DNA from: Microcaldota archaeon
GTDB taxonomy: Archaea > Micrarchaeota > Micrarchaeia > Micrarchaeales > CABMGC01
Reading direction: 5' to 3'
Length of the DNA stretch: 41,407 bases
Assembly: GCA_021803245.1 (NCBI GenBank)
Contig: JAJZLT010000008.1
Span: 1 to 41,407 of the forward strand
The position numbers and the translations under genes were made by a program. Shown one piece after another: positions 1 to 41,407 of the stretch (the stretch's first letter is position 1; each line of letters begins with the position of its first letter). Under the pieces are notes generated by a model that saw only the letters and a list, made by a program, of their open reading frames with translations, had not been told where the DNA came from and did not search any database.

Positions 1-2
1 TC

Positions 3-101
3 TCTAGGCAGGAAGGATTCCTTTACTTCATAGACAAGAGTGGCTATGTTGCAAGGACAAAGATGAACAGGAAGGGCAGAATAAGCAGGAAACGAAGATA
101 A
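3..101 (+). CDS. C-terminal fragment of a short basic protein (…SRQEGFLYFIDKSGYVARTKMNRKGRISRKRR*), truncated by window edge
   Basis: Open frame from position 3 to TAA at 99-101; basic composition; FIDKSGYVAR-like motif echoed in neighbouring genes. Confidence 0.6.
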   Translation, partial: SRQEGFLYFIDKSGYVARTKMNRKGRISRKRR

Positions 102-184
102 ATCCTAAAACAATTTTGCTTTTTTTATTTTAATTTTATATTTATTTCTTTTTTGCTTCTTTTATTGTTTTGATCTGTCACAGC

Positions 185-761
185 ATGCATTCCGGAGAGT
201 GGTTTTATTTCAAGGAATAAAAGGATACGCAGGACATATATCGAGGAAAAAGCGGCACAGCGCAGAACTGAACCTGTTCAGGCAGCTAAGAAAAAGAAAA
301 ACCTCTCGTATAGGGTCGGCTTTGCCCTTGTTATCCTAGGTGCTGCATTTTTAATAATAGGGTCCCTCTCAGTTTTTTACAACTTAAATTCCTTTGTTTC
401 AAAAGCGGTTCCTAATGCAATAAATGTTATAGGTGCAAACGCCTTCAATGCGGAGCTTAAACTTTATAATATTACTGAAACGCAGTATCAGAGTGAAGTT
501 GGCTCGTTTCTGGAATTTGAGGGAGGCGTCAACCTGCTTTTTGGACTTCTGGCTGTTGTGTCAGCTTATATGTTCTTCATGAGGAACAGCACAACCAGGA
601 CCGGGAAGACTATCTGGATAGTAGTAAGCATCTTTACAGGGATACTGAGCATTTTACTAAATGGCTTGGACATAGGATTGGCAGGCCCGCTGTTCGTATT
701 GGCAGGAGGCATCCTGGCCCTGGTAGGCTTTACAAGGCAGGAAAAAGTCGATAGCAGTTGA
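185..761 (+). pseudogene. Small membrane protein with an apparent +1 frameshift: ATG185 (MHSGEWFYFKE, stop TAA 218-220) continues in the frame from 219 (KRIRRTYIEEKAAQRR…) to the stop at 759-761
   Basis: The downstream frame is open from before 192 to 761 with no ATG/GTG/TTG until GTG558. Skipping T218 joins it to an ATG-initiated N-terminus matching the local family motif. Two or more hydrophobic segments. Confidence 0.6.
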
Positions 762-847
762 ATCCTTCCGCCTGACTAATATAATGGACCAATATAAGAC
801 GCGGCTGCGGAAATTCTGGCTGCTCTTGGCATGGAAATCTCCTAGAC

Positions 848-1987
848 TCAGAAAGTTTCGATTCTGGGCCAGTCTATGTCTGATGGCTTTGTCTGCGAGA
901 ACATTTCCGAAGTATCAGCTACATCTGCCCTTGTCAAGGACATTACGCCTATATTTATCAATGCCAATATGCTTGTTGCGAGCAGGTATGACGTATATGT
1001 ATATAGGTATTCGTAGCTAAGCAGTACGAATGCAACTACCGCCACTATTGCAGAGAACTTGAACGTCTTTGATGAAGGCCTGAGTATTAGTAATGCTGAG
1101 ACAAATTCAAGTGCAACGATGGCCAGGTTGGCTCCAGAAGTATAATAGCTATAATTGTTGCTAAATAGGAACTGCTGGAAGCCGTTCTTCATTACATATG
1201 AGGCAAAGAATGAGAATTGTGAAAATGAGAAGTACATAAGTATGCTTCCCGCTATTATAGACAGGACTGAAGAAACGTATACAAACTCGTTATATTTCAT
1301 CTTGAGCTGGACCGGGGATATCCGGCTTACAGTATCTATATCTTCAAGGCAGTACTCTGCGCCATTATATTCTATCAGGTCAGAGTAGCAGAACGGCCTT
1401 TTGCAGTAGTTGCATATTGAGTATGCAGGGCGCCACGGGTGCGTAGAGCATGACTTGCCCTTTGCCAGCGCCATGTTTTGTCTCGCATTCTTTGTGATAG
1501 AGATGCTCTTTTTCTCGTTTATTTCAGGAGCGTAATACTCGCGTGCCGCATTTTCAGGCGCCACGTTGGGTGGCACGTTAGGAATAGGCACTTCTTGGAC
1601 AGGTTCCGGCTCTTTTGGCACCGGCTGCTGCACCTGTTCCGCATGCTGCATTTCCTTCTGTGGTTGTATGGGCTTTGGCTGCTGCAGGACCAGCGTGCTT
1701 GGCAGTGATTCTGATGTGGTAATAATCTCGTGGGATGCAGACTGCACTTGCTCTTCCTGCGATGGCGATGCCTGCGCGGCATTGCTTTTTTTGCTGAATG
1801 CACCGGAGAGCGATGCTAGAAATCCCTTCTTCTTCGCTTTAGCTGCCTTCTGCTGCACAGCCTGAGTTGCAAGAGCAGAGCTAGGCGCGGCAGACCCAAT
1901 ACCGGATCCTTTGTCGGCAACGCTACCCTTATTGTTTACATAGCCTCTTTTCTTGAAAATTAGAAGGCTATTTGGGTCTACGCTCAA
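848..1987 (-). CDS. Membrane protein with B-box-like zinc finger (CSTHPWRPAYSICNYCKRPFCYSDLIEYNGAEYC) and several C-terminal TM segments
   Basis: 379-aa ORF; Cys/His pattern; P/Q-rich linker; hydrophobic C-terminal half. Confidence 0.75.
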   Translation of the reverse strand: MSVDPNSLLIFKKRGYVNNKGSVADKGSGIGSAAPSSALATQAVQQKAAKAKKKGFLASLSGAFSKKSNAAQASPSQEEQVQSASHEIITTSESLPSTLVLQQPKPIQPQKEMQHAEQVQQPVPKEPEPVQEVPIPNVPPNVAPENAAREYYAPEINEKKSISITKNARQNMALAKGKSCSTHPWRPAYSICNYCKRPFCYSDLIEYNGAEYCLEDIDTVSRISPVQLKMKYNEFVYVSSVLSIIAGSILMYFSFSQFSFFASYVMKNGFQQFLFSNNYSYYTSGANLAIVALEFVSALLILRPSSKTFKFSAIVAVVAFVLLSYEYLYTYTSYLLATSILALINIGVMSLTRADVADTSEMFSQTKPSDIDWPRIETF

Positions 1988-2004
1988 AAAACCACTTCTT
2001 TTCT

Positions 2005-2256
2005 CTAGAACTTCTTATTGCTATTAGAGAATCTCATGGCTTCCTCCTTCTTCTTCTCGAATATGCCCCTGTGCTTTGCGCAACTTATGCAATAGTAGAT
2101 CTTCCTCTTTGACATGAACCGCACATTGTTTCCGCCCATGTTCGGGTCTGTGCCGAAGCGTATGGTCTTTTCATATGCTACTGCCTTATTTCTAGGCATT
2201 GATCTACCGCAGTTGTCGCAAGTTACCAGTGGTTCTCGTCCTCTCAGCACCAACAC
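2005..2256 (-). CDS. rps26e: Ribosomal protein eS26 (S26e)
   Basis: VTCDNCGRSMPRNKAVAYEK…KIYYCISCAKHRGIF: two CxxC pairs and characteristic eS26 sequence. Confidence 0.85.
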   Translation of the reverse strand: MLVLRGREPLVTCDNCGRSMPRNKAVAYEKTIRFGTDPNMGGNNVRFMSKRKIYYCISCAKHRGIFEKKKEEAMRFSNSNKKF

Positions 2257-2394
2257 CTCTTTTACTTATTATCTTTACTTATAAAGATTAATAGACTTAT
2301 GTCTTCAACAAGGCCGTCATCAGCTGACGTTAATCAGCGTTGCTGCAAACGCTATTTGGCTGATTTGATGACTGCTTATGCAGTTTTAGGCAAA

Positions 2395-2460
2395 TAGAAA
2401 GATTTAAATATCTATCTAGCCATAATAATACTGCTCATTTTAGAAAGATTTAAAAATTTA
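2395..2460 (+). promoter_or_regulatory. Duplicated BRE/TATA-like elements upstream of tfb
   Basis: Exact 14-bp direct repeat tagaaagatttaaa at 2395-2408 and 2441-2454, each a plausible archaeal BRE/TATA. Confidence 0.5.
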
Positions 2461-2513
2461 ATTATAGAAAGGCCCGAAGCTAGCATGCTGAAGGCAGAGC
2501 AGATGGCATTTAA

Positions 2514-3569
2514 GTGGTTATAATGGAGAAAACTACGAAAAAATCAAAATCAAAGCAGATAAGCAAGGTTAGGGATAGTGAGACCGAGGAAGTCTTTGAT
2601 GATGCACCGCAAGCGAAGCAGCCCGTAGCTGCAAGGGCGGCGGCGGTTCCGCAAGGCGGCGCAGAGATAAAGAAATGCCCCAGCTGTGGCAGTTTGGACG
2701 TTATCTTTGACAATGAACGAGGAGAGTATATCTGCAACAACTGCGGCTTGGTAATAGAGGAGAATGTTACCGATGTAGGGCCGGAGTGGCGCGCGTTTGA
2801 CTCTGACCAGAGAAATGCAAGGGCGAGGACAGGCGCTCCGATAAAGTACATGAAGCCCAACAAGGGGCTGGTCACTGAAATAGACATGTATAACAAGGAC
2901 ATACGAGGCACCAAGCTGCCTTCTAAGAGGCAGGCACAGCTCTACAGGATGAGGAAGTGGCACAAGAGGGCGAGCATAGCGAGCTCAAGCGAGAGAAACT
3001 ATCTGGTGGCGCTGCCTGAACTCAACAGGGTAGCAAGCTATCTGGGCTTGCCGGACAACATACGCGAGCAGACAGCGCTTCTTTACAGGCAGTGCGTGAA
3101 GAATAATCTTATAAGGGGAAGGCCGATAGAAACTGTAGTAAACGCAGCGCTATATGCAACATGCAGAAGCGCAGGAATGCCCAGGACCCTTGATGAGATC
3201 TCGCAGATCTCAAATGTCTCGAAGAAGGAGATAGGCCGCACATACCGCATAATAGCGCATGAACTTAATCTTAAGATACCGCTGACCGATCCTTCGAGCT
3301 ACGTGCCGAGGTACGTTGCCGCGCTGAAGCTGAGCGGCGAGGCGCAGGAGAAGGCCATGCTACTGCTTAAGCAGGCGATGAAGAAAGGCCTGATAAGCGG
3401 AAGGAGCCCTACAGGCGTGTCCGCAGCGGCAGTTTATATAGCAGGCGCACTGGTTGGCGAGAGGAGGACCCAGAAGGAAGTGGCTGATGTGGCAGGAGTA
3501 ACAGAAGTCACCATAAGGAACAGATACCGGGAGCTCAAGCAGGAGCTCAGCATAGACGTGAACCTTTAA
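2514..3569 (+). CDS. tfb: Transcription initiation factor IIB (TFB); likely start ATG 2523
   Basis: Zn ribbon CPSCGSLDVIFDNERGEYICNNCG, B-reader region PEWRAFDSDQRNARARTGAP, two cyclin-like repeats. Confidence 0.97.
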   Translation: MVIMEKTTKKSKSKQISKVRDSETEEVFDDAPQAKQPVAARAAAVPQGGAEIKKCPSCGSLDVIFDNERGEYICNNCGLVIEENVTDVGPEWRAFDSDQRNARARTGAPIKYMKPNKGLVTEIDMYNKDIRGTKLPSKRQAQLYRMRKWHKRASIASSSERNYLVALPELNRVASYLGLPDNIREQTALLYRQCVKNNLIRGRPIETVVNAALYATCRSAGMPRTLDEISQISNVSKKEIGRTYRIIAHELNLKIPLTDPSSYVPRYVAALKLSGEAQEKAMLLLKQAMKKGLISGRSPTGVSAAAVYIAGALVGERRTQKEVADVAGVTEVTIRNRYRELKQELSIDVNL

Positions 3570-3577
3570 GTGGTCTG

Positions 3578-3994
3578 ATGCGCATTGAAGCGGCCCTTGT
3601 GGCCGTTTCCTTTCTTTTATTTTCAGGCTTAGCCTTTGCGCAGCATTCAGGCATAAGCACTTCAGGCTACAACGCCCTGCAGGCCAGGGAATATGTTGCC
3701 AACGCAACAGCATATGTAAAGAGCGTGAACGAAAGCGCCTACCTCATTTTCTACCCTAATCTGACCACAGCGTATTCCTACCTTTCTAAGGCCGGGAGTT
3801 ATAGCAATTCATCGCCTTCTACTGCAGTTTCTTTTGCATACAAGGCTACGCAATCTGCAAGGAATGCGTACCAGAACATACAGGTTTACAAAGCAGACTC
3901 CCTCGCAGTTGTAATGGCATTTACCATTGCTACGGCCTTGGTCTTATATATGTATATGAAGCGCATTGATAGGAAGATGAAGAGCAAGGCGTAG
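3578..3994 (+). CDS. Predicted secreted/membrane-anchored small protein
   Basis: N-terminal signal-like hydrophobic segment, C-terminal TM followed by a basic tail. Confidence 0.6.
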   Translation: MRIEAALVAVSFLLFSGLAFAQHSGISTSGYNALQAREYVANATAYVKSVNESAYLIFYPNLTTAYSYLSKAGSYSNSSPSTAVSFAYKATQSARNAYQNIQVYKADSLAVVMAFTIATALVLYMYMKRIDRKMKSKA

Positions 3995-4011
3995 TTTCAC
4001 ATGGTAATTTT

Positions 4012-5274
4012 ATGGTAAATAAAGAAGACGTACTTGAAGCCCATAAACGCAATGGAGGCAAGGTAGGTACAATAGGCAAGGTTGCGATTACAGGAATGGA
4101 TGACCTGTCAGTCTATTATACGCCTGGCGTTGCTTATGTTTGCGAGGCCATAAAAGCCGACAAGACGCTTGCCTATGAATACACCGGCAAGTCGAACACC
4201 GTAGCCATTGTTTCTGATGGCACTAGAATCTTGGGCCTTGGGGATATAGGGCCGGAGGCAGGGATGCCAGTTATGGAGGGCAAGGCATTGCTTTTCAAGA
4301 AATACGGCGGAGTTGATGCCGTGCCTCTCTGCCTGGACACGAAGGATGAGAATGAAATAATTAAAGTGGTAAAGGCAATAGGACCCAGCTTCGGCGCCAT
4401 TAACATAGAGGATATAGAATCGCCGAAGTGCTTCAGGATCGTGGATCGCCTGAGCAGGGAGCTCAGCATACCTGTATTCCACGATGACCAGCAAGGCACT
4501 GCGGTAGTGGTGCTTGGAGCGCTAGTTAATGCATTGAAGCTTGCCGGGAAAGACAAGAAAGCGAGGATAGTTGTGAATGGCGCAGGCGCAGCAGGATTGG
4601 GCATCATACGCCTGCTGAGCTTTGCCGGTTACAAAAACCTGTATTCGCTTGACAGGAATGGCATAATATACAGGGAGAGGGAGGACCTTAACGATTTCAA
4701 AAAGGAGATAGCATTAAAGACAAACAGCGAAGGGCTTTCTGGAGGGATAGAGGAGGCGGTAAAAGGCTCGGATGTGCTGATCAGTGCATCCAGGAAGGGT
4801 GCGTTTGGCAAGGAGATAATAAGCCTGATGGCTGAGAAGCCCATAACATTTATGCTGGCAAACCCTGAACCTGAGATAAGTTACCTTGAGGCCAAGGAAG
4901 GCGGTGCTTACATCGCAGCTACAGGAAGAAGCGATACACCGAACCAGATAAATAACCTTGTCTCTTTTCCAGGCATAGTTAAAGGCATGCTCGAAGTCAG
5001 GGCAAGTGGCGTCAACTACGAGATGCTCTATGCTGGCGCAATTGCCATTTCTAAGAGTGTGGGAGGCAGGCTGTCACAGGAGAACATAGTGCCGAGCGTT
5101 CTTGACCCAAAGGCTGCTTCCAGAGTAGCCTCGAATGTTGCTGGCGCGGTTGCGGAAGCCGCAGTGAAGACGGGGCTGGCAAGCGTGAATAAGACAAGGC
5201 AGGAAGTGAGCAAAATTACAAAAGATGCCATAAAGAAATATTCCAGGCTGGAGAAGAGGATACCGCATCTTTAG
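4012..5274 (+). CDS. Malic enzyme (malate dehydrogenase, oxaloacetate-decarboxylating)
   Basis: YYTPGVAYVCEAI, SDGTRILGLGDIGPEAGMPVMEGK, FHDDQQGTAVVVLGAL, GAGAAGLGI NAD(P)-binding motif. Confidence 0.95.
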   Translation: MVNKEDVLEAHKRNGGKVGTIGKVAITGMDDLSVYYTPGVAYVCEAIKADKTLAYEYTGKSNTVAIVSDGTRILGLGDIGPEAGMPVMEGKALLFKKYGGVDAVPLCLDTKDENEIIKVVKAIGPSFGAINIEDIESPKCFRIVDRLSRELSIPVFHDDQQGTAVVVLGALVNALKLAGKDKKARIVVNGAGAAGLGIIRLLSFAGYKNLYSLDRNGIIYREREDLNDFKKEIALKTNSEGLSGGIEEAVKGSDVLISASRKGAFGKEIISLMAEKPITFMLANPEPEISYLEAKEGGAYIAATGRSDTPNQINNLVSFPGIVKGMLEVRASGVNYEMLYAGAIAISKSVGGRLSQENIVPSVLDPKAASRVASNVAGAVAEAAVKTGLASVNKTRQEVSKITKDAIKKYSRLEKRIPHL

Positions 5275-5357
5275 CATGACGCGCTGAATAGGTTGCCGCT
5301 AGGCTGCCAGGCAGTTGCGCTATTTTCAAAACATGTGAACAGCAGCTGCACCTGAAA

Positions 5358-6407
5358 TTATGAAAATTTGGAATTAAGCCTCTTTAGTATCTTGTACTTT
5401 TCACCTTTCTCTATTCTTGCTGCATCTATTATGTGACACATTGTCTCTATCAGCTCATCATACCCTCTCCGGTTTATCTCGAATGGTATCTTATCCTTTC
5501 CGCCCACATTGTACGCGAATGTGACCGGATCTCTATATGCGAGTTCCTTTCCGTAAATAAGGCTGGAAACGAAGGCGAGGGAACGGATTGTAGCCCTGCC
5601 CACCCCTTTTATCAGAAGGAGGTCTCTGTAATCCTGCGGGTCCAACTCGCCGGCTCTCTTTATAGCTTCCATGCCTCTCCTGCCTACATCAACCTTTGCA
5701 ATTATTCCGTGCCTTTCCGGGTAGCTGGTTTTTTTCACTATTTTATCGTACTCCTTCAGCGCTTCTATGCTCGCTTTTTTTACCCATTCGTTCTGAGAAT
5801 ATGTAAGATCCATAGAGTTTACATGAAGCTCAGAAGAAACGCATGTATGCGGTTCATTGGTTATATCTGAAGCGTTTACTGACCCGCTGAACCATTGGAA
5901 GCGTATGGCTTTGTTTCCTTCCCGCGGCATGGCCTGCTGCACTACGGCCCATTTCTTGTCGCTGGAGAAAATGAATGAATGGTAGTATATGCCTATGTTA
6001 TCGTATATCATAGACGAATCTATCTTGGCAGCGAGGCGGCTGAATTCGGCAAACCTTTCATCCTCGCCAGGAATTGACAGAACATCAGTGCCTGCCTTTA
6101 TCTCTTCAGGGGTCTTAAGCCCGGCTTTCCCCTTTCCTCCAGCTATGTATATCGAGCCTGTTGAGTTAAGTGCTTCTTTCAATGCGCCCATGGTCACTGT
6201 TGTAGTGCCGCTGCTGTGCCAGTCATATCCAATCGCGCAGGCAAGCGCCTGGAACCAGTTGCTGTCGCTTAGCCTGGCAACAAGCTCGCCTGGGCCATAT
6301 TCATCGATTATTACCGTGCATATTGCATCGCCAAGCTTTACCATCCGCTGGAAAAGCCATCTAGGCGCTTTGCCTCCATGAAGAGGAAGTTCAGTTGCAT
6401 AGTGCAT
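5358..6407 (-). CDS. DUF763 family protein (start likely at internal ATG, MHYATELPLHGGKAPRWL…)
   Basis: Characteristic N-terminus TELPLHGGKAPRWLFQRMVKL and IGYDWHSSGTTTVTMGALKEAL; helix-hairpin-helix-like LLLIKGVGRATIRSLA. Confidence 0.85.
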   Translation of the reverse strand: MHYATELPLHGGKAPRWLFQRMVKLGDAICTVIIDEYGPGELVARLSDSNWFQALACAIGYDWHSSGTTTVTMGALKEALNSTGSIYIAGGKGKAGLKTPEEIKAGTDVLSIPGEDERFAEFSRLAAKIDSSMIYDNIGIYYHSFIFSSDKKWAVVQQAMPREGNKAIRFQWFSGSVNASDITNEPHTCVSSELHVNSMDLTYSQNEWVKKASIEALKEYDKIVKKTSYPERHGIIAKVDVGRRGMEAIKRAGELDPQDYRDLLLIKGVGRATIRSLAFVSSLIYGKELAYRDPVTFAYNVGGKDKIPFEINRRGYDELIETMCHIIDAARIEKGEKYKILKRLNSKFS

Positions 6408-6597
6408 GATAGTGACACCCTTAGAGCTAAAGGCGCTTGCCCCGCCCGGATTCGCATGCTTCTTCTCGGTACAGCAAAGGCGGCCCCTTGCTGCCTTGCA
6501 TCGCATTCTTGACACCGGTTTTGTGCCGATTTTTCATATCTCAATTCCCGATGCCGCTGCATGCCGGATTTATGCACATATTTATTCTGAATCCCGT

Positions 6598-7563
6598 TTA
6601 TGCCCGTACCGATAATTTTTGCATGTTATATTCATATAGCGGCGACGCATTGTACCCCAGATTCTGCAGTTCTACTGCAAACCTGTGCGCTTCCGCAGCC
6701 CTGCCTCTTGTGTATATGGCTTTTGGATTGCAGGCGTCTATGTACTCTCTTGCCTGCTTAAAATCCGCATGATCGCTTAATGCAAATTGGGCATCGACAT
6801 CAAAGCGCACCGTCTTTGCAAATCCAGTAGCTACCGAAGTGAATATTCTTTTCTTGAACCTGGATAAAAGGCTTGCGCTGATTTTATGCAAACTCGAAGG
6901 ATCTACAATTGCCATGAAATTTCCTTTAATAAGTAAATTGCGGTCTTCCCAATTGTAATCTGCCGATGCGTAATCCAGATCAACTCCGAATTTGCAATAG
7001 ACTTTATTTATCCTGCTTATTTTACTGCCAACGACAGGTACAACGCCTATCTCATTGGCAATCTTTATGAGTTCCTGGGATTTTCCAAGTGAGTATGCGC
7101 CGAATAGGACTATGCCCTTTTCAAGCTTCGCTTCTATGAATTTTTGTATGCAGGCTATCACTTCGCTGCGCTGATCAAACACAACATCTTTTTCAGGATA
7201 TGTGGAATCGATAATGAGCGTATCTGCCTGCTTTAACTCTATCTTTTCGGCAGCATAAGAATCCTGCATCTGATAATCGCCGCTGTAGAGTATTGTGCCG
7301 CCTTCGGTATTGCCATACAGCTGCCTTGAACCCAGCACATGCCCTGCATTGAGAAGCTTTACCCCATCCAGATTATCAGCTGCACTTATGTCCTTGCTGC
7401 ACCTTGCCTCGATAAGCTCCTTTGTTGGCTGGCTTAAGATGCAGGGCTTTCCTTTCCTTATTCCAGACATATGGTCATAGTGGGCATGCGATACAAAACT
7501 ATACTCTGTTTCAGGCTCGTGCTTGTCCAGAGCTATGCTGTAATTGCTAAACCTGAATCCCAT
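6598..7563 (-). CDS. MBL-fold (beta-CASP-like) exonuclease/RNA-processing protein
   Basis: FVSHAHYDHMSG metallo-beta-lactamase motif, LNAGHVLGSRQL, ILYSGDYQ, ALSDHADF. Confidence 0.85.
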   Translation of the reverse strand: MGFRFSNYSIALDKHEPETEYSFVSHAHYDHMSGIRKGKPCILSQPTKELIEARCSKDISAADNLDGVKLLNAGHVLGSRQLYGNTEGGTILYSGDYQMQDSYAAEKIELKQADTLIIDSTYPEKDVVFDQRSEVIACIQKFIEAKLEKGIVLFGAYSLGKSQELIKIANEIGVVPVVGSKISRINKVYCKFGVDLDYASADYNWEDRNLLIKGNFMAIVDPSSLHKISASLLSRFKKRIFTSVATGFAKTVRFDVDAQFALSDHADFKQAREYIDACNPKAIYTRGRAAEAHRFAVELQNLGYNASPLYEYNMQKLSVRA

Positions 7564-7613
7564 AATGTCGCCCTGATAGCAACTCCTACAATATAAAAGT
7601 TTATATACATCTA

Positions 7614-8609
7614 ATGCGTTATTTATTATCGAATTACACGGTGAATGTTTTGGCTGAAAAACTTATTATAATAGGCGCCGGGCCGGCAGGCCTTTCTGCT
7701 GCCATATATGCATCTAGGGAGGGATTTGAACCGTTAGTGATAGGTGGCATGGGCGGTGGCCAGCTTGAGCTAACGAGTGTAGTTGAAAACTATCCCGGCT
7801 TTCCTGAAGGGATAGATGGTCCGAAGCTCATAAGCGATCTGAAAAGGCAGGCTGAGCACTTTGGTGCCAGGTTCGTATATGAATTCGTAAATAAAGTGGA
7901 TTTCAACACAAAGCCGTACAAGATATTCACAGACGGGAATACGTATGAGGCTGATGCGATTATAGTGGCTACTGGTGCTGATGCAAGATGGTTGGGTATT
8001 GAATCAGAGAAAAGATTCCGCGGGAAGGGCGTCTCAAGCTGCGCCACATGCGACGGCGCATTTTTTAAAGGGGCGAGCGTGATAGTAGTCGGCGGCGGAG
8101 ACACTGCCATGGAAGATTCCCTTTTCCTGACCAGATTTGCCAAGAGCGTGACAGTAGTGCACCGGAAGAATGAGTTTAGAGCCAGCAGGATAATGCAGGA
8201 AAGAGTCTTGCATAACGATAAGATAAACGTTATATGGAACAGTACTGTAGAAGAGATAAAAGGAGATTCCAGGGTCAATGGAGTTGTACTGAAGAACGCT
8301 TTGACTGGGCAGACACAGGAACTTAAGATTGATGGTGTTTTCATAGCTATAGGATACACGCCCAATACAAAGCCATTTGCAGGAAGTCTGCCGCTGGACG
8401 AACAAGGTTACATTATAACTAAGGATGAGGTACTTGTAGATAGGAAGGATGGCATTTTCATAGCAGGCGATGTCGCTGACCACTATTATAGGCAGGCGGC
8501 AACGGCTAGTGGAAGTGGAGTTAAATGCGCCATCCGGGCAAGGGAATACCTATCAAATCTTTATTATGAGAAAAAAGAGGGAAGCGGGAGCAGCGAATCT
8601 GCGCATTAG
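7614..8609 (+). CDS. trxB: Thioredoxin reductase
   Basis: IIGAGPAGLSAAIYASRE FAD motif, CATCDG redox motif, GGGDTAMED, IFIAGDVAD. Confidence 0.95.
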   Translation: MRYLLSNYTVNVLAEKLIIIGAGPAGLSAAIYASREGFEPLVIGGMGGGQLELTSVVENYPGFPEGIDGPKLISDLKRQAEHFGARFVYEFVNKVDFNTKPYKIFTDGNTYEADAIIVATGADARWLGIESEKRFRGKGVSSCATCDGAFFKGASVIVVGGGDTAMEDSLFLTRFAKSVTVVHRKNEFRASRIMQERVLHNDKINVIWNSTVEEIKGDSRVNGVVLKNALTGQTQELKIDGVFIAIGYTPNTKPFAGSLPLDEQGYIITKDEVLVDRKDGIFIAGDVADHYYRQAATASGSGVKCAIRAREYLSNLYYEKKEGSGSSESAH

Positions 8610-10162
8610 CCTGCTATTCCTGTTTCTTTGCCTGAAATCGCATCAATGGTGAAGATCCGCACTTTTCCGCCGCCTCTGAGGGTTATTTTGTACAGTGGCA
8701 GCGAAACCGGCTCGATGCTTATTATCGACGACCCAGGGTATAAGCCCGATATAAGCTTTTTGACGTCCTGCTCTTTTGGCTGGCTGCCAATTAGCTGTTG
8801 TTTGGATACCTTCTTTTCTTCAAGCAATGGCTTTTCTCTGATTAAATACCTTCTGTAATCATATGAAACTACGTTATCCTTGACTTCGGCTATAAAGCCT
8901 TTGCTCTCCAGTCCGACTATGGCTTTATCGAACGCCTCGTCATCCAGCTTTGACTTCTTTTGTGCTTTTCTTATGTTGATCTTTCCGTGTGCGGCAATAA
9001 CGTATAGCAGCCTGGCCTCATTATCATTTAGCCGTGCATTTCTCTTAAATTTAGGTCTGATTAGTTCAGGCTTTTTATTTACGTTAAGGATACATCCGCT
9101 GCTGTCGATTAATGCCCCGTATTCTTTATACTCGTTGCGTCTTCCAGTCCCGATTCGGATAAAGCATAATGCCATCTGCAGGTACCTGTTTTCTATTGAA
9201 TCCAGGGATTCTGCCGCACCGCCGAACAAAACAAATTTCTTTTTCAGCATCTTTCTGGCAAATGATTCCGCATCCTGCTGTGAAAACTTTGGGAATATCG
9301 CATTGATTTTGGTACTGACCCCTGTTTCTCTCGGTGCTCTTGGCAGAATGGGCATTTTATTTTTTTGCTCAAGCTGCGCAACTATGGTACTCATCATTTC
9401 ACTTGGAGCCTTGTATGCGCCTACCAGCGGGGTTGAGCCGATGTGCTTGACTAATCTGCTTTTGACAGAAAAAATACCCTGGTAATCTATGCCAAATGGG
9501 ATGAACTCGCCTACTTTAAGGTTTACCAGCTTGTTGAGTTCCTGCTTGTTTTCAAATAGTATGTCTACAGCTTTTACGTCATTATTTATTGTAAGTTTAC
9601 CTATAAAGCCATAGGAGCACTGGGCAAGAACATTCTTGCTTATATTAGCAGGCCTTTGAGTAGCTACAATAAGGCCTATCCCTCTCTTCCTTCCCCTCAC
9701 GCTTATCTCTTCAAGCATATTTCCGGGCTTATGCACAACCTGGGGTGCAAGTTTGTCCGCTTCCTCTACTATGACAAGGTATGGCCTCCTTATACTGCTT
9801 TCTAACTCATACAGCGCATTCAATGCCTTGCCTACCAGGTCTTCTTTATCCAAAGCATCGGATATGTCCAAGACTACCGGTATGTCATTTTGAATGCTTG
9901 AGGTGAAGAGTTTAGTGAAATCTATATCGGTTTTTATATCTCCAGCGGTTCCTACAACCAACACTTCAAACATGCTCTTGAGAGAGGAATACTCTCCCTC
10001 AGTGTCTATAATGCAGAATGGTGCATGGAGCCGGCAGAGCTCCTCCGCTATAACTCCTATAAGAAACGACTTTCCTGAACCGCTTTGCCCTATTACGCAT
10101 CCCCTTCCGGTCATAACAGACTGCAGATCCACATTTACATCAGTTCCGATGTTAAGTTGCAT
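8606..10162 (-). CDS. HerA/VirB4-superfamily (DUF87) ATPase with C-terminal winged-helix-like region
   Basis: Walker A GQSGSGKS, Walker B YLVIVEEADKLAP, RGRKRGIGLIVATQRPANISKNVLAQ; wHTH-like LLYVIAAHGKINIRKAQKKSKLDDEAFDKAIVGLESKGFI. Confidence 0.88.
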   Translation of the reverse strand: MQLNIGTDVNVDLQSVMTGRGCVIGQSGSGKSFLIGVIAEELCRLHAPFCIIDTEGEYSSLKSMFEVLVVGTAGDIKTDIDFTKLFTSSIQNDIPVVLDISDALDKEDLVGKALNALYELESSIRRPYLVIVEEADKLAPQVVHKPGNMLEEISVRGRKRGIGLIVATQRPANISKNVLAQCSYGFIGKLTINNDVKAVDILFENKQELNKLVNLKVGEFIPFGIDYQGIFSVKSRLVKHIGSTPLVGAYKAPSEMMSTIVAQLEQKNKMPILPRAPRETGVSTKINAIFPKFSQQDAESFARKMLKKKFVLFGGAAESLDSIENRYLQMALCFIRIGTGRRNEYKEYGALIDSSGCILNVNKKPELIRPKFKRNARLNDNEARLLYVIAAHGKINIRKAQKKSKLDDEAFDKAIVGLESKGFIAEVKDNVVSYDYRRYLIREKPLLEEKKVSKQQLIGSQPKEQDVKKLISGLYPGSSIISIEPVSLPLYKITLRGGGKVRIFTIDAISGKETGIAG

Positions 10163-10263
10163 GTATCCTACTAAGAGTCAAACATCTTTAAGCGTTACTC
10201 GGCGCTCTTATGATGAAGATGCCCCCAAAGCGCAAGCTTTAAATATTTATTTAAGTATATAAT

Positions 10264-10281
10264 CATTTACTAAAGTAAATG
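10264..10281. promoter_or_regulatory. Palindromic candidate operator catttact-aa-agtaaatg downstream of TATA-like ctttaaatattt (about 10237-10248)
   Basis: Perfect 8-bp inverted repeat with 2-nt spacer, at about the expected transcription start of the downstream gene cluster. Confidence 0.45.
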
Positions 10282-10623
10282 GTTGGTGATATGAGTATAA
10301 ACAGATATACTGGAAATCTGCAAGTTTATGCGTTTGCTCTATCTTTAGGGTTAATCGCCTTAAACGTCATAAGCACGCTTAATTATATACAGAGGGTGCT
10401 GGTAAACGTTGGGCCTGTCTTGAGCGCAGTGCTCTTTATTTTGGCCGGAGTATTTTATGCTGTAGGGCAATTATTTCCCTCGACCAAAAGGGCCAATTTC
10501 CACAGCGCAGCTATCGACATAATAGTTGGGGCAATAGTGGTGGCAGTATTATCTGTAGCATCGACGAGTCTGGCTGTCGCCTCGACCCAGCTTTTAACCA
10601 ATGTTACAGCTAACACGGTGTAA
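10279..10623 (+). CDS. Putative VirB2/TrbC-like (CedA1/TedC-like) small membrane pilin; likely start ATG 10291
   Basis: About 110 aa; N-terminal hydrophobic segment then two TM helices split by a short basic loop (…FPSTKRANFHSAA…); first gene of a VirB4/VirB6-like cluster. Confidence 0.55.
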   Translation: MVGDMSINRYTGNLQVYAFALSLGLIALNVISTLNYIQRVLVNVGPVLSAVLFILAGVFYAVGQLFPSTKRANFHSAAIDIIVGAIVVAVLSVASTSLAVASTQLLTNVTANTV

Positions 10624-10625
10624 AA

Positions 10626-11669
10626 TTGGGTTTCTTGAGTTTTCAGGGATATTCAATAGTTACTTCACTAATAGCAATAATGCTTGCAGTTAGCGGGATA
10701 TCCTTGGGCTTAGGCTACGCATTGAATGAAAAGCGACTTAAGGATTTTGGAAGGGATTGGATTATCGAATCGATAGTAAATGGAGCCTTGGTAGGAGGGC
10801 TAGCAATATTATTTTCAAATGGAGGGATAATAAGCACTATGATATATTCAGTTACCGTAAGCAATGGTACAAGTATAAGTTGCCAGAGTTTTATGCAAAA
10901 CAATGCCGCCTTGTGCCTTGCTTATGACTATTTAGTTGGCGCAGGCAGCTATACGGTATTTGGAGTGCAGCATAGTTCTGTTCTTACGAGCACAGCAACA
11001 TTGACAACAGGGCTGTTAGGCATAAATGTATTATTGGGCCTTATAGGGTCCTTGAACATAGGGTTTGGCTTTGTTAATCTCTCGTTTAGCTCCCTGGTGA
11101 TGCCACTTATGAATGAAATGCAGTACTTTATAAAATTATTAACAACTATTATGATAGGCATAACTGTCCAAGCTGCATTGTTAATAGCCGTATCTACTGC
11201 CACTTTGACTCTTATATTGCCTGCAGGAATAATAGCCAGATCTTTTTATCCTACTAAGAAAGTCGGAGCGTTCTTGCTGGCACTTGGAATTGGATTATAT
11301 ACTGTTTTTCCACTATCTTATCTCTTTGATGCTGTATTGGCAAATAATTTATCTTTAAGCATAAATAGCAGCAGCATTATTCAGATAACGAGCCAGGCAC
11401 AAAGCCTGCAAAATAGCATGACGCAGGTAACAGAATATAGTAATCAAAGCCATGTCAGCACATTCATTCAGCCAATAATTAGCGCGGCTTCGTCTTTAGG
11501 CAATTCTATATCGAATATATTGAATGGATTGATTTTAGATGTCTCATACTTCATAATCTATTCTTTTGTCCTACCGGCATTTAGCCTGGTGGTTACCGGG
11601 ATTTCGGTTAGGGAGCTTACACAGATTTTAGGGGCGGATGTGAATTTGAGCTGGCTCAGCATGCTGTGA
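10626..11669 (+). CDS. VirB6/TrbL/CedA-like polytopic membrane protein
   Basis: Multiple TM segments; central LPAGIIARSFYPTKKVGAFLLALGIGLYTVFPLSYLF block; position between pilin-like and VirB4-like genes. Confidence 0.6.
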   Translation: MGFLSFQGYSIVTSLIAIMLAVSGISLGLGYALNEKRLKDFGRDWIIESIVNGALVGGLAILFSNGGIISTMIYSVTVSNGTSISCQSFMQNNAALCLAYDYLVGAGSYTVFGVQHSSVLTSTATLTTGLLGINVLLGLIGSLNIGFGFVNLSFSSLVMPLMNEMQYFIKLLTTIMIGITVQAALLIAVSTATLTLILPAGIIARSFYPTKKVGAFLLALGIGLYTVFPLSYLFDAVLANNLSLSINSSSIIQITSQAQSLQNSMTQVTEYSNQSHVSTFIQPIISAASSLGNSISNILNGLILDVSYFIIYSFVLPAFSLVVTGISVRELTQILGADVNLSWLSML

Positions 11670-11673
11670 TGTT

Positions 11674-12393
11674 ATGGCTGATGAACAATTTGGTAGAAAG
11701 ATTTACTCTTATGTTTTCTATGTATTCGCAATTATAATCTTCTTTACATGCTTGCTTTTAAATCATACATGGCTTGTTCTGATATCTTCTGTATTGCTTT
11801 TATTGGCTGCCTTATATTTTAATAGTGGGCACATAATAAACAATATCCTAATTAGAAAGTCAAAAATAATTGAGGTGGCCGGGGCATTTAAACTAAGCAC
11901 AGAAACCAAATCAGTATTTAGGAAACTTGGAAGTAAATATGCAAGTTATTCGGTGGCTATTCTCTCTTATGATAGAGGATATAATTTTTCGCAGGAGGCC
12001 TTTGCATCCTTTATAATGAGTATAGATGAGCCATTCGAGTTTTCTATAGCATTAGAACAACTAGACACGCGAAAACTAATGGAAAACATTGAGACAAAGA
12101 TTAGAATGAAGGAACTTAGCCTGAAGAAAATAGGCCCTGCAAAATATGATCAGATTTCTAGGATAAAGAGAGACATTGAAATATTGAATAATGAGCTAGG
12201 CCGGCTGCGCGATAATAACAAGAATTTCAATTTGATTATGCGGCTGAAATCTTATGCAGAATCATACAGCGGCCTTGAGGCTGCGAGAGCTTCCATAAGA
12301 AACCTTGAGAAATTATGTGTTTCTTTCTCTTCGTCCTTAGGCGTAGGCTATAGGATAGTGGAAGGTGAAGAGCTTCTTGGGATTGTCGGGTGA
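11674..12393 (+). CDS. VirB3/PrgI-like membrane hairpin fused to a VirB4 N-domain-like region
   Basis: Two N-terminal TM helices, then FASFIMSIDEPFEFSIALEQLDTRK…RIKRDIEILNNELGRLRDNNKNFNLIMRL…EAARASIRNLEKLCVSF; directly precedes the ATPase gene. Confidence 0.5.
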   Translation: MADEQFGRKIYSYVFYVFAIIIFFTCLLLNHTWLVLISSVLLLLAALYFNSGHIINNILIRKSKIIEVAGAFKLSTETKSVFRKLGSKYASYSVAILSYDRGYNFSQEAFASFIMSIDEPFEFSIALEQLDTRKLMENIETKIRMKELSLKKIGPAKYDQISRIKRDIEILNNELGRLRDNNKNFNLIMRLKSYAESYSGLEAARASIRNLEKLCVSFSSSLGVGYRIVEGEELLGIVG

Positions 12394-12397
12394 ATAT

Positions 12398-13516
12398 ATG
12401 GCAAACATTAGTCCTGGAATCTCTGAGATATCGAAATTCTTCAATGTACCGATACTACAAGAGCCAGATTGCAGGCAGTACGGCAAGGACAGCTTGCTGT
12501 TAGGCTTCTCAGAGGCCTTAGCCGCCCCAATATTCCTGGATTTGAAATCAAAAAATAATCCGCACATCTTTGTAACTGGAATGAGCGGCTCAGGGAAAAC
12601 ATATTTAATGAGGAGTCTTATCTGCAGGCTTAATCTCATGCTTGATTGCCTCGTCTTTGTTATCGATTTTACAGGAGAATACAGAGATCTGGTGTTGTAT
12701 CTAGGTGAAGTGGAAGCGAATTCGGGGGATAGCAGATTTATAGAAAAAATCGATTCAGGAATTGTTTATTTTAACCTAAAGTCTTTGAAAGAAGCTGAAA
12801 AAATCCAGAGGTGCAAGTCTCTGATACAGAAACTTCTGGAAAAAATGAGATCTAGAACCATTAATGAAGAAAAGCAGATGTTCATACTGCTTGATGAGGC
12901 TTGGAAAGTTTTGGGAGAGGATGGCATACTGGAGGCGATAATTAGAGAGGGCAGAAAGTACAACGTTGGGATAATTTTAGCATCCCAGATAATTGAGGAT
13001 ATTGAGGTTTCTGTGCTATCCAATATGGCTACACTATTCATTTTTAGAATTCAGAATCAGGATAGCCTGAAGCATCTTTCCAGCAACTATAACATAAGCA
13101 ATGCCATGCTCCAAAAAATTCAGAACTTTTCTGTGGGCCAATGCCTGCTTATTCACCTGGCGAAGAATGGAGATATCGATTTATTGCCTATCAGAAGGGT
13201 TTTTGGCGTTGATATTTACAGTGCTTTTGAAATTTATTTTGGTGATGTAAAAATGGATGTAATAATTGATGATTTCTGCAGGGAAATTTCTAACCTGTGC
13301 AAACAGGATGCCTCTGACCTGATTTCTAGGATAAGGAAGGATAAGTCAATAGGATTGAGTGAACTAATAAAGGAGCTGTTAACACTGAATGCGGGAAGAT
13401 ATGAGTTGCTGGCTTACCTTAGGCGGCTTGGCGTAAGTGATTCGGACATTGCAGATGGCTTTTCTATGGCAGTAGAAGGTATTTTAAATGAAGATCGTAA
13501 GCTATTCCAAGTTTAA
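12398..13516 (+). CDS. VirB4/TraC-like ATPase (P-loop domain); ORF open from 12365, start likely ATG 12398
   Basis: Walker A VTGMSGSGKTYLM, VFVIDFTGEYRDL, Walker B MFILLDEAWKVLG, REGRKYNVGIILASQIIEDI. Confidence 0.85.
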   Translation: MANISPGISEISKFFNVPILQEPDCRQYGKDSLLLGFSEALAAPIFLDLKSKNNPHIFVTGMSGSGKTYLMRSLICRLNLMLDCLVFVIDFTGEYRDLVLYLGEVEANSGDSRFIEKIDSGIVYFNLKSLKEAEKIQRCKSLIQKLLEKMRSRTINEEKQMFILLDEAWKVLGEDGILEAIIREGRKYNVGIILASQIIEDIEVSVLSNMATLFIFRIQNQDSLKHLSSNYNISNAMLQKIQNFSVGQCLLIHLAKNGDIDLLPIRRVFGVDIYSAFEIYFGDVKMDVIIDDFCREISNLCKQDASDLISRIRKDKSIGLSELIKELLTLNAGRYELLAYLRRLGVSDSDIADGFSMAVEGILNEDRKLFQV

Positions 13517-14171
13517 ACTGTATTCGAAGATAAGAATAGATGCAAAATTAACCATGACACAGGATAGGCTCAGGGAGGAGATTGCTTTCTTTCCCTACAT
13601 GAAGCCATTAAAATCTAGAAGGGAACTGGCGTACTCGATAGAGATGGCTGGAGCCAGTGATCACTCGTATTTCATAGATTTCAAAGAAGATTGTATAGAA
13701 TTCCTGATTTTTTCAGAATCAACTCCCCAATTCTTTCTAAGAGATGCCATAGTGAAGGTGATCTTGATTTTATCAAACCTGAAATCGGTTTATTCCATAG
13801 ACTATTCTGCTTTACTTCCATATATACAGCAGGCATTATCAGCAGAACATGTATCTGAAGCTAGGAAAATGGCGGACCGGGCGTCTAATTGCAATAGAGA
13901 CCTTGATCTGGCCTTTTCTAAGAGAATAATAGAACTGAAAAAACAAAATGCCGCAGCCAAGGAATCACTGCTTTTATCAAATAAGAAAGTGGCAAAACTG
14001 TTCTCTGAATTTATAATCCAGAAGAGCGGCAGCCGGTTTTCTCTAGACTCTGCCGCAAAAGACAACAATTTAGAAGAGGGGGAATTGAATGAAGCAATTG
14101 CTTATCTGGAAAGTCGCGGCTACAAAATTTCTAAACACGAAAACAATCTTATAAGCCTGGTGAAAGCATGA
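13488..14171 (+). CDS. Uncharacterised protein with C-terminal winged-helix-like region, T4SS-like cluster
   Basis: 227-aa ORF overlapping the upstream gene end; C-terminus FSLDSAAKDNNLEEGELNEAIAYLESRGYKI. Confidence 0.65.
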   Translation: MKIVSYSKFKLYSKIRIDAKLTMTQDRLREEIAFFPYMKPLKSRRELAYSIEMAGASDHSYFIDFKEDCIEFLIFSESTPQFFLRDAIVKVILILSNLKSVYSIDYSALLPYIQQALSAEHVSEARKMADRASNCNRDLDLAFSKRIIELKKQNAAAKESLLLSNKKVAKLFSEFIIQKSGSRFSLDSAAKDNNLEEGELNEAIAYLESRGYKISKHENNLISLVKA

Positions 14172-14767
14172 TGCGCATATTCATGCCTCTTGTAAAAGAG
14201 TTTTTGATACTTGGGGCGGGTTTACTTTTAATGTTCGTAACAAGAAAATTATCCGAAAGGGCGCAGAAATTTGTCATATATATGGACACCGATACGCTAT
14301 TTTATAAGAATAATCAGCTCTTAGCTCAGGAAGGCAGCTATCCACTGCCTGCTAGATACAACGAATTGGCATTTGGCAGGTTAGATGGTAAATCCGAAAT
14401 TTTAGGCGCAGATATCTTGGATATTGCAGATATGAAAGTTGATGAGCGCGTATGGAACGGATATTTTTTAAAAAGCGACCTGTTTTATAATGCGGTTTTT
14501 GAAAGAATTGCTAAAGACATGCTAATAACAAAGGGAAAGTTAAATAAGACATATTTAACAAAGGATGGGAAGTTGCAGAGGCTTCCAAAAACAGCCAGGA
14601 TTTATAACATATCTCAGATTCGCATGCTGAAGCTGGACGGAGATGATAAGATATCTATTCTTCCGAGCAGTTTTGACCTGTTCCTGGAGAAACTAGTTTT
14701 TTGTGGCAAGTCTTCAATTATTAATTGGTATTTTTACTCTGCCCAGGGGACGCTTTTGAATGGTTGA
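14168..14767 (+). CDS. Single-pass membrane protein of unknown function, T4SS-like cluster
   Basis: 199-aa ORF; N-terminal TM followed by a soluble domain; overlaps upstream stop codon. Confidence 0.7.
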   Translation: MMRIFMPLVKEFLILGAGLLLMFVTRKLSERAQKFVIYMDTDTLFYKNNQLLAQEGSYPLPARYNELAFGRLDGKSEILGADILDIADMKVDERVWNGYFLKSDLFYNAVFERIAKDMLITKGKLNKTYLTKDGKLQRLPKTARIYNISQIRMLKLDGDDKISILPSSFDLFLEKLVFCGKSSIINWYFYSAQGTLLNG

Positions 14768-14972
14768 TTTAATGGGACTGGTATTTGGCTTTTTATTGCT
14801 AATTATCAAGATAAGCGGAGTGCTTTCCAGCCTTATAATAGATCTCTTGATTGTGAGCTATTTTATTTCAAGGCCAAAGAATGCTAATCCGCTATTGATT
14901 AGATCCCTTTACGGGTTTCTTGCTCTCTTTTTAGTAACAATATGCACTATGGTGATTTTACCTCTAAGATAG
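14760..14972 (+). CDS. Small two-TM protein, T4SS-like cluster
   Basis: 70-aa hydrophobic ORF overlapping the upstream gene. Confidence 0.6.
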   Translation: MVDLMGLVFGFLLLIIKISGVLSSLIIDLLIVSYFISRPKNANPLLIRSLYGFLALFLVTICTMVILPLR

Positions 14973-14998
14973 ATATAATTTATAGAAGGGGCTTCAGA

Positions 14999-15238
14999 AT
15001 GAACAATGCACTTTACAGTGCCATTGCATCTGCAGGAATTGCAGCTTCCATGGTAACAGCAGTAATAGCTTTAGGCATATCCGTAGATTATGCAATAGAA
15101 TTATTTTGCATATGGAGCTTAGTATTTGCACTTGTTTTATTCTATTTTTCGAAATTTTTTATAGCCGAAAATAAAATTATGCTACTGTGCCTTGTCAATA
15201 TTTTCATAGCATTATTTAGCATGCGTATTTTCTGGTGA
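14999..15238 (+). CDS. Small polytopic protein (about three TM), T4SS-like cluster; start likely ATG 14999
   Basis: Hydrophobic ORF immediately upstream of the 727-aa ATPase gene. Confidence 0.6.
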   Translation: MNNALYSAIASAGIAASMVTAVIALGISVDYAIELFCIWSLVFALVLFYFSKFFIAENKIMLLCLVNIFIALFSMRIFW

Positions 15239-15242
15239 CCGT

Positions 15243-17426
15243 ATGGATCATTTGATTCCTTATAAAATAATTTCGATACCGGAAAATCTTGATAAAAAGC
15301 TTTTGTTGGAATCGATGCTTTCAGATGGTTTTTTATTATATTACGATTTCCTTAACACAAACTTGCTAATCTTTGTACGTGATGAAGAGGAAGTAGCCAG
15401 ACTATCGAAGGTATCTGATGGGCTAGTATTCGAAGGGGCGGATTGTGAGCCTGAATTGGCAGATTTGGAATATATTACATTTTACGGATCCTCTGAGGAT
15501 GTACTAGGTACAAGTAATATTTGTAGAATATTTGAGGGAATTAAAGGAGGCCTGTTTTTATCATTCTCCAGAACGGATTCCGCGCATATAAAGCAGATTA
15601 AATCAAAAATTGAAAAACTTATGAGCGATAAAGGGGTCAGGGTCACCAAAAATGCCGATAGGAATATTTTAGGGTATGGTAGCCATTCTGAACAGAAGGA
15701 CCTTTATTACGATTCGGAAGAAAGAAAGATTTATCTTTCAATACTTGATAATTTGGATGAGATAGCTTTGAGCAATGGTTTGTCATATAAGGTTTCAATA
15801 ATATTAAACGGAAATATAGAGAAATCAATAAGATACCTGGAGTCTAGATCTTTCATATTTGAGCACTTTAAAATAACTGCAAGGGATATTGCTTCTCTAT
15901 TCGATATTGCAAAGAAGGCAGATGCAATGCCTTTTTCGTATAACTTGGCATCTGGATTCATGGGCTTTCCCGAATCAGTAAAGAGAGAGCACATCATAGA
16001 GACGTATAATAAAAAATATGTAGGAGACTTGCTATTGGGAAAGTGCTTGCATAATTCAGCAAATGAGACTAAAAACAGCTTCTTATTGAGCAGTTCTACA
16101 CTAAATTTGGGCACTCTCATGACAGGAATGCCTGGAACCGGAAAGACGATGGCTGCAATGAACCTTATATTGCAGGTTAAAATGCATGCCTGCAAGCACG
16201 TGATAATAGTATCTCCTACAGAGGAGTGGTCTGCATTTGGAGAGGAAAATGGGATACAGGTAGTGAGCTTGTCCGATGAAAGGTTGAGGATAAATTTCTT
16301 CAGGTGCGAGAAGGAACATGATATAATCAGATTTTATGAAAATCTGGCAATGCTCTTGTCCTCTGCTGCTGATGCTGGGCCATATAAAAGTTCGATGGAG
16401 AAATGCTTGCTGGATGCTTTTAGCAGGATTTATAATGACAATCCAGATCCGGATCCCCAGGAAGTTTATTTTGCGATAGAAGAATCGGTAATAGAGCAGC
16501 ATGGCAAAAGGACAAATACAGGGGTAAAATACACAAAGCATGGAGAGAATATAAAAGCAGCACTGGAAAGCCTCAGGCTCATGCTCTTAAAACCGCAATT
16601 TGCTTACAATGGAGGCTTAAATTTTAGCGAATTGATAAGCGAGGGAGTCATTTTTGATCTTTCGCACGTAAGCAACACTATGAAACCGTTCTTTTACGCT
16701 ATGATACTTAATAAGATATACGAATTTAGCGATTCCTTGGATGTTTATGGTGACAGCAAGCTAAGAATGGTTATAGGGATAGAGGAAGCACAATTGATTT
16801 TTGAGAATAGCGAAAAATCTGCTGCGACTACTGATTTAAAGCAGAGAATCCAGGATTTCAGGAAAAAAGGGGTGGGATTGCTATTGATTACCCATGCCGT
16901 AACTGACATAAATGTGAGCATACGCAGATTATGTCAAACCAAGTTTTATTTCAGACAGAGCGCAGAAACAGCAAAAGCTGCAGCGTCGGATCTGATCTTC
17001 AATGAAGATAAATTAGATCAGGTCATTGATAAGTTAAAAATCTTGGGACAGAAGATTTGTGCGGTAAATTGTATTATTGAGGCTCTGGCTGGCAAGGTTC
17101 CGGACAATTCAGTCTTCATTAAAACTTCGGATTTCAAGGTACCTGCGGTAGATTCACAAAAAACGGATAAGAAACATAAAAGAAGAAAGGAAGATACAAT
17201 AGTTAAGATTCTTATTCAGAATATGCCTGCCAGTGGTATTAAGGCTGAAATTAGGTATATAGGAATGCCTATCTTTAAAGGGGAAACAGGCTTGGAGGGC
17301 ATTATATCCACCGACAGGCCGCTGAAAGACAAAAGGCTTGAACTTATCATATTGAAAGAGAGGGCAAGGGATTGTAAGCATTTTAATATAGTGGGGGGTA
17401 GCGAGAGCATAATAAAGCTGGATTAG
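15243..17426 (+). CDS. HerA/VirB4-superfamily ATPase (large, 727 aa)
   Basis: Walker A MTGMPGTGKTMAAMN, VIIVSPTEEWSAF, VIFDLSHVSNTMKPFFYAMILNKIYE, Walker B-like RMVIGIEEAQLIF, RKKGVGLLLITHAVTDI. Confidence 0.85.
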   Translation: MDHLIPYKIISIPENLDKKLLLESMLSDGFLLYYDFLNTNLLIFVRDEEEVARLSKVSDGLVFEGADCEPELADLEYITFYGSSEDVLGTSNICRIFEGIKGGLFLSFSRTDSAHIKQIKSKIEKLMSDKGVRVTKNADRNILGYGSHSEQKDLYYDSEERKIYLSILDNLDEIALSNGLSYKVSIILNGNIEKSIRYLESRSFIFEHFKITARDIASLFDIAKKADAMPFSYNLASGFMGFPESVKREHIIETYNKKYVGDLLLGKCLHNSANETKNSFLLSSSTLNLGTLMTGMPGTGKTMAAMNLILQVKMHACKHVIIVSPTEEWSAFGEENGIQVVSLSDERLRINFFRCEKEHDIIRFYENLAMLLSSAADAGPYKSSMEKCLLDAFSRIYNDNPDPDPQEVYFAIEESVIEQHGKRTNTGVKYTKHGENIKAALESLRLMLLKPQFAYNGGLNFSELISEGVIFDLSHVSNTMKPFFYAMILNKIYEFSDSLDVYGDSKLRMVIGIEEAQLIFENSEKSAATTDLKQRIQDFRKKGVGLLLITHAVTDINVSIRRLCQTKFYFRQSAETAKAAASDLIFNEDKLDQVIDKLKILGQKICAVNCIIEALAGKVPDNSVFIKTSDFKVPAVDSQKTDKKHKRRKEDTIVKILIQNMPASGIKAEIRYIGMPIFKGETGLEGIISTDRPLKDKRLELIILKERARDCKHFNIVGGSESIIKLD

Positions 17427-17459
17427 GTTATGTATAATCAGGCTGGAAGAGACGTAAAT

Positions 17460-17532
17460 TAGTCCCGGCCAGATTCGAACTGGCGTACACGGGTCCAAAG
17501 CCCGTGGTCCTTGGCCACTAGACGACGGGACT
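17460..17532 (-). tRNA. tRNA-Gln (anticodon TTG)
   Basis: Reverse complement AGTCCCG…ACGGG CTTTGGA CCCGT…GCCAG TTCGAAT CTGGC CGGGACT A: full 7-bp acceptor, anticodon and T stems; 73 nt; no encoded CCA. Confidence 0.93.
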
Positions 17533-17588
17533 GCAGAAGGACATGATAGTATTTACGTTACCTGATTATTAAAGCTAATGCATTTGAT

Positions 17589-19031
17589 TTAGTAAGACTT
17601 GGCGAAGTAAGCTACTGCTTCTGTGTCTTTTCCGCAGACTATGCATTTGCCATGCCTCTTCTCTGCAAAAGGTATAACCCTGCTTGTTGCATTTGTATCT
17701 TCCTTTATTTTTAACTCGCAGGCATCGCCAAGGCACCAGTTTATCTTTACGAATCCTCCCTTTGATTTTATCACTTCCTGTAGCTCTTTATAAGTCTTGG
17801 CTTCGGTGATAAGGCTTTTGAGGCTCTCCTTTGCTCTTAGGAAGAGAGTCGCTTGTATTGCTTCCAGGAGCTTAGATGCCTCTTCTTCTAAATCTGCATG
17901 CTTAACCTCCTTTTTCTCTTTTGTGTCTCTTCTTACAAGAACAACAACCCCGTTTTTAATATCCTTCGGGCCTACTTCTATCCTCAATGGCACTCCTTTC
18001 ATTTCCCAATCATTGAACTTGTAGCCAGGAGTAACATCATCCCTCAAATCAAGCTCTACCCTGAATTTTTGTGACAGCTTGCCCCTCAGTTCTTTTGCGA
18101 ACTGAGTTACCTCATTTAAGCTTTCCTTCTTTATTATTGGTATTATAACGATTTGAGTGCCCGCAACTTTCGGCGGCATTATCAGGCCTGAATCATCGCC
18201 ATGTGTCATTACCAGAGCGCCCAGTAATCTTGTCGAGATCCCCCACGAAGTAGTCCATGCAGAATGCTCAAGATTGTCCCTGCCCAGGTACTTTACTCCA
18301 AATGGCTTTGAGAAATTCTGCCCCAGATTATGCGACGTCCCCATCTGAATTGCCTTACCGTCTGGCATGATTGATTCTATGGTTGTGGTGTAGTATGCTC
18401 CTCCGAATTTTTCGAGCTCGCTTTTTTTACCTGCTATTACCGGTATCGCAAGATACTCCTCCGCTATCTTCCTGTAGAAATCTAGTATTAGCATTACTTC
18501 CTTATCTGCTTCTGCTTCGGTTTCATGAGCCGTGTGGCCTTCCTGCCATAAGAACTCACTATTCCTTATAAACGGCTTGGTGTCTTTGATCTCTGCTCTG
18601 AGAACGCTGCACCACTGATTTACAAGTATCGGCAGGTCCCTCCAGCTCCTGAGCCACTTTGAGAAGAAATAGTATATTATTGTCTCGGATGTAGGTCTAA
18701 TGGCATATTTGTCTGTAAGCTCCTTTTCGCCTTCATGTGTTACCCAGAATACTTCAGGCACGAAGCTTTTGAAATGCTCGGCTTCTTTGTTAAGCAGGCT
18801 TTCCGGAATAAGCAATGGAAAGTAGGCATTTTTATGGCCTGTCTCTTTTATCATCTTGTCGAATGCCTTCTGCACCTCTTCCCACATGGCATATGAATTC
18901 GGGGAGAACACTATTGTTCCGTGGACTGGTCCATACTCGGCAAGGCCTGACTTGATTACCACCTCAGAATACCAATCTACAAAATTGCTCGATTTTTTTG
19001 CGGTTATCCCTACCTCCTTCTTCTCATTCAC
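17589..19031 (-). CDS. proS: Prolyl-tRNA synthetase, archaeal/eukaryotic type
   Basis: FVDWYSEVVIKSGLAEYGPVHGTIVFSPNSYAMWE…RPTSETIIYYFFSKWLRSWRDLPILVNQW…RNSEFLWQEGHTAH. Confidence 0.97.
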   Translation of the reverse strand: MNEKKEVGITAKKSSNFVDWYSEVVIKSGLAEYGPVHGTIVFSPNSYAMWEEVQKAFDKMIKETGHKNAYFPLLIPESLLNKEAEHFKSFVPEVFWVTHEGEKELTDKYAIRPTSETIIYYFFSKWLRSWRDLPILVNQWCSVLRAEIKDTKPFIRNSEFLWQEGHTAHETEAEADKEVMLILDFYRKIAEEYLAIPVIAGKKSELEKFGGAYYTTTIESIMPDGKAIQMGTSHNLGQNFSKPFGVKYLGRDNLEHSAWTTSWGISTRLLGALVMTHGDDSGLIMPPKVAGTQIVIIPIIKKESLNEVTQFAKELRGKLSQKFRVELDLRDDVTPGYKFNDWEMKGVPLRIEVGPKDIKNGVVVLVRRDTKEKKEVKHADLEEEASKLLEAIQATLFLRAKESLKSLITEAKTYKELQEVIKSKGGFVKINWCLGDACELKIKEDTNATSRVIPFAEKRHGKCIVCGKDTEAVAYFAKSY

Positions 19032-19077
19032 TGATTCACCTAGCTCGTATTCTATTGCCTTCTCTGGATTTATATAT

Positions 19078-19674
19078 TTAGCCTATTACTCCAAGCTGCG
19101 CAAGCTTAACCGTGAGATCCTTTATCCCCTTAAACCATATGCCATGGATTCCGATCCTTTTGGCGCTTCTGACATTTTCAATCTTGTCATCTATGAAAAC
19201 TGCCTCTCCTGGCTCTATTTTCATCTTTTTTAGCGCATAGTTGTAGATTGCGGGGCTAGGCTTCCTTGACTTTATATTACAAGAAGCAAATTTGTAATCA
19301 AAATATCCTGTCTTCAATAGTTTTTTAGTATAAACATACCTAGGTTTGTCTATGTTGGAGATATACGCTGTCGTATATTTGTCTTTAAGCCTCTTTACAA
19401 GGCGCTCCATTTCATGATTCACAGTGACCCTGTCCACATAAAAGGCATACCATTTAACTTCATTCCTTTTTATACCAAGAGTTATAGATACTTTCTTCTC
19501 GAAATTATCCAGACTAATTGACCCGCTCTCTAGCTCATGGATCAGTTTCCCCTCCACCACTTCTCTTATCTGATGCAGGGGCCTCTTTGAGAGTTTGTGG
19601 AGATAGGAATAATATGGATCATTTGTATAATTCAGGATCACTCCTCCCAGATCGAAGATTACTGCCTTTATCAT
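19078..19674 (-). CDS. HAD-superfamily hydrolase
   Basis: MIKAVIFDLGGVILNY motif I; SNIDKPRY; KPSPAIYNYALKKM; VFIDDKIENVRSAKRIGIHGIWF. Confidence 0.85.
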   Translation of the reverse strand: MIKAVIFDLGGVILNYTNDPYYSYLHKLSKRPLHQIREVVEGKLIHELESGSISLDNFEKKVSITLGIKRNEVKWYAFYVDRVTVNHEMERLVKRLKDKYTTAYISNIDKPRYVYTKKLLKTGYFDYKFASCNIKSRKPSPAIYNYALKKMKIEPGEAVFIDDKIENVRSAKRIGIHGIWFKGIKDLTVKLAQLGVIG

Positions 19675-19750
19675 TTAATAATTTACCTCTCTTTACCTAA
19701 ACCCAAATTAATGGATTATGAAGTACCTGGACTATGTTCTGACTTATACT

Positions 19751-20455
19751 TTACTTAAATACATTTAGGCCTTTTGAAGTTATCTCGTAAGGCATCGATG
19801 CCTTTACATGGTCGGATTGCCTCATCTTCATTATCTTTATGAGATACTGGGAACTTCCTGAAACATCCACTTCATGCATTTTTATTATACCATCGAACAT
19901 ATACGTACCATATAATCCTGCAGTTGTCTTCCCCAAAGGCCACGCCGTTTCTAAAGTCACTATGGTATTTATACCCAGGTTTCTGAAATTTTCTATCATA
20001 TAGTCAACTGAACGGGTAAAAACGCGATCATTTGGTGCCAGTGCACGCAATGTTGTTATAGAATCTATTACCAGTATCTTTGATTTATTTGATTGCAATG
20101 TTTTATTTATGCTCGCTATGAATACCTGCCAATTTTCGGAAGAGTTCATGGCATTTATTGTTTCCCTCTCTTCCAGTATTATCAGTTTGCTTTCCAGAAG
20201 CTCTTCCATATCGTCAAAATACGGGAAAGCGCTTTTTATATTCTCGAGCAGAGAATCGCGTCTTTCCTCGAGTGTTATGAAGGTACATGGAATATTTATT
20301 TTGGCGTTCCTGTACAGGATTTCGAATGAAAGCAGTGTCTTACCCGTGCCTGCATCGCCAGCTATGAGGACTTGATTCCCTAAAGGTATTCCTCCGCTTG
20401 TAATTTCGTCCAATCCAAAAATTCCAGTGCTTATCCTATTCTTACCCTCTGCCAT
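19751..20455 (-). CDS. KaiC/RadA-like RecA-fold ATPase
   Basis: STGIFGLDEITSGGIPLGNQVLIAGDAGTGKTLLSFEILYR; FITLEE; SKILVIDSITTLRAL. Confidence 0.88.
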   Translation of the reverse strand: MAEGKNRISTGIFGLDEITSGGIPLGNQVLIAGDAGTGKTLLSFEILYRNAKINIPCTFITLEERRDSLLENIKSAFPYFDDMEELLESKLIILEERETINAMNSSENWQVFIASINKTLQSNKSKILVIDSITTLRALAPNDRVFTRSVDYMIENFRNLGINTIVTLETAWPLGKTTAGLYGTYMFDGIIKMHEVDVSGSSQYLIKIMKMRQSDHVKASMPYEITSKGLNVFK

Positions 20456-20505
20456 TCAAATCACAGATAACTATGATACTATCTCATTAGGAAAGTTAAT
20501 AAATA

Positions 20506-21465
20506 TTACCCAGTTTTTTGGGCGGTAGACATCTTATTATAGAGATCTATGGCATACCTTGCAACAGTATAATCTGGATTTATGTACATTGCACGTATGA
20601 CGTCTAGCAGGCTTTGTACCTCTGGTTTTCTGCCCACTGCGACAAGGAAATATATTCCTATTAAGTATATTATGTGATTTTTATAATGGAGAGAAAACAG
20701 GCTTCGCATATATTCTTCATTTACCCTCACGTCAATAGCCTCCAGGAGGCCCTTTATTGAAGGAGTATCTATATCCCTTCCTGCAAATGCGAGAGTGCCT
20801 GCAGCTATAATGTAAAGCGCCATGTTTCTGTTTATTCTTATATTGTCCAATATGTTTTTATCTGTCATGCCCCTCTCGAACTCGGAGATTATTAGTTTGG
20901 TGGTTACTTCTGAAGTGCTTTCTATTGCGCGTGCCAATGTCTGTAAGCGCTTGTCCTCCCTTTTCTTAAGGAACTCTTTCTCTATCTCTCCCTTTTCGAG
21001 ACGGTCGTGGAAGTCTATTGCGAATCTGGCCAATGTCGCATCCGGGCTGGTGCCGAAGACTCTTACTACGCGTATGGAATTTTCCACACTGACCTCCTTG
21101 CCCCAGCTTTGTAGATAGTATATGGAAATTAGATAGACCACATAATTCTTAAAATTGAGATAAGTCAATGTGCCGAGTAGATCGTTATCTGGAATTATAT
21201 CTACAGCTTCAAGCAGATTGCCCACCTTGTCCATGTCTATGTTCCTTCCGCAAAACAGCAAAGCCCCTGAAGCAGCCATATATGGGCTTAATTTTTCCCT
21301 TAAGCCGTCATTTACTACATTGCTATAGTATGCCTTTTCCAATTCGCTTATTATTAAATATGAAATGCCCTTTGACATTCTTACGATTATTTTGGTGATC
21401 CCGTCGTATATTGCGTCGTATTCTTCCTTAAAACCATTGACAGGTCCGCCATCTTCACTCTGCAT
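20506..21465 (-). CDS. Tandem-duplicated protein of unknown function with ribosomal P1-like segments
   Basis: Two aligned halves: SPYMAASGALLFCGRNIDMDKVGNLLEAVDIIPDNDLL and ALYIIAAGTLAFAGRDIDTPSIKGLLEAIDVRVNEEYM, each followed by …NFKNYVVYLISIYYL / HYKNHIIYLIGIYFL and a P(D)ATLARFAID / PDYTVARYAID block. Confidence 0.75.
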   Translation of the reverse strand: MQSEDGGPVNGFKEEYDAIYDGITKIIVRMSKGISYLIISELEKAYYSNVVNDGLREKLSPYMAASGALLFCGRNIDMDKVGNLLEAVDIIPDNDLLGTLTYLNFKNYVVYLISIYYLQSWGKEVSVENSIRVVRVFGTSPDATLARFAIDFHDRLEKGEIEKEFLKKREDKRLQTLARAIESTSEVTTKLIISEFERGMTDKNILDNIRINRNMALYIIAAGTLAFAGRDIDTPSIKGLLEAIDVRVNEEYMRSLFSLHYKNHIIYLIGIYFLVAVGRKPEVQSLLDVIRAMYINPDYTVARYAIDLYNKMSTAQKTG

Positions 21466-21572
21466 GATATGAGATACACTCCAACATTTTTAATACTTTT
21501 AGATTGCTCTGAACAAATACCTGGGAATGTAAGCATAAAGGTTTTTAAACTGGGGATTATAATTGATATTAG

Positions 21573-21714
21573 GGGGTTGTTGCGTAACCAGGCAGCGCGG
21601 CAGGCTCCAGATATTTATTTTAGGATTGAGCAATGAGCGATGATTAGAATCTGGAAATAAAAGCTTTGCAATGGAAGTAACCTGCATGTCGGGGTTCAAA
21701 TCCCCGCAACCCCA
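21573..21714 (+). tRNA. tRNA-Trp (anticodon CCA) with a 69-nt intron at 21611-21679 (position 37/38)
   Basis: Acceptor GGGGTTG/CAACCCC; D stem GCGT/GCGC; anticodon stem GCAGG/CCTGC; T stem CGGGG/CCCCG; loop CTCCAG^…^A; mature length 73. Confidence 0.9.
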
Positions 21715-21891
21715 AAGCGCTCCTGCCTCGAAGAAGATGCACCTTCGATTGAAGCTGCACCGGATCTGGCTCTGCACAAATCCGGACTAACTGCTGTTGC
21801 CTCATAAGATGGCCATGGCTTTAAGTATGGCATCCCATGCCTAATTTATTTAGATTATTGCGTTATAACTCAGTTATGAAACGTAGTGTGA

Positions 21892-22695
21892 ATGCAGTTA
21901 AATCCTTTATGCTGCACTTGTGATATCATGGCAATAGCCAATTTTTACATTACGATAGGCCTTTCCGTAATAATGGGCCTGTCTATTTTCCTGTCATTCC
22001 CACTGGTAATGGACAGAAAAGCAAGCATGAAGCGGTTGCTCTTGTACAATGCAATAGCCATAGGCATACTTATTTTCCTGCTCATGGATATCTACGGGGA
22101 TGTAGCGGCAGTCTTTGGCAACGATACGATAACCAACCCGCTTTTACTGGTCTTTATATCAGGCTTCGCAATCTCTTTTGTCTTTTTTGTACTGCCGAAA
22201 GGGAGCAGGGATCCAGCGGAAAATCCGCATAGGACCTCGGTGCTTGCTGCTGTAGGCATAGGGTTTCAGAATATAACGGAGGGGCTTGTATTTGGATCTG
22301 CAGGTGCAGCCGGACTCCTTCCGATATATGTGCTTTCGGTTATTGGCTTCTCTGCACAGAATATAACGGAGGGCTTCCCTATTGCCGCACCTCTCTTCGG
22401 AAAGCTGGAAAAGACCAGCAAGAAATTCATTGCAGGTGTATTCTTGCTTGGCGGCTTGCCCACAATAATAGGCACAGCCATAGGATTGGTATTCTTCTCT
22501 ACTCTTTTTATTACCTTCTTTGACTCGCTTGCCTGTGCTGCGATACTTTACGTAGTGCTGGTGCTCTTTCACGTCAATGTGAATAGGGGATCGGAGAACC
22601 CGGGAGGAATAAAGAAGTCGATGCTTTACACTTACATAGGCATACTAATTGGATTTGTGATCGCTTATGTGCTGAACTACGCCGTTGTAGCCTAA
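21892..22695 (+). CDS. ZIP-family-like metal transporter with QNITEG motifs (start likely internal, MAIANFYITIGL…)
   Basis: Multi-TM; GIGFQNITEGLVFGS and SAQNITEGFPIAAPL at the positions of ZIP TM4/TM5 HNxxEG/HExPEG motifs. Confidence 0.75.
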   Translation: MQLNPLCCTCDIMAIANFYITIGLSVIMGLSIFLSFPLVMDRKASMKRLLLYNAIAIGILIFLLMDIYGDVAAVFGNDTITNPLLLVFISGFAISFVFFVLPKGSRDPAENPHRTSVLAAVGIGFQNITEGLVFGSAGAAGLLPIYVLSVIGFSAQNITEGFPIAAPLFGKLEKTSKKFIAGVFLLGGLPTIIGTAIGLVFFSTLFITFFDSLACAAILYVVLVLFHVNVNRGSENPGGIKKSMLYTYIGILIGFVIAYVLNYAVVA

Positions 22696-22865
22696 CACAG
22701 GAATTGACATTACTTCATACTAAAGATGGAGATAATCATATCTGCAGCGATTGCAGATAATATCTTCGCAAAAGAAAATAAGCACCAACTGCCAATCTAT
22801 CTCTCTGCCTGTCAAAAAGCTGTTGGAGCGCGGATTTCGCCATGGAGTTTGCTTCATGTGTTCTC

Positions 22866-23552
22866 TTATTGCCGCTTATTTGCTTCAAGAATACCTGCCA
22901 CTAGTTCTTCAGCTGCACCTTCCGCATCTGCGGCTTTGACTATCCCTGAAGCGATCAGTATGCCATCAGCACCCAATTCTATGGCTTTTCCTGCGTCTTC
23001 CCTGTTCTTTATACCTGCACCGCAGAGCACACGAGTGTGCAAAGAGACATCCTTTACGGATTTTACCCCGTGTTTTATCATCTCTGGCCTTGCCGTAGAG
23101 ACGGAGATGCCGCCGCCTATAAGCTCAGGAGGCTCTAATGCTATAAAATCGGGCTTTAGCTTGGCCAGCTCGCCTGCCTCTGCATCATCTTTAACGCATA
23201 CTATTGACATTAACATGTACTTTCTGCACAGCTCCACACATTTTGCTATGTCAGAATGCGGCATTCTCCTTTCTGAATGGTTTATCAGCGATCCTGCGAC
23301 CCCGAGCTCCTTAAGTTCCTTTGCCACTATGGAGCCGGTAAATGCACCTGTTTCGTACGGATCTACGTGTTGCGATAATGTAGAAACTATTTCTGCGCTC
23401 TCTCCAAGTAGTGGAAACGGGGGCGCGACAAATATGGCGATACCATATTTATCAGACAACTTTTTTGCTATCTTGGAAAAGACCAGTGCCTTTTTTCCCA
23501 AAACTTCATCGTACTTCTTAAGATTAATTATTATTACAGGGGGTTTTACCAT
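22866..23552 (-). CDS. tpiA: Triosephosphate isomerase, archaeal type
   Basis: PPVIIINLKKYDE, GAFTGSIVAKELKELGVAGSLINHSERR, ALEPPELIGGGISVS, CGAGIKNREDAGKAIELGADGILIASGIVKA. Confidence 0.96.
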   Translation of the reverse strand: MVKPPVIIINLKKYDEVLGKKALVFSKIAKKLSDKYGIAIFVAPPFPLLGESAEIVSTLSQHVDPYETGAFTGSIVAKELKELGVAGSLINHSERRMPHSDIAKCVELCRKYMLMSIVCVKDDAEAGELAKLKPDFIALEPPELIGGGISVSTARPEMIKHGVKSVKDVSLHTRVLCGAGIKNREDAGKAIELGADGILIASGIVKAADAEGAAEELVAGILEANKRQ

Positions 23553-23675
23553 AGAAACACAGTAATGACTTTATCTCTTGGATTTTAAAATGCTTGGTGC
23601 TGCCTTTGTTGTCATAGTCTATTAGGGCCTTTCCGTTAAAATTATATAAGGCAACTGATTAATTGAATTGATCGT

Positions 23676-25136
23676 ATGTCAATTTTTGATTCAATAAGAG
23701 ATGTAAGAGATGGCAAGGCGGTATACAAAACATTTATTGATGGCCAGTGGATAGAGGCGTCGGACACTTTCGTGATCATGAATCCTGCAGACGGATCGGT
23801 TGTTGCAAAAGTGCAGAAATGCGGAAAGGATGAGGCCGAAAGAGCCGTCTCTGCAGCTTATAATGCCAAATTCAAGGTAGCGCATATGCCTGCTTTTGAG
23901 AGAGCGGAAATGCTCGCTAGAATGGCCCGCCTTCTGGACCAGAACAGCATGGAGATTAAAGAGATGATATGCAAAGAATCTGGAAAGACATCGGATCTCG
24001 CTGGAGGCGAGGTCAGTTCGTCTATAGAGAGGCTTGAGCTTGCTGCCGATGAAGCCAGGGATATCAGAGGCGAGATAATAAAAGAGGATATGGTCTCGAA
24101 TGGAAAAGGCATGGCGCTTGTTACCAGGCAGCCGCTTGGTGTCATTCTTGCGATAACCCCTTTTAACTATCCGCTCTTTGCGGCTATATCCAAGATAGCG
24201 CCTGCCATTGCTGCAGGAAATTCTGTGGTCATAAAGCCTGCGAGCGCAGATCCCGTAAGCCTCTTGATGTTCGGCAGGATTATGCAGGAATCCAAGGTGC
24301 CTAGCGGCAGCATTAATATAGTGACAGGCATCGGATCGGAGCTTGGCAACTACCTCAATTCCCATATAAAGATAGATATGGTGTCCTTTACAGGTAGCAG
24401 CGGCGCAGGGAAGCGCATAGCTGCTGTTTCTGGAATGAAGAAGCTCCATCTTGAGCTGGGCGGAAAGGCTTCTGCGATAGTGCTTGAAGATTGCAGCCTA
24501 AACCAGGCTGTCAGCGAGTGCGTTACCGGCTCTCTGAAGTTTTACGGCCAAAGATGCGATGCAATAAGCAGGATACTCGTTGTAGAAAGCGTAGCAGACA
24601 AGTTTGTTGCAGGCGTGCTTGAAGAGGTTAAGAAATGGAAATTAGGGGATCCGAGAAGTGCAGGGGTATCGATAGGGCCCCTTATAAACGAGAAGGCAGC
24701 ATCTTTTGTAGAAGAGCTCGTTAATGATGCTGTGAAGAAGGGCGCAAAGGTATTGTATGGTGGGAAAAAACAGAAATTGGGATATTTTGAGCCCACGGTG
24801 CTGGATAATGTTACTGAAGACATGGATATTGCATGGAAGGAAACTTTCGGTCCTGTTATTACTATACTCAGGGTTAAGAGCTATGAAGACGCAATGCTGG
24901 TTTCAAACAGATCCGACTACGGTCTCGACGCATGCATCTTCACAAGGGACATAAATAAGGCTATAGAAGCAGGAGAGAACATAGAGGCAGGATCCGTACA
25001 TATTAATGGCCATCCTAAGCACGGAATTGGCCAGTTCCCATTTGGAGGTGACAAGAATTCAGGGATAGGCAGGCAGGGAATAAAACACAGCATAGATGAG
25101 ATGACAAAACTCCACACTATAGTCCTCCATTTATAG
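23676..25136 (+). CDS. Aldehyde dehydrogenase family, likely non-phosphorylating glyceraldehyde-3-phosphate dehydrogenase (GAPN-like)
   Basis: ITPFNYPLFAAISKIAPAIAAGNSVVIKPAS, FTGSSGAGKRI, LELGGKASAIVLEDC, KFYGQRCDAISR catalytic Cys. Confidence 0.88.
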   Translation: MSIFDSIRDVRDGKAVYKTFIDGQWIEASDTFVIMNPADGSVVAKVQKCGKDEAERAVSAAYNAKFKVAHMPAFERAEMLARMARLLDQNSMEIKEMICKESGKTSDLAGGEVSSSIERLELAADEARDIRGEIIKEDMVSNGKGMALVTRQPLGVILAITPFNYPLFAAISKIAPAIAAGNSVVIKPASADPVSLLMFGRIMQESKVPSGSINIVTGIGSELGNYLNSHIKIDMVSFTGSSGAGKRIAAVSGMKKLHLELGGKASAIVLEDCSLNQAVSECVTGSLKFYGQRCDAISRILVVESVADKFVAGVLEEVKKWKLGDPRSAGVSIGPLINEKAASFVEELVNDAVKKGAKVLYGGKKQKLGYFEPTVLDNVTEDMDIAWKETFGPVITILRVKSYEDAMLVSNRSDYGLDACIFTRDINKAIEAGENIEAGSVHINGHPKHGIGQFPFGGDKNSGIGRQGIKHSIDEMTKLHTIVLHL

Positions 25137-25231
25137 CATCTTATGCTTTTACATTATTCGTCGTAAAATACAGGCAAAATACGATATATTTAATAACTTG
25201 TTTTTATTAATTTTGTATTGAGACGAGAGGA

Positions 25232-26455
25232 ATGCCAAAGGTTTTGATAATCGGCGCGGGAGGTGTAGCCAGGGTTGTAGCCCATAAATGCGCGCAGGTA
25301 CCAGAGGTTTTCGATAAGATAGCAATTGCGAGCAGGACTATATCAAAATGTGAGGAGATACGTGAGGAAATAAGAGAGAAGACCGGGCGCGAAATTGAAG
25401 TCGCGCAGGTAGACGCAGATAATGTCCATGAATTGGTTGCTCTGATAAACAGGGTAAAACCATCTATTGTAATCAATGTGGCGTTGCCGTATCAGGATCT
25501 CAGCATAATGGACGCCTGCCTTGAGGCAAATGTCAATTATCTGGATACGGCTAACTACGAACCGAGAGATATTGCGCATTTTGAATACAGCTGGCAGTGG
25601 GCATATGACAGCAAATTCAGGGAAAAGGGACTCATCGCGATACTCGGATGCGGTTTTGATCCAGGTGTATCAAACATCTTTTGCGCATACGCGCAAAAAA
25701 ATATCTTTGATGAGATAAAGTATGTGGATATTTTAGACTGCAATGCAGGAAACCACGGCCATGCTTTTGCCACGAACTTTAACCCTGAGATAAACATACG
25801 TGAAGTGACTCAGATAGTCAAATACTGGGAAGATGGCAAGTGGATTGAAAAACCGCCTATACTTGAATCTGATAGCACGCATTTCAGCTTCGACTATCCG
25901 ATTGTAGGAGCCAACGAGAGCTATCTGCTCTACCACGAAGAATTGGAATCGCTGGCTAAGAATATAAAAGGGTTGAAAAGAATAAGGTTCTGGATGACGT
26001 TTTCTGATAACTACCTGACACACTTAAGGGTCCTTAAGACTGTAGGAATGACAAGAATAGACGAGGTAGATTACGAGGGGAAGAAAGTTGTTCCGATAAG
26101 ATTCCTTAAATCACTGCTTCCTGATCCTGCCAAACTTGGCACAAATTACACCGGAAAAACAGTTATAGGAGATATAATAACAGGCAGAGACAGGAAGGAT
26201 GGCAAGGAAAGATCCATATACATATACAATGTCTGCGATCATGCAGAATCATACAGGGAAGTCGGAGCGCAGGCAATATCATATACTACAGGCGTTCCGG
26301 CCATGATCGGAGCCATGATGGTCCTGAAGGGAGTATGGAAGGGCAGCGGCGTATTCAATGTGGAGCAGCTTGACCCGGATCCGTTCATGGAAGCCCTAAA
26401 TAGATATGGATTGCCTTGGAAACAGGTCGAATTCAATGGCAAATTGCCGGATTGA
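25232..26455 (+). CDS. Carboxynorspermidine synthase/dehydrogenase-like (saccharopine dehydrogenase-fold)
   Basis: VLIIGAGGVARVVAHKCAQ…; NVALPYQDLSIMDACLEANVNYLDTANYEP; GCGFDPGVSNIFCAYA; adjacent to an NspC-like gene. Confidence 0.85.
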   Translation: MPKVLIIGAGGVARVVAHKCAQVPEVFDKIAIASRTISKCEEIREEIREKTGREIEVAQVDADNVHELVALINRVKPSIVINVALPYQDLSIMDACLEANVNYLDTANYEPRDIAHFEYSWQWAYDSKFREKGLIAILGCGFDPGVSNIFCAYAQKNIFDEIKYVDILDCNAGNHGHAFATNFNPEINIREVTQIVKYWEDGKWIEKPPILESDSTHFSFDYPIVGANESYLLYHEELESLAKNIKGLKRIRFWMTFSDNYLTHLRVLKTVGMTRIDEVDYEGKKVVPIRFLKSLLPDPAKLGTNYTGKTVIGDIITGRDRKDGKERSIYIYNVCDHAESYREVGAQAISYTTGVPAMIGAMMVLKGVWKGSGVFNVEQLDPDPFMEALNRYGLPWKQVEFNGKLPD

Positions 26456-26467
26456 TGTGTTTTCATA

Positions 26468-27643
26468 ATGAATAGGAATTTTTATTTGGAGGAATTAGAA
26501 AATTTCCCCAAGCGGATAACCGATGCTGTTGAGAGCCCATGTTTTATTGTAAGCGAGACGATGATAAGAAAGAACCTTGAGATCCTGTCAAGAGTGAAGA
26601 GTGAAACAGGCGCAAAGATACTGCTTGCGCTCAAAGCTTTTGCGATGTATAAGGCTTTTCCCTTAATGCGCACTAAATTGGACGGCACATGCGCAAGCGG
26701 GCCTATGGAGGCCCGATTGGGATGCGAGGAATTTGGGAAAGAGGTAGTTACCTTTTCCCCTGCATACTCTGAAAAGGACATAAAAGAAGTGATAAAATAC
26801 TCCAGCATAGTGATATTCAACTCAATAAGGCAATGGAAGAAATACAGGGGTGTGATCGCCGGAAGCAGTAAAAAAATAGAGATCGGATTAAGGATAAATC
26901 CGGGCTATTCGGAAGTTGAAAAGGAGCTTTATAATCCTGCGGCAGCAGGCTCCAGACTTGGAATACGCCCGGAAGAACTTGAAGGAGAGGACTTGACCGG
27001 GATTGATGGGCTGCACTTCCATGCGCTCTGCGAACAGAATGCGGATGTGCTTGTTAGGGTTCTCAGGCGATTTGAACAAAAATGCTCGAAGCATTTAGAT
27101 GGTATGAAATGGGTAAATTTTGGAGGTGGGCACCACATAACAAGAAAAGATTATGATGTAGATCTGCTCATCGAGACGATAAACAAGTTCAAGAAGAAGC
27201 ACGGGGTTCAGGTATATCTGGAGCCGGGAGAGGCAGTGGTTCTTAATGCCGGTGTACTTGTGGCTACTGTACTGGATATAGTGCATAATGACATAGATAC
27301 GGCAATACTGGATGTCTCGGCCGAAGCGCACATGCCAGATGTACTTGAAGCTCCGTATCGCCCAAATATAATAGGCGCGGGGAAACCTGGAGAACAAAAA
27401 TGCAGCTACAGGCTTGGAGGACCGACATGCCTTGCAGGAGACGTTATAGGAGATTACTCTTTTGCAAAGCCGCTTAAAGAGGGAGATAGGATTGTCTTTC
27501 TTGATATGGCGCATTATACCATGGTCAAGACAACTACATTCAATGGCGTGCGGCATCCTTCGATAGCCCTGTATGACGGCAGCCGTGGTAAGCTCTCGGT
27601 AGTCAAAAGATTTGGATATGAAGCTTACAAGTATAAGCTTTAG
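26468..27643 (+). CDS. nspC: Carboxynorspermidine decarboxylase (PLP, alanine racemase fold)
   Basis: SPCFIVSETMIRKNLEIL…AKILLALKAFAMYKAFPLM; HFHALCEQNADVLVRVL; YLEPGEAVVLNAG; DVSAEAHMPDVLEAPYRP; GPTCLAGDVIGDY. Confidence 0.88.
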   Translation: MNRNFYLEELENFPKRITDAVESPCFIVSETMIRKNLEILSRVKSETGAKILLALKAFAMYKAFPLMRTKLDGTCASGPMEARLGCEEFGKEVVTFSPAYSEKDIKEVIKYSSIVIFNSIRQWKKYRGVIAGSSKKIEIGLRINPGYSEVEKELYNPAAAGSRLGIRPEELEGEDLTGIDGLHFHALCEQNADVLVRVLRRFEQKCSKHLDGMKWVNFGGGHHITRKDYDVDLLIETINKFKKKHGVQVYLEPGEAVVLNAGVLVATVLDIVHNDIDTAILDVSAEAHMPDVLEAPYRPNIIGAGKPGEQKCSYRLGGPTCLAGDVIGDYSFAKPLKEGDRIVFLDMAHYTMVKTTTFNGVRHPSIALYDGSRGKLSVVKRFGYEAYKYKL

Positions 27644-27644
27644 A

Positions 27645-28853
27645 TTATCTGACTGCATTCGGTATATTGAGCACATTTACCTGCTTTGATTCTGCCCTTT
27701 TTGATACTTTCAGATAAGTGATGCTGTACAATGCCATTATTGGAAACGCGTACAGAATGTACATTGAATACGACGGGAAAAATAATAAGAATACCAGTAT
27801 TATTACAAGAGAAGAGAGCCTGCCGGTGTAAATATAGAATTCCCTGTTAAGCCAAAAGTGAATCCTGTCCTTTGAGCCGCGGTCTATGACTTCGAGGAAG
27901 TTGGACAAAGCCTGAATATTCAGCGGGGTTGAAGCTATGGTATAGATTACAGCAAAAGAGAAGATTGCGAAGACAGGATTTACTAGGCTATGGTCTAGAA
28001 GGAGAAGGGATGATACAATAAAGGCTGCTACCAGTACCTTTGCAGTGGCACTCCAGTTACGGCTGTTTACCTTTGTGATATAATTCGCAAAAACAGCCAC
28101 GAAAAGCAGCGAGCTCGCGTATATTCCCGCTATTGTATAGCTTTTTGTAATTTCGAATATGTAGATAGGCAGGAGTATCGAGAAAGGCATGTAAAATAGC
28201 TGTGATAGGAAGAAGTACTGCTTGTAATTCCTATATTCATTATGTTTTATCCTTAGATCCTTCATGCTGAACTTGATAAGCCTTGATGGCTGGGGCAGCT
28301 TTGTAATGTAAAGAACATACGCCGAAGCGAGAAGGAACATGAATGCTGCAAGGAAATCATATATGAACCTAAGCGGCCCTGAGAACTGGGAGTATTCTAT
28401 CATTATTCCTGCCAGTGTTGGCGCTGCAAGCGAAACTATGCTGCTTATCAGATTATTCCTGTAGATGAATTCCCTCCTGTCAATGTTCTTTGATATGTCT
28501 GAAGTCAGTATGTTGTTGCCAAGCCAGAATGTGCCTATTGATACGCCATAAAGTAGCCCGAATACCAGTATGTTTGAGACAAGCCCTGCAGCTGCAATGA
28601 GAAAGATCAGGGTTACTGCCCGGATCAGGGCTCCGGCAATATATAGCTCTTTTGGATTTATCCGCGGAAGCGTATATGCGCATCCGAACATAGCCAACGC
28701 AAGCCCTGTGAAGTAGAGTATGTTGAACTCTATGACACCAGCAAGTGAAACTGTCGCAAGCAGGAAGAGATTCATGAATACTCCTACCAGGCCGCTTGAG
28801 AAACTGTACAGATTGTAAGAAATATAGTAAGACTTGACTTTATCTAAATCCAT
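27645..28853 (-). CDS. MFS-like multi-pass transporter
   Basis: About 12 hydrophobic segments over 402 aa; MFS-like two-half organisation. Confidence 0.65.
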   Translation of the reverse strand: MDLDKVKSYYISYNLYSFSSGLVGVFMNLFLLATVSLAGVIEFNILYFTGLALAMFGCAYTLPRINPKELYIAGALIRAVTLIFLIAAAGLVSNILVFGLLYGVSIGTFWLGNNILTSDISKNIDRREFIYRNNLISSIVSLAAPTLAGIMIEYSQFSGPLRFIYDFLAAFMFLLASAYVLYITKLPQPSRLIKFSMKDLRIKHNEYRNYKQYFFLSQLFYMPFSILLPIYIFEITKSYTIAGIYASSLLFVAVFANYITKVNSRNWSATAKVLVAAFIVSSLLLLDHSLVNPVFAIFSFAVIYTIASTPLNIQALSNFLEVIDRGSKDRIHFWLNREFYIYTGRLSSLVIILVFLLFFPSYSMYILYAFPIMALYSITYLKVSKRAESKQVNVLNIPNAVR

Positions 28854-29084
28854 GTGGGGTCAGGTATGGCGCCTTGATTGCAAAGGCTAAACGTCCTTAC
28901 TTTATATGGGCTATTTACTTATCTGCTGTCAGATATTTAAATATTATATATGCAGAAACAGGGAAATAAAAATTGGCATGGAGCCAGGTAATAAGCAATT
29001 CATGTCTGGTATTTTGTAAAATTAGCAGGTATTTATAACATTGAGTCTACATTGAGTAGTATAAGAATTATATAGGCAGATTTT

Positions 29085-29768
29085 ATGATAGCTCTAGGCG
29101 TAGCGGCACATCCTGATGACCTTGATTTTGGCGCATCCGGCACATTTGCAAAATTGGCGAAAGGGGGCGCATCGTGTTATTATTTGATATGCACGAATGG
29201 GTGCAAGGGTTCTGACGACCCTAAGATGACAGAGGAGAAACTAATTGAGATAAGGAAAAGAGAGCAGGAAGAAGCTGGAAAGGTTCTCGGCCTGAAAGGC
29301 ATCTTCTTCCTAAATCACAATGACACCCAGCTTGTAGCCGATCTTGAGCTTAAGAAAGAGATAGTGAGGTTCATAAGGAAGCTGAAACCAGACCTGGTTG
29401 TGACTATGGACCCTACGCTTGTATACTCGAAGAGGGGCTTTGTCAACCATACTGATCATCGGGCTGCAGGGCAGGCAACGATAGACGCAGTGTACCCCAT
29501 GGCGCGCGACAGGCTGACGTTTAAGGAATTGGAGAAGGAGGGATTAAAGCCGCATAAAGTCAAGACTCTTTATCTGACAAACTTTGATAGCCACAATGAA
29601 GTTGTGGATATCAGCGAGACAATGGAAACAAAGGAGAAGGCTTTGGCATGCCATAAAAGCCAGGTTTCAGATGAGAGCATAGAATGGGTAAGGGAGATGG
29701 CGCATCTGGTTGGGAAAGAGAGAGGATACGAATTTGCTGAGGCTTTCGTAAAGCTAGAGCTGAAGTGA
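29085..29768 (+). CDS. PIG-L/LmbE family deacetylase (MshB/BshB-like)
   Basis: ALGVAAHPDDLDFGASGTFAKLAKGG (AHPDD motif); NHTDHRAAGQATIDAVYP. Confidence 0.9.
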   Translation: MIALGVAAHPDDLDFGASGTFAKLAKGGASCYYLICTNGCKGSDDPKMTEEKLIEIRKREQEEAGKVLGLKGIFFLNHNDTQLVADLELKKEIVRFIRKLKPDLVVTMDPTLVYSKRGFVNHTDHRAAGQATIDAVYPMARDRLTFKELEKEGLKPHKVKTLYLTNFDSHNEVVDISETMETKEKALACHKSQVSDESIEWVREMAHLVGKERGYEFAEAFVKLELK

Positions 29769-30931
29769 AGGAGATGGCGTTTCAGCTATTCAATTCAGCA
29801 AGCAGAAAAAAGGAGGTTTTCAGACCTCTTGGAGGAAAAACTGTTAAGATTTACGTGTGCGGCATTACGCCGTATGATACGACTCATCTCGGCCATGCTT
29901 TCACGTACGTCTCTTTCGATGTGCTGATAAGATATCTGGGATTCATGGGCTTCAGGGTAATTTACACCCAGAATGTTACTGATATCGACGATGATATACT
30001 CAGGAAAGCAGGGGAAGAAGGAACAGGATGGGAGAAGCTTGGCGACCGCTGGACAAGGAGATATCTTGCAGATATGAAAAGCCTTAATATGCTGAAACCT
30101 GACCATTATGTGAAAGCCACTGATTCCATACCCATGATAATCAGAATTGTGGACTCGCTCAGGAAGAAGGGATTTGCTTACGAGAATGGAGGGAATGTGT
30201 ATTTCGATGTAAGCCTGTTCAAAGGGTATGGAAAGCTTTCCAATTTCAACCACCGTCAGATGATGCTGCTGCTTAAAGAGAGGGGAGGTAATCCGGATGA
30301 TCCTAACAAAAGAAATCCTCTTGACTTTGTGCTTTGGCAGGGTTGGAAAAAAGGTGAACCATATTGGGAGACGCCATGGGGCCGCGGCAGGCCGGGCTGG
30401 CACATAGAATGCTCGGCAATGATAAGGCAATACCTTGGTGAGCAGATTGACATACATGGCGGGGGCCGCGATCTTATCTTTCCGCATCATGAAAGCGAAA
30501 TTGCGCAGTCAGAGAGCTTTACAGGAAAAGCCCCGTTTGCGAAGTACTTCGCACATACAGGAATGGTAATGCACATGGGAGAGAAGATGGCAAAATCGCT
30601 TGGAAATCTGATTCTAATCTCGGATCTGCTGAAAGAATATTCGCCGAATGCGATAAGATGGATGCTTCTTTCACACCATTATAGAAGAGTGTGGGAATTT
30701 GACAGAGATGAGCTCGCGGAGGCGGAAAAAATCGCAGGCGGAGCATGCAGATCTGCTAAAGCAAGTGGAAATGGCAGGATCAGGAAGTCCCTCCTTCAGG
30801 AATTTGCCGCGCTGATGGATGACGATTTGGATACGCCGAACGCACTGGAACTGATAGAGGAAGCAGCAGAAAACAAGGAGAATGGCAGGACCGTAAGGCT
30901 GATGATGAAAACGATGGGTTTCATACTTTGA
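29765..30931 (+). CDS. CysRS-paralogous cysteine ligase of MshC type; alternative start ATG 29774
   Basis: IYVCGITPYDTTHLGHAFTYVSFD, QNVTDIDDDILRKA, RNPLDFVLWQ…GRGRPGWHIECSAM, KYFAHTGMV…GEKMAKSLGNLILISDLL…AIRWMLLSHHYRRVWEF; only 388 aa with no CysRS-length C-terminus. Confidence 0.8.
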   Translation: MKEMAFQLFNSASRKKEVFRPLGGKTVKIYVCGITPYDTTHLGHAFTYVSFDVLIRYLGFMGFRVIYTQNVTDIDDDILRKAGEEGTGWEKLGDRWTRRYLADMKSLNMLKPDHYVKATDSIPMIIRIVDSLRKKGFAYENGGNVYFDVSLFKGYGKLSNFNHRQMMLLLKERGGNPDDPNKRNPLDFVLWQGWKKGEPYWETPWGRGRPGWHIECSAMIRQYLGEQIDIHGGGRDLIFPHHESEIAQSESFTGKAPFAKYFAHTGMVMHMGEKMAKSLGNLILISDLLKEYSPNAIRWMLLSHHYRRVWEFDRDELAEAEKIAGGACRSAKASGNGRIRKSLLQEFAALMDDDLDTPNALELIEEAAENKENGRTVRLMMKTMGFIL

Positions 30932-30939
30932 TTCCCTCA

Positions 30940-31788
30940 TTAAATCAGCAGCAGGTCATTTCCTTTCTTGAATATGAATGACCTGAAAAGGGCGTAGAAA
31001 AGGAATACTTCGGTTGCGAAAGGAAGATAGCCAAGATATCCGAAGAGAGGCATTTCGAAGAGCCTTATGCTCGGTACGAAAGATGGAAGGTTGTAGTGCC
31101 ATTTTGGATATGCCTGATAATTCCAGAATTCCCAGAAGAAGCCCATTATTATCCCTGCAATGAAGAGCTGTATAACAAAGCTCCGTTTTCCCCGGCTTAC
31201 TCTCTGCACTATGCTTGGCCTTCCGATAAGGTAGTTCAGAGGGTCAATGAGCAGGAAAAGGCCAAACCAGATGAATGGAAATCCCATCATAGGCACTAAT
31301 ACCGGCAGGAGTGCTGCAAATACGCCAACTACGATCAGCAACTTTATGGCAAGGCTCCCGCTGCCATCTCTCAGGATCAGACGCTTTGCCTTGCTCCTAT
31401 TAACGCTACGATCAAATCTTTTTCCTAAGCCTAGGGAATTTATGAGAGAAAATGTCTCAAGGACAGCAGGCATTATCGTAGTGAAATCAAAAAGATGCAC
31501 ATACCAGACATAATTTGTATATATCCAGCTTACCGTGAACAGGTTATAGAACTCGAAAATAAGCCAGAATGGCACTGAGAGTGCCACCATGAAAATGAAC
31601 TCTTTGGGATAAGATGACATTAGGGAGCGGTTTTTCAATCTGTATACAATGCTGTCTATAAGCAATATGTACCCATACCATACTATCGGTATATACCATG
31701 TGGCAAATGGCTCTATTTTTGCATAGAAGTTAATTTCTGCAAATGCTATTAGTGCGATGCCAAGATATCCATATAGTCTCAAGACCAT
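30940..31788 (-). CDS. Polytopic membrane protein with two related halves
   Basis: IVWYGYILLIDSIVYRL…PFWLIFEFYN versus FIWFGLFLLIDPLNYLI…MGFFWEFWNYQ. Confidence 0.7.
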   Translation of the reverse strand: MVLRLYGYLGIALIAFAEINFYAKIEPFATWYIPIVWYGYILLIDSIVYRLKNRSLMSSYPKEFIFMVALSVPFWLIFEFYNLFTVSWIYTNYVWYVHLFDFTTIMPAVLETFSLINSLGLGKRFDRSVNRSKAKRLILRDGSGSLAIKLLIVVGVFAALLPVLVPMMGFPFIWFGLFLLIDPLNYLIGRPSIVQRVSRGKRSFVIQLFIAGIIMGFFWEFWNYQAYPKWHYNLPSFVPSIRLFEMPLFGYLGYLPFATEVFLFYALFRSFIFKKGNDLLLI

Positions 31789-31842
31789 CCCGCCTGCTAA
31801 CTAAACATTATAGTCTGTTAAATATTTATAATGTAAAGCATC

Positions 31843-32733
31843 TTATCTCTGGTTTCCTATGACCAGAATTCGGCTTGATACTCCTATCTTGCGCAGCCTG
31901 ACCTCTGCTTCAATCCTGGGCTTCCCGAAATCCTTCCACGCATTTCCTCCGCGCCTGCTTATCTCAAGATACCTGTCCCCGATCGGGCCTGAGGAGCCAG
32001 GCGCAAGGCAGAGGCTTCCGTGATTTACGCTAAACATTCCTGCTGTGAATATTGCCTCCCGCTTCTTCTCCCCAATCTCAACGCTTATCGTATCGCCCGG
32101 CCTTAATTCGCTTACCTCGGATTCCTTTGTAGTCAATTTAATGTTGCCATATTTGTCCCTATGGCCTATCCTGCCGCCTGATGGCTCCGGTATGGAAGCA
32201 ATGGCCAGCTCCTCCCCCAGAACCGAATAATCACCTGCCACTATTTTACCAAGCGCCTCAGGAAATATGTCCCTTGACCTGAACTGGGATCCGTTTGTAG
32301 GCACCTTGCCTGGATCGAATTCCCTGAATATGTTTATAAGCGGCTTTACGAAGGAAAATGTCTCTCCGGAAAAGACACCCACAATTTCCAGGCCAGTAGC
32401 AAGCCTGGCATAGACAAGCTTTTCCCCGTCGTTATCCCTTCTCGGCCCGGAGTCATCCCTTCTTGGGGCCGTGTTCACGTAAAGATAGCTCTTGCCTGCC
32501 TGGGCTTCAATGTCCTTTCCCTCTATCTTAAACCTTTCACGGAGCATTTTGTCGTTCAGTGCCATTTGATTTACCCAAAAACCAGTCTGGATTGTACTGT
32601 ACGGCTCCACAGAAATTGCACGTACGCGGACGCCCGGCACATATGCATCTATAAATTGGGCGACCTCAGCGAAAGCAGCATCGCCCTTCCCATAATCGGC
32701 TATAACATAAACTTTCGGAGCAACGTCTGCCAT
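31843..32733 (-). CDS. S-adenosyl-L-methionine hydroxide adenosyltransferase family (DUF62)
   Basis: YVIADYGKGDAAFAEVAQFIDAYVPGVRVRAIS; GDTISVEIG; FSVNHGSLCLAPGSSGPIGDRYLEISRRGGNA. Confidence 0.85.
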   Translation of the reverse strand: MADVAPKVYVIADYGKGDAAFAEVAQFIDAYVPGVRVRAISVEPYSTIQTGFWVNQMALNDKMLRERFKIEGKDIEAQAGKSYLYVNTAPRRDDSGPRRDNDGEKLVYARLATGLEIVGVFSGETFSFVKPLINIFREFDPGKVPTNGSQFRSRDIFPEALGKIVAGDYSVLGEELAIASIPEPSGGRIGHRDKYGNIKLTTKESEVSELRPGDTISVEIGEKKREAIFTAGMFSVNHGSLCLAPGSSGPIGDRYLEISRRGGNAWKDFGKPRIEAEVRLRKIGVSSRILVIGNQR

Positions 32734-32800
32734 AAAAACATCCCAAGGTCACTTTATGCAGTATATAAGGATATTATTCTATGCTTGTATATAATAATTC

Positions 32801-33631
32801 TTGTGTATAGAATTACTAACAGTAATTAAGATAGACAGAGGCGGCAGACGGATATTATTTAAATTTATATTTAGATTCATTATTATCTTTATGGAAGGTG
32901 CTGGAGATACTACGCAACCTGCATCTGCTGCAGACAGCAACAGCTTCAGATTTGATGCTTATGCATATGGCAGCAGAAAAGGAAGGTATGTAAAGATATT
33001 TGCAGTGGCACTAGTAGTAATTGCAGTAATACTCGCAGCCTACTTCCTCCTCTGGTCGCACCGGAATACCGGGAAAACTGTTGCTGCGGCTGCCAATGAG
33101 AGCTACATAAGCAAGGCGCAGGCAAATGGAGAGCTCGGAGGCCTGTATGGCAGCTATTCCTCATTTAGCACTGGTAATGTGGATGGCTTTGTGGCTAATT
33201 ACATTGTACCGCTCGACTATCCGCCAGGGCTTGTTTCCGCCATACAAGGAAGCAACGTCATGCTTGTAAGCTATATGTCTTATAAGAACCAAACGTTTAG
33301 CGGAAATTATATTTTTATAAGTGCAGACAATCTGCGCACTTCCGGAATATTTATAGCGAGGACCTTTAAAACCGGCAATCTTGAGGATGCGAAGTCGCTA
33401 TATAATTCGTTCCTTGAATTCGGATCGGCAGGCGGGAACTCTGAGATAAATTTTACTGAAGGCAAGATGGTTTATTCTACATTCGATTCAACGGCAACGA
33501 ATCCGAATTCCGAGTTCTTCACCCTTTATGCGCTTAACGGGAGCGCAGTAACTGTTTTCTCGATAGCGAGAGTTGGCGGCGCCATAAACGAATCGAATGC
33601 AATAAGCATTGCAGCCGAATTTACTACTTAG
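32801..33631 (+). CDS. Single-pass membrane protein of unknown function (start probably internal, e.g. ATG in MEGAGDTTQP…)
   Basis: One TM (IFAVALVVIAVILAAYFLLW) and an extracellular domain rich in N-x-S/T. Confidence 0.6.
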   Translation: MCIELLTVIKIDRGGRRILFKFIFRFIIIFMEGAGDTTQPASAADSNSFRFDAYAYGSRKGRYVKIFAVALVVIAVILAAYFLLWSHRNTGKTVAAAANESYISKAQANGELGGLYGSYSSFSTGNVDGFVANYIVPLDYPPGLVSAIQGSNVMLVSYMSYKNQTFSGNYIFISADNLRTSGIFIARTFKTGNLEDAKSLYNSFLEFGSAGGNSEINFTEGKMVYSTFDSTATNPNSEFFTLYALNGSAVTVFSIARVGGAINESNAISIAAEFTT

Positions 33632-33725
33632 CGCCGGATGAGCGCGCACAGGCCAGAGAAAGCTTTGAGGTCCCGAATCCGTGCACTATCTTTTTAAAGA
33701 TTATATGCAAGTATAAAGCGGTAAC

Positions 33726-34796
33726 ATGAAGCTTCTCGGTTATTTTATTCTGATCATGATTTCACTTGCAGCGATAGCCCAATCAAATGCGCTCTCAGGC
33801 ATGGCTGCGCCTCCCCTGCTGTATCCTGCAGCCAATAGCACTGCCAACGGAGCATTTCAGAATATGACTATTGCAACAATTACATATGTCGGGAATTACA
33901 CCTGCGCGCAGAATCAGGGCCAGGCATATGCCAATGCAACCGGCTCTTCTCCTTGCGAATTCGGCAGCATAGTAGCTGGTGCCAACGGTGCTTCGCCTTT
34001 CTGGTACATTGTCCCGGCTTATTCGGGACTGTCCGTTTTTGGATTCAATTCTACAAACGCGACAGCGCAGGGATTTCCGGTTTTTAACGGTAGCGCAGTG
34101 CTTACCGACTGCTCCGCAGGTGCTACTGCGGCGTCATGCGCCGGCAGTCCCGCATATGTCTACTCGCCTGTCTTCGCCAAGATAGAAAATATGTTGAATT
34201 ATACCAATGGGCTTTCCGGGCTGCCTCTCGGCGTGCTTCCGGACCCAGCACACAGCTATATCTTCAGCCAGTTTTCAAACGGCATAGGCTTCTACGCAGT
34301 AGTTGTATTCGTTTTCGACCCGAACATAATGCCAAATGCCTTCGATGGAAAGTGCAATGAAGTAATGAAATCGAATCTTACTGACCCTACCGGGAACTGC
34401 CTTACATCAATAAGCGCGCTGGAAAACGCACTGCATACCGACTCTTCTTCAGTTGCATATGCAAATGGCGGCAATCCAGTATGGGAAGCCATGGGAAGGC
34501 CCACTGCGCAGGCGGTCTTGCTTGGCGCAGGCTCCTCTTCTGGCATAAACACTTCGAATACTAACCTGCGCGAGGTTATTAAGGTAAGCCCTGCTGATTA
34601 TTACACGCCTGTTTATTCGGGCAGTACAAATGGCACTTCTACTGCCCCTACAACAATTTCGACAAGCACAATACCAGTTACCCTGCCCGTGCATTCTGTT
34701 GGGCAAAGGAATGTGCCGCTTGCAGCAGCGGCAGTGGTATTGATAATAATAGTCCTTATAGTTTACTTCGTAAGAAGGAAGCGCGGATCATTCTGA
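33726..34796 (+). CDS. Predicted surface protein: signal peptide, N-x-S/T-rich ectodomain, S/T-rich stalk, C-terminal TM
   Basis: MKLLGYFILIMISLAAIAQSNA signal; many N-x-S/T; SGSTNGTSTAPTTISTSTIPVT stalk; AAAAVVLIIIVLIVYFVRRKRGSF anchor. Confidence 0.7.
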   Translation: MKLLGYFILIMISLAAIAQSNALSGMAAPPLLYPAANSTANGAFQNMTIATITYVGNYTCAQNQGQAYANATGSSPCEFGSIVAGANGASPFWYIVPAYSGLSVFGFNSTNATAQGFPVFNGSAVLTDCSAGATAASCAGSPAYVYSPVFAKIENMLNYTNGLSGLPLGVLPDPAHSYIFSQFSNGIGFYAVVVFVFDPNIMPNAFDGKCNEVMKSNLTDPTGNCLTSISALENALHTDSSSVAYANGGNPVWEAMGRPTAQAVLLGAGSSSGINTSNTNLREVIKVSPADYYTPVYSGSTNGTSTAPTTISTSTIPVTLPVHSVGQRNVPLAAAAVVLIIIVLIVYFVRRKRGSF

Positions 34797-34881
34797 ACCG
34801 GTTAAGCGCATTTGCCCGGAAAGTTTATTTATCGCATGGCCTTGCAGCTCTCACGGCCTTGGAAAAGCCTTAATAAAACTT

Positions 34882-35520
34882 TTGCCTATTAATTACTGGT
34901 TTGGCATGAAGATTTATGATATGAATGATGGCATTGCGCTAGTAAGGTCAGCTAGGAATGCCATAGAGCTGCATCAGACTATGGCGAACTTCAGGAATGA
35001 GGTAATTGAGAGGCAGATTTCAAGGTTTGACGATGAGATGGGCGTATTCGTAACCATAGAGCATTATCCTACGCGGACTTTGAGGGGCCGCATGGGCTTC
35101 CCGACACCACACAACACCCTGAAGCATATGCTTGTTGAAGCTGCGATCTCAGCTGCCACAGAAGATCCTAGATTCGTTCCCGTCTCGCATATGGAGTTTG
35201 ATGAGATGCTGATCGAGATAAACCTGCTCTCGAAACCAGAGCTTATTGAAAGCAGGAAGATAGCGGATATTAAGAATAGCATCAAGGTGGGCAGGGACGG
35301 GCTTATGATCAAGTATGGGTACAATAGCAGCCTGATCTTGCCTGCAGTGGCTATTGAAAAGCAATGGAGCGCAGAAGAATTCCTCAGAAACGTATGCGTG
35401 GATGCAGGCCTGCCTGAACATGCGTGGAAGAACAGGAGCGCCAGGCTTTACAGATTCAGATCACAGGCGTTCAGAGAGTTTTCACCAAGAGGCCCTGTAG
35501 AAGAGATTATTTTTGAGTGA
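34882..35520 (+). CDS. AMMECR1 domain protein
   Basis: GVFVTIEHYPTRTLRGRMGFPTPHNTLKHMLVEAAISAATEDPRFVPVSHMEFDEMLIEINLLSKPE. Confidence 0.92.
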   Translation: MPINYWFGMKIYDMNDGIALVRSARNAIELHQTMANFRNEVIERQISRFDDEMGVFVTIEHYPTRTLRGRMGFPTPHNTLKHMLVEAAISAATEDPRFVPVSHMEFDEMLIEINLLSKPELIESRKIADIKNSIKVGRDGLMIKYGYNSSLILPAVAIEKQWSAEEFLRNVCVDAGLPEHAWKNRSARLYRFRSQAFREFSPRGPVEEIIFE

Positions 35521-36580
35521 TATGCGGATTATAATGCTAGTCGACATGGACCATTTCTATGCCGCATGCGAGGAGATACGCAGGCCTGAGCTTAAGGGCA
35601 AGCCTGTAGTAGTAGGATGGGATCCGAAGGAGGGCAGCGGAAGGGGAGTAGTGATGACCTGCAATTATGAGGCGAGGAAGTATGGCATAAGGAGCGGGAT
35701 GGCGATCTCAAAGGCTTATAAGCTAAAGCCAGATGCCATCTACCTGCCAGTGGACTTTGACTATTACGAAGAAAAATCCAGGGAAGTTATGGCTATTCTA
35801 AGATCAAAAGCCGAGGATGTGGAGCAGGTGAGCATAGATGAGGCCTTTCTCGATCTCTCCGGGAAGCTGCACGGATATGAAGATTCATTAAGATACGCAG
35901 TAAAATTGAAGAAGGAGATTGCAGCTAAGGCGTTGCTGCCGTGCTCTATAGGCATAGGCCCAAACAAACTGATAGCAAAGATGGCATGCGAAGAGGCAAA
36001 GCCAGATGGCATCAGGCTGGTAAGGCAGGAGGAGGCGAGGGACTTCATAAAGAACATGCCGGTCGGCAATCTCTATGGCGTAGGAAGGAAGATAGGCGAG
36101 CAGCTGGAGCAGATAGGCTACAGGACCATAGGCGACCTTGCAGAAGCCAATATTATGGACTTAATGGACAGGTTTGGTTCTTACGGCATTGAGCTCCACA
36201 ACTACGCCAACGCCATAGACGAGAGCAGTGTGCATGAAAACTCCGAGATAAAATCGATAGGCAGGGAGAGGACATTTGGCGCAGACACCCTGGACGAGAA
36301 GGAGATAGGGAACGCGATACTTGAACTTTCTAGGGAGGTTATAGGCGAGGTCAGCAAGGCAGGCGCTGTATTCAAGACGGTAACGCTTAAGCTCAGATAC
36401 CATGACTTTACAGAACACCTAAAAAGCAGGAGCATAAAGCCCACAGGCAGCCTCGAGAGCCTTGTGCAGAATGCGATGCAGCTCTACAGGCAGAATCCGG
36501 AAAAAGCAAAGAGGATAAGGAAGATAGGGGTCAGGGTATCCGGGCTCTCAGATTACAAGAAGCAGAAAAAACTATTTTAA
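35513..36580 (+). CDS. dinB: DNA polymerase IV (Y-family)
   Basis: IIMLVDMDHFYAACEEIRRPELKGKPVVVGWDPKEGSGRGVVMTCNYEARKYGIRSGM; VSIDEAFLDLS; CSIGIGPNKLIAKMA. Confidence 0.97.
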   Translation: MSDMRIIMLVDMDHFYAACEEIRRPELKGKPVVVGWDPKEGSGRGVVMTCNYEARKYGIRSGMAISKAYKLKPDAIYLPVDFDYYEEKSREVMAILRSKAEDVEQVSIDEAFLDLSGKLHGYEDSLRYAVKLKKEIAAKALLPCSIGIGPNKLIAKMACEEAKPDGIRLVRQEEARDFIKNMPVGNLYGVGRKIGEQLEQIGYRTIGDLAEANIMDLMDRFGSYGIELHNYANAIDESSVHENSEIKSIGRERTFGADTLDEKEIGNAILELSREVIGEVSKAGAVFKTVTLKLRYHDFTEHLKSRSIKPTGSLESLVQNAMQLYRQNPEKAKRIRKIGVRVSGLSDYKKQKKLF

Positions 36581-36603
36581 GCTTGAATGCCCATTGCTAT
36601 ATT

Positions 36604-37020
36604 ATGGAATCATGCGTCTTTTGCAGGATAGTCAGAGGCGAGACCGAAGCCCTTTCCATTTACGAAGACGATCTTGTCAAGGTAATAGCTGACAAAAACC
36701 CTGCTGCAGTAGGCCACTCCCTTGTGATGCCGAAAGCGCATTACGAGAACATCTTTGAGATTCCTGAAACGGAGCTTCAGCGGGTAGCGGTGGTCGCAAA
36801 GCGCGTGGCAATGGTTTACAAAGAGCATTTAAAGGCAGACGGAATCAATCTTGTCCAGGCAAATGGCGAGGCTGCGGGCCAGTCGGTATTCCATTTCCAT
36901 CTGCACGTGATACCGAGATACAGAAGCGACGGCTACGGAATAGTTTACGGATTCCATGGTGACCATAGGAGATGGGAAGAAAGCCGCAAGGCACTGCTGA
37001 TGATCAAAAAATATATTTAA
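36604..37020 (+). CDS. HIT family hydrolase
   Basis: CVFCRIVRGETEALSIYED; QSVFHFHLHVIPRY (HxHxH). Confidence 0.95.
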   Translation: MESCVFCRIVRGETEALSIYEDDLVKVIADKNPAAVGHSLVMPKAHYENIFEIPETELQRVAVVAKRVAMVYKEHLKADGINLVQANGEAAGQSVFHFHLHVIPRYRSDGYGIVYGFHGDHRRWEESRKALLMIKKYI

Positions 37021-37118
37021 TGCCGGCCGGAACGCCCCGTCTGCATGCTTTTTTTCGTAATAAGTGATTCTGGATGACATTTGAGGAATCTGCAGGCTGG
37101 CGCATGCCAGGTATGCGT

Positions 37119-37171
37119 AAAAAACAAAAAAAACCAGGAGCAGGAACTCGCTTACGCGATTTGGCCTGCTC
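37119..37171 (-). terminator. Intrinsic-type terminator downstream of the 231-aa gene: GAGCAGG/CCTGCTC stem with inner TCGC/GCGA stem, then U-rich tract on the minus strand
   Basis: Stem arms 37138-37144 and 37165-37171; minus-strand sequence after the hairpin reads ctggTTTTTTTTGTTTTTTacgc. Confidence 0.65.
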
Positions 37172-37867
37172 TCATACTCCGTGGAACCAGAAGCCCTTAT
37201 CTCCTTTCTTTGACTTCTTCCTTCCGAGAATTTTCTCCTTCAGCGTGGCTGGCTTTAGCTTTATCTCTTCAGGCTTGATGCCAAGCTCCTCTGCATGCTC
37301 CATGGCATATAAATTCTGCCATTCGCTGAACTTCGCCCAGTTCTTCGCCTTTGCCTCGCCTGTCTTCCTGTAATACTCGTCCTTCATCTTCTCCCATTCC
37401 TTTGCGGTATATCCATACGGGGGATGCTCGCGTATTGCGGGCGGGTCGAAGTGGTAGCTGTACATCTCCTTGAAGTAATCGAAATCATGCACTTCGCGCG
37501 GATTATTGTAAAGGTGGATCCCTTCCTTTGAGAGGGTGTCCATCAGCTCCTCAAGGCTTATCTTTGGCTTCCTGTTATCGGCATCAGTAGGATTGTACAC
37601 TATGGTTATGCGCTGCTTCACATATTCTACCTTGGCGCGCAGTATTGGCTCCATCAGCATCAGGCGGTACTGAAGGCGCGCAGCATGCTCAAGGTCTATA
37701 AGCTCACTCTTGCTTACTTCTGCGAACGTGACCTCCTTTACCATCCTATATGGCACGCGATACTGCTTGCCATTTATCGTTATCCAGTCGCTAGAGTACT
37801 GCCTCTCCTGAATTTCCTTTAGCTCCTTCTCATACGCATTTTCTTCCTGGTTTTCGCGTTTGTCCAT
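37172..37867 (-). CDS. Uncharacterised charged protein downstream of the Tes-like gene
   Basis: 231-aa ORF co-oriented with and 57 bp downstream of the radical SAM gene. Confidence 0.75.
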   Translation of the reverse strand: MDKRENQEENAYEKELKEIQERQYSSDWITINGKQYRVPYRMVKEVTFAEVSKSELIDLEHAARLQYRLMLMEPILRAKVEYVKQRITIVYNPTDADNRKPKISLEELMDTLSKEGIHLYNNPREVHDFDYFKEMYSYHFDPPAIREHPPYGYTAKEWEKMKDEYYRKTGEAKAKNWAKFSEWQNLYAMEHAEELGIKPEEIKLKPATLKEKILGRKKSKKGDKGFWFHGV

Positions 37868-37924
37868 TGCAGATTACCCATGAAAAAGCAAAGCGTCAGG
37901 CAATATTAGAAGCGCCTGTTACGA

Positions 37925-39967
37925 TCAGCAGCCGCAACTGCCTCCGCAGCCGCATTGGCCTTCCTTGCCTTCGCCTTCCATCTCAGCTCCGCCGCAGCCG
38001 CATGAGCCCGATGCATTGCCGCAGGCACATGAATCTTCATTCTTGCCCTCCTTCTGCACTGCAGGCTTTGCTTCTGCTGCCTTTGCAAGTGGCACGCCTG
38101 ATTCCTGGACTGTTTTGCCGGATTGCCCCGCTGCTCCGGCAGCCATCATTATCTGCGCCACAGGCCTCTCCTGGGCTGGCTGCTTGGCAATCTTCTCTGC
38201 CCTTATCTTTGCAGCCTCATCAAGATTGACCTTGAGGCTGAAGTAATCAGTGCCCTTGATGTACGTGCGCTGGTAGGCTTCTGTCGCTTCGAGCGCCTTC
38301 ACATTCCTTATGTACTTGTCGCTGTGGTAGGTCCAGTCGTGGTGCATCTCCTGCCACTCCTTTGAAGGTATCGAGTATTGCTTCTGTATCTTGTCCCTGT
38401 AGACTTCAGGGAAGACATTGAAGGTGCAGAATGGAAGCACTCTGCCATCAGGCATTGCATAGTGTATGTCGCACTTTTCCACGCGCTTTATATCGTAAGT
38501 GTACTCGTCCTGGAAGTGCATCATGCCTATGAACATCGACTTTAGCTGGAACGCGCCCATTGTTGCAAAGTCATGCTTGAAGATTACAGACATAAGCAGC
38601 TTCGAGAAGTTTACCGACTTCGGCTGCTTCTCCTTGTCTATGAATCTGCCAAGCCTGGCAACAGCCTTCAGCGCTATCAGCCTGCGCTGCAGCTTCGACT
38701 TTCCGCCCATCTCGTTCACAGCATTCTGCAGATGCTCAAGAAGGCCAGGTGCATCCACAAACCTTGTAAGAGGCACTATCTTGCCGTCGCTGTCCTGGAA
38801 GATGTAGGAGCCTGCGCCGCAGGCAAAGTGTATTGAGAGATCATACTTGTACTCTCCGGTAAGCGCTTCTATGAACTTGTTTATCCCTCCAACATATGGC
38901 ACCGAGAACCAGTCATCTTTTGTTATTACGCCGTTTGTCTGCTCCTCTATGAGTTTTATCGCTCCGGGAATGGTTATGCGCTGCTTCTCGCGCATCCTTG
39001 TAGGCATTCGTCCTACAAGCGAGACAGGCTGGAAGTTTACGGCTTTTATGACATCGTTGTTGTTCAGTGCGAAGTTTATTATATTGCCAAGTTCGTGGTC
39101 GTTTATGGTCCTTATCACAGTAGGCACAAGCACAACGCCTATTCCTGCCTTTCTTACCGCGTCGAGTGTCTTCGGCACTTCCCAGTGGTTCTTTGGGTTT
39201 GCGCGCTTGCTTACCCCGTCGAAGCTCATGTAGAGCGTACTTACGCCTGCGTGCCTTAGCTTTGCTGCGAGTTCAGGCTTCTCTGCAAGTATTATTCCCG
39301 TAGTATTCATCTGTATCTGGTCGAAGCCGGCTTCTTTTGCTGACTTCACTATCTCAACCACATCGCTCCTCATCAGCGGCTCTCCGCCTGTTATCTGAAG
39401 GGCATTGGCAGGTATGGGCTTCTGCGACTTGAGCTCCTTGAAGATCTTGTAAAGCTCATCGCGCGTTGGCTCGTATATAGGCTCGCCCTCCTTTGCGTAG
39501 AAGAAGCAGTACCAGCATGAAAGGTGGCACCTGTTTGTTATTACAACGTTTGCAAGGCCTGTGTGCGACTTATGCCTCTCGCAGATTCCGCAATCGAACG
39601 GGCAGTTCTCGCCCTTATTTACGTAGTTCGGATTATCAAAGCCTCTGCCGAAGTAGTTGTAGTTCTTCATGCGCATATACATGTCATAGTCCTCCCAGTA
39701 CTTCTCCATGGTCCAGCCATGGTCAGGGCAGAACTTTCTTATCATTACTATGTCTCCGTCCTTATAGATTGTGCCATCTACTATGAGCTTGCACTCCGGA
39801 CAGACTGTCTTTGTGCGCTCAAGCACAGGCATCTTGTTTACCTCTTCCATGGTTCTCCGGTATGGAGCCATTAGCTTGTCTTCGCTGGTGTTTACCATCT
39901 TTACCGTCATGCCTGCGTCAGTTGCCTTGTCTATTATCGAACCTAATGCTGATGACTTATCGTTCAT
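37925..39967 (-). CDS. tes: Radical SAM protein of tetraether lipid synthase (Tes/GDGT-MAS) type with Cys/Gly-rich C-terminal tail
   Basis: CPECKLIVDGTIYKDGDIVMIRKFCPDHGWTMEKYW; NCPFDCGICERHKSHTGLANVVITNRCHLSCWYCFFYAKEGEPIYEPTRDEL; ALQITGGEPLMRSDVVEIV. Confidence 0.85.
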   Translation of the reverse strand: MNDKSSALGSIIDKATDAGMTVKMVNTSEDKLMAPYRRTMEEVNKMPVLERTKTVCPECKLIVDGTIYKDGDIVMIRKFCPDHGWTMEKYWEDYDMYMRMKNYNYFGRGFDNPNYVNKGENCPFDCGICERHKSHTGLANVVITNRCHLSCWYCFFYAKEGEPIYEPTRDELYKIFKELKSQKPIPANALQITGGEPLMRSDVVEIVKSAKEAGFDQIQMNTTGIILAEKPELAAKLRHAGVSTLYMSFDGVSKRANPKNHWEVPKTLDAVRKAGIGVVLVPTVIRTINDHELGNIINFALNNNDVIKAVNFQPVSLVGRMPTRMREKQRITIPGAIKLIEEQTNGVITKDDWFSVPYVGGINKFIEALTGEYKYDLSIHFACGAGSYIFQDSDGKIVPLTRFVDAPGLLEHLQNAVNEMGGKSKLQRRLIALKAVARLGRFIDKEKQPKSVNFSKLLMSVIFKHDFATMGAFQLKSMFIGMMHFQDEYTYDIKRVEKCDIHYAMPDGRVLPFCTFNVFPEVYRDKIQKQYSIPSKEWQEMHHDWTYHSDKYIRNVKALEATEAYQRTYIKGTDYFSLKVNLDEAAKIRAEKIAKQPAQERPVAQIMMAAGAAGQSGKTVQESGVPLAKAAEAKPAVQKEGKNEDSCACGNASGSCGCGGAEMEGEGKEGQCGCGGSCGC

Positions 39968-40194
39968 TATAATCCCGTTATATTAGCATTCTATCTCAAC
40001 CTATTTAAACTTTTCTGAGCCGCATGCCCGCCATTGTATAAGCATAAAAATCCAGCACAAGAAAAGGATGCAATGTATGGAATACAGGTATAAATGGGCC
40101 TCTGGAGGAAGGAAGAACTTCGTCTTCTGACGAGGTAATTTGTGACGTGGCAACGCTTAAATATCATCTAAAACTCAAGAGAAGATAGATTAGC

Positions 40195-41223
40195 ATGGCT
40201 TTCAATAGATTTTATATAGAGGCAGCTGAACGTCGATCAGCCGATAACGGGCTTGTACTTGCAGCAAGAGGGGCTTTAAGGCTTGGCGTCTCCGACATGC
40301 AGAGGGCAGGAAACATGCGGGCAAAGGCTGCAGGCGAGAATGAGAAGGCGCTTGGACCTGTGGTGCACTACAGGCAGGCTCTTGAGCACTTTTATTATGC
40401 AAATGTGATGCTTGAGCGCGTTGGAAATGCTCTGCCTGAGCTTCGGTCAAGCTCGCATGAAGCTGCAGGAGCAGCAGGAGAGCTTATGAGCAGGGCTTTG
40501 GACAAGATAAACTATGCTTATGATAGTGGGCGGATGCCCGTTATACAGGCAGACGGCTTTATCGGGCTGAGGAATGGAGTATTGGATCGCAGGTACAGGC
40601 TTGAAGACATCTTTTTCAAGGCAGTAAGCGACATGAATTATGAGAGGTACCTGCGTGACGATAAGACAGGCCAGAGAATGCCTGGCAAGCATTATCATGA
40701 GGTAGTTTATTCGCAGGAACCGCAGAAAGACCTGAGGGGCGAATTTGAGATGCTCTGCGCAATGAAATCTGCTGCGCCTGAGTATGTGCCTGCGCCAGTG
40801 GCGCTTGTAAGGGAAGGCAGCGGCACTTATATTGGATATGTACTTGAGCACTTTGAAGGCAAGACCCTTGCAGAAGTTCTTATAGAGAGGATGCCTGCAG
40901 GCATGGAACTGCAGCGGTTTAAGGTAAGATCCGCAGGCAGGCTGATAATGGAGCACGGAAGCAGGGAGGACAAGGCCCTTTTGGAAGGCATACATGCCCA
41001 GCTTAAAGACGGATTTACAAAAATACACATGGCAGGGCTCGCTCACGGCGACCTACAGACCACCAACATAATTGTAAATGGGAATGGAGAGATAAGGATC
41101 ATCGATCCGTCCTATCCTGTGCTTCTCCGCGATCCGGACAAGGCGAGGAATCCTGTGCTTGCTGATGTAGTGCGGGCCGTGGCATACAAGGAGAGAATGG
41201 AGGTAGGGCTCTTTCTCTCGTAA
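40195..41223 (+). CDS. Protein kinase-like/phosphotransferase-fold protein
   Basis: C-terminal GLAHGDLQTTNIIVNGNGEIRIIDPSYP (HGDLxxxNI…IID catalytic-type motif); IGYVLEHFEGKTLAEVL hinge-like segment. Confidence 0.7.
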   Translation: MAFNRFYIEAAERRSADNGLVLAARGALRLGVSDMQRAGNMRAKAAGENEKALGPVVHYRQALEHFYYANVMLERVGNALPELRSSSHEAAGAAGELMSRALDKINYAYDSGRMPVIQADGFIGLRNGVLDRRYRLEDIFFKAVSDMNYERYLRDDKTGQRMPGKHYHEVVYSQEPQKDLRGEFEMLCAMKSAAPEYVPAPVALVREGSGTYIGYVLEHFEGKTLAEVLIERMPAGMELQRFKVRSAGRLIMEHGSREDKALLEGIHAQLKDGFTKIHMAGLAHGDLQTTNIIVNGNGEIRIIDPSYPVLLRDPDKARNPVLADVVRAVAYKERMEVGLFLS

Positions 41224-41407
41224 CAAATGCGCACGCTGCTTCTGATGCCTGCGGCGCAGGCATACTGTTGGTTAAAGGATAGGCTGTTTATTAATAACTA
41301 ATAATCATCCAGACTTAAGGTCTGCTAGGCCTGATAGCCTGCTATTGGCGCTGGCTTTGCGGATTACAGGATAGTCGGCCTGTTGTGGAAAGATATTAAA
41401 TATTAGA

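Follow-up and report, generated by a model that had tools for sequence, protein, structure and literature searches.

A PIG-L deacetylase and a CysRS paralog grouping with MshC, encoded side by side in Micrarchaeota, as a candidate pathway for a cysteinyl-glucosamine thiol

Mycothiol and bacillithiol are protective thiols of bacteria, and thiol protection in most archaea is largely an open question. In the bacterial pathways, enzymes of the MshB/BshB type remove the acetyl group from a GlcNAc compound, whose freed amine MshC or BshC then joins to cysteine (PMC7278568). MshC shares the catalytic fold of cysteinyl-tRNA synthetase (CysRS), with its HIGH and KMSKS motifs and zinc cysteines, and has no anticodon-binding domain (PDB 3c8z, 8hfm; TIGR03447); in the MshC of Mycobacterium smegmatis, C43 and the loop 44-GITPY-48 have been described (PMC9736012). 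BshC (PF10079) carries out the analogous step in bacillithiol synthesis. According to a review published in 2020, the mycothiol genes, including that of MshC, are absent from archaea, and the archaeal homologs of BshA and BshC are found mostly in Asgard (PMC7278568). No paper naming both Micrarchaeota and mycothiol was found in the literature searched, which mostly excludes subscription journals.

The window analyzed here, meaning the whole stretch of 41,407 nucleotides, comes from a genome (G000) of 872,604 bases, 80% complete. The host is an archaeon, as the preliminary description had supposed, and belongs to the Micrarchaeota: its named relatives are Micrarchaeota MAGs (identity 91-64%), and the contig carries archaeal genes such as those of TFIIB (2514-3569) and of a radical SAM protein with an HMPTM zinc ribbon (37925-39967). 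The archaeon carrying the pair is tiny, has a small genome, and probably depends on a host. Both open reading frames of the pair lie where the preliminary description had placed them and carry the motifs it quoted. Their features are the following:

29085-29768, plus strand: PIG-L/LmbE-family deacetylase, predicted GlcNAc-X de-N-acetylase, 227 aa (PF02585, 102 bits)
29106-29120, plus strand: A-H9-P-D11-D12, the metal/catalytic motif (HXDD) of PIG-L; H9, D11, and D12 invariant
29448-29459, plus strand: H122-T-D124-H125 of PIG-L, H125 being the third metal ligand; H122, D124, and H125 invariant
29765-30931, plus strand: putative MshC-type cysteine ligase, a CysRS paralog without an anticodon-binding domain, 388 aa (PF01406, 380 bits)
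29852-29899, plus strand: YVCGITPYDTTHLGHA, with the zinc ligand C32, the MshC-type GITPY loop, and the HIGH motif (from the alignment)
30260-30310, plus strand: MMLLLKERGGNPDDPNK, the segment bearing the MshC-type insertion, which reads MLTLFAERGGDPDRPGK in M. smegmatis (from the alignment)
30401-30499, plus strand: zinc site consisting of C216 (HIEC) and H241...E245 (HHESE) (from the alignment)
30584-30598, plus strand: KMAKS, the KMSKS nucleotide-binding motif; K274, K277, and S278 invariant

The ligase gene was described as overlapping the stop codon of the PIG-L gene. This holds if translation starts at GTG, giving 388 aa and an overlap of 4 bases (GTGA); an ATG three codons further on (29774), giving 385 aa, fits the starts of the orthologs equally well and leaves a gap of 5 bases instead. 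Whichever start is used, the two genes are adjacent and probably co-translated. The C-terminus is incomplete in comparison with CysRS, as had been remarked, and is so throughout the family: since the orthologs are likewise about 378-397 aa long, as against about 470-500 aa in the CysRS of the same phylum, this is a family trait and not a truncation. The anticodon domain is absent from 20 of 20 orthologs, and the window ligase matches the CysRS model as far as position 375 of 466. AlphaFold modeled the two proteins from few usable sequences and with low confidence (pLDDT 59 and 54).

The CysRS catalytic core, the zinc ligands, the HIGH and KMSKS motifs, and the lack of an anticodon-binding domain, by which MshC is recognized, were all found in the archaeal ligase, and its zinc cysteines and GITPY loop agree with the MshC crystal structures (PMC9736012). 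The alignment showed 11 positions at which the archaeal ligases share with MshC a residue rarely found in CysRS; these include T40 (THLGHA), W89, M166, the block E172-R173-G174...P177 with its insertion, and L282. Every archaeal and every MshC sequence has T40, which none of the 24 CysRS shows; M166, E172, R173, G174, and P177 are likewise common to the archaeal ligase and MshC, the column of P177 being a gap in 23 of the 24 CysRS. The archaeal ligase has both the GITPYDxTHLGHA stretch and the ERGGDP insertion of MshC. In blastp comparisons, the window ligase is nearer to the MshC of Nonomuraea (42.6%) than to the CysRS of its own genome (38%).

The same relationship emerged from a tree of 47 sequences (19 archaeal ligases, 13 Micrarchaeota CysRS, 11 other CysRS, and only four actinobacterial MshC, which stand on a long stem), built with no outgroup and no CysRS* sequences: a branch with support of 100/100 separates the archaeal ligases and MshC from the 24 CysRS. 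When the ERGGDP insertion and the divergent ligase of genome G240 were removed, the split was recovered (99/97), and the archaeal set formed one group (99/99) beside MshC. AU tests rejected both the grouping of the archaeal ligases with Micrarchaeota CysRS (p=0.006) and that of MshC with actinobacterial CysRS (p=0.02). The resemblance to MshC rather than to CysRS which had been read from the motifs is therefore borne out by the tree. With the MshC model TIGR03447, the window ligase scores 393 bits and the archaeal set 350-399 bits, as compared with 243-310 bits for CysRS and 615-692 bits for true MshC, and neither the window ligase nor its orthologs reach the cut-off of 485 bits. Besides scoring below the family cut-off, the archaeal ligase is only 37-43% identical to MshC and adjoins a deacetylase gene. 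Because it keeps the zinc ligand E245 of CysRS, which is replaced by S or G in actinobacterial MshC, the archaeal set is a relative of MshC and not MshC itself. The G240 ligase (L072:5759-6895) is the most divergent archaeal one (52-53%) and stands beside MshC in the tree (94/75); here HHEDT replaces HHESE, so that the E245 ligand is missing as in MshC. An apparent in-frame TAG in its gene proved to be merely the stop preceding the ATG.

The PF02585 domain, the HXDD motif, and the additional histidine of the metal site place the partner protein in the LmbE-like/PIG-L superfamily, together with BshB1/BshB2, MshB, and the archaeal diacetylchitobiose deacetylases (Dac). H9, D11, and D12 are invariant in 19 sequences; in a review of LmbE proteins, H9 and D12 are described as ligands and D11 as the general base (PMC4101496). 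R57 and D80, the probable counterparts of R68 and D95 in MshB, are invariant too, and the substrate residues do not vary. The catalytic motifs are complete in PIG-L and in the ligase alike. However, the window protein scores below every NCBIfam cut-off (BshB1 95, BshB2 75, Mca 53, and MshB 38 bits), and its nearest solved relatives are the Dac enzymes (162 bits, vs 78 for BshB 6p2t and 82 for 2ixd). The label "MshB-like" first given to it is thus not especially apt, since it is nearer to Dac and BshB.

Orthologs of the ligase were identified in 20 of 301 Micrarchaeota genomes, including G000 itself; these belong to five genera and two families, and the identities range from 53 to 91%. The deacetylase beside the ligase proved to be its constant operon partner: PIG-L lies directly upstream on the same strand in 18 of the 20 carriers, the genes overlapping or being a few bases apart, and where paired it is the only PIG-L of the genome. 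PIG-L orthologs occur in only 22 of the 301 genomes, and the two genes co-occur with a Fisher P=4e-23, a value that overstates the association because related genomes are not independent. Apart from PIG-L, no constant neighbor was found across the carrier loci, the surroundings of which vary. In three close pairs of genomes, dN/dS was 0.03-0.12 for both genes (PIG-L 0.03-0.07, ligase 0.06-0.12): PIG-L and the ligase are both under purifying selection. More distant PIG-L proteins (54-61%) are found in G145, G185, G270, and G271, which have no ligase; at the four loci L106, L107, L108, and L109, where such a relative stands without the ligase, the surroundings differ in each case. Redox genes occur near a few carrier loci (MsrA at L063, a glutaredoxin-like protein at L056, a disulfide reductase at L069), and an MFS transporter gene adjoins the pair at L064 and L066; none of these is constant.

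Inositol-1-phosphate synthase (Ino1, PF01658) is absent from the 44 genomes examined and was detected in six control genomes. No MshA above the cut-off was found in 30 genomes (best 152 vs 462.5 bits), nor any BshA in 44 genomes (best 122 vs 273.7 bits), and BshC, which belongs to another protein family than the archaeal ligase, is absent from the 30 genomes searched. The lack of Ino1 in the 44 genomes makes it probable that the aglycone arises otherwise than in mycothiol, and the lack of BshC in the 30 genomes means that the ligase step differs from that of bacillithiol. Mycothiol proper was rejected in view of the lack of Ino1 in the 44 genomes, and is further unsupported because no protein passes the MshA or BshA cut-off, the ligase misses the MshC cut-off, and the deacetylase is nearer to Dac and BshB; bacillithiol proper was rejected for want of BshC in the 30 genomes. 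GT4 enzymes are present, and no dedicated glycosyltransferase was found: the two GT4 families of the host genome that were traced (C11 and C28) are widespread regardless of the presence of the pair. The families tested belong to the core genes and occur in carriers and non-carriers alike, so that the cassette may use a GlcNAc compound produced in most of these cells in any case, in which event it may be an accessory module acting on a core compound. A homolog of the GCS2-type gamma-glutamylcysteine ligase is also present in some carriers.

In the light of these data, the pair probably consists of a tRNA-independent cysteine:glucosaminide ligase of the MshC type and its deacetylase, together making a thiol of the form Cys-GlcN-X. 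PIG-L would take the N-acetyl group off a GlcNAc-X compound; the ligase would activate cysteine, held by its thiol at the zinc, with ATP to give Cys-AMP, and would then move the cysteinyl group onto the freed glucosamine amine without any tRNA. On this reading, the pair would account for the two final core steps of a pathway to a cysteinyl-glucosaminide. We infer the substrate, the product, and a role of the thiol in redox balance or detoxification from homology and from the established chemistry of MshC and MshB. Several observations speak against this reading: the ligase falls short of the MshC cut-off and exceeds that of CysRS, it retains E245, neither an MshA or BshA above its cut-off nor a dedicated glycosyltransferase was found, PIG-L is closest to the chitobiose deacetylases, some genomes have only one member of the pair, and some carriers have the GCS2-type homolog.

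Very different readings of the ligase are those in which it charges tRNA. It passes the cut-off of the CysRS model TIGR00435 (418 vs 340 bits), has a homologous catalytic domain, and shares the E245 zinc site with CysRS, so that it might be the genome's own CysRS, or a second, C-terminally trimmed one, standing beside PIG-L by chance. The genome, however, encodes a separate full-length cysS (C20, a frame of 481 aa, 41% identical to the window ligase), as the preliminary description had proposed to check, and a further CysRS-type match is present in 19 of the 20 carriers, the exception (G239) being only 60% complete. A sole or truncated CysRS was rejected on the strength of this separate enzyme, the further CysRS-type matches, and the tree. 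Neither a place among the CysRS nor the lack of another cysS, the two findings which had been set against the MshC-like reading, was obtained. Chance pairing is excluded since the pair is kept in 18 genomes with differing gene neighborhoods, and in view of the missing anticodon-binding domain and the constant PIG-L partner, a tRNA-charging CysRS is very improbable. The loss of this domain is identical to that reported for CysRS* of Desulfobacterales, which charges SelC* (PMC9437257), and the ligase might likewise serve a special tRNA; but its partner is a GlcNAc deacetylase and not selB or selC, and it groups with MshC (in a tree containing no CysRS*) and has the MshC insertion, which makes this explanation very improbable too.

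Two other readings concern the substrate of the pair. The same ligase chemistry might cysteinylate a larger glucosamine-containing molecule, such as a lipid, a glycan, or a surface polymer, instead of a soluble thiol: the best GT4 of the host (C11), which is present with or without the pair, resembles lipid glycosyltransferases and a GlcNAc-phosphatidylglycerol synthase model, and PIG-L proper works on the lipid GlcNAc-PI (PMC4101496). The fact that the substrates of MshC and BshC are small glucosaminides, and that PIG-L and the ligase are both assumed to be soluble, makes this explanation unlikely. PIG-L might also be a deacetylase of the chitobiose type, or else an Mca/Bca-like conjugate amidase, the amine substrate of the ligase being made elsewhere, as the closeness to Dac, the match of every PIG-L member to Mca, and the retention of the ligase in two genomes lacking any PIG-L, namely G175 (94% complete) and G240 (88%), would all allow; yet an only PIG-L that co-occurs tightly with the ligase and fits a step of the pathway speaks against it, and we regard this possibility too as rather unlikely. 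Returning to the cysteinyl-glucosaminide ligase and its deacetylase, we tentatively propose, as a possibility that is still somewhat doubtful, that the product belongs to a new family of archaeal low-molecular-weight thiols, in which the aglycone linked to cysteinyl-glucosamine would be something other than inositol or malate. The ligase making these thiols would form a sister group of MshC in archaea, and the two-gene cassette would have been passed between Micrarchaeota lineages. The occurrence of this sister group with a deacetylase in archaea having small genomes points to a cysteinyl-glucosamine thiol outside the bacteria, and the sister group itself bears on the origin of MshC. Automatic annotation would file the ligase as a cysteine--tRNA ligase, which would conceal enzymes of this kind.

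Other genes of the contig include a thioredoxin reductase gene (7614-8609, plus strand; TIGR01292, 380 vs 343 bits) and a series of HerA/DUF87-type ATPases together with small proteins of unknown kind (10626-17426), possibly a pilus or DNA-transfer-like cluster. At 25232-27643 (plus strand), a carboxynorspermidine synthase-like gene stands beside that of the carboxynorspermidine decarboxylase NspC (519 vs 409 bits), representing an archaeal polyamine route, and relatives of both these genes lie near the ligase/PIG-L pair at L063 (G150). Among viral contigs, 80 matches to the ligase were of the ordinary CysRS type, and no segment of the ERGGDP type turned up when their motifs were checked. A 191-kb IMG/VR contig (L212:3007-4104) encodes a CysRS-like protein of 366 aa with ACGITPYDFSHIGHA and without the MshC insertion, and several IMG/VR contigs of 200-600 kb (L217-L233) carry a full CysRS of about 425-460 aa.
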